DNA of 64,000 nt, from assembly GCA_004519485.1 (NCBI GenBank), contig CP038130.1, forward strand, positions 434,001-498,000, given 5' to 3'. Shown piece after piece: positions 1 to 64,000 of this stretch. The notes under the pieces were generated by a model. That model was not told the DNA's origin. It worked only from the letters and a program-made list of their open reading frames with translations, and ran no database searches. The position numbers and the translations under genes are program-made. The stretch's first letter is position 1, and each line of letters starts with the position of its first letter. This DNA is from Nannochloropsis oceanica (Eukaryota; Sar; Eustigmatophyceae; Eustigmatales; Monodopsidaceae).

Positions 1-859
1 TGCAACGGTAGACTTTGCTCGTAGTCCCAATGCCTATTATGTCTGCGAGGATGAACGGAGGGGATGGAGGAAGGGAGGGAGGGAGAAAATTGGTCGATCC
101 AGCACCTCGCGACCAGAAGAGCCACATTCTCTCCCTCCTTCTTCCCTGCACTCCCTCTCGCGAGCAATCCCTCCCTTCCAACGTACCTTTCAAATCATAA
201 AACTGAGCCAGCTCCGTGGGAATCTCCTCCCGTCGGAAATCCTGCAAAATTCCCTCACTATACGAATTATCCTTCGCCCTAAGCACCTTGGTATGAGCGG
301 GGCGGGCGGTGGTGGACGAAGGAGAGGTGGAAGACAAGGTGGAGGCGGAGGAATGGCCATTCCCGGCCCCTGAAGGCCCGTCGCCGTTGCGGTGGTGGTA
401 GTGCTGCTGCTGCTGGCGGCGACAGGAGGTAGGCATTTCGAGCTGCGTGTTCGGGTAGGGTGGCGAGTGGTAGAGAAAACGTAAATCGATGTCAAATAAA
501 TCGTTAAGGGGATACACGAAATCACGCTGAATGCGTGCGAAGGCAACAATCCGCCCGTGTTTTTTTTAGAAACGAAGAGAGACTCGAGCGACAGGAATCT
601 CGATCATGCCCAAGCGAGAGAAAGAAAGACAAGGAGGACATCACAGCGCGGACACACATACAGAGAACGTTCGATCCAAGATGTAATCTTATGATGTCAA
701 TTGGTGAACCCAGATGCAATCCTCCTCGACAGCCAAGCATAGCACACTCACCTTGTCCTCGTTCTCAAACAGCCTCATGGATTCTTCCTCCACCTCGTCA
801 AGAATCAGATGGCGCACACATTCCCGGAGCCGCGCAAGGCACGAACCCCAATGCGACAT
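1..859 (-). CDS. Protein kinase, 5' part (runs off the left edge)
   Basis: Three exons are visible: 752-859, 187-526 and 1-42 (minus strand). The joins are GACAAG|gtgagt to cattcag|CG and GAAAG|gtacgt to ctcgcag|AC, and all phases agree. The last exon reads DIIGIGTTSKVYRC, the glycine-rich ATP-binding loop (subdomain I) of a eukaryotic protein kinase, so the catalytic domain starts about residue 150 and continues outside the window. The N-terminal part (RDFVYPLNDLFDIDLRF, then a Gln/His/Ser-rich linker) is not a domain I recognise. The start ATG at 859 (MSHWGS) is the first in frame; an extra upstream exon is possible. Substrate and subfamily cannot be told from what is present. Confidence 0.72.
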
Positions 860-2710
860 TGCTATAAGGCTTGCTAATTGGCTGCGTCTGCTGGTCTTAT
901 CCTCCTGAGCCCGGGGATTCACTATGGCGTTTTGTTGATGTGATTTGACGCCACCAAGCTACTTTTTCCCTGGGCACCCTTGGCAGTCGCTTGGCCTTAC
1001 CCTAGCGTGTGCTCTCACGTTACCTGTACCTTGAAAGCGGAGTGAGACGATGAGAGACAATGTATTTAGGCACAACAGTGCCGTTGGGGGGCACACGCAT
1101 ACAAGGAGGCACGGGGAGGGGACAATGAAGTAAACGAGACGTTCTGGGCCGATCGACGAGTGTCATCGGCAAATGCTTTCGACAGCTCTTGTGTTCCGAC
1201 GTCCAATCAGTGCACCGACGCTCCCCCCCCGCCAATGGAGCATCATTGTGCGTCGATTGTCGAGCCAGCTCACCACAGGGCTGAGGGAACGTTCCAACAG
1301 GTGCAAGTGTGGCAAACAAAAATAAAGGTCAACTGGAGATGCTTGCTTGTTCTTCGAGTCACGACGCTGAGACAACACCTCGGGACATCTTCGACATCTA
1401 GTGGTCTTCCATCAAATGCACGATTTTCCGTGGCAAAAACGCCGCGGCGCAGAGGCATGACAAGGAAAACAGGGGCAGGCGGCGTCTGTTTCTACCCCGA
1501 TTCCAGCTTTCGGGTTTGAGATCGGAGGGCAAATCTTGGGGGAGATGGGGGTTTTTAATGGGGTTTTTATAGTTTAGTTCTTTTGTATCAGTTTCCACAT
1601 AACTCCATCGTTGGCCCGAAGTGAATTTGGGGGAAGCCACCAATCTCTGCTCAGGCTCGAGCGCCACCATCGGTTTGAGCTTACAAGCACAGAGACATTC
1701 CCCCGGGATGGATGGGTGGGGCCGCGCCGTTGCCTACTGTCGTGAGGACTGTACTCGCAGCGTGCGCGTCAGGCAAGCTCCTAAGGTTCGGTGCGTGTGG
1801 CCATATAATAATTGACGACATCTGAAAACGATTAAGTTCTCGATGCTGATAAAAGTTGAATAATTGCCTTAGCATTGACAGGGTCGACTGTGGTCCGCCT
1901 GAGGGTGGCGTTTTGGCGCGAAGACAATTAGTTCCCCGCCGCTCGGCAGCAAAATGAAGTTTAAAACCTTTGATTTTTCAGTAATATGATTCATCTACCA
2001 GAAATGATTAATCAGATAGTACCTTTCGTATAATTGTAGATGTAAATGGTACAAATGGTTTCGAACAAAAAGCCAAGGAAGCAATCGTCATACGAAAACT
2101 CGAATTCGGCATTTCCTTTCTCTTAAAAACAAAGAAAAGAATGGGACAGAATGCAGAATATTGTATTGCTATCGCTATAGTGTGCTGAAGTAGGAGCGAA
2201 AACGTGGAACAGGCAGGATAAACGCGGACAAAAAGCCATCAAACTCGCTCGGTCCTTTGCCTCTAGCTGCTGACCCCTTCGGTGCTTGTTGCTCTCAGTT
2301 TATAAGGATAGCTTCCCATATCCTACCACTAACTAGTAGAAGTGGGTTTCATGTTGATGACAAAAGGAGATATTGATGACGCCATGCAAAAGTGCTGTGG
2401 AAAAGGATAGGAGAATGGTCCAGCGGAGGGAGGCTTGGTTTGTTTTTTTTTTTTTTTTTTTTGACAAGCCATCTAGTTCTTTTTGAGCGTTCCTACATAC
2501 CTCTAGAACTATCGCATGCAACCTGACGTCCTCGAGGACTTGCATACGAGGGGGAGCCTCCCAACAATAAATTGTTGTCATCCCTTATTTCCTTGTCCGA
2601 GATTTCTAGCGACTTTGACTGGTTTTATGACCTGGCAAAGTCCCCGGACGGCCCACACAGGGCCAGGAGGAGAAGGGGAAGGAGGATAAAAGAGGAGGTC
2701 AGCGGGAAGG
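860..2710. other. Intergenic, no supported gene
   Basis: No open frame here has protein-like composition or a recognisable motif. The part from about 1,850 to 2,330 is distinctly AT-rich. A run of 18-20 T lies at 2,443-2,462; on the minus strand it is a poly(A) tract about 250 bases past the stop of the Fanzor-like frame. Confidence 0.6.
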
Positions 2711-2935
2711 CTACACATAGAGTGTCCGCATGTCCTGCCGCGGCTGACCAAACCGAAGATCATGGGGACGAGCCTCCCCACGGACCATACTCCTGCACAC
2801 CCGTAGGATATTACGTGCCCCATTGCCGTCCCGAGACACGAACTGTTCACAGGTGTCACACCAATACAGTCCTCGGATGGCCCGCCCATGACCTCCTCCT
2901 CTGCCTCGTCCTCGTCCTCCTCCGCCTCGGCCTCG
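2711..2935 (-). pseudogene. Fanzor/TnpB-like nuclease, C-terminal zinc-finger and RuvC-III fragment
   Basis: The minus frame ending at the TAG at 2711-2713 reads GLYWCDTCEQFVSRDGNGAR then NIL. This matches the second half of the OrfB zinc ribbon (CxxC) followed directly by the RuvC-III catalytic motif RDxNxARNI that closes TnpB and its eukaryotic relative Fanzor. These are RNA-guided nucleases carried by transposable elements. About 32 further residues follow before the stop, as in Fanzor tails. Upstream the frame runs into Gly/Arg-rich low-complexity sequence from a GGA-type repeat; no first CxxC, RuvC-I or RuvC-II motif is joined to it. I read it as an isolated fragment. The motif match is strong; completeness and activity are unsupported. 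Confidence 0.66.
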
Positions 2936-3110
2936 TTCTCCTCCGCCTCTTTCTCCTCTAATTCCACCCCCTCCTCCTCCGCCTCCTCCGCCTCCGCCTC
3001 CTCCTCCGCCTCCTCCGCCTCCGCCTCCTCCTCCTCCTCCCCCGCCTCCTCCTCCTCCTCCTCCTCCCCCGCCTCCTCCTCCTCCTCCTCCTCCTCCTCC
3101 TTCGCTACTG
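2888..3110. repeat. TCC/GCC-type trinucleotide microsatellite
   Basis: About 220 bases of imperfect (TCC)n and (GCCTCC)n on the plus strand. All three frames of either strand are open (poly-Ser, poly-Glu, poly-Gly), so open frames here mean nothing by themselves. It abuts the Fanzor-like fragment. Confidence 0.9.
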
Positions 3111-3479
3111 ATTAATTGGGATGGTATGGTAGGGAGTTGGTGGGGCGTTGACGGCCTTATCGCGTGTTACAAGGGCATGGCACCAAAAACAGAATATCTC
3201 GTGAAGTAAAACGATTTGCCTTGCGAGACGGCCACCACCGTGCGCAGCAAGACGAGAGGAACCCAAAAACAAGGTTTTCACATTGATCGATGTAACTAAA
3301 AGGGTAAATAATCCTAATCTAATCATTCTTCAGGCAAGTAGACGAAGGGAATGGGGGAGGTAATGAGGCTGGAGATGGAAAAGGTGATAGCAACTCTGTC
3401 TTTGCCCGCCCATAAAAGTGGAGGGACAGAGGTTAAGGCAGAAGAGGAGAAAGGGACGGAAGTGGGAAGGTAGGATGCG

Positions 3480-4206
3480 ACGGGAAGGCCAGCGAATGGG
3501 TCAACAATACTATTTGAGCGCCTGGAGCTGCTGGCCCATTGGACTGATGCCTTAAGGGCGAGAGTATGTCGACCTCTATATTTGCGGGAGCTTTCCAAGC
3601 ATATTATCCAAAAACGCCTTACATCTCCCTTTCTCCCACCTTATCTTCACACCTGCTTCTCCCCGTTCCTTCTCGCTCGTCGAATGTAAGTTGACAGTTT
3701 GATAGACAGTCCATCCGTTCGAGGTCCAGGCACTCACTCATTCCTCCCTTCCTCCCTCCCTCCCTTCTTTTGTCCATTCCTCCCTCCCTCCTTGTTTCCA
3801 AATGTACCCCCGACCCAGCCAGTGTGAAGTCTCTACGGATGCGCCTTTTACTTCAACATCAGGCCACGCGAGCGCTGCACGACAACAAGAATGACAGTTC
3901 TGCCCTCCTCAAGTGTGCTCTTATCAATAGGATTCTTCATCTCTTTCGACCTTCCTTCCTCACTTCATCAGCTCCATTTCTCTTCCTCCTCCTTCCCATT
4001 CCCCCCTTCGTCTCCTTCTCCTCCTCCTCTCCTCCTCCCCACGTGCCCGTCTTTATGCGGACCGCTGGTACCTTGGGATAGAAGAGGCAGGGCAGGTACA
4101 TCACGGCAGGTTTGCGGGTGCCGTAAAACGCGTCGTAGCAGATCTTGTCAGCCCCATTTAGGATGTATAGGGACCGGCCAGAAAGTGGCTTGGCAGCGGC
4201 CATCAT
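3480..4206 (-). pseudogene. Alpha/beta-hydrolase-fold gene, probably eroded
   Basis: The first exon, 4072-4206, starts at ATG 4206 and encodes an alpha/beta-hydrolase opening with PAVMYLPCLFYPK, the usual strand-plus-turn before the oxyanion region. A 23-nt exon (3852-3874, RSRGLML) and a segment near 3,650-3,750 with LTFDEREGTGRS, resembling the FDYRGxGxS element, continue the fold. A segment at 3480-3575 reads QIVLLTHSLAF where the nucleophile elbow GxSxG is expected; Ser is kept but both Gly are replaced. The last junction does not hold phase with simple GT-AG joins and no C-terminal His region was found, so the gene looks truncated or decayed. Substrate unknown. The exons run antisense to the region just upstream of the PQ-loop gene. 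Confidence 0.42.
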
Positions 4207-4452
4207 CTATAGAGAAATGAAGGGGAAAGGGAAAGAAGGGAGGGAAGGAGGAAATGAGATGCTTTCGAAAGCAAACTGGCATGTGCCCCTCTCCACGCTC
4301 CCCAGTTCCATAGCCCCGACGCTACCATCCAAACCAACCACCACTTCTCATACCTTAACTTCCTCCCTTGTCATCCACGGCAACTCGACGAGGCTTCACA
4401 TCGCTGCTCTGCGACTACGTGCGTACCCCTTGACCACCCTCGGACATGACAG

Positions 4453-5644
4453 TGCTTAAGTGTGCTCTTATGGCATGCCTCCGCGGTCTTGATAATCCCC
4501 TATTTACTGTACTTAGGCGAGAGGTTGCCCCTGTTATTGCAATGGGCAGTCTTTGCCTACGCCAGTGTATTGTTGGAACTTCAATTTTACATGTTTCGGA
4601 AGGGGAAGGGAGGGGAGGAGGGAGGGGAGGAACAAGGGATGGCAGTAGAAGAGCTCGAAGCTGTTGTAGTCAAAGAGGAGGGCGATAAGTGGGAAGAAAG
4701 GATGGATCCACAAGTCAGAACACTGAAAACTCATGCCACCAGCGCCCCCTCCCCCTCGTCCTCCCCCTCCTCCCCTCCCGCACCACCAACATCATCCCCA
4801 ACCCCCTTTCTCCACCCCTCCTCCTGGGCCTCGCCCTGCTCCTCCTCACTGTTGGCAGCGTCATCGCCTTGCTCTCCCTCTTCAATGCCGTCCGATCCAG
4901 CACAAGTGGCACTGTTTTCATCAAGGTTGTCGGGAGCGAGATCGCATCCCTCCTGCTCGCCGTGGGGTTCCGACGTCAACTGGTCCTCATGTGCAAGACA
5001 CGCAGCAGCCAAGGACTCTCCCTCGGTCTCCCCCTCCTTGATGTGACAGGGTCTTCCCTCTCCATCCTTGTCCTCTGCATTGAGGCGAAGGAGGAAGGGG
5101 ACGACGTGAATGTGGGAGGCGTGGTCCCGTATGCGATTATTGTGGGGTTTCAGGTAGGGCAGGAGGAAGGGAGAGAGGGATGAAGGGAGGGAGGGAGGGA
5201 AGGTGCATGGGCTTGTCCCTGTAGGATCAGCCTGGCTCCTCGCTGTTGATCCTGATGCTATATTTGGAGATGAGAGAGGAAGAGGACGATGTAGCTGTAG
5301 ATATGAGAAGAGATACACACCAGGTGGTCATAATGAGGTGTCAGATAAAAGAGGGAGGGAGGGAAAGAGGGAGGGCAGATTTCACTGAATATGTTCTCGT
5401 CTTCTCCTCGTTCTTAAGCTCTTTCTTTCTTTGTCTGCGCATGGGACGCATGTCTGACCCCCTTCTCCTCCCCTCCTCCTTCCCTCCTTCTCTCTCCCAG
5501 GTCCTGGTCATTGTCATCGCCTTGGTCATCTTTCCTGATCCCAATCGTTTCACAAGTAACGGATTGAGGGAAGGCAGCTTGCAAGAGTTTTTGCATTTTA
5601 TCCTGCAGATCACGTGCATGCAAAACCCTTACACAACTCTATGA
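4453..5644 (+). CDS. PQ-loop (cystinosin-like) membrane protein, 5' end uncertain
   Basis: Exon sequence up to 5153 encodes KTRSSQGLSLGLPLLDVTGS, the PQ-loop signature of cystinosin and SWEET-like carriers (Lys-Ser-Ser/Thr-x-Gly-x-Ser, then LLDxTGSxLS); the Pro-Gln pair itself is Arg-Gln here. Further exons are 5225-5323 (CAG|gtaggg to ctgtag|GA), repeating a GSSLLILML helix, and 5501-5644, with a hydrophobic helix and DPNRF, like the DPTKF before the last helix of cystinosin. Before this, a frame from 4453 holds two hydrophobic helices but shifts frame somewhere between 4600 and 4740, so an intron or sequence error is missing from my model. Such proteins export amino acids or sugars from lysosomes or vacuoles; the substrate here is not deducible. 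Confidence 0.5.
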
Positions 5645-5719
5645 CTCACATATAGGCTGACGTGCTAGAGGACGTCGACCGCACTCGAAACAAGTCAAGC
5701 TCAGTACCAGAAAAGCAAA

Positions 5720-7207
5720 ATGAGTGGCGCCGAAGGATCATCATCACTAGGACCCGACGTCTGGAAGGACCTGCTGAACTGGTACGTCTACATAGAGACG
5801 TGCTGAACGTGGGCGGGATAAATGTGCGAGAAGATGCATTAAAAACTCTAACCCTTCTCACTTGGTTCCGCCTCCCACCCCATCATAATTAGGACGCTCA
5901 AACAGCAAGAAGAAGCATCTGCCGCAGACCCCACTACCATCCCAGCAGCCGTCGGGCCTATTTCACACGAAAAAAAGCAATGGCTAGAGCAGGTGATGGA
6001 GGGGACGTTTGTGGACATGGCCACACGCTTGCAAGGGCTGCTGGATGCTTTGGATAAGCTGCCGGACGAAAACGAAGCTGGTAAGGAAAGTGACATTACG
6101 CGGACAACGACGCCTTCTCCTGCTGCTGCTGTCGAGCAAGAAGGGCTGACCTCGACAGAGCGCGCCGAGGCGTTGTGGGAGGAAGTACAAGAGCACGTGG
6201 AAAATCTCGATTACGCCTTGATGTTTTGCCAGGCGGGTGGCTTGCCTACTCTCTTCCGATTCTTGCTGCAAGCCGCAGCGGCGGCGGAGGACAAGGAAGC
6301 AGAGGCAAGGGCGGTCCCAGCGTTGGCGGTATTGGCGACGTTGACGCAGAATAATTTGCCCGTGCAGGAGCTTGTGCTTCAATTTCCGTTCGGGGAGGTG
6401 GAAGACAAGGATAAGAAGAGAAGCATCAGCAGCAATACCGGCAGCAGTGTGAGGGGTGTGATGCCTTTGCTGGCCAGTTTCCTGATAAAGGGAGCGGATG
6501 ACAGCAGCAGCAGCAGTGAACTTAACATTAGAAGGAGCAGTCGCTTTCAAGCCAAAGCCCTGCAGGCTATTTCTTGCATTATCCGCGGCCACAGAGTAGC
6601 CGAAGCTGACTTCGTCCAGCACTTCGCTCTCCGTGTTTTTATTGCTGCCTTGCAACCGAGCCAAGACGCACGTGTGCATGGCAAGGCACTTTTCTTTCTT
6701 CAGGCCTTGCTAGGGGCGGACGATGCGACACGAGAGAGAGGAGAGGAGCTTGCGTCTTTGCTACCGTTGGTGGTTCCTTGTCTGTTGGTGGAGGAAGATG
6801 AAGGGTTGCGACATACCGCGGCGTGCGTGGTCTCAGAGATGACGAATTTATTGGGGGGACCGACGGTGGTATTTGGGAGGGAGGGTGGAGAAGCGTTGAG
6901 GGAGGCAATGTTGAAAAGAAGGGATGTGATCGAGAAGTTGGAAGGGGTAGAGAGGGAGGAGGCGGAGGACGAGATGAGGTTCTGGGAAGTTTTGGCGGGA
7001 GGAGGGGAGGGAAGGGTATTTTCGAGGGATGGAGAGAGGGCTGGGTCAGGAGGAGGAGGAGGAGGAGGAGGAGCAGCAGCAGCAGCAGCGGTAGAAGAAG
7101 GAGAGGCTGAGGACGTGGAGGGTGACGGTGGTCAGGCCGCAGCAGCAGCGCCGGTCTTATTGCTGGCCCCGCCGCATTATTTGAGTGGGGCGAGCAATGC
7201 GCCGTAG
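5720..7207 (+). CDS. FES1: HspBP1/Fes1-type Hsp70 nucleotide exchange factor
   Basis: Two exons, 5720-5781 and 5893-7207, join as AACTG|gtacgt to aattag|G and give 458 residues. The N-terminus has the Fes1 module (WKDLLNWTLKQQE, then ISHEKKQWLEQVMEGTF). Next come armadillo-like helices over roughly residues 60-350 (DYALMFCQAGGLPTLFRFLL, ALFFLQALLG, LRHTAACVVSEM). Family members bind the Hsp70 nucleotide-binding domain and release ADP in the cytosol. The last 90 residues are Glu/Gly/Ala-rich low complexity with a GGA/GCA repeat and are longer than in animal HspBP1. The start is the first ATG upstream of the conserved WKDLL and lies only 75 bases past the stop of the PQ-loop gene. Confidence 0.88.
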
Positions 7208-7772
7208 AGCACCAGATGAAGACAAATAAATAGCGTTAAAATTTCATTGAACGACATTCCAAAAAATAATCAAAGGGAAAAAGCATCTTGTGGCTGGCGC
7301 AAGGGATCCCTCTAGCCCTCCGTCTATCAAATATTGACGCTCGTCCCTCTCCTTTTACTCTCATCTTGTCATTATTCACTCTCAATAATCATGTGCTCTG
7401 GTTTGCTCTCTCTCCCTCTATTCCTCTCGCAAGAGCGGCTTACGCCCCGCCAAAGAGTCGCTTTGTGATAACACAAAACGAAATATTTACCATATTGACT
7501 TTCCCTTCCCAAACGTACACACATAACACACATATATACATGCATACACTTATGTATATCATCGAGACCGAACCACAGGACATCCAATGACAATTTCTAT
7601 TTCCATTTGTCTCTCTAACCCTCCATCCACACTCACCTTGGCAAATGCCAGAGCACCGCAAGTCCCCTTCCGTCCACGATCTTCGACACCACAATGTCCT
7701 CCCCTCCATCACTACATCGTCCACCACCTTTTCCTTTCCCCTGCATGACTTGCTGCTGCTGCTACTTCTCCT
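7208..7772. other. Convergent 3' intergenic region
   Basis: AT-rich sequence between the stop of the Fes1 gene and the stop of the carboxypeptidase gene on the opposite strand. It should hold both 3' ends. No further gene seen. Confidence 0.6.
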
Positions 7773-10105
7773 TTACAACCGCCCCTCCAAAAAGTCCGTA
7801 AACAACTGTAATGCCTCGCGCGGCTTAAAACTCGGCACTGCGTGTCCAGCCCCATTGACCGTCGCATAAACCACCCCATTCTCATACTTTTTCTTCATCC
7901 CCGCCACGACCTGGGCTCCACCTGCCTTCCCCTCACTTTCTCCCTTCCTCCCTCCTTCCCTCACGGACCAAGGCGCCCACTCATCCGCAATAGTCCATCC
8001 CAACGTCTCAAGCCACAGTTCTGTCCCCTTCGACGAGCAAACCGCATCGTCCTCGCCAGAATACAACAACACCCTCAACGGCTCCCTCCTTCCCTCCGTC
8101 CTTCCTTCCACTAGACTATTAAAATCGAACAAAGACCAATCACTACGCTCAAACGTTTCCAGAATCAAAGAAGAGCAGTCTTCCCAGGTGACCCACTTAT
8201 TCGCGTGGATAGCCCCCTTGACATCCAACCGATTCAAATACGTAGCACCGTACAACGCCTGGCAGCTCTCATAGGGTAAAGGAGGCGATGTAGGCAAAGA
8301 GGGAAGGACGGAGCGACGGGTAGGGGAACGGAGATGGCGATGATGATGAGGGCCGTGTGCTGTGCTACGATTGCCTGCAGGTATGCTTGCTGGCGCTGGT
8401 GCTGGTATTGGTGCTGCTGGTGCTGGTGCTGGTGCTGGTGCTGTTGCTGCTACTACTCCAGAGTTGCTCTGCTCCATTTCAAATAACTCCGCCCAGTACT
8501 CGTCATTCCCCAGTAAATTAAACCTTCCTCCCCCCATCCCTCCCTCCACTCCTCTCTTCGTCTTATCCCCGGTTAGCGCAGTCGTATTTTTACTCCTCTG
8601 TTCAATGCTACTTCTCGTGCTGCTACTGCGATTTCTGCTGCTGATACTCGTCACTTCTTCCCCTGCGGCCAGCAAAGGACAGGGAGGGTAACCCATGCTG
8701 TACACGTCATATTCACTCACTGCCTCGAGCACCTCCCTCTGTACTTCCACGCAGGCGGTGGACCCCAGGTGGGGGACTGTCGGCGTGCTTGCACACAGGG
8801 CAGTCCATCGCTCATAGAGGTAGGGCGGGAGAAGATGCCGAGAGTGAAGGGTGTCGACTTGGCCGATGAGTTGGAGCACGGGATCCGTGGAGGGGTTGCC
8901 AACCAGGAAGCCGCGCAGGTTGAGGCTTTGATGAGGAGCAAGGGAAGGAGGAAGGGCCGCGGTTTCCTCTGCTGTTGCTGTTGCTGATGGTGCAGCTGCA
9001 GCGGATGCCTGTATCTCTTGGTTTTTGTCCAGGATGAAACGGGCGAGGAATGGGAGATAATGCCCGCCATACGACTCCCCAGACAAGTACAAGTCACGAT
9101 GACGCATGTGCGGATAACGATTCAGAAACATTAAAATCACCAGGTAGTTGTCCAGAGCGGCTTGGTCATCCCCAAAGACGAGGTCCTCCGGGTTATCGGT
9201 GTAGCTGAAACCGACCGTTACCGGCTGCTCGACGAAGAGCATGTTGGCAACCTTGTTCCAGCTGTAAGGGTTGAGATGCACGGCCTTGCCGTCGGCAGTC
9301 GGACGGAAAGGCCCGTTTTCATTCATCAAGCCGAACAGCCCAGAACACCCGGGGCCGCCATTGGTCCAGAAGACGAGGGGTGCCTCGTCGGGCGTCTCCT
9401 CCGCCTCAACATACCAGTAGAAGATGTTTTTGGTATCAGTGATGGGAAGGTATCCGGAAAATTGACGGAAGTTAAGAGGCGTCGTGAGGCCGGGCAGGCC
9501 TAAAATTATTTCGTCAGCGAGGGCTTCAGGCGTGTAACTGCCATCAAAAGGTGGTGGTGGTGGTTGTGGTGGTTGGGTGGACGTATTGTTGATAGTTGGC
9601 ACGAGCGAAGCTACTGGTACTGGTTGTGGCGGAGTTAGGCCCTCGGCAGCGGGAGCGGGTGCAATGGCCATGGCCAGGGTTTCTTCTGGTGGAAAAATAT
9701 TTGGGGGAAGGCCATCACCAGCAGTGGCCTTCGCCCTCTTTTTTCTCGGTCCGGGTGGGGATGTACTTCCGTCAATTGTGGCGGGGCTAGAGGCTGAATG
9801 GCCGCGGAGGCTGCTGCTTGTCATTGCTTTTGGGTCTGTGTGTTGTGGTCAGGTCCGAGATGGAGGGCGAGGAGTGACAAGAGAAGAGGATCAGGCCTTC
9901 AGCAACAGCACCCACTCCCTTTACTCCGCTGTCCCCCCCTCCAGCTCCTCCGAAAGGTCTATGTACACGTACCTGCACCTTCCGATGAGGCAGAACAAAC
10001 TACAGCAAGCATACCGAGCCCCAGCACTGCTGCTGTCCAGTTGCCCGTCGTCCTGGGCGAGCCGCCTCCTCCGCCGCCTCTCCTCCGAAAACGATGCCGT
10101 CCCAT
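7773..10105 (-). CDS. Serine carboxypeptidase (peptidase family S10), secretory
   Basis: Exon 1 (9973-10105) encodes a basic N-terminus and a signal-type helix (AAVLGLGMLAVVCSASS). It joins GCAG|gtacgt to cacacag|AC, phase 1, into exon 2 (7773-9835), giving 731 residues. S10 hallmarks are present: NGGPGCSG near residue 203, catalytic Ser in GESYGGHY near 299, YSGEDDAVC with the Asp, and GAGHAVPSFKP with the His close to the end. These enzymes remove C-terminal residues from peptides in the vacuole or outside the cell. An insert rich in Ser, Arg and an Ala-Pro repeat (about residues 430-520) separates the cap from the last catalytic part and may be a processing loop, as in two-chain carboxypeptidases. 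Without exon 1 the large frame would lack a signal sequence. Confidence 0.88.
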
Positions 10106-10473
10106 ACGGTCCTGTGACAACACAGGGTTGTGATATGCATGGGTACGAAGGCAGTGATGGCATGAAAGCAAATGTAAGCTGTTTTGAAATTTCCAAGCGT
10201 GCATACCATCACAAGTTTAGTTGGCAATTTGGCAGCCGTCATCATCAGGATCAAGGCAGGATATTAACGAGTGTTGGATGCCACATTTCCCAGTCAGGAG
10301 CCCACCCCGCTACCCCGCCACCCACTCATCACCTCGGTCAACTCATTTCAAACCACAGGAAGCCCTTGCTCGGCTTTTCAAGCTCGACAAGGAACCCAAT
10401 AGGCTTTTCCCTCGACCCGCACATACAATCACTTCAACCGGCCAACCGCTGCCTCATCAGCAAGCAGCACACC
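10106..10473. promoter_or_regulatory. Divergent intergenic region (carboxypeptidase / SOUL gene)
   Basis: The 368 bases between two divergent start codons should contain both promoters and 5' leaders. I could not assign any specific element. Confidence 0.4.
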
Positions 10474-11937
10474 ATGTCCGTCCACTGCAGTAGCCGCAGA
10501 AAAAGACCAACAACAACGCACAGAAGCAGTGGCAGCAGCACGTCATTGCCGCTGTTGCTGACGACGACACTGGGCTTGGCTGCGCTCTCCTCTGGCTTTG
10601 TCTTACCTACCACACACTTGACGCCCTCGCACAGTTCCTCTACCCCCACCATCACCACCGTCTCGGCCTCATCCGCCGCAAGAATAGCACTCCTGCAACG
10701 CGCCTCCTCCACTATCGACAAAACGAGTTCTTCCTCTTCCACCAACACGTCCGATGAACCAGCCCAAGATTCCACCGATTCCCTTGCCTCTCAATTTGAG
10801 GCTTTCTACAACCGTGCCCTCGACGGGAAACCAGCCCAGCTCAAGTCCCTCTTCGCCCCCGGGGCGACCTGGACTGGCGTCCCTTTGGCAGAAGGTGGGG
10901 GTAGCTTGCAAGATTCATTAGACATGATAGATCAAGGGAGGGCATTTATGATTGAGCCGCGTATGGATGTGACAGGCGCCAGGCGTGACGGCGAGGGAAG
11001 GGTGGCAGTTGACTGGCAGCTGTCGGGTACCTGGCCTTTCCCCTACCGACCCCGCGTCCGCGCTGCAGGGACATCCATCGTGACCTTGGACAAGAGCACC
11101 GGAAAAATCAAACAGGTGGAAGAAAAGTGGGATAAGCCCTGGTGGCGTGTTGCCCTCGAGCAAGCCTCGCCTCGTGCATGGGACTTGTGGCACTTGTATC
11201 TTACCCCTCCGGCGGAAAAGTCACTTTATCGCGTCGTCAAAAAACTGGCAGCGGTAGAGATCCGTGAGTATTACCCTCGGCTGGTACTTGAGTTGGAGCA
11301 GCATGATGCCAGACCGGACATTCGGTTTACGGAATTGGCATGGGTGTTGCCTGATTTTGCCTTTACGGATGAGTTGAAGCTGCAGGGGAAGGCACAATAT
11401 CGAGAAACGTATGTCACGACCAGCCCAGTTGAAAGCTGTGTGGAGAGTGTTGATTGGTCCCCTCCTTCCCCTCAACTAAGGGGCTTGCAAACTGCTTCCA
11501 GTGTACCTGCAAAGAGAATTCGGCACCACGTGCCAGTTCCTTCTCATTTAGGGCTTGATCCTGTCTCGAACCGCTTGCCTTCCCCTCCTGTGAAGGGGGT
11601 GGAGACGGAGCAGGGGCAGGCTGGGAGGTATGTGCTGCAGCCGACTAGATACATGGCGGTGAGACGGTTTAAGGGTTGGACGCAGACGGACCAGTACTCG
11701 ACAGCACGACGGTGGTTATTAAAGTGGTGCGCAAAGGAGGGCCTCAAGACGACGAGAAATGAGATGGGCAAGTCGAGGGTATGGGTGCAGCAACATAACA
11801 TGAAGGCGGGGTTCAATATGGCGGGTGCTTTCTGTCTAGGTATTTACGAACAGCCGAGTTATTCGGATTGGGGCGAGATTGCGGTGGAGGTGGTGGAGGA
11901 GGAGGGTTGGGCAAGAGGGAAGCGGGAGGGGATATAA
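10474..11937 (+). CDS. Plastid DUF2358-SOUL haem-binding-family protein
   Basis: Single exon, 487 residues. After a Ser/Thr-rich start comes a signal helix (LPLLLTTTLGLAALSSGFVLP); the SGFVLP part resembles the ASAFAP cleavage motif of stramenopile plastid preproteins. Residues about 100-220 form an NTF2-like DUF2358 domain (QFEAFYNRALDGKP, GATWTGVPL, VAVDWQLSGTWPFPYRPRV). The C-terminal part has the SOUL pattern YMAVRRFKGWTQ, RWLLKWCAKEGL and SDWGEIAVEV. The same DUF2358-SOUL pairing occurs in plant plastid SOUL proteins linked to haem or chlorophyll-breakdown product binding. The frame stays open for 900 bases upstream, but that part is antisense to the carboxypeptidase; ATG 10474 is the first start followed by a targeting peptide. 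Confidence 0.8.
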   Translation: MSVHCSSRRKRPTTTHRSSGSSTSLPLLLTTTLGLAALSSGFVLPTTHLTPSHSSSTPTITTVSASSAARIALLQRASSTIDKTSSSSSTNTSDEPAQDSTDSLASQFEAFYNRALDGKPAQLKSLFAPGATWTGVPLAEGGGSLQDSLDMIDQGRAFMIEPRMDVTGARRDGEGRVAVDWQLSGTWPFPYRPRVRAAGTSIVTLDKSTGKIKQVEEKWDKPWWRVALEQASPRAWDLWHLYLTPPAEKSLYRVVKKLAAVEIREYYPRLVLELEQHDARPDIRFTELAWVLPDFAFTDELKLQGKAQYRETYVTTSPVESCVESVDWSPPSPQLRGLQTASSVPAKRIRHHVPVPSHLGLDPVSNRLPSPPVKGVETEQGQAGRYVLQPTRYMAVRRFKGWTQTDQYSTARRWLLKWCAKEGLKTTRNEMGKSRVWVQQHNMKAGFNMAGAFCLGIYEQPSYSDWGEIAVEVVEEEGWARGKREGI

Positions 11938-12308
11938 GGATAGGCATTGATTGGACAACAAGATGAAGGGAGATGTATTCTATAAGGCTAATGCGACGCC
12001 AAATATGTGGACGTGAGGTTGCCAAGGTGGGGAAAGGAAAAAAAGAGGCAGCAGCAGCTGAAGAAAAGTAGAGGTTCACACGGAGAACCAAAGTTGGCTT
12101 TTATATAACAGCATATTACGACGAAGCAAATCAAGTGGACGGGAGACTGTCAAACGTTCAAACGGCGTGTCTGTTTTATCTACGTGGTTGTCAACGAAAA
12201 AGGAGAGCACGTCAATCTCACTCTGTAGCCTTCCGTAAGCACTCACACTCACACACTCACCACCGCTTCCGATCGAATCATATCAATATCGCTCTATATC
12301 TATCTCAT
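11938..12308. other. Convergent 3' intergenic region
   Basis: Lies between the stops of the SOUL gene (plus) and the BolA gene (minus). Only short A-rich and TATA-like stretches are visible. Confidence 0.5.
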
Positions 12309-12737
12309 TTACATCCCTTCCTCCGCAGGTGTCCGGCACACCAACTCGTCTACAGCATGAATCGGCCCGGACAACTCCTCCCAGATCGCTTTGTACACCA
12401 CCTGCTGCCGCTGCACCCGATTCTTCCCCTCAAACGCCGCCGAGATCACACGCAAAGCAATATGGCTTCCATTTGGGTCGTCATTCGAAGACTTGACCAC
12501 CAATTCTACGGGTGACAAGGCCGCTTGGATCTTGATACGGCAGGACTCCACAGCCCCCACCTCGCCCGCTACGGCACCATCGGCGGCTGCTGTCAATGAG
12601 GTTCTCGCTGTCCGGCGGAAGCTAATGAGAGACGAGGAGGGGGAGGCCACAAGAAAGCCTTGGCATGTAAGGGCCATGAAACAGGCGAGGAAGAGTAGCA
12701 GTACAGACGAAGGTGAGCGGCGGCAGGGCATGGTCAT
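12309..12737 (-). CDS. BolA-family protein, plastid targeted
   Basis: 142 residues from ATG 12737. A hydrophobic signal (SSVLLLFLACFMALTCQGF) is followed by FLVASP, fitting the signal-plus-transit layout of complex plastids. Residues about 55-140 are a BolA domain: IKIQAALSPVELVVKSS, the conserved RVISAAFEGKNRVQRQQVVY and EELSGPIHAVDELV, where the His is the usual metal-ligand position. BolA proteins pair with monothiol glutaredoxins to bind [2Fe-2S] clusters and act in cluster transfer or redox sensing; plants keep such proteins in plastids. The frame is open further upstream, but that part has no targeting character, so ATG 12737 is preferred. Confidence 0.85.
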   Translation of the reverse strand: MTMPCRRSPSSVLLLFLACFMALTCQGFLVASPSSSLISFRRTARTSLTAAADGAVAGEVGAVESCRIKIQAALSPVELVVKSSNDDPNGSHIALRVISAAFEGKNRVQRQQVVYKAIWEELSGPIHAVDELVCRTPAEEGM

Positions 12738-13448
12738 GGTGCTTTGTATCTTCCAGGTTGGACAGAAGCGGCTTGCTGAAAGGGAGAAGCAAGAAAGCGG
12801 CCTGTGCGTTGGGAGAAATGAAGAATGTGAAGAGAAGAGTGAGGGTAGAGGTGGCGTGGTTGCTGCAGCGCTTGCAGTACTAGGCAAGCAAGACAAAGAA
12901 GGCGACGCGTATTTGTGATGGGATGGACTCGGAGCTTGGCGCGCTTGTTGGCGACGTACGGCATACGACGACAGCGATTTCACCACCCAACGGCGCTAGT
13001 GCCTGTGCGTCCCTCTTCAGCGCCCCCCATCTACTTGTCAACGCTGGGACGTACCATCAGCTTTCGAATCTATGCACGCCGTGAGACGGCGAGATGGCAG
13101 TTGGTTGCGTATGTGGAGGACGCATGGGAGTCGTACCCGTGGCGGCCCATCTTTGCTTGTTCGGTCCGCACTTGAGTGGCGTCGATCGTACTGGCTGGCA
13201 CTCTCTGGCCATTGAGGCAGAAAAGACAACAAGACACACACCCTGCAAAGGAGCTATTTGTTCATAGCGCTTCAATCTAGCTTGGCTTTCCCATCCCATT
13301 ACTTCCTGTCTACCACACACCCCTACATAGGTTTGTGCTTCCCCGGGACGACGACGTCAAGACAACACTCTCGCTCGCCCACCCGCAACTAATTAGCCTT
13401 GACAGGAGACACGCACGCCTACATACAATCCCATAAATCCAGACAAGT
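12738..13448. promoter_or_regulatory. Divergent intergenic region (BolA / PX protein)
   Basis: The 711 bases between two divergent starts must carry both promoters. No element could be assigned. Confidence 0.4.
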
Positions 13449-14682
13449 ATGGCACACCGCATGGAGTCACGGCAGTCGAGGCTGTCGCGCATATCGTCGC
13501 GCACCGACACGGAGATCTTTGACGACGGCAAGGGGGAGAAGCGGTAGGTCTTGGGTTGGGTTGGTGGGGGGACCCGGCAGGGGGAAGCAGGGCGAGGGAG
13601 GTGACACGACGTGATTTTACAGTGGAATTATTCCAGCTTCCTGTAACAAATGAAACTGGTTCTGAATGTGTATTGGTAGTCGTTGTGCATCTTGTTGTAC
13701 TTCTGCGAGTTAACAATGCGTTTCCATGCATCGTCCCTCACACGCACGCTCAAACCCACGACCACACCCGCACAGGCACACCATCTACTACATGAATATC
13801 GAGGTGGGCCGTAACAAGTACTACTTGCGGAAGCGCTACACCGAGTTTCTCATGCTCCACCAGGTACGTTTTCGTCTGCACTTCTTTCCTTCTCCTTCTC
13901 TTTGGTCCTTTTCCCCTGTTTCATATCAAGTCACCATTCCATCCACCCTCACACAGAGACTCTGCGAGCAGCAATACCCCGAAATTGAGGACTTTGACTT
14001 TCCTATTAAGGTCTGGTTCAACAATTTCTCCGACGGTGTCATCGAATACCGGCGCACGCGCTTCGAGGCCTACTTGACCCTGCTTCTGGAGCTAGTCAAC
14101 AAGTACCCTCCCCTCCGTAAGGAAGTAGAGAGCTTCCTCGGCGTACCTTCTGTCATTGATCCCCCGAAGAAATATCCTAAGACCCCAGTCCCAGGCCGCC
14201 GGGCGATCCAGAAGCCTGCAGGGCTCCAAGACGACCCTACGGACTCCTCTTCTTCCACTGCTTCTGCTGTTGCGCCTGCCGCAGGTCCTATTCGTTCATC
14301 TTTCCTCGCCCGAAGACGTTCATCCAACTATGGAGATGATGATGGAGCTGCCGGACTTGGGCGAGACAATTCGCCCACGGTGGTGACGGCGGGTGTGCGG
14401 GTCACCTCCCCCACTCCAGTGGAAAGCAGTACTGTGGCGGCTGCGTGCTCCTACACGTGTACGACAACCATCTTGGCTTATCTTTTTCTGTACATCTTCA
14501 TTGTATTTTTGCTGGCATTGGCTGCGGCATTAGAGCCTACTCATGCACGGGTGAGCGCTCTGTCGATACTGGGCTTGTCTAGCGTGGCTTCCTTGGTGGT
14601 TATGCGCGCTTTTTCGACTGCCTCGGCGCATGACGCCAGCAAGCACTCTAAGAGTGGAGAAGGGAGAGGAAAGCGTGTATAG
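13449..14682 (+). CDS. PX-domain protein with C-terminal membrane hairpin
   Basis: Exons 13449-13543, 13776-13863 and 13957-14682 (AAGCG|gtaggt to cgcacag|GC; CACCAG|gtacgt to cacacag|AG) give 302 residues. Residues about 33-145 are a PX domain: HTIYYMNIEVGRNKYYLRKR followed by YTEFLMLHQ, then FPIKVWFNNFSDGVIEYRRT and FEAYLTLLLELVN. PX domains bind phosphoinositides, mainly PI3P on endosomes; the RRY/RKRYTEF element is the usual lipid-binding arginine region. A Pro/Ser linker follows, then two hydrophobic segments near the C-terminus (TILAYLFLYIFIVFLLALAA and VSALSILGLSSVASLVVMRA). A PX domain held by its own C-terminal helices suggests a tether on endosome or vacuole membranes. No BAR domain is present, so it is not a classical sorting nexin. 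Confidence 0.82.
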
Positions 14683-16284
14683 ATAGGGAGAGATCGGGAG
14701 AAATCGTGTATGGCGGTACATACATGTATGAGAGTATGGGAAATGGTTTGGTGCATATTGGTTATGTGTAAATGTGTACTATTTAATGAAAGAAGTGAAA
14801 GAGGGTGTGCGAGTTGATCGTGTCCAGAGGGAGTGTCATACCCAAACAAGAAGTTGCAGAGGGACTTGGCTGTGTTAATTAAAAAGCATTGGTACAAAGT
14901 GAAAATGAAATTGAAAGAAATTGATGTCTACAATGACTTTTGTTTCGCTCCTGGGCCCTAATCTACTCTGTGGACGGCCGATACGAATGACGAACAGTAC
15001 GTACGCCAAAACCGTTTCGACTCTTTTTACAATCCCCCTCTGCTCTGGTTGCCCACACCACCGCTCTCACTCAAATTCAGTCCCACTCCCACGCAATTCT
15101 CGCACAGATAAGTTAAGCTGCTCGCGGTTTTGTTCGGGAGGAAGAGGGCATGGAGCAAGCGAGAGCGAGAAGTGAGGCGAGGGAGAGAGACGTCATGGCG
15201 CCACGGGACTTGGCTTTGCGCTGGTCATACGCATTGTTCAAGGGCTCTTGATGTCATGGAAGATGCAGACATGCGGAAAGCAGGGTGTGCACGCGATTTG
15301 GGATATGAATGTGTGCAGGGAGAGTGAAAATCACGCGACTGGCAGGCTAGATTTCTCGACGCACCCCCACCCGCTGTACCACCAGTTTCCAGACTTGCTC
15401 ATCTGCCTTCTTCAGGCTATGATGAGGCATCGCTGCATCTTGCGCTATACGTTTCCACTCCGCTCCCTCAACATCCACGCATGCAACCCAACCATACCAC
15501 AGAAGCAAAAGACAAGCCCACCATGCCGGCCGCGACCACCTCTTTGTGAGCGCGTATGTCGTCGTCGTCGTTTCATCACCAGCAACTGAGGAAGGAAGAG
15601 CAAGAATCCTTGGTAGCTTGACAAGGGGAAGGGAGGGAGGAGAGGGAAGGGAGAGGGAAATGACGATTAATCTCTGGACCCTCCTTTGGTCCTGCGCCCG
15701 TAACGAAGAAATGGATTAGTTTTGGAGGAGACGAACATGCGTCGCCCTCTTTGCCGCTGCGTCTCGTGCCCCTTTTTTTACATGACACAAGGGCATGCAG
15801 AGTGTGAATGACCATGAGGTGGCGAATCAGCGACTCGCTATGCTTGTCATCCACTCCCGGATTAGTCAGCGCCTTTCCCTTCATGGCGTATGGACAGACG
15901 TGTCGATGATTGTTACGCGTGGAAGTGAACATGATTTGATGGAGAACAGAGATCATCCCAGCCGCCTCATGTCGTCACACGCATGACGTGCATCCTTTCA
16001 CTCGTGGTTGAAGGACGCATGCAAAACTGCTTGACCTGTTTCAACTCTTATTAGAATTGCGTAGAAGATTAGAAGAGCCTTTGCGTTAATGCCACGGTGC
16101 ATGATGGATGACGTGCGAATACTCGTGGCCATCGTCTTGTATGTATGCCTTGGGCGATCCTTCGATTCCATCGCACTTATAAATCCCTCCCTCGCCTCTC
16201 TCCCTCCCTTCACCCGTTTTTACCCGCCCATAGCTCCTACGCCCGCATCAATCCCACCCCACGGCCTCCCTTCCTGCCGCCGCC
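14683..16284. other. Intergenic, no supported gene
   Basis: 1.6 kb with several short open frames on both strands, none with domain-like composition, conserved motifs or paired splice signals. The last 130 bases before 16285 are pyrimidine-rich, as expected for a leader. Confidence 0.55.
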
Positions 16285-17930
16285 ATGGCTGAAATCTTTG
16301 AATCCTACGAGGACGAGTTCCGCTCCCTCGCCTCAGACTGCCAGAAGAATCTCTCCGACCTGCTCACTTACGAGACGAACCGCGACAAAAGGATGGCCCT
16401 CCTCCAACTAGCCACCCCTCAAGGTGAGTAGACACAGCAGCAGGCATATGGCGTACTGGATGGAAGTGGGGCAGTAGAACAGAATTTTTCATGTATGGAG
16501 GGGTGAACATGTGTACCCTTGTACCCTCCCTATCTCCTTCTCTCCCTCCTTTCTTTCACGTCGTATTGTCGCTGAAAAAAGGATATAAGATTGTGGGCCT
16601 TGACTTCATCTGCCCTACTGTCTCTTTGATTCCCGTTCCTTCTTCCCTCCCTCCCTCCCTCCCTCCCTCCCTCCCCAGTCGCCCAACTGGAAGGTATCAT
16701 CAAGCAAATGAAGGTGGAGGTGCGTTCGCAAGACCCCGCCACCAAAGCTGCTCTCAGCATCAAGGTTCAATCCTATGAAAAGGCCTTGGCAGGGGTGAAG
16801 AGTGACTTGGGGAAGGCCCGCGAGAGGGAAGAAAAAGACGCCCTGTTTGGGGGGGGGCGTGCTGGCGGAGGGGCAGGGGCGATGGCGCAACGCCAGAGGT
16901 TGTTGGAGACAAATGAGCGGCTGGCGAATCAAAATCGAACGATCGAGAATGCAAGGAAGGTGATGGCAGAAACGGAGCAAGTTGGTAGGTGAGAGAGGGA
17001 GGGAGGGAGAGGGAAAGCGGAAAAGAGGGAAGGACGATAGAAATTTAGATTTCAATGGCGGTAGCAAGACACGAGCATCATTCAATTATTATCATATCGT
17101 TATGTTTTTTCCGACCATCCAGGCATTCAGATCGGGGAGGAGCTGGATTCAAACAGGGAGAAGATTCAGAACATTCGCGGCAAGGTGAGATGAGAGATAC
17201 GCGGAGATGTGTCAGTCAGGGGGGGGGGGCATGGCCCATGTATTTGGTTGGCGTGCATCCCTTCCCTCTTCCGTCGCGTCTGGAATGCGAGCAGGAATGT
17301 ATGACCTCACTCCACAGCAACACGATTTCCCACCTTTTCTCCTCCTTCCCTCCCTCCTTTCCTCCTTCCCTCCCTCCCTTCATGTTTTTTTCACAGGTGA
17401 GCGAAGTGCAGGGCCTAGCCGGTCAGGCGAAGAAATTAGTCAAGGACATGGGAAAGCGATGGTTCTAACCCGCTCACGCACTATACGTATATATATATAT
17501 ATATATATATTATTCCTCCTCTGAAGAGCCGTGCTGCTGCTGGCGGATGGATGGGAAGGGAGGAGGGCAAGGGCGCGACGATGTCATTTTCGCCTCCCCC
17601 CTCTCCTTCATCGTTTCCCAAGCTCACTTATGCGTGTAAAATTTTGTGCATATACTGTGCCTGTGCGTTTTTTGATTGCACAAGCGAATCGTACATGACC
17701 ATCTTCAACCCACCGTCCGTCCTTCCTCCTCTTCCTCTCCCTCTCCTTCTACCTCTTCATCCATCCCTTCTTGAATCCAGGTCTCGGAGGTGGGTGGACT
17801 AACCAACACAGCCCGGCGACTCATCTCCAATATTAGCCGGCGAGAAACTCAGCAGAAAATGCTATTATGGGGCGTGGCGGGTTCCTTGTTTATCGCTATT
17901 ATCCTGATCATTTATTACTCGTCACGGTAG
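16285..17930 (+). CDS. VTI1: Vti1-type Qb-SNARE with alternative last exons
   Basis: Shared exons are 16285-16423, 16679-16984 and 17123-17184 (169 codons). Residues 1-100 are the Vti1 N-terminal three-helix domain (MAEIFESYEDEFRSLASDCQ, VAQLEGIIKQMKVEVRSQDP). The SNARE helix starts near 110 (QRLLETNERLANQNRTIENA) and runs through GEELDSNREKIQNIRGK. The phase-0 donor at 17185 can reach either 17397-17468, giving 192 residues with no anchor, or 17781-17930, giving 218 residues with the tail anchor MLLWGVAGSFLFIAIILIIY. Vti1 forms endosomal and Golgi SNARE bundles with Qa, Qc and R partners. Introns carry long CCCT tracts before the acceptor. Confidence 0.9.
17397..17468 (+). other. Alternative terminal exon A of the Vti1 gene (no membrane anchor)
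   Basis: Preceded by ttttttcacag. Encodes VSEVQGLAGQAKKLVKDMGK then RWF and a stop, 24 codons. It aligns without gaps to the first 24 codons of exon B: VSEV, Gly-Leu at 6-7, Ala at 11, basic pair, Leu at 14. If used it keeps the SNARE heptads but ends before any transmembrane segment. Confidence 0.7.
17486..17511. repeat. (TA)n dinucleotide tract between the two alternative exons
   Basis: An uninterrupted TA repeat of about 11 units just downstream of the stop of exon A, inside the intron that precedes exon B. Confidence 0.85.
17781..17930 (+). other. Alternative terminal exon B of the Vti1 gene (with tail anchor)
   Basis: Preceded by ttgaatccag. Encodes VSEVGGLTNTARRLISNISR, RETQQK, the transmembrane helix and a short luminal end YYSSR, 50 codons with the stop. 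This is the canonical Vti1 ending. Confidence 0.85.
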
Positions 17931-18585
17931 AGAAGCAGAGGGGAAGGGAAGGAGGATCGAGAGAGGGTGAGGCCTTACATGATCGTATACCTTAATCTTT
18001 TCAATAATTCAGGTGTATTCTCGTGACCTGCATGTAATACAAAAGCAACTACAGGAGGGGTTGTACAAAAGAAAGATAAATTAATGAGATTGCGCGACAG
18101 GACACGAAATGAATTTGTCGCAGGGACGAGGAGAGAGGGAGTAAGAAATTGCGGAATGTCACCCGTCTATCCTTAGAGACACGGTAAAACCGTGATTTTT
18201 TTCTCTCCTCATGAGGAAAACGACCCCTCATGCACCAAGCCGACCGAGGGCACTCGGAACACGTTAGACCTCCTGGCTCACACATGTTCGTGTTGGACCG
18301 CCTTCCTCCCTTCGAATACAAAAATTAATTTTCCCCCCACCTCCGATCACTACTCTATCATTTTTGACCTGCGTCGCTTACCACACATGTCGTCACATGT
18401 CCCACACTCAGCTTCTTCCATTCGATGGCCTGTCCCGAGGCCGGGCCACGGCAACTTGAAGCTCTCGAGCGATGGCGGCGATACGATAGGCATGATAAGA
18501 TGACCCCTTCCTTCGATTCAGGCATTTGTCCCACACATCAAACCCATCCCAGACATAGCACAACACAGTCATCATCATCACCACT
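17931..18585. other. Intergenic, no supported gene
   Basis: 655 bases between the Vti1 gene and the TFIIF-alpha-like gene on the same strand. Nothing recognisable. Confidence 0.5.
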
Positions 18586-19896
18586 ATGGTGAAACATCGT
18601 CGCCGCTCCTCCAACTCCTCTTCCTCTTCCTCCTCCTCCTTCAGACAAAAAAGCTTTCCAATTTTGATGGGTAATCCCAAGATGGCTTGCACCCTGCTTC
18701 GCATGCCCGGGGAAGACATGCCTTTGCCGCCCCAAGAAGTTCCGAGCTACTTCTACAAAGAAGAAGTGATAATCAAGGACGATGAGGATGAGCAGAGCGA
18801 GAAGGATGAGGGAAAGAAGAGTACCCGCGATGGTAACAAACGGCGTTACCGACCTCGGCCCACATACAGGTGGGTTTTGGAAGCGCTCGAGACGCAACTA
18901 CATGGAACAAGTAGTGCCATCAAAGCGAAAGATGGCTCTGCATATTTTATTTTACGTGTAGACGAGCAAACTCGCGACACGTGCCTGGTGCCCTTGACAG
19001 AAGTCATCATGCTCAGGCAGACTGCGCGCGATGGAGAGGACGAGGAAGAGGGGGAGGAAGGGGGGAAGGGAGAAGAGAGACGCAAGGCAGCCAAGGAATT
19101 CATCGAGCATGGCAATCGATTTGATCAGCGAGCAGAGGCCTGGGCGAAGAGGTATGGGAGGAGATTGGTGGATGTCTTGAATGTAGGCGGAGGGGACGAT
19201 ACGGAGGACGAAGACGGGGGCGGGGGAGGTGCGAGGAAGCGGAGGAGGAAGAGTGGGAGGAAGAGGCCGTGGCAACGCACATATCGCGTGGATGAGGATG
19301 CAGATGCAGGAGAAATGGATCATAATCCCTCGACGAAGGTGGGAACAAGCTACCAGGACGTGTTTGGGTTGATGGAGGGGGGAGGGAAGAAGGGAGAGGA
19401 GAGGGAGGCGTTAGCGGTTGCATTTGAGACTGTTGATACGGGGGGGGATGTCCCTGATGGTGCGGACGAAGGATTTGGGGCGCCTGAATTTGGAGATGAG
19501 TACTGTCAACCCGAGCACAGGGTGGCGGCGAGGGAGGTGGAGGAGGGTGGGGAATGGAGGGGGGGGGAATGGCCGGGGGAGGAGGCGTTGTATGAGGAGG
19601 AGAGTGGGATTGACGGGTATAGAAGCGAAGAGGAGGAGGAGGAGCAGGAGGAGGAGAAAGAGGAGAGGGGAAAAGAAATTGATGGAGGGGGCGCGGAGAG
19701 GAAGAGCGGAAAGTTCGCGCAAAAAGGGCCGGCAACGTTTGAAGTGCGTTTTGCGGGGTTGATGAAAGGGGAGGAGGAGGAGGATCAATATTTTGGGGAT
19801 GATGATGATAGCGACGATGGAAGCGGGAGTGAAGGGGGAAAAAGGAGGGAATGTAAGGAGGAGGTTGAGGAAGGGGAGAAGAGGAAGGAGGGATGA
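18586..19896 (+). CDS. Probable TFIIF alpha subunit (RAP74-like), acidic nuclear protein
   Basis: Single exon, 436 residues. Residues about 85-145 (RWVLEALETQLHGTSSAIKA, SAYFILRVDEQTRDTCLVPL) follow the pattern W-V-L ... G ... Y-Y/F-x-L ... (V/A)-P-L of the TFIIF-alpha dimerisation barrel, and a helix with KRYGRRLVDVL comes next. The remainder is highly charged: a KRRRKSGRKRPWQR basic patch, then Glu/Asp/Gly-rich tails, typical of the RAP74 middle region. I do not see the winged-helix C-terminus of full-length RAP74, and the protein ends in acidic repeats. TFIIF binds RNA polymerase II at initiation. The assignment rests on a short motif; an unrelated acidic nuclear protein is the alternative. 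Confidence 0.5.
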   Translation: MVKHRRRSSNSSSSSSSSFRQKSFPILMGNPKMACTLLRMPGEDMPLPPQEVPSYFYKEEVIIKDDEDEQSEKDEGKKSTRDGNKRRYRPRPTYRWVLEALETQLHGTSSAIKAKDGSAYFILRVDEQTRDTCLVPLTEVIMLRQTARDGEDEEEGEEGGKGEERRKAAKEFIEHGNRFDQRAEAWAKRYGRRLVDVLNVGGGDDTEDEDGGGGGARKRRRKSGRKRPWQRTYRVDEDADAGEMDHNPSTKVGTSYQDVFGLMEGGGKKGEEREALAVAFETVDTGGDVPDGADEGFGAPEFGDEYCQPEHRVAAREVEEGGEWRGGEWPGEEALYEEESGIDGYRSEEEEEEQEEEKEERGKEIDGGGAERKSGKFAQKGPATFEVRFAGLMKGEEEEDQYFGDDDDSDDGSGSEGGKRRECKEEVEEGEKRKEG

Positions 19897-20624
19897 GGAG
19901 TGGAGGTCTAAAGGAAGGCCTACTGGATAAGAATCAGTCTTTTTCTGCTGTTATCTTACGATCCTGTAGAACTATCGCAAACAAGCGAGAAAAAGCGTGG
20001 GTGCTTGCATAAAAGTGTGAATAAATAAGCAACATAAAACACAGATGGACATACGTGCAACATGGAGAGTGCTACTCTTGGGTCCGTCCATGTTGGTGGG
20101 GAAGCGGAGTCGTAGGGCTTCGCGACAAACCTCAAAATTGGAGGTCGGGCATCCGAGGTATCTTGTCATTTTTGTTGCTATTCTTCTCCTTCTCCTCCTT
20201 TCTTTCACTCTTCTTCTTCTTCTCCTCCTCCTCCTTCTTCTTCTGCTTCTTCTTTTTCTCCTTTTCTTTGTCTTTGTTGTGGTGGTGGTGGTGGTGGTGG
20301 TGGCGGCATTATTTGATTGCGGTGGTGAGTTTTGTTTATTTGGTGCTAAACCAAGTTGTCATACTATGTATCTCTCGCACACACACACACACCATCACTT
20401 TCCTTCCTCATCTCTCTCACACACGCTCTCTCTCGTTTCTCTCTCGCTTATCCTGTTAGAGGGCCAGTGATGTTCCTCTCTATCTTTCTGTTTACTGAAG
20501 ATTTTGCCACAGGTACCGACTGTTGTGACAGGTGTCTCTACTGCTGCCGCCGCTACCACTACTACTACTACAGCTGCTGCGGTGGCGGCTGCTGATACTA
20601 CTATTACTACTACTACTACTACTA

Positions 20625-20667
<43 letters not shown>

Positions 20668-20809
20668 GACTACTACCACTACTACTACTTTTCCTATTTC
20701 TATTATTATTACTGCTACTACCACTACACTACTACTGCTACAATTACTACTACTACCACTTCTACAAATACTGTCACTGCTACAGCTGCTGCAGTGACTG
20801 CTGCTGCTG
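19897..20809. other. Convergent 3' region with dense microsatellites
   Basis: Lies between the TFIIF-alpha-like stop (plus) and the bromodomain gene stop (minus). It contains (CTT/CTC)n about 20205-20275, (TGG)n about 20278-20305, a CA run near 20380 and a long TAC-type repeat. Open frames through it are simple-repeat artefacts. Confidence 0.7.
20596..20692. repeat. (TAC/CTA)n trinucleotide microsatellite
   Basis: Nearly perfect trinucleotide repeat of about 32 units, with looser TAC/TGC-type repeats extending on both sides (20540-20810). It begins within 120 bases downstream of the bromodomain stop, so it is probably in that gene's 3' UTR. Confidence 0.92.
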
Positions 20810-22306
20810 CTATTTGCTCTGATCATCTATCAACGCGTACTCATTTTTGTGCGACTGCAACATCCGGAGAAAGAGCTGGTGGGTATCGTTCGCGAAGATG
20901 TGGACCGGATGAGAGGCAACATTGAACGTCTTGGCGTTGTGCACCATCAGCTCTACGTCATCGGAAAATTCCCGCAGAGTCTTGTACTCGGAGTTGCGAA
21001 TCTTGCGCTGTTAAGTATGGAGGGAGGGAGGAGGCGCGGGAAGGGGGAGGAAGTAAGAGCAAGGCGCCATACGCTGTCAAGCTACGTTCTTTGCCTCCCT
21101 CCCTCCCCCTCCTTCCCTCTATTCATTCCTACATTGATTATCTGCAGATTCATCGGCGTCTGGATCACGTCAAAATACTGGGGGATCCCCAAGGCCGCGC
21201 AGTTTTCCCTCGTGATGTCAACGTCGAGTGGGTTCTGTTTCCGCCACGTGCCTTTGCCGCGTTTGGCCCGCAATTTCTTCGTGATCTCTTCAGCGATCTG
21301 CAGGCGGTGATTGACGAGTGGGTAAGTACGCGTATAGGGTGGCGATGCTTTCAGGTCGAGAGATAACTCAGGTCCTAGAATCTGTCGTTGGGTTCGCTCT
21401 CATAGTAAGGATAACCCCCCCAATACAATCCGAAGCCCCACTTCAACTCATGCCACCATGGTAACGTACCGTCAACACCTCCGGCTGGGTCAAATCGGAG
21501 ACTCGCCTCTGACCCGTTATCTTAGACACATCCACCTCGGGGGCGGGAGGCAAGACCAATGGAGACGGTGCTCGCACAGGAGGAAGCGCAGGGGCAGCAG
21601 CGGCAGGAGCAGGAGCTAGCACTGGGGTGGGCGCCAATATGGGTGGAGCAAGAGTGGGGAGGGAGGACGAAGAAGAGGACTGAGTAAGGACACTTGCTTT
21701 GAGCTTAAGCTTTTTCAAGGTAGGCGCTGCGAATGGGGTCGCTGCGACGGTGGCTGCCGATATTGTTGCTGCTTGTGCTGCTGCCGCTGCTGCTGCTGCT
21801 GCTTCTGCCTCTGCTGCTTCTGCTGCTCTTTTCTTGGTAGCAGCTGCTCTTTCCTTGCCGGTCTTGGCTTCCTCGGCGGCGACAGTCTCAGAATCTAGAA
21901 GCTCGCTGGAGAAGAATTTGCGATAGGTGGGCTTAGGAACTCGGACGGTGGCGCGGGGGGGGGAACCAGGGGGAGCACCTTCCGTGTCGCCTAGGTGGAA
22001 AGCTCTCCGGACTTGCTCCTCGGAAAAGCCCTCATATGGCCGGCCGAATGCTTGGGTGGTGGTCATGCTCCTGCTAACTTGGAGAAGAGAGAGGATGGGT
22101 TTGGCTTCGACATTGTTGTTGATAGGGTTGTAGGGCGGGGCGCGGTCTGAGGCGGCGTGTTGCTGTAGGTTTGAGGGAAGAGCATAGAGATAGTCGGTCG
22201 GCACGGGGGCTGCATACTTGCTGATCATGGCACGGAGCTTGCCCAGCTGGTCCTCCACGATGTGGCTGCGTGACGATGACGGTGGCGATGGCGTGCTGGA
22301 CGACAT
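20810..22306 (-). CDS. Bromodomain protein
   Basis: Exons 21470-22306, 21133-21297 and 20810-21007 (ACG|gtacgt to cctgcag|AT; CAAT|gtagga to ttaacag|CG) give 399 residues. The C-terminal 120 residues are a bromodomain: LGIPQYFDVIQTPMNL (ZA loop with the PxD/YxxxIxxPM element), EYKTLREFSDDVELMVHNAK followed by TFN (the acetyl-lysine-anchoring Asn), and HIFANDTHQLFLRML (helix C). The N-terminal 280 residues are Ala/Pro-rich with a KKRAAEAAEAEAAAA coiled stretch and no second domain. Bromodomains read acetylated histones; with one copy and no extra-terminal domain this resembles plant GTE-like or SWI/SNF-associated readers. The complex it serves is not deducible. Confidence 0.88.
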
Positions 22307-23032
22307 AGCTGTGTTGGGAGGGAAGGGCGGGGAAGGGCGGGTGAGGAACTATCATTATGATGCTGTCGCCCCTTGGGCATGATGCGAGGGAAGGAAGGGG
22401 TCTACTAGAAAGTACAGTACTGCGACCGTTGCCTTGCTCAGCCGGCAAACCTCTGTATCATGCAGCGTATGCGCGCTGTATTTTCCCAAAATGTATGTTT
22501 ATAAAGCCAAGTCAGTTGAGGGCCACCCCAGTTACCGTCGCATCCGTTGCAAATTACTTTCGCTTACGTTCCGAAGTGAAATCACAGCAAACGCTTCCAA
22601 CGCATCTTCGTTTTTAGTTCATATTACTGGCACTATCTTTCTTTTGTCTATTATCCTGGATATATTCTTCTTGGGTGCGCTGTTCGCTATTAACTGCTGC
22701 TGCTGCTGCTGCCTGGATTACTCTTCCTTTTATGGTACCGTACTTACTGACTCTTTTCGTTCTCACTTGCCAAGCTTTCACTATTTACAGACATCACCAC
22801 AACTTCCACTTTTAACTAGCTGGAAAAAAGATAGTTTTGATATCTCTTTCCATCGCTCCTTCTATATCCGCTTCCCTGCCTCACAGACCCTATCTTTGAA
22901 CTCCACAGAAATCATAGGTCTCGATATCTCCTAGCCCTCTCTCATCCACCATCACAATCATTTCTTAAATTTGTTGGTCAATCCCTGCGAATTCTTTCTC
23001 GTCCCCCGCCTTTTTCTCGACCTTACTTTGCA
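22307..23032. other. Intergenic, no supported gene
   Basis: AT-rich 726 bases between the start of the bromodomain gene and the stop of the PPR gene, both minus strand. A plus-strand open frame here has a skewed, non-protein-like composition and was not accepted. Confidence 0.5.
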
Positions 23033-25825
23033 CTAGGCAAAAAAGTTATACCCACTCTCAAACTTATTCCACCCGTACTTATCAAAGAACCGATCCGACG
23101 CCTTCTCCTCTCTTCTACCTGCTCCTCTCCCACCCTTCCTCGCCGGACCCTCTTTCCATGCCTCCGAGTATAACCCTTCATAGCTCGACGCCCGCTTCTC
23201 GAGCCTGCCCAGGGTCTCTTTCTTCCATCCAAGCTCCCTTAAGTCGTTAAACACCTCCTCCAGGTCCTCCATCCCCAACCCACCCACCCTCGATCGTGCA
23301 GAGGCAAACGAGTTCACCAACGCGTATGCCAGTTGTAAATCAGGAGCAATACCAAATTCCCTCCGCATCTCCCGATATAACTGCATGATTTTTGCGCCCG
23401 CATACATGTTATCCGACGCTGCCACACCCTTCACCAAAATGGTGTACGTCACAACATCTGGGATGCCCCGCCTTCTTTCTCTCATCGAGGACGAGAAAGG
23501 TAGGGAGGCAGAGGGGGAGGACGAGACGAGTGCGCCATGGGTCAAGTTCCCCTTCTTGAAGTCGTGGAACACCTCCAAGGACCGTTTGATCGCCCCTGAT
23601 TTAATGAAGGCGAGCAAGAGAGAGTTGACAGCTGTGGTATCAAGCAACAGACCAAGATCGTGCTTCTTGTTCATTAACTCCAGCAATCGATCGGGTCCCG
23701 GTAAGATCTCAGACGGTGAGGGCTCGGCGCTCGTGTAGGCAGCATCTAAAGCAGCAGCTTCAGCAGCAGCCACTTCAAGGGGAGGGTCATCTTCCCCTCC
23801 TCGCCCTCCCCCACGATGGAGAAGTACACTAGGAAGACGGCTGAGAAGATCGACGGGAGAGCGAGGGGGCGGGAGGGAGCGAGAGGAAGGGAGGGGAGGG
23901 ATGTAGGCACGGAGGAGGGTGGAGAAGGTGTATTGGTCTGGAACAGGGCCGTCTTCCAACATTTCGAGAAACAGCATTTCGGCTTGGCGGATCCGAGGGG
24001 GGTCACATTTGAACAGCAAGGCATCTAATAAAGTGTTGCATGTGACCACGTCGGGTGCTACAGCGACAGCAGCAGCACCACCACCAGCTCGAGAAGAAGG
24101 ATTCGACATCTCTTCTTTCAAGGCCAGCATTGCCTGCACCTTTCCCGCCTTTGCCAAGGCAGCCATCAAAGCATTATAAGTCCACACTGTCGGTCGTACC
24201 CCTGGATCTTTTCTTCCTTGCTCTTTCATCATCCCGAACGTCTCAAACACCAACCCCATTTCTCCCACCGCCGCCGCTCCCTGGAGCAAGGCCGTGTAAG
24301 TCCTCACATTCGGTTTCAATCCTCCGTTGACCATCTTCTCCAACACCTCCTGAGCCTCTTTTATTTTCCCTCTCGCGGCAAATCCCCCGATTAGGGCACT
24401 ATAGCCTTCTACAGATGCAGGGACGGAACTACTCTCCAAGATCAACAAGGCTCGTTTCAGATTTCCTGTCTTCACACATCCCGCGACGAGAGTATTTATG
24501 GTCACCGCGTCCGGCTGAATCCCCTCCTGCTTTAGATCTCTATAAAGGCTTAAGGCACCTCCAAGGTCATTCGGACACAGTGCCCGCAAAACGATGTTAT
24601 AGCTGTACAGGTCCGGACGAGGGAGGGCGGGAAGGAGGACAGGCACCGCTTCAGCAGCAGCCGCATAAGCAACTGAGGGTCCCGCACCCAATTTCTCGCC
24701 TACATTTGTTTTTAGGCTCGTAGCTACCGCTGCTTCAGAAGCTGGTGCTGACCGTCGTCCACGTGCCATCTCCAGCAGTATTTTTTGGGCCCGGTCCACC
24801 GCCCCACACCGTGCCAGAGCATCCAACAGGGAGTTCATCGCCACCAGGTCTACTTTCACCTCACTCCTCTTCTCCAACATCTCGTCCCCCATTTCCTCTA
24901 CTCGGTCTTTCCACCCCATCCGGCCGTATCCCTTCAACGCGGCACTGTACAAAAAACTGGACTTGGCAATCCCCAACCCTTCCATCTCACCCAGCAAAGG
25001 CGCCACTGCTGATAAGGCTCTCGTATTTTTGACGACTGTCAAGCCGCCATCACCCTCAATGCAACACGCCTTTACGACCAAGAAGAAGAGAAATTCGTCC
25101 AGAAGCATACGAGCGGGCCCAGCTCCTCCACCCCTCTCTTGGGATTGCCCGATTAAAAACTGAAGCAAGCCTAATGCCCCCTCTGCATCTCCTGCCCTTG
25201 ACGACGCCTGCAGAACCCCTTGTACCTCCGCCAATGGCAAGGAATGTGATGACGAGATCAATGCGTCCGTAAAGTAGCATTGCACCACTTCTCGAGCCAA
25301 ACCCAAATTGCGAGTTGCGTAGGCTTGTGGTGGGCGGGCATGTCGGCAGTGACCCAGAAGGGCGCGATACAGCGCGTCTGGCACGGGGCTATTTCCTTCC
25401 TCGGACGACCGCCAGCTTCTCAAATCTTGAAATGCCTTGTCTAGGTTCGTTCCGCTCTGAATCCGCTCTTGCAAGTCAGCGAGCTCAGAGGGAGTGAAAA
25501 GCGGGGCTGGGGCGGTGGTGCCGGGGCGAGGCCAAGGTGGTGGGGGTGTCCTGCGGGGCATCATCAAAGGAGAACCATCCTCTCCACTCGTATCTGCCGT
25601 CAATGAAGAGACTGCCTGGTTGGGCGGTCTTCTTCTTGTCCGTATGGTGGTGGTAGTGGCGGGGCTGGGGCTGCTGAGGCTGCTCCTGGGAGGAGGGAGG
25701 AGGAAGGCGTTTTGTATAGAGAGGGATGCCAAGAAGCAGCTTGTGGCGAGGAAGAGGGCACTTAAAGTGCTGGCAATGTCTATTGAAGGATGGGGCCGTC
25801 GTGACCGTCTTCTTCTGATGATCAT
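23033..25825 (-). CDS. Pentatricopeptide repeat (PPR) protein, organellar
   Basis: 930 residues in one exon from ATG 25825. The N-terminus has a basic stretch, a signal-type helix (TLSALFLATSCFLASLSIQN) and AFLLPP, consistent with plastid import by way of the ER. PPR motifs occupy about residues 120-880, at least nine, for example SYNIVLRALCPNDLGGALSL, VTINTLVAGCVKTGNLKRAL, TYTALLQGAAAVGEMGLVFE, WTYNALMAALAKAGKVQAML and VVTYTILVKGVAASDN. PPR tracts bind single-stranded organellar RNA in processing, stability or translation. I see no E/DYW, SMR or nuclease domain at the C-terminus. The frame stays open for 124 codons upstream without targeting character, so the later ATG is preferred. Confidence 0.88.
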   Translation of the reverse strand: MIIRRRRSRRPHPSIDIASTLSALFLATSCFLASLSIQNAFLLPPPRSSLSSPSPATTTTIRTRRRPPNQAVSSLTADTSGEDGSPLMMPRRTPPPPWPRPGTTAPAPLFTPSELADLQERIQSGTNLDKAFQDLRSWRSSEEGNSPVPDALYRALLGHCRHARPPQAYATRNLGLAREVVQCYFTDALISSSHSLPLAEVQGVLQASSRAGDAEGALGLLQFLIGQSQERGGGAGPARMLLDEFLFFLVVKACCIEGDGGLTVVKNTRALSAVAPLLGEMEGLGIAKSSFLYSAALKGYGRMGWKDRVEEMGDEMLEKRSEVKVDLVAMNSLLDALARCGAVDRAQKILLEMARGRRSAPASEAAVATSLKTNVGEKLGAGPSVAYAAAAEAVPVLLPALPRPDLYSYNIVLRALCPNDLGGALSLYRDLKQEGIQPDAVTINTLVAGCVKTGNLKRALLILESSSVPASVEGYSALIGGFAARGKIKEAQEVLEKMVNGGLKPNVRTYTALLQGAAAVGEMGLVFETFGMMKEQGRKDPGVRPTVWTYNALMAALAKAGKVQAMLALKEEMSNPSSRAGGGAAAVAVAPDVVTCNTLLDALLFKCDPPRIRQAEMLFLEMLEDGPVPDQYTFSTLLRAYIPPLPSSRSLPPPRSPVDLLSRLPSVLLHRGGGRGGEDDPPLEVAAAEAAALDAAYTSAEPSPSEILPGPDRLLELMNKKHDLGLLLDTTAVNSLLLAFIKSGAIKRSLEVFHDFKKGNLTHGALVSSSPSASLPFSSSMRERRRGIPDVVTYTILVKGVAASDNMYAGAKIMQLYREMRREFGIAPDLQLAYALVNSFASARSRVGGLGMEDLEEVFNDLRELGWKKETLGRLEKRASSYEGLYSEAWKEGPARKGGRGAGRREEKASDRFFDKYGWNKFESGYNFFA

Positions 25826-26587
25826 CTTTGCAGTGGTGGTGTTGATAGGGCCGGGAAATGCAGGCAGGGCATACGTTCGTGTGTGATGACGGTGGCGCGG
25901 ATGGTGACGTGTTGGCTCGGAGAGCTGTTTTAACCAAGAAAATACAGGCGTGCACAGGAAATGTGTCGTGAAGATGCCTATGCATGGGGTAGGATGGGAC
26001 TGGTGAGTCAAGAGCTGCTTGAAATGCATTGGTCTTTCCGCTCTGGCAACGCAATCTGACCTGGTCCGAGCAGTGAAGGTTGCCTCCAGCTCGATAATCG
26101 ACACGACAACTTGAGATAGTGTTTGTCGTACTCGTATGGCCTGGCCAGACAGGGAAATGCAAATCCCACCCACCACCTCTGGTACTAATAACCACATCGA
26201 CTTTTATGTCTCATAAAGAATAATTGTTATTGGTGGATTGTGGGCAAACACGCTTCAGTGATTGTATGGCGTCCCCCAAAGACAGCCATGCCGCCAGCAC
26301 GATACAGCAGCAGCAGCCCAGCATGTTCTTCTTTGCTTTCACTTCCTGCATCGTATCCTCACAATGACCCAATCATACACGCTTCACAATCCTCTATCCT
26401 TGTTCCACAGACTGGATTGCTATCCCGCGGCCAGAAGACAGTCCAGTCACATTATTCAAAGCTGTGATATTCTTGTACTGCTGCTCGCTCTGCTCCTTCC
26501 CGAGACGGAATAGGAAATCTTCAAGTCACCTTGGCCCACACCCCCAACTTACGATAGGCGGTGCACCCAGACACACCCGCAATAAAT
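25826..26587. promoter_or_regulatory. Divergent intergenic region (PPR / PPC-repeat protein)
   Basis: 762 bases between divergent starts. It should hold both promoters; no defined element could be assigned. Confidence 0.4.
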
Positions 26588-29500
26588 ATGCCCGCAAAGG
26601 GATGGCTCTTTTCGCCGCCATTAGCGCTGAAGCTAGTGCAACCGTCCGTAAAGGGGGGGATAAAGTCCAGTCGTGGAAAATTCGGAGCTGCTGCTGGCAG
26701 GAGGAAGCTGCACCTACTTGTCGTTGCACTGCTGCTGGGCCTCTGTGCGCACGTGATCCACGCAGATGATCCAGTTGTGACAGTGCTGGTCCCGGGCGAG
26801 GTTGTAGAAGGTGCCTTGGCGTCCAAGGTACATTGGTCTGGACAGGCCAGGAAGGTTTGGGGGTTGGAAGGGAGGAAGTCGAGCCTGGCTTGCAAGGTAT
26901 TTGACAGCACGCCGCTCAGTCCTCATTGCTTGAGCGGCATCGCTTCAACAAGGCCAGACACATCTTTCTAGTTCCCTCCATAAATTCCTTACACCTTCCT
27001 TTCCTCCTTTCCTCCTTTCTCCCTTCCTGCACAGACGTACCGCTACTTTGAAATCGCCAGCACCGGACACACTTCCCAAGATCTGATTGTGACCGCCACA
27101 CCATTAGGCGGGGACGTTGATCTCTATATGTCTGTGAAGAACGATCTTCCCTTCCCCGACCACGAGCGATTCGAGTGGTCCTCCACCCACCTAGGGACGG
27201 ACTCCCTCGTGATTGCTGAGGAGGATCCCAAGAACTGCCGACACCAGCAGCAGCAGCAGCAGAAGCAGCAGGGAGGTGGGTGTACGTACCGTGTGGGAGT
27301 TTACGGGTATATTGGAGGTGGTTTTACCTTGCTGGCGAGGTGGAATAGCTCCGAGCCTGTCCCTCTCGCGTTGGGAAGGCCGCAGAGTGATAGCGTCACG
27401 ACAGGGACTTCTCGCCAGTACAGTTTTAATTTATCCCCCGGGGCGTTGTCGGGGGGAGGGAGGGACGCCAGCACGGGGGCAACGCCAGTGGTGGACTTGG
27501 AAGTGCTGCTTCAGCCCCTTGACGGAGATCCGGATGTGTATGTGACGTTGGATGGGAAGAGGCCGACGACCGAGCATTACCAGTATCGAAGCACGGATTT
27601 TGGTTCGACGGCTGATAGGATTGTGATGGGTCCGCATGATTCTTTCTTTCAGCGATACTGCCCGGGAGGACGGTGCTTGGTGAGAGTGGCAGTGGTTGGA
27701 TTTCATGATGCCAGTTACTCGCTGATGCTTTCGGCCTTGTCTGCGCCAATTCGACTGCAGCTGGATCGGCCGGTTGCGACTACACTGAGGCCGGCGCTCG
27801 CACAACGGTTTACACTGCCTTGGCCAGAGGGAGGGGCGACAGGAGTGGTGGGAAGTCTGAGGATAACGATATCGCCACAGTCAGGGCCAATACCACGCGT
27901 GTATGCGTCATGTAGGACGGCTTGGCCGAATGTGACCGTCAATGATTGGAAGTGGGAGGAGAATTCGGCACATCCGTCGCCGACCTTGGTGATAGATACT
28001 GCCATGGGTGAGGGGAAGGGATGTGGGGTTGGGGAAAACTTGACGCTTGCCGTGGTTGCAGACTCGCTCGCGTTGGTAAGTGTGTTTGTATCGACAGATG
28101 CTGTTGGGACGATGCCTCGGTTGTTGCCCGGGGTGCAAACGCCGGGGGAGGCGAGGAAAAATGATGTATCGTATTTTGGGGTGCGGATGGGGAAGGACGA
28201 ATATGCTGATATAGAGTTGATTCTGACGGTGACGAGTGGGGAGGCCGACATGTACGTAAGTGACAGTTACGTGCGACGGCCCGTGGTGGATGCAGCCAAC
28301 GGGGTGGTGACTAGCTATACCCTGAGTTCGGCGCATGACGGGGACGACCGGTTGACAATTCAGCACTCGATGTTCTCGCAGTGTGGACAAGGACAGGGGG
28401 GAGAAAGCAAGGAGGCGTGTTATTTTGTGGTGGGCGTCGTCGGGAGGAAGTGGGCCAGCAGTGAATTTCGCTTGCTTGCCAAGACGCGTGATGCCACTGT
28501 GACTCTCCATGATGGCATGGCTGTGCGAGATCAAGTGGCAGGGAAAAGCTACGCGTACTACAAAATCCTAGTAGTGAATCCGCAACTCGATCTCACTCTA
28601 ACCATTACGCCATTGAGTGGCGATCCTGATTTGTATGTCGGCGCCCCCCCGTTGACGAGGCCCTCGAGAGAAAACCACACTTGGGCGAGTCGGAGCTTTG
28701 GCGCGGATTCTTTGACGGTGCAAGCGGTGGGACTTAAGAAACACTGCGAGCCTGACCCGACGATTGGATTGGGCTGTGCGATATATATAGGGGTATATGC
28801 TTGGACAGATGCAAGCTATTCAATTCTGGCATCGTTGAACATGGGATGGGTAAGTGGTGGGGGAGGGAGCGAGGAGGGGAAGGAAAGGTTTGTTTTTTTG
28901 CCGCTCTTTTAGTCATGACGTAAAGCTTGCGGGAAATTCATATGTTTTTAACTTATTATATTGTACTTACAACCCTTTTCCATCTTCCCCTACAGCTTAA
29001 CCCCTCTATCCTGGTCCATGGCTTGCCTCAAAGCGGCGAGGTTGCAAAGGGCGCGTACCACTACTACCAACTCCGCATTCCCCCCGTCGCTGCTGATGCT
29101 GTCCAGCCCGTCATACGCTTGACGTTATTACCCGAAGATGAGTCCGACCAAGATTTATACATCACTTTTTCTCGAGACAAAGAACCGGGCAAGGATAGTT
29201 ATGACGTGCGATCGGCCTCTTGGAGTGATAATGACGAGGTTGTGCTTGTTCCGGGTGCGGAGCATTACTGTACCGACTGCACCTTGTATGTGGCTGTGTA
29301 TGGGTATGAGGGAGGGCCTTATTCCTTGGTGGCTACGCTGACAAGCACACAGCAGCAGCTGCAGTTGGGTGTGCCGGTCCGTGGGACGGTGGCGGCGTCA
29401 AGCTCTGTGTTCTATTTTGTGGATTGGCATTCGGAGAACGACGACGGCAGCAGCATCAGCACCAACAGTAGCAGCAGTGATTTGATAATCACCTTAACCC

Positions 29501-32500
29501 CGGAAGCGGGTCGCCCTCGGGTGTATGCGTCCTGTTCTCATGCGTATCCCAACGCCACGGCACATGGCTGGATGCTCGACAGTCGGGAAGACCAGAACTT
29601 GCATGTCAATTCGTCCTCGGCAGCCCCAGGAGCAGCAGGGATAGGAGAGAGGGAGGGTCCTTGTCGGCGTCCGGGCAAGTTGTGGTTGGCGGTGGCAAGT
29701 AATGGAAACGGAGGAGGGGGGGGTGGAGCGGCGTCGTACAGTCTGATGGTGGCTATCGATAATTCATCGAAGAGTGTGCCGTTGTTGGTGCCGGGGACGC
29801 CAACGGCCGGCAGTGTAGCATTTCATCGTTTTCAGTACTATCAAGTGAGGATGGGAGCGGCGGGTTTTGTGGATATGGAGGCGGTGTTGAGCGTGACGAG
29901 GGGGGAAGCGGATGTATATGTCTCGCAAAGCTTTGAGAGTCGGCCGGTGTATGATACAGGGAAGAAAAAAGTGTTGAATTGGACGGCCAGGAGCGAGAAG
30001 AGGGGAAGCGATCACGTATCGTTACCTCGCACCTTGTTCCCTGCATGTCATGAGGATTGCTATTTTGTCATAGGCGTATTAGGGAAGAGTGTGGTGCCGA
30101 AGGCGAGATTCTCTTTAGTGGTTCGACGAGAAGATAGCATCGTAGCCTTGCAAGACGGGGTGGCGTTGAGGGACGAAGTAGCAGATGATGAATATGTGCA
30201 TTTTTCGGTGAAGGTCACTGATCCTGATGCGGACCTGAGCATTCATTTAACACCTCTGAGTGGGGATCCTGATTTGTTTGTGGATGCATTTCCCAACACA
30301 CGACCTACCAAGGGTAACCATACGTGGGCTAGTCAGTCGTTTGGCTCCGACACACTGACCTTACAGGCCGCAGATATGAAGACACACTGCATGCCGAACC
30401 CTGCCGTAGGCTTGATATGCGATTATTTCGTATCGGTTTTTGGGTGGGAGAATGCGTCGTTTTCGATCTTGGCTTCGCTCCATCGGGGATGGACGGAACC
30501 CACTCAGCTTTTCCCTGGCTTGCCTCAGGCGGGGGAGGTGAGTCAGGGTGAGTACGCGTATTACTCTTTCTATGTGCCCCCGGATACACTTAGCTTGAGG
30601 TTCGTTTTGACACCACAGAACCTGGCGGGAGGGGGCAAGGGGGGAGGCGAGGATGTGGATGGTTGGGATAGCTGGTCCGATGCATGGGAGGACCTGCCAG
30701 ACCAAGATTTGTTTTTGACGACTTCCCGAGAGAAAGAACCAGGCGAAGCGAATTTTGACTTGCGGAGTATGACGTGGGCAGGGGTAGAGGAGATCACGTA
30801 TGCTAAGGAGGAGATGGTGAAGGGAGGGGGGGAGGAACAGGCTTTCTGCACGGACTGCACGGTTTACTTGGCGGTGTATGGATATGCGGGTGTGGGTGCG
30901 TATACTTTGAGGGTAGAGACGGGCGTGTCGACGCTCCAGAATGCGGTACCTGCCACGGGGCATCTTTCGGGTGATGGGACTGCATATTATACGATTTATA
31001 GTGATGATCCCAAAGCGCACGTGCTTTTGTCTTTGGTCACTTTATCGGGAGATGCGGATTTGTATGTGCTTGCTGCGAAGTACGAGGACGAGGATGAAGG
31101 CGAGGACGAGGAAGGGGGGGGGGGGAAGCCGCGGTTTTGGCCGAGCAAGGACCATTATCATTGGAAGAGCAATCGGGTGGGGGACGATGTAGTAGAGATT
31201 TTGCCATCGGATGCTCATTTTTGTTCGGCGTGTGAGTATCTAGTGACGGTGGATGCGTTTACTAACACTTCATATGTGCTTACTGCGAGTGTGGAGGCCA
31301 TGAGCGTCGTCCCGCTTGCGGGGGGGAGACCGCAGACAAGTCACGTCGACCAGGATGGTATGAAATATTTCTCGGCCGTCCTTGGGTCATCGACTGAGGA
31401 CATGAGGGTCAGTCTGACAATGTTTTCGGGCAGCGCTGAGCTGTATGTTGCTGATCGGGTGGACATGGCTCACCTACCCTTGCCTGGTGATAGGACCAGC
31501 TGGAAGTACACATCCAAGAATAATTGGCAGGGAAGGAACCAGGTTGTCATCCCGGGGCCGCATGCGAATCGGACGCAATTTGCAATTGGCGTGCGTGGGT
31601 TGGAGGACGCGTCGGCGTTCAGTGTGCTCGCTTCATTTTCCCAAAGCCCTGTGTTCTTGCAGGAGGGCGTGCCGGTACAACAAAGTTTGTCGCCTGGGAG
31701 AATGGCGTGGTTTGTGTACCGAATTGCGAAGGCTGAAGATGTGCGTGTGGCAGTAACGGCGCTGTCGGGGGACCCTGATGTCTTGGCCAGCACCACTCAT
31801 TCTCGGCCTGCGTGCGTGAGATCTCAGGAAGGGACGGATGAGGAGGGTGTAGCGTCTTTTGCTTGCGGTAATTACACGTGGATTGCCCAGACGTATCAGA
31901 ACGATGAGTTGGTGATTCTACATGATTTACCTTGTGCGGAGGTAGGGAACACGAATGTGAATGCCAGCGCCTGCTCTCCGAGGATGCTGGCCCCGGGTCA
32001 ACTTCTTTATATTGGGGTGTTTGCTTATGACGACAAGGAGGATACAACATTTACACTCAGTCTCACCACTGGTGGGGGGCACACTAACCTTCTGCCTGGC
32101 CACCCCCAGCATGGCAACACTCGGTTAGGCGTCATCTGTCAGACTCGACGGGCGGATGGGACATGTGGCACCTCGTCTGTGAGTAAGGCAGAGGTGGCAT
32201 ACTACCGATTTTTGGTGCCGCCGCCCTCGGCTTTGTTTGGGGAGGATGAGGCTGCGCATGTGTCCGTCATCCTGGAGCCGGTCTGTAATGCTACCACATT
32301 TACTTGGAAGGGAATGGAGGCACGCTGTGCGATTGGCTGTGCTTGTGACCCTCTCGAACTCTATATCTGGTCATGTGCCGAGAGTGAGTGTGATCCTGAA
32401 GATGAGTATCCACACCCAGGGCATTATCAGATGAAGCAGACGGCAGCACAGAGCTACAGCACGGTGTTTCTTGCGCACGATAAATATAATCCCAACAATG

Positions 32501-33954
32501 GATTTTGCAACCCCAAAACGGCCGGGCAGTCCTGTTTGTACTTCATCTCGGTCTACCACGCTGAGGTTGAGGATGGGAGGCAGGGAGGGAGTTTCACCAT
32601 CACTGCGAGCACGAATAAGGATGTGACTATTCTGCCGACCCGTCGGAATCCGGCCTCGCCTGATGGATTGGTATCTTCGAGCTTGGATACTGTGGATGCC
32701 TCGGCGGGTGAGGTGAAAGGCAGCAAGCGTTATCAAATGTATACAACCAAAGGAGGGGACGTACAGCTCACCCTAGAAGCATGCGCCGGTGAGATGAGCC
32801 TGGCCGTGTGTGATGGCTCGTGTCGCGCTCTTTATCCTACTCAGGGGGACTATCGTTTCTTTGCAGATACCACACAGATATGTACGAGGGAGGGATGTCG
32901 TCCCATCCCAGGAGGGAGGGGGCTGCCTCGCATTGCCCTGGACCATGTCATGGAGGATTCGTTTTTCCTGACTGTCAACGGTACGGGAAAATACATGTTG
33001 AAAGTCGCAACTACAACAGAGGGGCACGCTATCGCGCCCGTCCTTGCTCCTCCTTCCTCCGGCTCTTCCGCCCCGCTCGTGAAGCACATTGATTATAATC
33101 GTGTCACCTTGAGTTGGCCGGCTGCTACATTAAAAGTACCGGGAAAGAAGCGAGGGAGGGGAGAAGGTGAAGGAGTAGTGCCACAGGGAGTGAAATATAA
33201 AGTGTTTGCCTTCCCCGAGCCGATCTTGTGGGACGATAATGGTAGGGAGGGAGGGGTCGAAAGAAATCCGGCGGAGAAGCCTGTCTTACATACAGTGTGT
33301 GGCGTTGAGCATTATGCGGCTGTGAGCCAAGCAGGGGGGGAGGGCGAGGAGGGGAATGAGAGAGGAGGGGGAATGAAGACGTATGTTGGAGAAGTGCCTG
33401 CAGGAGCGACGAGTCATACAGTGACTGATTTGGTACCTGGGACCGAATACCGGTTCGTGGTGTTGGCGTCGTGTGATGCGGTGTGTTTAAGGGCGAGTAG
33501 TCTGATGCCGGAAGGAAATTTTCTCCCGTGTGGTGGTCCGGAGCCTTGTCAAAATCAGCATTGCCTATATGCAATGACCAGGGCGACAGCGGGTGGAGGG
33601 GGGTGGATTGGTGGAGGGGAAGGAAAATTGAGAGTGAGTGCACTGCTGGTGGTGCTGGCTGTGCTGACTATGGTGGGGCTGATGGCCCAGATGGCGAAGA
33701 GGAGGACGGCAGGTGCGGAGGTGGGGAGGAGGGAGGGAGGGAGGGAGGGAGGAGGAGGGCTGATGGTGAGGCGGCCGCAGCAGGTGGACTATGAAATGAC
33801 GATCAGTCCGACGGGAACAGCGAGTGTGACACGTGGTGCGAACGCTTTGGCATCCCCTCGCGAAATGAGAGAAGGAGGGAGGGGTGGAGAGCGATACGAG
33901 CGGTTGTTGATAAGGGAGGGTGAGGAGGAGGAAGGGAGGCAGCAGTTGATGTAA
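26588..33954 (+). CDS. Giant type I surface protein with about 15 PPC-like repeats and an Fn3-like domain
   Basis: Exons 26588-26827, 27035-28849 and 28996-33954 join in phase 0 (TCCAAG|gtacat to tgcacag|AC; GATGG|gtaagt to ctacag|CT) to give 2,337 residues. A signal helix (KLHLLVVALLLGLCAHV) is followed by about 15 beta-sandwich units, each with Tyr-x-Tyr/Phe, a D-L-x-I-x-L-T-P strand, the motif SGDPDLYV and a closing Cys-x-x-Cys then Y-x-I-x-V-Y/F-G/A-(Y/W) strand. This matches the PPC (pre-peptidase C-terminal) fold that decorates secreted bacterial hydrolases. Near residue 2,040 a fibronectin-III-like domain (RVTLSWPAA, TVTDLVPGTEYRFVVLASCD) precedes a transmembrane helix (VSALLVVLAVLTMVGLMAQM) and a Gly/Arg-rich cytoplasmic tail. 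Many NxS/T sites. No catalytic domain is visible; adhesion or wall-binding is inference. Confidence 0.78.
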
Positions 33955-35321
33955 CTATGAAGACAAAACTTACGGAGTTGCCAGATATTTGAGCAATCGA
34001 GACGAAAACTCTTATTTTCTTTCTTTCTTGAATTTACTTTCCTTGCACCAAGCCAATCAATCTGTCCTCTTTTCTTCTCCTCCTTTCTTTCGACACGTTG
34101 TGTGTTGGTGCTCAAAGAAGCAGCCACGCAGCCCCCTCGTGCCTGCTCGTCGCTTAAATCCTCCAGGCTCTGCCTTGTCGACTTCAACTGATTCCTTCCC
34201 GCCCCTCCCCCCTTTCATCACCGCGTGCAAGCCTGGCTTCAACCCATAGCTGTGTATATGCGTGTATATTCGAGTGTAAAGGGGCCTCTGCCCTCAGCGT
34301 GTGCCTGTGGATGCCCACGTATAGATTAGAGTAGTTAGTAAATGGATAGATACTGGTTTCGGTTGCAAGAATAAGCGCAAACAATCAATCCCAAAAGGCG
34401 AAACAGAAAAATGAACATAAAAGTAAAGTGAAGCAAGAAGCACGACAAGCTACGATTTAGCGTGTGCGTGCGGGCGAAGAGGGTCAAAGGCGATTGACAT
34501 CTCGTATGCATGGGGTGTGGATGGGGGAGAGAGAAGTCAAGGACGAGTAAAGACCCTTTGCGGTGCCTCTCCTCGTTTCCTGCCTCCATAAGTCGCATCT
34601 CTCCCCCGCTTGTGTGTGATGACGGCGATGCTCCTATCACTGCTGCTGCAGCCGCTGCTGACGAATACTGGTGATAGCGACGCGCGATGTATGTATGTCT
34701 TGAGCTGCTGCTGCTAGTTCTTGTGGTGACAGACTTTCTCATTTTCTCCCCTTCCTCCTCTTTCTCTTCAATATCTTTCCTCTCATCTCTTCTTCCTCCT
34801 CTTCCATCTGGAGCCGCATGAAATACAATTTATTTGTAAATATCTATTTCTCCAATTCCCCCTCTCCTCCCGTCTGTAAATTGTGTCCAGCGTGGGGTCT
34901 TACGGTCGGGCCACTGGTAAATGAGGACCCGACTGAAGCCCATCGTTCCTTTCTTCCACCCTTCCCATCATCCTATTACAAATCCATTCTTCACTCCTTT
35001 CCTCTCTCCTGAATGGCGGGGTGGTGCTAGTGTAAGAACACCCTCCTTACTCCTTATGTATATGCACTGTATGCCTGGAGGCTTAACGGTGCCATCAGGG
35101 TAGGGTTAGGTACATCCCTCCTTCCCTGTGTCTTACAAGCTCTCGTGCCCCCCTTCCTAGCCTTCGCTTCCTCTTTCCCCTCTCACTATAAAGATCCTTG
35201 GACGCGCCTCTAGTCCGCCTGTTCTCTGAAAATTCCCCTTCCCTACTTCCTTCCCTCCGTTTTTCTCCTATGCCAATTGAATAATCAACCTCCTCTCCTT
35301 CCTTCCTCCAACCCTTGTGTC
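33955..35321. other. Convergent intergenic region, no supported gene
   Basis: 1.37 kb, pyrimidine-rich, between the stops of the PPC-repeat gene and DCP2. Short open frames are low complexity. A CTG/CAG-type cluster lies near 34640-34720. Confidence 0.55.
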
Positions 35322-37277
35322 TTAGAAGTCTAAAGCTGACAAAATATCCTGCGTGTCGAAGGTAAACTCCATGCCGACGCCACCATTCCCTCCCTCCCCC
35401 TTCCTTTCCCCCTTCGCAGTCGCCTCCCCCACGCTACCAGCACTGGCACGCCTCTCCAAGTCCCAACAGGAATAAACGACAGGGGCAGATGCTACCTTTG
35501 TGGCCGTTGCAGATTGCGAAAAGCCAAGCAACGAGGCAACGGAGGGAGCGAGATAAGCCGTGGTCGAGGGAGAGGAAGGGGAGGAGGAAGCAGTAGCAGT
35601 AGAAGTGTGCCGTCCTTCGATCTCTTCCAATCGTCGCGCGACCACCCCCTTGCCCGAAGACAACATGACCGCCGACGTGGATGCCGCCCGCTCCCTCTCC
35701 TGACCCCCCCCCTCCTGCTGCAGCTGCTGCTGCTGGACATTGTCACCAAACTTCTGCGGATTCCCATCATAAGTAAACTTCCTTCCTGTCAATTTTTCGT
35801 TCGCCGCAAACATGGCATTCACATTCCAATCGCTCCCCGCGTCCCCCGCCCCAAACGTCGTCAGATTATTCACATCCGCCTGTGCCTCTTTTTCTCCGTC
35901 CCTCCCTCCCTTCCTACCCCCCGGCGCCGACTGTGCCCTTGCTTCCCCTCCTCGTCCCTTCCTTCCCACGCTCGACGCCCGCTGCATTGGCTGCTGCTGC
36001 TTCTTCTGCTTCTTCCCACCTCCCTTCTTCTCATTCTTCTTCTTCTTCTTCCGCTCTTGCCAATGCCGGACATGGGCCAGGCATCGGGTCAGGCCCCTAT
36101 TGCTGTTGCCGGGCAAATCGTCCAAAGGCCAAAACTTTATCTCACTCACCTCCTTTCTCACTTGAGGCTCGAACCGGAACGTCTCCGGCACGTCCTGGAT
36201 GATGTAAAAGTGCAGTTTCTTGGCGTTCTGGACCATGGTGAACGAGTCTTCCTCCCGTAAGAGAGGACGCACGTCGTACCCGGTCTCTTCCTCCACCTCT
36301 CTCGCCGCGCATTCCGCCGGGGCCTCGCCCTCATTGATCTTCCCTTTGGGAAAGCCCCACGAGTCCCCCCCCCAGTTGCACACCAACAGAACCTTATCTT
36401 GCTCCGGGTTGAGACACACACACCCATACACCGGCACCGCGTACTTGTAGCTGTTAAAAGCCTTGACGAGGTCCGCATGCCCCTCCTGCAAGTGCTGCAA
36501 GCACTCCGATCGCGTGAACAAGGCCCGCGTAAATCCCTCCAATTCGAAATGCGGTAAGCACTCTGGGTAAGCGTCTGCCAGGAAATCCTCGTAGTACCAA
36601 TGCGCCTGCTCAAGTTGGAAAAACAAGCGCTCCACCGACGCGAGCTCCTCCTCCGGTAAATTAAGCAAAAATCGAGCCTCTATCTCCAACACGGCCGCAT
36701 CCAATGTCATCTGGTGCTTTGCGCTTCTTCCCCCACTCGTGAGGCTGCTGTTGCTGCTCCTCATGCCAACAGTGGTATTTGCTGCCGAAAATGCGGGGTT
36801 TCCTCCTCCTTTTCCTGCCGCTCCTCCTGCTCCTGCCTCCCCGCCACCTTCCTCCCGCACGGTCCCTTCCTCCCCGCCATCCAAGTTGTGGCTCGATACA
36901 CTGCTGGAGCTGCTGTTGGTGGGACTGGTGGTGCTCATCGTGGTGGTGGGCGTCGTTGTGGCCGTGGTCGTCGTGATTTTGTCGATTCCGTTGCCGTCAA
37001 TCGTCATCTTCCCGCTGGTAAAAGAAGGGAGGGTGAGGTTGAGGCGTCGTGCTAGATCTCGCTCTAAAGCTGTCTTATCGCTGCTGCTACTGGTGCTGGT
37101 TCTAGTGCTGGTCCGGCTGCTATTGCTGAGTAGCACGGGTGACTTGTTCGATTGTTCTGTTGGAGTGGGAGAGGAAAGGATGAGGGTGTGAGAGGCAAGC
37201 TCATTTATCTAGACTCCAAGCCGCATCAGCAAACAGCTACCCGATTCACCCCCCTCCATGCACAAGGGATCGCTCAT
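35322..37277 (-). CDS. DCP2: mRNA-decapping enzyme DCP2
   Basis: Exon 2 (35322-37156) carries the enzyme. A small exon 1 (37241-37277, MSDPLCMEGGES) joins TCGG|gtagct to ccaacag|AA in phase 1, for 623 residues; exon 1 is the less certain part. After a Ser/Thr-rich N-terminus, residues about 190-280 are the DCP2 Box A domain (LEIEARFLLNLPEEELASVE, FFQLEQAHWYYEDFLAD). The Nudix domain follows, with PKGKINEGEAPAECAAREVE then EETGYD, which has the Glu metal ligands, and Box B-like sequence (RFEPQVRKEVSEIKFWPLDD). DCP2 hydrolyses the m7G cap in cytoplasmic mRNA decay. The C-terminal 250 residues are low complexity (Lys/Gln/Gly/Ser) and may mediate condensates or partner binding. Confidence 0.9.
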
Positions 37278-38085
37278 GCCTGCCGTCCCCTCCGTATCAG
37301 AGGATCCTTCTCAGCGGCCGCTTCGGAAATGTATGAGGGTCCGCAGTCACTGTAATCCCCTCTCCTCTTTCTCCTCATTCGCTCCCGTCGTACCTCGTTT
37401 CGCTCCCTGTTCCTTTGACGCACGTGAACTGTACGTCGTTATGCACATCCATCCGGTATATGTGCAGCCTGTGAGGTGGGAGTAGAAATATAGGTGAGCA
37501 AAGTGCCAAGGCGTGTGACGCTGAAACTTCAGTGAAGACATGGAGCACAAGGCGCACACCGCTACGCCCAAAGGCCCAGGCCATTCCTTATCTCCCTGCA
37601 GGCTCCGGCAACTTGTCCGAGAGGACGGCATCCCGTGGAGCGGACAGCCATGTATGAGAAGAAAGAGAGTGACATGGGGACAAGAAGCAACGACGAAACT
37701 CCTCCTCGAGAGCATAGCCCGGAGGAGGGGGACCTCTCCCAACCTTGACATGGCTCCGGACAACGCAGTCAGGCAACAAAATGTTTGGTTAAAACATTTC
37801 CAACAGCTTCGTGAAGCGTATGTATGGATATCACACCGTCCTCCTTTTTGCGTTATCTTCGCTTTGAAATCTTTTTCTTCTGTTTGACCGATTGCTTACA
37901 TGTCTTTGTCTCCATGCGCTCGCCATCCTCTTCCCTTCTAGCCCTCCGACGCTTTACACCTTTTCCCTTCCATTTTCACTTCGTTTTCGAAGAAAATGGA
38001 CCTTACTAACTGTGCGTATATGTGACGCTACCTACATGGCTCCCCCTACCATTCCTTTGTGACTCCCGCCCACGCACTCTAATTA
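37278..38085. other. Intergenic, no supported gene
   Basis: 808 bases between DCP2 and TRAP-alpha, both minus strand. I looked here for a further TRAP-alpha exon carrying a membrane helix and found none. Confidence 0.5.
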
Positions 38086-39253
38086 TTACATATCCGTCGG
38101 TGCGACGACAAGGATGCTCTGGTTGAAAAAGGTCGTGGAAAACATATCGTCATCGCCTTCGCCTTCATAGAAAATTGTGTGTGCCACTTGAAATGCTCCG
38201 GGGCGAAGGAAAGTTTTGGGCTGTTAATGAACATTCAGCATCGGGAGGAGGGAGGAAAGAAAGAACAAGGTGTAAGCTGATCGCTACCGAGCACGCGCAT
38301 TGATAAACGCACAAGATGGGCGGGGAAACACATGATGACTCCCTCCATTCCCTGTCATCTTATACGTACAGTGAAGTCATACTGCACCGTCACCTCCTCC
38401 CCTGGCGGGACGACAAACAACAGGGGTTCTACAGTGAAATTCTGGAAATGAACTCTGAAGGTCGCAGGCGCATTTAAGGAGCCCGCCACGTGAGTGAGAG
38501 TCAGGGGGGAGGGTCCTTGGTTTTGAAAGAGACAGAAGATGGAGGTGGGCACGCCAATGGGGAGGCGGACGATGTTGTCGGGTTTGGTACTGGGGCAGAA
38601 GGGGGGTTTCGAGGGCAACGTGAGTGAAGAGAAATTCATGATATGACAGCTAGAATTTAAGCACGTATTGATTCGCTTAAACAGGAAGAGCATTGACAGA
38701 GCACAAGCAAACGTACTCGGCATAGGCGTGCGTGACGACGTCCGGATGGGAAGGCTGCATGTTAGTGAGCGGATGGAATATCTGCCCGTCCAAGGTAGTA
38801 TCTAGCATACTCTCCAGCTCTTTCATTGTGCGGGGGCTTTGGCCGTCTTTACTGGTCAGCTTATTGAGCTGTTTCAGGGAGGAGTAAAAGGGAGAAGGAG
38901 AAGTGGGCTGGAAGGAGACATGAGCGGCATTTCTCACCTTAAATTTCGGGGACAGGATTGAAGCAGAGGTGGCTACCATCCTACAATTCTATACAACTCT
39001 TCTCATTCTAACATGCTTTTCAGCAGCTCTGAAGCCATGCTGTTACCCTTTTCTCCCTCCCTACTCTCTCGGGCGAAATCTCCTATTGTACGAGTTTCAT
39101 CCACACCTTAAACATAGGGTTGTGCTTATCCTGCTCCGAGGATTCGGCCGCCCTTATGATGCTGCTCTCCCGTGCCTCGTCAGAATGGACGAGACCAATG
39201 CTGGCCTGTAGCAAGACGAGAAGCAGGAGGGATGTTGTTCTGCGCATGGCCAT
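38086..39253 (-). CDS. SSR1: Translocon-associated protein subunit alpha (TRAP-alpha / SSR1)
   Basis: Exons 39107-39253, 38717-38868, 38370-38649 and 38086-38220 give 237 residues with consistent phases (TTTAAG|gtgtgg to gaaacag|CT; GCCGA|gtacgt to ttctag|C; TTCACT|gtacgt to ttaacag|CC). A signal peptide (MAMRRTTSLLLLVLLQASIG) leads to the TRAP-alpha lumenal domain: PIGVPTSIFCLFQNQGPSPL, APATFRVHFQNFTVEPLLFV, VPPGEEVTVQYDFT, RPGAFQVAHTIFYEGEGDDD and FSTTFFNQSILVV. TRAP sits at the Sec61 channel in the ER and helps translocate some clients. The reading frame ends just after the lumenal domain, with no transmembrane helix or cytosolic tail, unlike animal SSR1. Confidence 0.86.
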
Positions 39254-39761
39254 GACTGTGGCCGCTTGCAGGAAGGTGAGTGGAGGCTATAAAATTGTCC
39301 CGGGGTTTGTCTCTGTGAAATAGGGATAGGGATAGACCCATTAAATGAGCATGAATCGGAATGATAGTCTCGAGTCTAGAGGAAGTAGCCATCGCATTGA
39401 CTGATTGAAACGCAAACGCATTCGCAAAGCTTGATTTTTGCGTTGTTGTGAAGGAGGGCATTACAGTGTCGCCCGAGTTTCGTCGTTATGACGACGATGT
39501 CTAAGCCCGGCGCCCCGCTTTTTTCCACACATTACTTTGTTCCTAGTCCCCATTTCCGTCTTTAATGCCCGCCTTGCGTGGCTTTCGGAGGAAGCACAAC
39601 ATCTTGTGCCATGCCGCACTCTCAAGTACACTCCTTCACCCCCCACCACAGGTAAGTACACTCCTTCACCCCCCACCACAGGTTGTAAACTCCCGACGGC
39701 AACATTCCCACCCGATCCGTCATCGATCTCCAGCCGGTCCAAACGCCCCACCCAACAAGTG
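39254..39761. promoter_or_regulatory. Divergent intergenic region (TRAP-alpha / ATP-grasp)
   Basis: 508 bases between divergent starts, containing the 30-bp tandem duplication described separately. The ATP-grasp frame is open through its last 225 bases without an ATG. Confidence 0.45.
39624..39683 (+). repeat. Perfect 30-bp tandem duplication forming a GT-AG unit
   Basis: Two identical adjacent 30-bp copies (39624-39653 and 39654-39683). Because each copy ends in CAGGT and starts AAGT, the junction creates CAG|GTAAGT at 39652 and the second copy supplies a pyrimidine-rich run ending CCACAG at 39681. The sequence 39652-39681 is thus a 30-nt unit with consensus 5' and 3' splice sites, upstream of and in frame with the ATP-grasp ORF. 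Confidence 0.9.
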
Positions 39762-41798
39762 ATGCCCCACTCAGAGATCTATGGTACCACGCCCACGCCG
39801 CTTCCAGAGGGCTACGTCAGACGGCGACGCCTGAGCAGTACCAGCGGCCGCCGAGCTATCGTGGTGGTGGATCCCTTGAGCAGCGGTGCCCTTCTGGCGC
39901 AGGTACGCGCTATATTCTGCTACGCGGGGTTTAACCTTTGTCCCTGTGTGATGACCAGTTGTGTTGAAGCACCATTGATCTTGCAGGGGGAAATCTGAGG
40001 CAAAAAAAGTCGTGCGCTCTGTGACCTCTCAAATTTTCTCTGCATCATCTACTTCCCTCTCCTGCGTCCATCACCTGTACAAGTGTGATTCACATCCCTC
40101 ACCATAATGCTGTTGGCATACATGCCCGCACCACTATTTTGAATTGACTTCTATATCTTTATGATTTAATATTCCATTTTTTTTTTGCCGCTCTATCTCG
40201 TCATATTTACCCTGTAATCTCCCCCCCTCCAACCCCCTTCAGATGGCCCGCGACCGTGGTTACGCCATCATCCGCGTCCTCTCCACCACCTTCTCCGATG
40301 AGGTCCTCGCCATGCTCCCTGTCGCCTGCAAAGACCTACAATTTGCTGCTTCGATCCAGCATACTGGGGACGTGGACGCAACCGTTGCCTCCATTCGGGC
40401 CTTGGGTGGGGGCCCTCATAATGGTCTTTTTGAAATCATTGGCTTGACCTGTGGATGTGAGAGTGGGGTGGAGCTCGCAGATGCCGTCTCGGCCCGGTAT
40501 GGGAAACCGTTCAAGACAAATGGGGAAGAGCTGATGCATCACCGACGGGACAAGTACTTGATGGGGGAGAAAGTGAGGGAGGCAGGGCTGAGGGCCGCGA
40601 AGCAGGTGGAGACGGATACGTGGGAGGAGCTCAAGGCGTTCGCGGAGGACATCTTTGGAAAAGAAGAGGACGGCGGAATGGAGAATATACAGCTTGTGGT
40701 GAAGCCATTGAGATCGGCAGGGACGGAGAATGTTGCTTTTGTGTCTAGTCTTGAGGAGGCTAAGATAGCGTTTAATGTAATATTGGGGGATCAGAATTTG
40801 TTTGGCGAGACGAATGACAAGGTTTTGGTGCAGGAGTTTTTGTCTGGAAAAGAGTATGTGGTGGATTGTGTATCAAAAGACGGGATGCACAAGTGCGTGG
40901 CGATTTGGGTGTATGACAAGGTAAGATGGAGGAGGGAGGGAGGGAGGGAGGGGGGAAGGGAGTCGTACGCGTTTGTATTTGTCTTCAACTCCCACTGGTA
41001 CCGATTGCGTTTCGTGACCACCCCTACTTTCTTTGCTTCGTCTGTGAATGTAGCTACCTAAGTCTTTCTGTTGGCTTTATACACAACTCATCCTCTCTCC
41101 CTCGGTCCCTCCCCTTCTTCCTTCCCTCCCTCCCCTAGGCCCCCTGCAATGGGTCAAAATTCGTCTATTTCGGCGTCAATCTCTTTGAAAGCGAAGACGG
41201 CGTGATCGAGGAACGCGTGACCGACTACGTTTTTAATGTCCTCGACGCCCTCGACATTAAAGAAGGGCCCTCCCACGCGGAGGTCATGTGGTTGGATTCG
41301 GAAGACCAACCGTGCCTAGTGGAGGTCGGCGCCAGGCCCCACGGGGGCGAAGGGACATTCACCGAGCTATCCACCCCCTGTATTAGCTATAATCAATTAT
41401 CAGTCACCTTAGATGCGCTGGAGAACAATGGTAAGTTCGAATTGCTTCCCACGAGGCCCAAGAAGCTCAAAGCCCACTCAAGGGAAGTGACGCTGGTCTC
41501 GAGGGAGGAAGGGCTGCTGATTGCCTACCCTATGTTGGAAGAAGTGAGGGCGTTGCAGAGCTATAAAAGTATGGAGATTAAGGTCCTGCCAGGACAGGAC
41601 ATCTCCTTGACTGTGGATTTTCTGTCGACCCCGGGGAGTATCATGCTGGTGCATCCGGATCTAGAGGTGGTGGTGAAGGATTACGATCAAATTCATAGGT
41701 GGGAGGAGGAGGGGCGTTTTTATGAGTTGGCGGAGGAGGAGGAGGAGAAGGAGGGGGGGGGGATGGAGGGAGAGTGGGCTAAAGAGACGAAGGTCTAA
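39762..41798 (+). CDS. ATP-grasp ligase-fold protein
   Basis: Exons 39762-39902, 40243-40920 and 41139-41798 join in phase 0 (GCGCAG|gtacgc to cttcag|AT; GACAAG|gtaaga to ccctag|GC) for 492 residues. Residues 1-150 are an N-terminal Rossmann-like domain (RRAIVVVDPLSSGALLAQMA). The ATP-grasp core follows: MHHRRDKYLMGEKVREAGLR, QLVVKPLRSAGTENVAFVSS, VLVQEFLSGKEYVVDCVSKD with the acidic pair, and PCLVEVGARPHGGEG, where Glu-Val-Gly-Ala-Arg is the metal-binding strand. It resembles the L-amino-acid ligase / carnosine-synthase-like branch (BacD relatives), which joins an amino acid to another through an acyl phosphate. Substrates cannot be read from sequence. The first ATG is chosen; upstream in-frame sequence lacks one. 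Confidence 0.82.
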
Positions 41799-42864
41799 GT
41801 GTGTGCTGTGACAATAGGAGACGGGAGAGGGAGATGGGGGGAAAGAGGGGATGGTGGCGGCGGCGATAGTCTAGAAGCCATGCCGGACAAATCAACGGAG
41901 AATGCTCGCCAATCGGTCGTACAGGAAGGAGAGCACATTTACTATTCGCTCATGGGCGATGGATGTGGTGTCCGTCCTATTTGAACAAGGAGTGAAACAA
42001 AAGTTTCTGTAGTAGTAAATGAGTCAGCAGTGAATTTTGTACCTCTATATGCGAGTGGCTACGAGCGTGCGCGGAAAAAGAATAATATAGATATCGAGTG
42101 TGTTTATGTGCGTATGTGTGCGTATGTGACACGTCTTCACACTTTCCATATCGATATTGATGCAGAATGTAGGCGACATAGATCGAGAGGAGAAACAAGT
42201 ATGTTGGCATTCAAATAAAGGGGCAGGCGAGATTTATGTCGTGGGCTCGCCTCATATACAGTACAAATTATTTGTTTTCAAATACCAATTTGCAGCCCGG
42301 TCAGTGACTGATTTACATATCTTGTATTTCGCCCCCAGTCCCCGTCGGATGGAGATGCTCAAGCAAAATCTTGCTTGCCTCGTTGGGGCGGCTCGACGGA
42401 AGAGCAGTTATGAAAAGGCAGAGAGAGACCAGAGGGAAAAAGATGCGAGAGCGACGATGCGTAAACGCGATAGTGGTATCAAGTAGGTATATCTTTTCTT
42501 TGAATCTACATTCTTTGTTAGATTTATTATTGGTGGGGTCCTTATGTTGTTTGATTTTAGATTGTTTTCGTTTCTCGCTTTCTCTCTTTCTCTTGTCCTT
42601 TTCACCTCGTTTGCTTCTCATCTCTCCTCGTACAGCAATGAGGTTATCTACAAAAATGTGCTTCATGGTGGAGTGTGACAAAGCCTGCCGATATCTGCAT
42701 TCTTTCGCTCTCCTGCTTCGTCTTCCCCCCCTTCCTCCTCGCTTTCTATCTCTCCCGTCTTATCTCTCGTCGTGCCTGGAGAGGACGCAAACATTTGATA
42801 TATCTACAAGGTTTGCAATATGATCACAACATTTGCCCCCCCCTCCTTGCCTTCCTCATCGATG
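41799..42864. other. Convergent intergenic region, no supported gene
   Basis: 1.07 kb between the stops of the ATP-grasp and Qa-SNARE genes. It was searched on the minus strand for a transmembrane exon for the SNARE; none found. Confidence 0.55.
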
Positions 42865-43761
42865 TCAAGACAGAATGCACCCAGCCTGATATTTGGCCGC
42901 CTTCTCCACCTGCTCCAACCCACTCTTGGCCGCGGCATGAGAGTGCTGCACGTTTTGCTCGATCACGTCGATGTCCTCCTGCTGCCTCGACACCAGCTGC
43001 CCCAAATCCCTAAAGATCTCATTGACCTTGACCACCGACTGATTGATCAACACAATCTCCGCCTCTCGTTCCTGCAACAATCTCTCGTCCAGATCCTCTG
43101 GCATCAGCATCTGCTGCTGCTGCTGCTGCTGAAGCATCTGCATCCTCTGACCCCCTCCGCCTCTCGCCTCTCCTCCTATTCTCCCATTTTCTGACCCCCC
43201 GTCAAACAATGCCTCCGCCCGTCGTCCCACCAAGTCCAACTCCCGTATTCTTGCCGCGGTTCCCCTTCCAAAATTCTCAAATCGTAATTTTAATCTCTGG
43301 GCGTCCTTACTCATCTTCTGTATCTCCGCCTTCGTCCTATCCTTCTCCCCCTTGGTCGGCAACCCCTCCACGGCTCGTATCTGGGTACTGATCTGTTGCT
43401 CTACCCTCGCACCAACTTCCTTGACGACGCACTCTTGCGCAAGAAGCTGGCTGCGGAGCTCAGCGTCGTCGCGAGGCCCTCCCAATACACGTGCCAGCTT
43501 CTCGTACAGCTGCACTTGCTGCTGATATGCAAGCAAGGCCTCCCGCAACGGTGGACTTGGGCTGCTACCACCGTTGCTTCTGCTGCTGCCGTCGTGCGTG
43601 CTGCTGCTGCTGCTGCTCCTCCCCGAACCCGCATGCATCACAGAGGTAGTAGAGGAGATGGGGACCCGGTTGCAGTATTGCCTGCGCCCCTGACCATTGT
43701 TGCTGCTCCCGAATCTGTTCTCATTGCTATGCTGGTGGCCAGCCACATCTTGGAAGGACAT
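42865..43761 (-). CDS. Qa-SNARE (syntaxin) ending in a CaaX box instead of a membrane helix
   Basis: Single exon, 298 residues. The N-terminal part is Ser-rich, then an Habc-like helical region (REALLAYQQQVQLYEKLARV, KAEIQKMSKDAQRLKLRFEN). The Qa SNARE motif spans about 222-290: LQEREAEIVLINQSVVKVNE, IFRDLGQLVSRQQEDIDVIE (zero-layer Gln included) and NVQHSHAAAKSGLEQVEKAA then KYQ. The endosomal Pep12/syntaxin-7/SYP2 group is the nearest pattern. Where a transmembrane anchor should follow, the protein stops with AGCILS; Cys-Ile-Leu-Ser is a good farnesylation-type CaaX box. The stop is at 42865 and no GT-AG path to a hydrophobic exon was seen downstream. Confidence 0.87.
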   Translation of the reverse strand: MSFQDVAGHQHSNENRFGSSNNGQGRRQYCNRVPISSTTSVMHAGSGRSSSSSSTHDGSSRSNGGSSPSPPLREALLAYQQQVQLYEKLARVLGGPRDDAELRSQLLAQECVVKEVGARVEQQISTQIRAVEGLPTKGEKDRTKAEIQKMSKDAQRLKLRFENFGRGTAARIRELDLVGRRAEALFDGGSENGRIGGEARGGGGQRMQMLQQQQQQQMLMPEDLDERLLQEREAEIVLINQSVVKVNEIFRDLGQLVSRQQEDIDVIEQNVQHSHAAAKSGLEQVEKAAKYQAGCILS

Positions 43762-44504
43762 TGGGTAGGAGGGTGGCGAGGCTTATTTGCTAATGCTCCG
43801 AGTGCTGTTGCCTTCGGAGCAAGGCTGCGATATTATGGTGTGATGACACCGCGACCAGGAAAGGTTAAATTACCTGTGCTTGTATGCAAAGAAGAAGAGA
43901 TGATGAGTTGCGGTAGGAAAAAGGACGGAGGAAGAGGCATGAGAAAGGGCACGGAGGACGGGGTGCCGGCGCATTCATATTATTTTTATCGCGGATGTGC
44001 TTGTGCGAGAAATTCACGCAATTCCTCATGTGATGGAAGAGGGGGCAGCTTGAAGGGCAAAATAAGCAATCCAAGCGTTTGTGTGCATTCATTTAGTGTC
44101 TGGAAAGGTACATGAAGGGTCTTCATAGTGGAAATATTTAGTGTATCACCGCCTGAAACTCTCAGTCGAGGTAATGAGTCATGAGCGCAACCAAAAGCAC
44201 CACCAAAAACGCACCCCACCAGTCACGGCTGGATCTTGATCAAGCACTCGAGCCTCTTGTGGCGGCTTCAGGCCACGCTAGGCATAATAATGATCATTTT
44301 TTCATGCTCTCTTCCCGACGATCACAATAACAAGCTTTTAGGTCTCGCCTTGGCCCAGGGCCGTCGCAGCCACCCCGGTATCGTCAGCAACAGCACATAA
44401 ATCCCAGCCAGCCTCCCCTCCCTCCACGGTAGCATACACCACACGACAAGTCGCACACGACAGACAACTGCAGCACTCAAAGCAAACAGAACAAGTCTCT
44501 GAAA
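43762..44504. promoter_or_regulatory. Divergent intergenic region (Qa-SNARE / GGPP synthase)
   Basis: 743 bases between divergent starts. No discrete promoter element could be assigned. Confidence 0.4.
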
Positions 44505-45887
44505 ATGGTGGGCTTCACGACGTCCACTTGCTTGGTGCTCTCACTCGCCGCCTTGAGCAGCACTCCCACTGCAGGTAAGTTAGCACGCGTCGAGTCCGAT
44601 GGGTTTATCTAGCCACATCCCCGCCTCCGTTTCTTTCGTCTATCTACCCTCCGACTCCGAGAGTCCGTAAGCGCACATACAGTCTTCTCTGTCAAATCAC
44701 TATGCATTCTCTCTCTTGACTTTGTCTGGCTCGTCATTACAATCACTCCTACCCTTTTAATTTTTCACTCTCATCTCGCCCACCACTCAACCCCATACAC
44801 AGCCTTTCAGCCCCTCTTAAGATCAAGTAACCCCTCCACCTCCTCCTCCCCCGTCTCTTCCTCCTGCTGTAGCAGCTCCAGGCATCATCCCCGAGGCTGG
44901 CTCATGGCCGCCGCCGCAACCACTGCCGACGCCCAAAGCACCAGCAGGACTTCCTCCCCTTCCGCTGCCTCCTCCTCCATCAGCAGTCCACCTACCTTAG
45001 ACCTAAATAAATATTTGACGGAGAAGAAGGGAGCGGTGGAACTTGCGCTTGATTTGTCTTTGCAGGCGACTTGTCCTGAAGTAGCCAAGATAACTGAGTC
45101 CATGCGCTATTCCCTCCTCGCCGGGGGTAAGAGGATACGACCAATCATGTGCCTTGCTGCCTGCGAAATGGCGGGCGGCACTGCCGAAGACGCCATGGCC
45201 GCAGCGGTGGCATTGGAAATGATCCACACGATGTCATTAATTCATGACGATTTGCCGAGCATGGATAATGACTCCCTCCGACGGGGCAAGCCAACAAACC
45301 ATGTTATATACGGAGAGGACGTGGCAATCCTGGCAGGTGACGCCTTGCTGTCCACGGCGTTTGAGCACGTAGCGAAGCACACCCCTGCACACATCCCGGC
45401 CGAGAGGGTGGTGAGCGTCATTGCGCGTCTGGCAGCCTCGGTGGGTGCCACGGGTCTGGCGGGCGGTCAGGTGATGGACCTGGAATGCGAGGGGAAGCAA
45501 GGAGTGGGCCTGCAAGAGCTCACGTGGATTCACACTCACAAAACGGCGGCGTTGCTTAAAGTGAGCGTGGCAGCAGGAGCGATTTTGGGGGGGGCGTCGC
45601 CTGAGGAGGTGGAGGCATGTGAGACGTATGCGCTCGACATTGGGTTGGCGTTTCAGGTGGCTGACGACATTTTGGACGTAACAGCCTCAACTGAGGCGTT
45701 GGGGAAAACTGCGGGGAAGGATTTAAATATGGATAAGACGACTTACCCGAAGTTGTTGGGCTTGGAGGGGAGTAGGGAGGAGGCCCGGCGACTTGTCAAG
45801 GAGGCAAAGGCGGCTTTGGCGCGATTTGGTGGACGGGCGGGACCTTTGCTGGCCATCGCGGATTACATTGTGGAGAGGGAAAATTAA
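44505..45887 (+). CDS. Geranylgeranyl diphosphate synthase, plastid type
   Basis: Exon 1 (44505-44574) encodes a signal peptide ([20 protein letters not shown]). It joins CTGCAG|gtaagt to acacag|CC so that the junction reads TPTAAFQP, a stramenopile plastid ASAFAP-type site. Exon 2 is 44803-45887; total 384 residues. The prenyltransferase signatures are first Asp-rich motif DDLPSMDND near residue 172 (bacterial/plastid-type spacing), [33 protein letters not shown] and second Asp-rich motif DDILD near 311. It condenses IPP with allylic diphosphates to GGPP (C20) for carotenoids, chlorophyll phytyl chains and quinones. Chain length is inferred from overall family resemblance only. Confidence 0.9.
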
Positions 45888-46520
45888 GGGATAAAGGAAC
45901 GAGATGATAAAGGAACGAGAGGGAGGAGTGTTTCTTTGTGGATGGTGCGATTCTATCTCCCGTGTTGTTTTGCTTAATGTGGTATGAGAGAAAGAGGGGG
46001 ATTCTCACGGCGAAGTCGTTAGGGAAATTTAAGTGGCTTGCATGAGAGCGAAAACGAGAGAAAAGGAAGGAGGTGATGGAAAAGAAGTGAAGAAGTGAAG
46101 AAGTTAAGGCGGGGGGGGGCATCACGTGAGAGTCAAGACAGTGAACAATACGAAGATGAATTTGAGAGAGAAAAAGAGGAAGAAGCAGATGATAAAAAAG
46201 AAGTAGAAGAAGAACAAGGAGAGAATGAAGATTGAGATAAATATACACCCCTCATTCGTGTTTTAGTCAATCAATATTTCTTTCTTTAATTCTCTCTTGT
46301 ACTGACGCTTTGTCCGATTGCTCAATGGGCAACGAATGTCCTTCTTTCCCCCCCTTTTTCGCCCTCTGTCTACACCCACAAAAGAAGAAGACGAAGCCAA
46401 GCTGGCTCAGGAAGGTGCGCGTGGGCAATACTACTACCGTATATATCTACGTACACATCAAAACTCTCTCCTCCTTCTCTCTTCCCTTCCCTCTCTGTTT
46501 TCTACCCATGCTTGTGCGGC
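45888..46520. other. Convergent intergenic region, no supported gene
   Basis: 633 bases, purine-rich on the plus strand (AGAAGA-type), between GGPP synthase and QCR7 stops. No gene seen. Confidence 0.5.
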
Positions 46521-47246
46521 CTAGGGATTTAGCAACTTGCGCTCCGTCTCCTCCGCCTCTACCTCCTCCAGGGCGTGGCTGAGGTAAGGCTTGAGGGGCG
46601 TTTGCATCTTTTGCAGGTCCGTGGGTAAGTACTTCTTTTTAAGGGAAATCTCGATGGCGCGCTTAATTCGGCGTTCACGGGAGACTTGTTCTTCGGGAGA
46701 AAGGTGGTGGACTGCCTTGATCACCGCGGGATCTTCTATGAAGAGATCTTGGTAACGCAGGCCTGAGGGGAAGGGGAAGGAGGGGATATGAGGTAGGTGG
46801 GTGAGTTCGTCGGAGAGGAATTCGGTGAAAAGATGTGAGGGAGGAAGGAAAAATCAAAACAGATAACCATAAAAAAAGCTTGCACTACAAGAGAAGAAAA
46901 GCTTGACGTGGCCACAAGCATAGGGCGCACATTGTCAAGGCGTAGAGGATGGCAAATACTGGCAGCCTCCAAGCACGATGATGGGATGGGAGGCAGAGTT
47001 TAGCTCGAATAAGGGCCTGCCCTCAGCAGACACGACAAGACCATTGACACGTGCACGTACATCTCGCAGCAGGAGAAGGGATAGAAAGAGAGAACAACAG
47101 GACTTGACGACAACAAGCCGGTAGAAATGGGGGGAGCCCACGTCTAGCAGGCTTAAGCAAGACGTACCGTAGTTGTTGAGCTCTCCCACCACCATCCTGG
47201 TGTAGGACGTTCGCAGGCTGTCCCAGATCTTGGCCACGACGGACAT
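46521..47246 (-). CDS. UQCRB: Cytochrome bc1 complex subunit 7 (QCR7 / UQCRB)
   Basis: Exons 47168-47246 and 46521-46762 join TACG|gtacgt to cctcag|GC for 106 residues. The sequence MVVGELNNYGLRYQDLFIED, VIKAVHHLSPEEQVSRERRI, KRAIEISLKKKYLPTDLQKM and KPYLSHALEEVEAEETERK follows the UQCRB pattern (GLRYxDL, ALxRLPxxxxxxRxFRxxRA, LPxxxWTxxxxD, YLxPYLxxVxxE). It is a small matrix-side subunit of mitochondrial complex III that contacts cytochrome b; members lack a transmembrane helix, as here. Length is usual for the family. The 405-bp intron holds nothing else recognisable. Confidence 0.9.
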
Positions 47247-47688
47247 GGTAGAGTGCTGCGTATGTAGTGTGGGTTTTGACAGTGCAGCCAGCCATGAGTG
47301 AATGAAAGAAGTGAGGGTAAGAAGGCTTGTCCTGAATTTATGTTTGCGAGTTAGCCAAAGACTTCGCCTATCGTCCAACTTCTTCCAACAGCCCTCTCGT
47401 TCAAAATAGGTAATATAGAGGGATGGGATGGGGACCAATGGTCGCTGTAAGCCTCCAGGGCGCTGGTTTTGCAATGGTTCTTGTCTTTGCTCGGGTGTTG
47501 GATGCACTTCTTGCGGGTCCACCCTCGCTCTTGCCTCGCTTATTGGCAATGCTTTCCCGATTTGAAAACGAACAAAAGAAGAAGGTCGTTCTATGATCAC
47601 CTCTCCCTCGTCATTTGAATTTGATCATTTCTTTTGCATTATTTTTGAACAGATCGTATTTTATGTGTGCTTGTCTGTACACGTAAGT
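47247..47688. other. Short intergenic stretch
   Basis: 442 bases between QCR7 start and the amino acid transporter stop, both minus strand. Nothing recognised. Confidence 0.45.
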
Positions 47689-49822
47689 CTACACGGCGTC
47701 GTCCCCGTCCAACAAGGGCGTCCGAGATGAATTCTCCCCCCCTCCTCCTCCTCCCCCCCCTCCACCACCAAACTGAGATTGTCCTGACCCTCCCCCCCCG
47801 ACCCCACGACGGCGCCGCAACGATTCGAACGGAGGGTAAGGTACCACACCGTTCTCTGTTCCTTCATAACGTCTGCTGCCACTTCTCTCTCCAAACTGCC
47901 TTCCACGCTTCTCCCCATTTCCATGAAAATACTGGTGTTCCGTCCAAACATAATGCACCAACAAGCCCGCCCACAGCACTGCCAAACGCAACCACGCGGC
48001 ACTATTCAAATTTACCCCTAAATATACGTTGAGAACCACTCCCGCCAGCGGTAGATAAGGCACAGCCGGGCAAGCAAAACACACACCATGCGCAGGCGCC
48101 GGGTAATCTCCCGGTCGTACCAAAGGCACCAACGCAGCAATCGGGAGCAATAAAAGGATTGTGTCCATGGCCCAAATTCCCGTGTGTACGTTGTATTTAT
48201 GCAATGCAAACGGCAAAGCACACGCCGGCAGCAGCAACACAAGCCATCTGGTCGTATTTACTCTTGTCGTCGACCGCTGCACTAAGACAGCCGCACAAAC
48301 TGTGCCATACGCCAAAATAACTCCCACATCCAGCAACTCCGCCAGTAATTTCACGTTGAAAAAGGCAGACAAACACATAGGTAATACACCACACAACATC
48401 TGCGCTCTAAACGGCGTTTTAAATCGTGGGTGAATCTCCGCCAGGAAGCCTGGCAAAAGACCATCCCGGGCTATCCCCAACCAGATCCTTGCCTGTGCAA
48501 ACAAACCAATCAAAAGCGTAGTCGCAAGCCCAACAACCCCCCCCAGACTAATCACAGCCGGAACCCACGCTAATCCCAACCCCGCAAAAGCCGACGAAAG
48601 CGGTGCAGCCAGATCAATCATATCGTAAGGCACCATGCCAGTCAAAATTAAACAAACAACACAATAGATACCCACGCACACGCCCAGACTCACTAGGATT
48701 GCACGTGGCAAATCCCGCAAAGGATCCTTGCATTCTTCAGAGGAAGAAGCTATGGTGTCGAAGCCTACATAAGAAAAAAAAACTGTGGAAGAGGTTCGAA
48801 ACACACTCTCGATCCCATGCGGGAAGAAAGGCACCCAATTGGGCGGGTGTACATGGAAGAGCCCTACAGCGCACACAATCAAAATGACACCGACCTTGAT
48901 ACTCGTCAAAATCACATTTAGTACGGCCCCCGTCTCGGTGCCCCTACACAGGACGAGAGTGAGGAGAAGTAGAAGGAGGGGGGCAACAAGACTTAGACTT
49001 ATGATATCCGTAAGTGGCCAAGAAGCCAACCATGAAGGAAGGGGCCCTAAGCCAGCATGCTTGAGAAATTCAACAAGATACAAGGCAAAAGAGCGGGCAA
49101 TCAAAGCAGCAGCCACAGTGTAATCCACCAACAAATTTATACTCACAAGCAGGGCAGGGAGCTCTCCAAACGTGATATGATTGTACAAAAAGACAGTTCC
49201 CGCTTGAGGGTACCGTGAAGCCATCTCCGAATAGCACAACGCGTCGATGGCCGCTATGATACCGCTGAAGATGAAGCTAAACACGACTGCCGGGCCCGCG
49301 CTTGCGGCAGCGACCCCGGTCAGGGAGAAAACGCCAGCGCCAATTGAGCCACCGACGCCCAGCATCGTCAACTGCCAGAAACCGAGTTGGCGCTTTAGGT
49401 GGTGAAATACATGGTGGCCATCTTTGCCGCTGCTTGACTTGAAAGACTCTGTGGGCGACGGGGGCCGTAGGCCTGTTTTGTCGGGGGGAATAGAGGGGGG
49501 GAAGAGGTGGCGTGAGATTGCTGGGGGCCTCGGATGGGGCTGGGGGCATCATTGTACTGGAGCAAAGAAGCAGGTGGCACTGCGCTGGAAAGGACAAGGA
49601 GAGTCGACTTTTATTTTGACACGCACTAGTACAATTCGGTGGCGGTTGGCTTGTGTGCCGCATACAGAGCTTTCACACGCGGGGAGAATAGTGTGGGGCA
49701 AGAGACCACTCTTCACCACAAACAAGCAAACAGTCACCTGGCTCTTCAGCGTCGCACTTCTTGTGGAAGGCCCGGCCTAATAAATGGCTCCAAAAAGATG
49801 CCGACTTGCTGGAGGGTACCAT
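47689..49822 (-). CDS. Cationic amino acid transporter (CAT / SLC7A1-4 type, APC family)
   Basis: Exon 1 (49738-49822) gives MVPSSKSASFWSHLLGRAFH. It joins CCAG|gtgact to cccacag|AG in phase 1 with exon 2 (47689-49448), 614 residues in all. About 14 transmembrane helices. Helix 1 is TMLGVGGSIGAGVFSLTGVA with the unwound GxG substrate site of APC transporters; FFSYVGFDTIASSSEECKDP (helix 6 and loop) and LGGVVGLATTLLIGLFAQAR (helix 8) are CAT hallmarks, and the last four helices form the CAT-specific C-terminal extension. The cytoplasmic tail is Gly/Arg-rich and ends TPLLDGDDAV, with an acidic dileucine-like element. CATs move Arg, Lys and ornithine across plasma or vacuolar membranes; the exact substrate is not set. 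Confidence 0.9.
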
Positions 49823-50516
49823 TTTCCTGTGGTTGTGTTTGCGGTGGGCGTGTTGGTTGGCTACAGATTAATGCGGGTTGACAACGGAGAGGGCTGTAGA
49901 CGTCATGTATCGCGCCCAACTTTTAATTTTGAGACGCACCCAGCACTGTGATGCACTCATCTGCTTTCCTATGATGACTAGGTACACTTCTTATTAATCA
50001 AACCGGGGCGTGTATATGTTCGACAGGAAGGCGCCGGCAAGTCTCCGCCTGCAAGGCAACAGGCAACGGCGGAGGTAGAGAATGGCCCATTAGTCAACAG
50101 CATGAATAAATAATGGACTATAGCACCATCTCTTTTACGGCAGTGGGCAGATGATGATATCTCTTAACAGAAGGAGATAAACGCATATGCTCGCAAGGAC
50201 AGATGCCGTGTTGTACCGTGGTAAAAGCGTATCAACGGTCTGCGTGAGTCATAGATCGACGGCTTGCCCAGCTCCGGTCTGTCAGAAGGTTGGAGCACGT
50301 ACGAATAGCCTAAACCGAGAAGGAAACAAACTATAGCGTAGGGGGTTAGGGGGATGATGGGGGGTCCAAGAGCGATGGAACATGAATATGATGTGCGTGT
50401 GTACGAACTAAGCGCTTCCTTGCTTTTTGCTTTTCGTCAAATTATACATGCACATGCGAACCATGACTTCGCTGCTTTTTATCCGAATCCCCACTATGCC
50501 GATTGCTATAATTTCG
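49823..50516. other. Intergenic, no supported gene
   Basis: 694 bases between the transporter start and the MPP6 stop, both minus strand. Unremarkable composition. Confidence 0.5.
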
Positions 50517-51218
50517 CTATTTGTGATCACCATTTCCCCCTCCTCCTCGCCGCCCATTCTTTTCTGGTTGCTGGTACCTTCCCCTCTTCCCCCCCCCTCC
50601 TCCTCCTCCACCACCTCCTCCACCCACACGGTCACCAGTTCTAATCGGCAACTGTCCATGTTTCTGGTACCGAGATACCATCTCCCGCTCATCGACTTCC
50701 CACTCATCCACGTCGCCTTCCCGCTTTCGCTTCTTTTTGCCCAAACCTAGCAGCTGTGCATTTTGCTCCCACATCCTCGCCACCATGTCGTTAAACCCTC
50801 CGAATGCACGTCGTCCTAGCACTTGCATCTTCGGGTCTGTCTCCTCCGCCTCGAAAACCACAACCCGTCGCTGCTCTTGTTGATGATGTGATATTGACTG
50901 TGGTGAACATTTGTCACTTCCACCACCACTCTCCTTGCCTTGCTGCTGCTGCTGTCCCTCCTGTTCCACCTTCCATTTGGCAGCTCGCGCCGCTTTCGCG
51001 TGCTCCGCCTGCTCCTTGGCCTCTGCGTCCCGTTGCATCCGTTTTTGCATGAATCTCATGCCCATAGTCGACTTGCTTAGATTTTTGCTCCCTGGTGGCG
51101 AGACGAGTGGCGCTGTGGCTGCAGCGGATCCTGCAGTAGGGGACTTGCTGCTGCTGAAGCTTTTGTTTTTGCTACTTACTTTCCCTCCGCCGGGTTTCCG
51201 ACCGCCTGGCTTCCACAT
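50517..51218 (-). CDS. MPHOSPH6: MPP6-like nuclear exosome cofactor
   Basis: Single exon, 233 residues. Two blocks match the MPP6/MPHOSPH6 family: GSKNLSKSTMGMRFMQKRMQ (family L-S-x-x-x-x-x-M-K-F-M-Q-R), and RRAFGGFNDMVARMWEQN (family RxSFxGFNPEVEKLM), which contacts the Rrp40/Rrp6 surface in known structures. Between them lies a Gln/Ser linker. The C-terminus has a KKKRKREGDVDEWE nuclear-localisation-like patch, then a run of 12 Gly and RG-rich tail, fitting an RNA-binding cofactor. MPP6 anchors the helicase Mtr4 to the nuclear exosome for rRNA and ncRNA processing. The protein is longer than the about 160-residue human form because of low-complexity segments. Confidence 0.78.
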   Translation of the reverse strand: MWKPGGRKPGGGKVSSKNKSFSSSKSPTAGSAAATAPLVSPPGSKNLSKSTMGMRFMQKRMQRDAEAKEQAEHAKAARAAKWKVEQEGQQQQQGKESGGGSDKCSPQSISHHQQEQRRVVVFEAEETDPKMQVLGRRAFGGFNDMVARMWEQNAQLLGLGKKKRKREGDVDEWEVDEREMVSRYQKHGQLPIRTGDRVGGGGGGGGGGGGKRGRYQQPEKNGRRGGGGNGDHK

Positions 51219-51878
51219 GGTGATGTGGGGTGGTCTATGATGGTGGTGAGGAATGTGGCGTGAGAGTTGCTAGCGAGTCGATATCAAACGGCTTCGTGGC
51301 CCACTCTTGACTTGGATTCGTGGCCCACTCTTGACTTGGATTCGTGGCCCACTCAAGTAATGCGTAGCGAGAGCATGAACGAGCAGGATGAGGACTTGCG
51401 GTAAAATTAAAGCTGCGGAGCTGGATGGATGTGATAGTGGACAATGTGACTTAATATTCCCTGGCTTTAAGGTTTTCCCTCAGACTTTGAGAAAGCATTT
51501 CTACAAGACTGAACAACAAAAACAAGAAAAAGGTAAAAAGAAAAGACTACCCCGCCATGCAGTCACAATCATGTTTTCCTCGCCGTACTACATAGTATGC
51601 ACCAAGACATATTTTTTCAGGCAAAAATATTTCTCGTGTTTTCTATTGTTTGGGTCCTGGCTAAAGCTCAAATCTTCCTTCCTAAAGGGCGCTGGCATGC
51701 GAGAAGTGCTTGCATGCGATTTTCAAAGTAAATTTTCTTCCAATTTGTAACCATGTGAATCCTCTTTATCATGCACACACGCACACATACACCGCACTAA
51801 TATACACAAGGAGGTGTAAGGGGCAGCTTTACCTAAATTCTCTCACACCTCTGCGCTTCCTCGTACACGCAAATCTAC
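51219..51878. other. Intergenic stretch with a short tandem repeat
   Basis: 660 bases between the MPP6 start and the stop of the sphingomyelinase-like gene. Contains the 24-bp tandem repeat listed next and AT-rich sequence about 51,500-51,780. Confidence 0.5.
51290..51355. repeat. 24-bp tandem repeat, about 2.7 copies
   Basis: The unit TTCGTGGCCCACTCTTGACT plus TGGA is repeated head to tail, with the last copy cut short at GGCCCACTC. It lies 70-140 bases upstream of the MPP6 start, so in its promoter or leader. Confidence 0.88.
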
Positions 51879-53548
51879 TTAAGTCATCGAAGGCTCCAAC
51901 ACAAGATCAAGGACAATCCCGAAATGATCGCTCAACCACGTATTACCCCAAAATGGCAAAGCTAATCGACACCGTCGATTTACCATCCTATGCCCTCCTG
52001 TCCCTAACAACCCTCGATAAAAAATAAAATCGCACCTATGATCACACTCACGCAGAACCCCATGCGTCAAGGGATTCCGACTCGACCACGTTGGTTCCAC
52101 GCAGCCCTTCTCGGCCAACGCGTCCTTTAACCCTGCCCTGCGACACAGTAACTGCACTTCCTCACTGTCAGGAGTCACGTTAAAGTCACCACACACCACA
52201 ACTGATCCTTCCTCCCCAAGTACCTGACAATGCCTCGTCAGCTCCTCCACCTGCCGTTGTCTATAGCCTTGTTCTCCCAAATTTAAATGCGTATTCACAA
52301 CATACAACGGCATGCCGTGAAAGAGCAACCGTGCAGTCAAGTATCCCCTCGGCCTCACAAGGTTCAACCAATCCCCTCTCTGTTCCTGGAAAAAGGTCGT
52401 GGACATCTCGACGGGTACCAGCTCTCTTGTCACTGCGTCTTTCTCATACACGACGGCAAAACGATCTTTCCTCCATAAAATGACAGTAGAGGCCTTGACT
52501 TTTCCCTTCAAGAAACCGATGAGGCAACACTTGCTCATAGACCACGAGACAATTATGTATGCCTTGCACATCAATACTAATGCGAGCAAGAGATGGGTGA
52601 AGTCAGAGTGCTGGATGCTTTTAGCCCGTAGAGGAGAGGAGGGGAACGAGAAAGAGTCCCACATGTCCAAAACGCAATGGAAGCAGAAGGCGAGGAAGGA
52701 GGAGAGGAGGAGGTAGATGAAGAAGAGCAGGACCTTCCCCAGAGGCTCGGGTGCTTGTGTGTCATTAAAGCTACCGTACAAATCAGCAAGTGCTTCACGG
52801 TAATGCCTGAGAACGCATGCGGGGGGAGGGGGGGAGAGCGGAAGATGAGTGAAAAGATGAATAAATGTGATCCGAAGGGTTGTGAGAGAGGGCACGTAGG
52901 TATTACAGCCCTGGGAAATCTATATACGCCCCGTGAACGTTGATGGCTCTCCATAATCAATGACTCGTACCTTTCTACCCCGTCCGAGCAGGCTTCTTGC
53001 AAGCAAATGATATCAGGGCCCATGGCCTTGATTCGCTCAACCTGCAGCTTCAGTCTCTCTGACCCATCCAACGACTCCGTTTTGGGCAGGAGGCTATTAA
53101 ACAAAACTGGCACAGGAGACCCTGCAAATACATTGAAATTCAGGACCTTGAGGTGATACTTGTACTTTTCTTCTCGGTGGTCTTTCCTGTGCCCTGCTGC
53201 CTCCTCATCCTCAAGGTCGTCATGAGGCCTGACCTCGTCCTCGTCGCTGATGCTGCTAGCCACGCTTATGGCACTGCTCATGCTGCTGCTTGTGCTGCTT
53301 GTGCTGCAGGAACTAGGACTTCGCAAGATGCCGAGGTTTGGGAGGGTGCTCAAAAGGGGGGCAGGACCGCACGACACCGGGGAATCCCCGTCATTCGCTG
53401 TGAAGAGGAAGGTCGGCGTGCAAAGACACGGCGAAGAGGCATCACCGCATGTGGATATGCTGGCGGCGACATTCTTTTTGGCGTTTCTGGTAGGTGCAGG
53501 GACGGTGGCGGACATGGGGTGAAAGCTCGGGGTGCTTGCGGCGGGCAT
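51879..53548 (-). CDS. Sphingomyelinase-like EEP phosphodiesterase with membrane helices
   Basis: Exons 52971-53548 and 51879-52806 join GAAAG|gtacga to tctcag|GC in phase 2, 501 residues. The endonuclease/exonuclease/phosphatase (EEP) fold has LKVLNFNVFAG with the metal-binding Asn, DIICLQEAC with the catalytic Glu, YVVNTHLNLGEQGYRQRQVE, VVCGDFNVTPDSEEV and a C-terminal LSDHFGIVLDL (Asp-His pair). Two hydrophobic segments (GKVLLFFIYLLLSSFLAFCF and THLLLALVLMCKAYIIVSW) interrupt the fold after the first third. That placement differs from neutral sphingomyelinase 2, but the family pattern is sphingomyelinase-like rather than AP endonuclease-like. It would hydrolyse a membrane phosphodiester such as sphingomyelin or inositol phosphorylceramide; the lipid is inferred. 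The N-terminus is Ser-rich. Confidence 0.76.
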
Positions 53549-54286
53549 GTTGGACGAGTGGGCGAGGTTCGATCTTCGTGGTGGCGATTGCTCTTGGGTT
53601 TGCACTGGTGCGTTGTTTTCTCAGGCTCTTAGACGCCCATAGTTCGGGCAGCAGCCTGTCAGGAGTGTGTGCAAGATAACGAGCAAAAGATTGAGCTTGA
53701 GTGTGTGGATCGGTCATGAAGGAAGCAGGATTACAAGGCGACTGCAGATGCAGGGCTATGAATATGTACGATTCGTTGTGTTGGGCCAGCACACGACAGG
53801 ACAAATGCAGAACCAGGCTTGCAATGTTGGTTGGGTTAAGAGCAATGGCAAAGCTTGTGTGCGCCAAGGATAAAACTGAATAATAACTGCGTTGTGTTGG
53901 ACACAGATTTGAGTGTATCACTCGTGATAGAAGCAAATATGGGGGAACACATTTTCAACCGAAATAACTCTCTCGCGGCTCAGCTGGCTGGCCGTTGATA
54001 ACAAAAGCAACTTGTATCGTGCGCGAAAGCCTCCTCTGACTGCCAGTAAACCCGACACGATACACTGCCCACAGGCCCTTCGTCGTTGCAAAATCAGAGC
54101 TCGGAATTCCCGGTCTAATTCACAGCCTAACCCTGCGTTTCCCAGGAGATAAAAACTCGACATAAGTACCGCAACCACAAGTACCCCTGCATCCCCACCT
54201 CGACGGAAGCATCATCATCGCTAGCCTCCCGTGCGCAGACCAGTCACGCCCCGAGTGTCCCTGCATCCGCCCAGCTCAACGCAACC
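53549..54286. promoter_or_regulatory. Divergent intergenic region (EEP enzyme / DUF1295 protein)
   Basis: 738 bases between divergent starts, presumed to carry both promoters. Nothing specific seen. Confidence 0.4.
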
Positions 54287-55297
54287 ATGGCAGTCGCATG
54301 GACATGGTCCAATATCCTGTGGCTGTCCGCCCTAGTGACGGCCACCCTCCAGTTCCTGACTTTCCTCGTCGCTTACTTGCTGCAATTTGACAAGTTGACG
54401 GACATCTCGGGCGCCTCGAACTTCGTCCTGCTAGGCTGGTTGTCCTATGCCTTGGGAGCAAACCACTACCGACGCCAGATTATAAATACCCTTCTCCTTA
54501 CGATATGGGGTGTCCGGCTAGGGTCCTATCTATTGCTGCGAGTGGTTCGGCGTGGGCACGATTCCCGGTTTGATGAAATGAGGGCCAGCTTCGCACGATT
54601 TGGTTCCTTCTTTGTTTTTCAAGCGTTTTGGGTCTTCCTGGTGACGTTGCCTATCCTTTTTTGTAATGCCACGCGGCATGATGTACATATAGGGGCGCAA
54701 GACTATGTGGGGTGGATATTGTGGAGTGTCGGATTTCTCGTTGAAATTTGGGCTGATCAAAGCAAAGACGCTTTCAACGAACAACGTCGTTCTTCTACCT
54801 CGGCTTCATGTTCCCGCGGCATCATAACCACAGGATGTTGGTCCTGGTCACGGCATCCGAATTATTGGGGTGAAATCACTCTATGGCTGGGGCTCTTCCT
54901 ATCCTGCTCCTCCTCCTTCGACGACCCCAACAACCTGCCAGGCGCCTTTCTTGCAGGCCTTCTCAGCCCCGTTTTCACTTTTGTCATTCTCATGTTCTTG
55001 TCTGGATGTCCTTTGGCCGAGCGAAAGTACAACGAGCGGCATGGTTCCGAAGCGTGGTACTTGGCATATCGCGCGCAGACCTCCCCCCTCATCCCTCTCC
55101 CTCCCTACCTCTATCGCTCCCTTCCTACTTGGGTGAAGAGTTATTTGCTGTTTGACCTAGAAATGTACAAGAATGGGTTGCCTCCCTCGACTATAGCACC
55201 TACTGGGAAGGGGAAAAGCGAGGGAGAGGTTTTGAGAGGGAGTCCGAACAAAACGACGAACCTGATAGGGGGGGCAAAGGGCCGTCCTGGAGTGTAG
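54287..55297 (+). CDS. DUF1295 / steroid-reductase-fold membrane protein
   Basis: Single exon, 336 residues, six or seven hydrophobic helices. The diagnostic part is WSRHPNYWGEITLWLGLFL near residues 187-205, followed by CPLAERKYNERHGSEAWYLA; this is the C-terminal NADPH-binding signature shared by DUF1295 proteins, steroid 5-alpha-reductases and isoprenylcysteine methyltransferases. The N-terminal helices (LQFLTFLVAYLLQFDKLTDI, then GSYLLLRVVRRGHDSRFDEM) match DUF1295, whose members act in ER lipid or sterol double-bond reduction or are uncharacterised. Reaction unknown. The 40-residue C-terminal tail is polar and basic. Confidence 0.82.
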   Translation: MAVAWTWSNILWLSALVTATLQFLTFLVAYLLQFDKLTDISGASNFVLLGWLSYALGANHYRRQIINTLLLTIWGVRLGSYLLLRVVRRGHDSRFDEMRASFARFGSFFVFQAFWVFLVTLPILFCNATRHDVHIGAQDYVGWILWSVGFLVEIWADQSKDAFNEQRRSSTSASCSRGIITTGCWSWSRHPNYWGEITLWLGLFLSCSSSFDDPNNLPGAFLAGLLSPVFTFVILMFLSGCPLAERKYNERHGSEAWYLAYRAQTSPLIPLPPYLYRSLPTWVKSYLLFDLEMYKNGLPPSTIAPTGKGKSEGEVLRGSPNKTTNLIGGAKGRPGV

Positions 55298-55812
55298 ATA
55301 TGGCGGCGCCTGCAAGGTGAATGCACACTGCAGGTACAGCAACTCTTGTGGGGAAAAATCAATGTACATAAATATTTTATTTTTTTCATAAATATACTTA
55401 TTAATACGTGTATAAATATGATCACAAATGACAATCAAATCGACTTTTTTCCCTCGGCAACGCAACCACACGTACAATCAATCGGTAAAACTCGTCATCG
55501 TCGTTCTTTCCTTCAATTCTCTTTCCCCAAAAAAGTTTTTGGGGGCGGTAATTTCGTTCACTTGTTTCCCGCTCTGCTTTGTCACACAAACAAAGTAACA
55601 AACACCAGTACACTTTCGATAACAGAGCATTAAGATCCGCCATCTCGAACTCACTACTTCTCACAAATCGCATCCCAACCTGCCTTCATCCCTCCACCTC
55701 TGCATCCCCAGCTCTCCCCTCCCCTATCCCCTTTCATTCCACTATTCAACTTCCTTGTTCTTCTTTCCACAAGGTCATTCCTCATCTCCTCGTCCTCCTT
55801 CCCTACCCTCTT
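55298..55812. other. Convergent intergenic region
   Basis: 515 bases, AT-rich at 55,360-55,420, between the stops of the DUF1295 and NDUFA13 genes. No gene seen. Confidence 0.5.
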
Positions 55813-56456
55813 CTACTTTCCCCCCCTAAATGCCGACACCGATGGCGGGATCCAAGTCACCTTGGTCTTATATACACTCTCGCCCACCTTCCAGTTCGGG
55901 ACATGCTTCATAATCTCCGCTTCCTCCACCAATGCCTTATTGTAGTTTTCGATCCAGGTCAGGTCCTCGTCTGCTTGCAACAACGGAATCAAGGCGAGTT
56001 TTTGCTCGCGTTTCTTGTCGGCCCAGAAACGACGTTCCGTGTTGGTGCGACCGACTTGGACGAAGCCGTACGCACACACCAGAATGGCCCCAGTCCATAT
56101 TGCCCAGCTTGGCGGGCCCCGGGAAGCGAGGCGGGTCTTGTAAAAAATCTAAAATGGTGGGATTTGGGGCGTGGTCAGGAATGGGGGAAGAGGTGGGAAG
56201 GAGGATGCGGGTGATGAAAGAGGGGGAAGAGAGGAAGGAGAGGCGTGGATATATACTGCAGGGATAATGGGAACGCAAGCACGGCCTGCGGTACCCATAG
56301 TGGACAGAGACGACGTGGACATAGGCAAGCCGGGAGGTGGAATGGGGGAGAGCAGGGAGAAGGGAGAGCAACAAGTCTGCTTTTTGGGCTTACCTTGGGA
56401 TATCCTCCGGGCGGAGGGACGTCTTGCACAGGCGGCCCGCCGATTGGTGTCGCCAT
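55813..56456 (-). CDS. NDUFA13: NADH dehydrogenase (complex I) subunit NDUFA13 / GRIM-19 (B16.6)
   Basis: Exons 56394-56456 and 55813-56148 join CCCAAG|gtaagc to ttttag|AT in phase 0 for 132 residues. The start PIGGPPVQDVPPPGGYPKIF is the conserved DMPPPGGY-type leader. One helix follows (PPSWAIWTGAILVCAYGFVQ), then WADKKREQKLALIPLLQADE, EAEIMKHVPNWKVGESVYKT and WIPPS, exactly the GRIM-19 order RxALLPLLQAExD, EAxIMKDVPxWKVGESV and WxPP. It is an accessory subunit of mitochondrial complex I with its helix in the inner membrane. The C-terminus is about 15 residues shorter than the human protein. Confidence 0.93.
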
Positions 56457-57215
56457 CCTGCGAGTTTGAATTGTGGGGTTGAGAGAGGGGGAGGTGTGAA
56501 AAGTAAAAAAGAGGCTGCAGTCAAGATGACATTGGTCGGCCGGACTGGCACTGAAGCTCGCGGGGCTTGCCACCAGCTCCCAGCCAGTATTCAAAAAGGA
56601 AACTACAACACGAGCTAACTAGATGTGCCGTCGATGCAGCGGAGGGCATCGTGTGTGAGTGCGGAGAGCCTGTGTGTACATGAGAGGGTGTGTTTGCTCG
56701 TGGGATGATCTGAGACGACGAGTGGAGAGGCAGGCCAGCGTGGAGAGGCAGGCGAGCATTGATTACCAAGACCACCGTCTCACAGCCCGCACACTAAGAA
56801 CCACCACGATGGCTGAGACCAAGGCGGATGTCATATGCTGGTCATGCCTGTTCAGCTTGTCCTTTTGGTTTGGATGCAGCCTCCGCGATGAGCTTGTTGT
56901 GAACGAAGGCATCATCACTCGGCCAACCCCTGTTTTTCTCCGAGTTTCACATGCCACCCCCCTTTTCCTCCCACTCCCTCCGCCTTGGTTGCTTCCACGC
57001 ACCACCGCATTGCCAAAAAATGATGGCAGGACAACCTGTTGGTATTGTGCCATCTCTGACATACATCGCCTTCCCTTTGCTCCTCATTCCACCCCTACAA
57101 ACATACAAGGGCGGGCTCCCGGGGTTTGGTGCGGCCTGTTGCTTGCGCTTGCAGCCAACACACGCTCCAACAACAACCAACAGCCACTTCACACGACTGC
57201 GACCAACCCATATCT
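56457..57215. promoter_or_regulatory. Divergent intergenic region (NDUFA13 / BIN4) with an 18-bp direct repeat
   Basis: 759 bases between divergent starts. An 18-bp unit (GTGGAGAGGCAGGCCAGC, second copy one base different) is duplicated head to tail near 56,722-56,757. Open frames here lack protein-like composition. Confidence 0.45.
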
Positions 57216-58802
57216 ATGGCGAACGACGACGATGATCCATACCTGGCTGAGCTCCTTGACCTGGTCAAAGACGACGACGTCAAGCCCAACGGGAGCAGCA
57301 GCAGCAGTGCCACCGCTTCCTCCTCCCAGTCGGCAACGAATGTTATGAAGCCCGCCTCGACCGTCGTTTCTTCGCCTAGCCAATATCATGATTCGGATAC
57401 ACATAGGGAGACGTTGAAACTTCTGTTGCAACTCAGCCCCGCGGGCGCCAACCTTCCTACGGCGGAAGACGTTCAAAAAGCCTTTCGCACACTTTACCCA
57501 CCCTTCCAAGCCCCCCAACAACTTATAAATCTGGATGACAACGATGAAAAGGTTTTTGAAGTCAGTCCTTCTACAGTATCTACAGGAGGGGCCAGGAATG
57601 AACGTACCCCCCCAATACACCTGGACGCAGTGCAAGAGGAGTTAGAGGAGCATCTGGGTGCGACGGACTTGTTTGCTTTGAGGGACGTGATTCGGACACA
57701 GGTCGATGCCTGGCACGCGGGCAAGCGCGCACTTCTGGAGATCGTGGCGGCCAAGGAACAGGAGCGGAAGAATTGGACAGAAGAGGAGGAGAAGAAAAAG
57801 GAAGCGGCGAAGCAGAAGCAGCAGCAGAGGAAGACGGAGAAGGAAGCGATGGATGTTGATGACAAGAGTGACGAGGATAAGGAGCAACTGAATGGCCTGT
57901 CACAATCTCAGCTCTCACAGTCGCAGGCCTCTCAAGATGACGTCGACATTATCGACAAGAAACGAAAACGAGGGACAGGTGTCGTAGGAGGGCGGGCCAC
58001 TCTGCCCTTACGGCTACCAAAAGCTGTTAGTGATAGCAGTACCTCCCGCTCATTCCTTGTCGAACTCGATGAGAGAGACAAGGCTCAAGACCTAACAGGG
58101 GATAGTGGAGCAGTGGGGAGAGTGCATGTGGAGAAAAAGAAGGGGATTATTCTAGATTTAAAGGGGCATCAGTATTTAGCGCATTTAAGGAGGTGTCCCA
58201 CGTTGTTGTTGGTGAGTGTGGGGGATGAAGAGGCAAAAGTAGAAGATGTTGTGGAGACATTGTGTGTGCTGACGCATCAGCATGATCAGCTAAAGGCAAT
58301 GGGGGGAAAGGTTGTGAGTAGAGCAGCAGGGGAGATCAAAGGAGAGGAAGGGGGGGAGGGAGGTGGATATGAATCGGAGCATTACCGGCCGAGTGATGAC
58401 AGTGAGAATGAAGGGAAGAAAAAGGGAGGAGGAGAGGGAGGGAGGAGAGGAGGGTGGGATGGAGGGGGAAGGACAGTTGCAAATAAGAGGAGCAGTGGCG
58501 GAGGCGGGGCGAAGAAGGGAAAGTGTAAGGGAGGGAAGGGGGGAGGTGGAGGAGGAGGAGGAGGAGGAAGTCGGAAGAGCATGGGTTCGTCATTGGGGGC
58601 CGGAAAAGGAAAGAAGGCTTCGGCGAGCAGTAAAAGGCAGGGTCCGCGGAAGGTGTCGCTGCGAGCGTTGAAGCAACAAAAGAAGGTGAAACAGCAGAAG
58701 GGGGGTGGTTATGACGACGATGATAGTGAGGACGAGGAGGAGGACGAGGAGGAGTCGTTCCAGGAGCCGGATGACGACGATGACAGTGACTGTAGCATAT
58801 AG
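57216..58802 (+). CDS. BIN4: BIN4/MIDGET-like topoisomerase VI-associated protein
   Basis: Single exon, 528 residues from ATG 57216. The conserved core lies at about residues 295-360: LVELDERDKAQDLTGDSGAV followed by GRV, then GIILDLKGHQYLAHLRRCPT and LLLVSVGDEEAKVEDVVETL. This follows plant BIN4 (also called MID), which reads D-L-S-G-D-x-G-A-V-G-R ... LDLKG ... P-x-R/T-x-x-V-V-x-x-G-x-x-E-A-K-I-E. BIN4 binds DNA and forms the plant topoisomerase VI complex needed for endoreduplication. Flanking regions are disordered: Glu/Lys coil (NWTEEEEKKKEAAKQKQQQR), SQSQLSQSQASQ, then Gly/Lys-rich DNA-binding-like tail ending in an acidic block. In-frame sequence upstream of the ATG is noncoding in appearance. 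Confidence 0.74.
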   Translation: MANDDDDPYLAELLDLVKDDDVKPNGSSSSSATASSSQSATNVMKPASTVVSSPSQYHDSDTHRETLKLLLQLSPAGANLPTAEDVQKAFRTLYPPFQAPQQLINLDDNDEKVFEVSPSTVSTGGARNERTPPIHLDAVQEELEEHLGATDLFALRDVIRTQVDAWHAGKRALLEIVAAKEQERKNWTEEEEKKKEAAKQKQQQRKTEKEAMDVDDKSDEDKEQLNGLSQSQLSQSQASQDDVDIIDKKRKRGTGVVGGRATLPLRLPKAVSDSSTSRSFLVELDERDKAQDLTGDSGAVGRVHVEKKKGIILDLKGHQYLAHLRRCPTLLLVSVGDEEAKVEDVVETLCVLTHQHDQLKAMGGKVVSRAAGEIKGEEGGEGGGYESEHYRPSDDSENEGKKKGGGEGGRRGGWDGGGRTVANKRSSGGGGAKKGKCKGGKGGGGGGGGGGSRKSMGSSLGAGKGKKASASSKRQGPRKVSLRALKQQKKVKQQKGGGYDDDDSEDEEEDEEESFQEPDDDDDSDCSI

Positions 58803-59491
58803 AAAAGCTTAAACATGCTAATGTACAATTCTTAATTATTTCCATGCCCTTACAATAAGGCGAGGAAAAACTGGAAGGAAGTTACAGTAAAAAAGCAAAG
58901 TAAAGAGGAGAGAAACAGGAGAGAAAGCAGAATCAGAAAACGAATGCGAAAGTGTTTTTTAAGAACCCAATCCAACTCAACAGTGACGACGAGCAAATGC
59001 AAAGCTGTACAAACCAAAGCCAAAAACAGACAGAAGTAATGTAACGGCGCAAGTGAAGGTGAATCACGCGATACGACGACCATGACAAGACTGAGTCACC
59101 TGTCTTCGGTCCATCAATCTGTTTTAGTACCTCTTATGTGGCGGCTCTTGGGATGTGGGCTCACCTTCCTGACCCTTCTATAATTTTATTTCGGGCTGTC
59201 GTGTCGGCTACTTCAACTCTATCTTCCTCCTCCTCCTCCTCCTCCTCCTCCTCCTCCTCCTTCTTCTTCTTCTTCTTCTTCTTCTTCTACTTCCCTTCAT
59301 TTTCACTTTCTACGGTCAGTTCTTCCAATCTCTACCAAGCGGTTCGTACATACACCCACCCAGCATCTACACGATAACCCCCCCCCCCCTCTCTCTTCGA
59401 CGCCTCCTTTCTCTTTTTCCTCCCCATCTCCACGCGCTTCGACGCACTTCAACCACCCCTCCCATCCACCCCCCCAACCCCCCTTTCCTTC
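58803..59491. other. Convergent intergenic region with microsatellite
   Basis: 689 bases between BIN4 and cystathionine gamma-lyase stops. Contains (TCC)n(TTC)n at about 59225-59290 and C-rich runs near 59380 and 59470. No gene. Confidence 0.6.
59225..59290. repeat. (TCC)n-(TTC)n microsatellite
   Basis: About twelve TCC units running directly into about nine TTC units, an interrupted pyrimidine tract in the convergent 3' region. Confidence 0.9.
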
Positions 59492-60844
59492 CTAGGCCGT
59501 CACTGCCGCGGCCTTATTCAAGGCCTGGTCCAGGTCTTCAATTAAATCAGGCAAGCTCTCAATCCCCACCGATAGCCTCACCAACGTATCATCAATGCCC
59601 AACGCCTTCCTCACTTCAGGTGGGACTGAGGCATGCGTCATGATTGCCGGGGACTCCGCCAAGGATTCAACCGCTCCCAGGCTCTCCGCCAGTATAAAGA
59701 CCTGCAATGACTCCAAGAATCTTCGGGCGTTGCTCACCTCCCCCCCAACATAAAATGTAACCATCGCCCCGGGCCCATGCTGTTGCTTCTTCGCCAGTTC
59801 AAACTGAGGGTGGGATGGAAGGCCAGGAAACAAAACCTTGGTCACTCCAGAATGTTGCCCCAAATAAGTGGCAATCGCAAGGGCATTGCGTGCAGCAGCT
59901 TCGAGGCGGACGTGGAGTGTCTTGAGGCCGCGGAGGGCCATGAAGCAATCGAAGGGGGAGGGCACGGCCCCGACTGAGTTTTGTATAAACCGCAGTTTCT
60001 CGTTCAAGTCGGGTGAGTTGGTGATAATGACTCCACCAACGACATCGGAGTGGCCGCCAATGTACTTAGTGACGCTGTGCACGACCATGTCCGCGCCGAG
60101 GTCGAGGGGGTTCTGGAAGTAGGGTGAGAGAAAGGTGTTGTCCACCACGAAGAGGGCGCCGTGCTTCTTGGCGATGGCGGCAGTGGCGGCAATATCGGAC
60201 AGTTTGAGGGTGGGATTGGTAGGAGTCTCGAGCCAAATTAGTTTGGTCTGATTTGGTCGAAAAGCTGCTTCCAGGGCGGTGGTATCGTTGAAATCCACAA
60301 AGCTGAAGTCGATGTTATAGGTGGGCTTGGCAATCTTACGGAAGTAACGCTTTTGCAAGAGTCGGGGTATGTGGGTGCATGGGTTAGACGAGCTTGCAGT
60401 TTGAAAACAGATTGACGTTAGAGATAATATGTGACCCACATGAATGAATACGAATCATCTTACTTGTGTCCCTCCATAGACGTCGTCCACAATTACTACA
60501 TGCTGCCCCGTCTCGAGCAGATGAACGACGGCTGAAGTCGCAGCCAAACCCGAGGCGAATGCCAAGGCGTGTTTACCATGCTCCACCGCGGCCATAGCCC
60601 GCTCAAATGCGCCTCGGGTTGGGTTTCCCGTCCTGCTGTACTCGAAGCCTTTCCCAAAGCTATTGGGCAGGTCCGTTCCGTACTTGGTCCCTGGGCTTGC
60701 TTGAGCAAACGTTGTAGCGAGCGAAATAGCGGGGACCACTGCACCCGTCCCAGGATCCGGCTCCTGCCCGGCGTGGATGGCAATGGTCCCAAACCCACGG
60801 AAGGGATCCGTTAAAACCTGCTTCTTTCCGTCCCCGTTGCTCAT
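59492..60844 (-). CDS. CTH: Cystathionine gamma-lyase (PLP-dependent)
   Basis: Exons 60464-60844 and 59492-60349 join GACACAA|gtaaga to gcaaaag|CG in phase 0, so the junction reads VYGGTQ/RYFRKIA like the family YGGTNRYFR; 412 residues. Cys/Met-metabolism PLP enzyme signatures are FEYSRTGNPTRGAFERAMAA, ALAFASGLAATSAVVHLL (PLP phosphate loop), FVVDNTFLSPYFQNPLDLGA, HSVTKYIGGHSDVVGGVIIT with the PLP lysine at about 222, and SLGAVESLAESPAIMTHASV. Gamma-lyase splits cystathionine to cysteine, 2-oxobutyrate and ammonia in the cytosol. The close relatives cystathionine gamma-synthase and beta-lyase cannot be fully excluded; the absence of a transit peptide and the YFR element favour gamma-lyase. 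Confidence 0.88.
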
Positions 60845-61872
60845 GTCTGGTGTGTTGTTCTACGGAAGGAGGGGAGAGATGGGAGGGAGTATTTGTAGAA
60901 AGAGCGTGCTGGCTGGTACTGCTCACTTAAACCAAAGGGTGGGAACCCGCGTAGCTACCTGCGGAGGGATCTTGAGGGAAGTATGATGCGTTGTGTTGAG
61001 TGTCTTGTTCCGAACATGTCAATTCTTTTTCCTGTAGTTTCCCACAATTTACTCCTCCCCCTATGAAATTTTGTTCTCATAGTGATCCTGAAAATCGAGA
61101 CACTGAATCTTAAATCCTCAGCGTCTCGTGCAACAGCGACATGGATGGAGGAAGGCGGGAAAAGTCACTCCAATTGTCCTTTATCGTGGAGCCCCCCCTT
61201 GAAACAGTGTCTCTTGGAGATATTGCAGCTATAGCAGTTATCCGACGGCGGTGCTCTCTGCGGAAGAGGATGCATACCACCACTTGCCTACTACACGCTT
61301 GCGATTCTTCCCCGCCGGTCTGTTCTTGCTCTCACCTCTTCATCTATTACACAGTCTCTGCACAGGACCCGTGGGTGTGGCCCGATTGGACGCGGTACAC
61401 GTTGGAAACTGCATCCTCCTGCCGCGGCACACGTCGGAAAACTGTCTGAGCCGGGCTCGCTGCCCCAGAACCTCTTCTAACTCAAGTACAAGGTGCGTCA
61501 AAGCTGCTGCCCTAAGGGTTGACCGTCGATGGTTAGCTTAAACAGGATGCAGGTGGTTAAAATTTGGGAATGGCATTTTATGATGCTTAGGGGTAAATTT
61601 TGAGGTGGCTGGTCAAGGAAGGGCTGCTCCCCTGAAGGATCGTGGCACGTACTTGCGCTTCCAGACTACGACGTACTTGCGCTTCTGGATTATTTCGGCC
61701 CCATCATGTGTACCACATGAATTTGAGCTCTATATGTGACCTACAAGCAAAGTTTAGCACCAAGGGATGCTCTTTGAGTTCTAGTTCCCACGTTCCGCCG
61801 AACACATGGACGCTCATGTCTCACCCCTCTCCTCTCTCTCCCCGCCTAACACATTCACCGCTAGATCGAACC
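60845..61872. promoter_or_regulatory. Divergent intergenic region (CTH / ZIP)
   Basis: 1.03 kb between divergent starts. A short plus frame beginning ATG at 61141 (about 100 residues) has no recognisable domain and no clear splice partners, so it is not called. A 14-bp direct repeat (CGTACTTGCGCTTC) occurs twice near 61,649 and 61,672. Confidence 0.45.
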
Positions 61873-63477
61873 ATGCCCTGGACATTATTTGTGTACACCC
61901 TAGCCATCTGGCTAGTAGGACTGGGGGGAGTGCTTGCCCCCTTATGTATGGCCTCCTATAACAAAGTGGTCCTCACACTTTGCAACAGCCTTGCGGCGGG
62001 TGTCATGCTCTCGGCCGGGTTCGTTCATTTACTCCACGACGCCGTCTCCTCCCTCGCGGGCCTGCAAACGAAAATGAACGGCTACCCCGTCAGTGAATTT
62101 GTCTGTGCCTTGTCGTTTATTTGCGTTTTCTATATCGAGACGTTGGTTTCCCCGCCGGTCAAACCGGGGGAACACCATCATCTTGATCATATTCAGGTGG
62201 ACAAGGGAACGGAGTGCTTCCCTTCTCAATGGGAATGGCAGGCAGGCCAGTCACCCAATAGAACCACGTGGACTCGCCCCAAGCAGACAGAACAGCAGCA
62301 GCGGGAGAAGCAGCAGCAAGACTCATCACCATTATTACCACTATATGGTGCTGTGTTGCCGCCATCAACGGCAACAGGGGGCTTGTCAGGACCTAACTGC
62401 TGCAGCCACAGTAGTAGTTGCAGCAAACAAATGAAAGAGACAACATCTTCGCCACAAATGCGAGCAGGCCCCGCAACCAGACTGTTGGAAGACACGGGCA
62501 ATCAGGCGGGAGCCGGAGGAGGAGGAGCAGCAGTACAAGGACACACAGGTCTGCTGGCACACATGCAGCTGACCCATTCCCATCAGGTTGACCTCGAAGG
62601 GTCTTTAACCGCGCGTGGCGACCATCAGGATCAGGAAGTGTGTACAAGAGCCGCAAGCAGTACCAAAGCGGGCCATCCCTCGTCCTCCTCTGCAGCGCAA
62701 ATGCACTCTCAAACTCATTCTTACGGCCACGGCCACGGGCACAGCCATGAGCAAGGACACAATCATAGTCATACCCACGGAGATGGTGATATGCTTGGCC
62801 TTTCTCTACATGGGCACAAGGACCTGCACACTTTCGCAGGTGCCTTATGCCTGCTTGCTGCCTTGGGCTTTCATTCTGTCATCGAGGGACTTGGGCTTGC
62901 CACGGCCACGACGCAAAATGATGCGACGCAAGTAGGGGTCTTCATCGCGATTCTGGCGCACAAAGGATTAGCAGGTGAGTGTGTAGAAAGGATTGTTCGC
63001 CACCCCCCACATATACCCCTCTCTTTTTCTCCTCTTCTCTTCTCTCCTCTTCTCTTCTCTCCTCTTCTCTTTCTCTCTTTGCTAAGCGGGCCTGACCCTC
63101 CCCGAAGACTCCTTCTCATCCTTCCGCTCCCTTTCCCCTCTCTTGTTGCCGCCTACCCCCCTATCTCTCCAGGCCTTACCCTCGGCACCACCATGCTCCT
63201 CGCCGAAGCGAGCCAGACGGAATTCCTGGGCACGGCCCTGCTCTTCTCAGTAGCTACCCCTTTAGGGGTGGGTTTAGGAGCGTTGATTTCCTCCTACTGT
63301 AAGTCAGCAGAGGCTTTGGGTCTCATGGCTGCCATCGCGGCAGGGACATTCATTCACGTGGCGGCGATTGAAATCATCCCGTCGGCGTTCCGGGACACCA
63401 GCGCCACGCATCTTGCGAAATTGGCGTCCTTGACGGTGGGTTTTTTGGCAATGTCGGCCTTGTTTCTGGTAGAGTAA
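61873..63477 (+). CDS. ZIP-family metal transporter
   Basis: Exons 61873-62974 and 63173-63477 join TAGCAG|gtgagt to tctccag|GC in phase 1, 468 residues. Eight helices: helix 1 TLFVYTLAIWLVGLGGVLAP, helix 2 with SLAAGVMLSAGFVHLLHDAV (His-rich metal path), helix 4 FHSVIEGLGLATATTQ (HS/NxxEG), helix 5 FIAILAHKGLAGLTLG (HKxxxG), and C-terminal AGTFIHVAAIEIIPSAF (HxxxxEIxP). These are the metal-binding elements of ZIP zinc/iron importers. Between helices 3 and 4 lies a variable loop of about 200 residues with Gln/Ser stretches and a His cluster (SYGHGHGHSHEQGHNHSHTH), the usual ZIP metal-sensing loop, here unusually long. It moves Zn or Fe into the cytosol; the metal is not set. Confidence 0.9.
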   Translation: MPWTLFVYTLAIWLVGLGGVLAPLCMASYNKVVLTLCNSLAAGVMLSAGFVHLLHDAVSSLAGLQTKMNGYPVSEFVCALSFICVFYIETLVSPPVKPGEHHHLDHIQVDKGTECFPSQWEWQAGQSPNRTTWTRPKQTEQQQREKQQQDSSPLLPLYGAVLPPSTATGGLSGPNCCSHSSSCSKQMKETTSSPQMRAGPATRLLEDTGNQAGAGGGGAAVQGHTGLLAHMQLTHSHQVDLEGSLTARGDHQDQEVCTRAASSTKAGHPSSSSAAQMHSQTHSYGHGHGHSHEQGHNHSHTHGDGDMLGLSLHGHKDLHTFAGALCLLAALGFHSVIEGLGLATATTQNDATQVGVFIAILAHKGLAGECVERIVRHPPHIPLSFSPLLFSPLLFSPLLFLSLLSGPDPPRRLLLILPLPFPSLVAAYPPISPGLTLGTTMLLAEASQTEFLGTALLFSVATPLGVGLGALISSYCKSAEALGLMAAIAAGTFIHVAAIEIIPSAFRDTSATHLAKLASLTVGFLAMSALFLVE

Positions 63478-64000
63478 GTACCGGTGATTAGAAAGGAGAC
63501 GGAGCAAAAAATTAGCCTGTCCTTCCATTCTCGGTATTTGCATTTGGTCACGTGAATATGAGGAGACGAGAGGGAGGAAAAAACATGTTGGAATAAAGAA
63601 CGCTGAGAGACTTGTCAGTAAGAGGTGTCCAACTGCCTGCTTTTGTCGTAGAGGGAAGCCCCTCTACCCTCCCTTTTTAAGGACGAGATGTATTCATCTT
63701 AGTTTGAGAGAGAGTAAATAGAATACAACGAGAGCATTGGTCAGGCGAAGCGAAAGACTCCCTTGTCCGACGAGGACGTTTTGAGAACACACACATCCTT
63801 TCCCTGGTCAAGAAGGAAAAGTGCTGAATCGAGGGGAAGCAGGTCTACTTATTGTAAAGATATGAAAGCTCCCCGATCATGGATAGACAGTGCCTGGACA
63901 TAGAGGGGAACGCACGCAAGCGAGTAAACAGACACAGAATGGGTGAGTAATTTGACAGTATTCAAACATATACAAAGACACGGAGTGGGAAAATGTCTTT
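63478..64000. other. Downstream flank, no supported gene
   Basis: 523 bases after the ZIP stop to the window edge. AT-rich 3' flank; nothing recognised. Confidence 0.5.

Follow-up and report, generated by a model that had tools for sequence, protein, structure and literature searches.

Two homologous candidate last exons, with and without a membrane anchor, in a Vti1-type Qb-SNARE gene of Nannochloropsis oceanica

Terminal exons that have been duplicated, exon duplication inside SNARE genes and soluble splice forms of SNAREs have each been described singly (PMC9741552, PMC2581893, PMC8263458). In vertebrate STX3, alternative 3' exons distinguish syntaxin 3A from syntaxin 3B by changing half of the SNARE motif together with the anchor, and a soluble form, STX3S, is also made by splicing (PMC8263458). 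The isoforms SNAP-25a and SNAP-25b go back to an ancient duplication of exon 5 inside a SNARE gene (PMC2581893). Tropomyosin is among the genes with tandem duplicated C-terminal exons, where homologous 3' exons replace each other, and C-terminal regions were reported to be swapped in 77 of 236 human events (PMC9741552). Recursive-splicing exons (RS-exons) start with a sequence resembling a donor, which is reconstituted at the exon junction (PMC6224609), and an anchorless form of yeast Vti1 in which the SNARE layers are kept has been described as soluble Qb (sQb) (PMC8143792, PMC6994237). Here we describe a gene of the alga Nannochloropsis oceanica, for which alternative splicing has been reported (PMC12702839), that probably combines several of these features: it is predicted to encode a Vti1-type Qb-SNARE and to end in either of two homologous last exons, A and B, encoding an anchorless and an anchored form, respectively, with exon A as an old copy of a B-type exon under selection on the protein.

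The stretch of DNA analysed (the window) comprises 64,000 nucleotides and belongs to a genome of 29.3 Mb in 32 contigs, with a G+C content near 53% and CCCT-rich introns. The gene lies at window positions 16285-17930 on the forward strand (Table 1). When exon 3 is joined to exon B, the predicted protein matches the Pfam family V-SNARE (PF05008) with 55.2 bits over residues 1-93 and V-SNARE_C (PF12352) with 40.3 bits; the corresponding values for the form ending in exon A are 56.0 and 39.2 bits, all of them above the family cut-offs. The best PDB match, for which the B form only served as query, is Vti1a (2nps_C, E 1.9e-6). With its N-terminal Vti1-type domain followed by a V-SNARE_C motif, the gene is predicted to encode a Vti1-type Qb-SNARE. 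A preliminary description of the locus had placed one phase-0 donor, at 17184, opposite two acceptors, and had assigned a tail anchor to exon B and no membrane helix to exon A. The exon coordinates and the shared donor were confirmed on re-checking, and the sequence, read directly, has the tail anchor in exon B and none in exon A. Both exons continue the frame of exon 3 in the same phase and start with VSEV. Exon A encodes 23 residues ending in KRWF, with the stop codon five residues past the methionine of layer +8.

Table 1. Exons and candidate splice signals of the Vti1-type gene (window coordinates)
Feature	Position	Strand	Remarks
Exon 1	16285..16423	+	ATG; ends in phase 1; start of N-terminal domain; donor AAG/GTGAGT
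Exon 2	16679..16984	+	Remaining N-terminal domain and first part of SNARE motif; donor TTG/GTAGGT
Exon 3	17123..17184	+	SNARE motif near zero layer; ends in phase 0 (...NIRGK); donor AAG/GTGAGA
Exon A acceptor and pyrimidine tract	17373..17396	+	18/20 pyrimidines; CACAG
Exon A, putative alternative last exon	17397..17468 incl. TAA	+	VSEVQGLAGQAKKLVKDMGKRWF-stop; preceded by TTTTTTTCACAG
First bases of exon A, GTGAGC	17397..17402	+	Candidate recursive 5' splice site, motif only
Exon B acceptor and pyrimidine tract	17757..17780	+	15/20 pyrimidines
Exon B, last exon	17781..17930 incl. TAG	+	Tail anchor MLLWGVAGSLFIAIILIIYY; preceded by TTGAATCCAG

The residues encoded by the two exons align without gaps over 23 positions, of which 9 are identical and 15 positive, giving a BLOSUM62 score of 43; shuffling the residues of A 100,000 times never produced this score. 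We compared B with all 3,046 phase-0 frames that follow a YAG on either strand of the window, a set that contains A and B themselves; after A, the next-best frame scores 15 and contains a stop, while the best open frame scores 13. An unfiltered scan of YAG pairs was dominated by repeats, as 1,563 of 453,568 pairs score at least 30 and the 40 listed are mostly low-complexity sequences or near-identical DNA repeats, and a filter for complexity and DNA identity was therefore applied in a second scan. This covered 319,164 phase-matched YAG pairs in 264 kb, i.e., the window together with 200 kb from contig 2, and the A/B pair ranks second among them. The first-ranked pair (score 51) is leucine-rich-repeat-like and is preceded by 4 pyrimidines in 20 at both of its sites; the third (score 42), which has PPSFP-type repeats at its end, is preceded by 15 and 6 pyrimidines in 20. 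Among the 25 pairs listed of the 107 scoring at least 22, only A/B has at least 15 pyrimidines in 20 at both sites. The resemblance over about 23 positions that had been noted at the outset thus withstood these comparisons; the two exons are, judged by their encoded residues, homologous, and within the window their similarity exceeds chance by far.

At the level of DNA, the similarity between A and B is not significant, since 166 of 500 shuffles reach it. Codon position 2 is identical at 13 of 23 codons (P 0.0009), whereas position 1 agrees at 8 codons (P 0.30) and position 3 likewise at 8 (P 0.23), and the same codon is used for 3 of the 9 residues common to both exons. With only position 2 above chance and the DNA diverged, this is the pattern expected of an old pair under protein-level selection, and exon A appears to have been kept by such selection, as far as 23 residues can tell. 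An open frame would also fit a decaying relic without function, as frames following a YAG are often open over 23 codons by chance (715 of 1,459 on one strand of the window and 791 of 1,587 on the other), but the retention of position 2 and of the protein pattern, while positions 1 and 3 are at chance level, makes a relic highly improbable. Exon A has a hexamer coding score of 0.453, which places it at the 60th percentile of coding segments; 7.7% of random open segments, a set that itself contains coding DNA, score at least as high. This measure carries little weight: in exon B, the corresponding 69 nt ought to be coding but reach only -0.104, the 8th percentile of coding segments. A search for relatives, with one scan each of the viral_contigs and genome_contigs collections, in which an alga would seldom be found, gave 5 and 69 pattern matches, respectively, none of which was confirmed.

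We then considered whether exon A can complete a SNARE helix. The piece of the SNARE motif that ends with exon 3 scores 33.2 bits against V-SNARE_C by itself, 43.7 bits with the B segment and 42.4 bits with A; four hand-made permutations of A gave 32.2, 32.5, 33.5 and 35.0 bits. In the layer register that we assume, with heptads counted from the asparagine in LDSNREKI, layers +3 to +8 are occupied by V V A A V M in exon A and by V V T A I I in exon B. All six layer residues of A fall within the set VILMFAWC, which 441 of 200,000 shuffles of A matched; B would fail this strict layer test owing to the threonine at +5. The V-SNARE_C fit and layers +3 to +8 both agree with the earlier statement that the helix pattern is intact in the A form. 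At the level of sequence, both exons thus provide the C-terminal half of the SNARE helix without a shift of register, and the anchor is added by B only.

No GTRRG donor is present between 17397 and 17780 except in the first bases of exon A. With no donor of its own, A would be an alternative last exon and not an internal mutually exclusive exon. The description of the exons as mutually exclusive is therefore imprecise, since each exon of an internal pair has both an acceptor and a donor, whereas A and B both end in stop codons. Two homologous terminal exons in the same phase behind one donor form the arrangement of tandem-duplicated last exons. Acceptors were judged from pyrimidine counts only: 18 of the 20 bases before A are pyrimidines, compared with 15 before B, 20 before exon 2 and 14 before exon 3, so that A and B are both plausible acceptors. 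Attempts to derive donor and acceptor models yielded noise from hexamer-based de-novo intron finding (208 candidates without a consensus) and too few data for splice-site models from acceptor-anchored intron finding (82 acceptors, 201 pairs). No clear poly(A) motif emerged from the ends of 69 genes, and across the whole window no Rfam family reached its gathering score. Positions 17140-17159 of exon 3 are complementary to 17764-17783 at the exon B acceptor at 17 of 20 positions. When 16285-18100 was divided into 35-nt windows, none outside exon 3 formed a stronger duplex with that exon, and 29 of 2,000 shuffles gave as strong a duplex. The complementarity could affect acceptor choice, but in a folded 900-nt ensemble the probability of this pairing is zero to two decimals.

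Any transcript whose frame ends in A cannot encode the anchor, and acceptor A could accordingly act as a poison last exon that mainly diverts transcripts from the anchored form, with a soluble protein that does little. As no donor follows A, no later exon junction would form and junction-dependent decay would not be expected. The layer residues, the fit to V-SNARE_C and the conservation of codon position 2 suggest instead that selection acts on the protein, and we consider a mainly diverting role distinctly improbable.

The junction between exons 3 and A would read AAG/GTGAGC, which differs from the exon 3 donor at +6 only; a donor is thus rebuilt at the junction as in a recursive-splicing exon, as far as the motif goes. 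Exon A could then be removed in a second step that joins exon 3 to exon B, and the soluble mRNA would be an intermediate or the product of a blocked step. Apart from the near identity of the two donors and the lack of any other GTRRG before exon B, this reading can draw on the scarcity of the motif, YAG being followed by GTRAG at only 2 of 864 pyrimidine-rich sites in the 264 kb, and on RS-exons of animals, in which donors of this kind at the junction and regulation by the exon junction complex have been described (PMC6224609, PMC8605326). However, the rate is alike at pyrimidine-poor YAG sites (15 of 6,560), which indicates that the motif is not enriched at acceptors, and GTGAGC can arise from a V-S start by codon choice alone. 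The intron between exons 3 and B measures only 596 nt, and a bare ratchet site needs no SNARE-like residues behind it. Recursive removal of exon A is thus improbable in our estimation. We are very doubtful about a splicing switch in which joining 3 to A gives a soluble Vti1 mRNA with the rebuilt AAG/GTGAGC and a controllable splice to B converts it to the anchored form; if it were true, a second splicing of the transcript would set the membrane anchoring of a core endosomal SNARE in a unicellular alga. The locus offers a compact case of a putative terminal exon that opens with its own donor motif. Elsewhere in the window, a tandem 30-nt copy (AAGTACACTCCTTCACCCCCCACCACAGGT; 39624-39683, forward strand), identical by eye, has an acceptor-like CACAG directly before GTAAGT.

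To place the two exons among other Qb-SNARE sequences of the genome, we compared them with the loci from a SNARE search. Contig 26 (L008, 1934-2398) holds a short two-exon Vti1-like Qb-SNARE gene without a Pfam-recognised N-terminal domain, the corresponding segment of which scores 47 when compared with A and 43 when compared with B. Across the other 16 loci, the highest six-frame scores range from 15 to 25 with A and from 15 to 27 with B, and in-register Qb segments score, with A and B, respectively, 23 and 12 (contig 1), -7 and 15 (contig 15), and 13 and 22 (contig 4). By these scores, A, B and the contig 26 segment form a close trio. When the 21 columns were bootstrapped 20,000 times, A and contig 26 were closest in 10,944, A and B in 5,981, and B and contig 26 in 2,181, with 894 ties. 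Both the scores and the bootstraps lean toward capture, i.e., derivation of A from another Vti1-like gene, such as the short one on contig 26, and not from exon B. Against this, the VSEV start at the junction is common to A and B, whereas contig 26 has IREM, adjacency and equal phase favour a tandem duplication, and 21-23 columns cannot settle the origin; on balance, we regard capture as rather unlikely and tandem duplication as favoured by position and the common VSEV. The preliminary view that one exon duplicates the other is likely but is not the sole reading, as the contig 26 gene is equally near to A. Comparison of the sequences upstream of A and of B gave a similarity score reached by 87 of 500 shuffles. 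A similarity between the downstream sequences (2 of 500 shuffles) was dropped as a possible trace of duplication, the alignment being an 18-nt purine-rich run.

Two further SNARE-like frames were observed. On contig 1 (L009, about 1960-3770), a Qb SNARE-like frame, which we take to be NPSN-like, continues beyond its hydrophobic segment with a long tail of EPEPEP / VAVTPSVEPE repeats. In the window, a Qa syntaxin-like open frame of 298 aa without a membrane helix (42865-43761, reverse strand) ends in AGCILS-stop, presumably a CaaX-like end that could be prenylated. It matches Pfam Syntaxin_2 with 30.9 bits and SNARE with 23.9 bits, the latter below the family cut-off, and its best PDB match is syntaxin 1A; a last exon may have been missed, as a hydrophobic stretch lies downstream of the frame (about 42453-42391).

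In the account that we favour, exon A would be an old copy of an exon-B-type segment, retained by protein-level selection. Splicing of exon 3 to A would end the frame in A and yield a Vti1 of 192 residues, expected to be soluble, in which the SNARE helix is complete and the anchor absent, while splicing to B would yield the anchored form of 218 residues. It is less well supported that the soluble form would join endosomal/vacuolar SNARE complexes as the Qb helix and that the ratio of A to B would set the membrane-bound share of Vti1. The effect on fusion could be help, with a HOPS-like tether, or damping. An anchorless Qb-SNARE supports HOPS-dependent fusion in yeast vacuole reconstitution if the R-SNARE and one Q-SNARE are anchored (PMC8143792, PMC6994237). 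When the anchored partner is Qa, a soluble Qb that lacks layers +4 to +8 no longer supports fusion unless Sec17 and Sec18 are added (PMC8143792), and in the same yeast system an anchorless R-SNARE is a known fusion inhibitor (PMC6994237). As exon A keeps layers +4 to +8, a role of the A form as a productive or tunable fusion partner seems at least as likely as that of a competitor, which it may also be.

Within the paper collection searched, nothing joins Nannochloropsis, alternative splicing and SNAREs, and searches on Vti1 or SNARE splicing brought up no like Vti1 case among the matches listed, judged from their titles and the starts of their abstracts. The combination in one Vti1 gene, with a homologous last exon that lacks the anchor, is thus without precedent among these matches. 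For SNAP-25a/b, we know of no change between an anchored and an anchorless form that results from the choice of exon 5. The exon 5 copies are described as mutually exclusive (PMC2581893), whereas here the exons would be alternative last exons. The soluble STX3S arises from skipping of exon 10A and not from a homologous anchorless last exon (PMC8263458); moreover, syntaxins are Qa-SNAREs and the case is from animals, whereas the present gene is a Qb-SNARE of an alga. Compared with C-terminal exons of the tropomyosin type, one copy here lacks a membrane anchor that the other bears. Exon A differs from RS-exons in having no competing downstream donor, and a second splicing step would here be a motif-based possibility. 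If it is transcribed, the locus would be a natural gene yielding anchored and anchorless Qb-SNAREs through two homologous ends. The yeast sQb is a purified recombinant protein, whereas its counterpart here would be encoded in the genome. The purpose of the Vti1 anchor, which the cited papers address with recombinant soluble SNAREs in reconstitution, could then be studied in a living cell.
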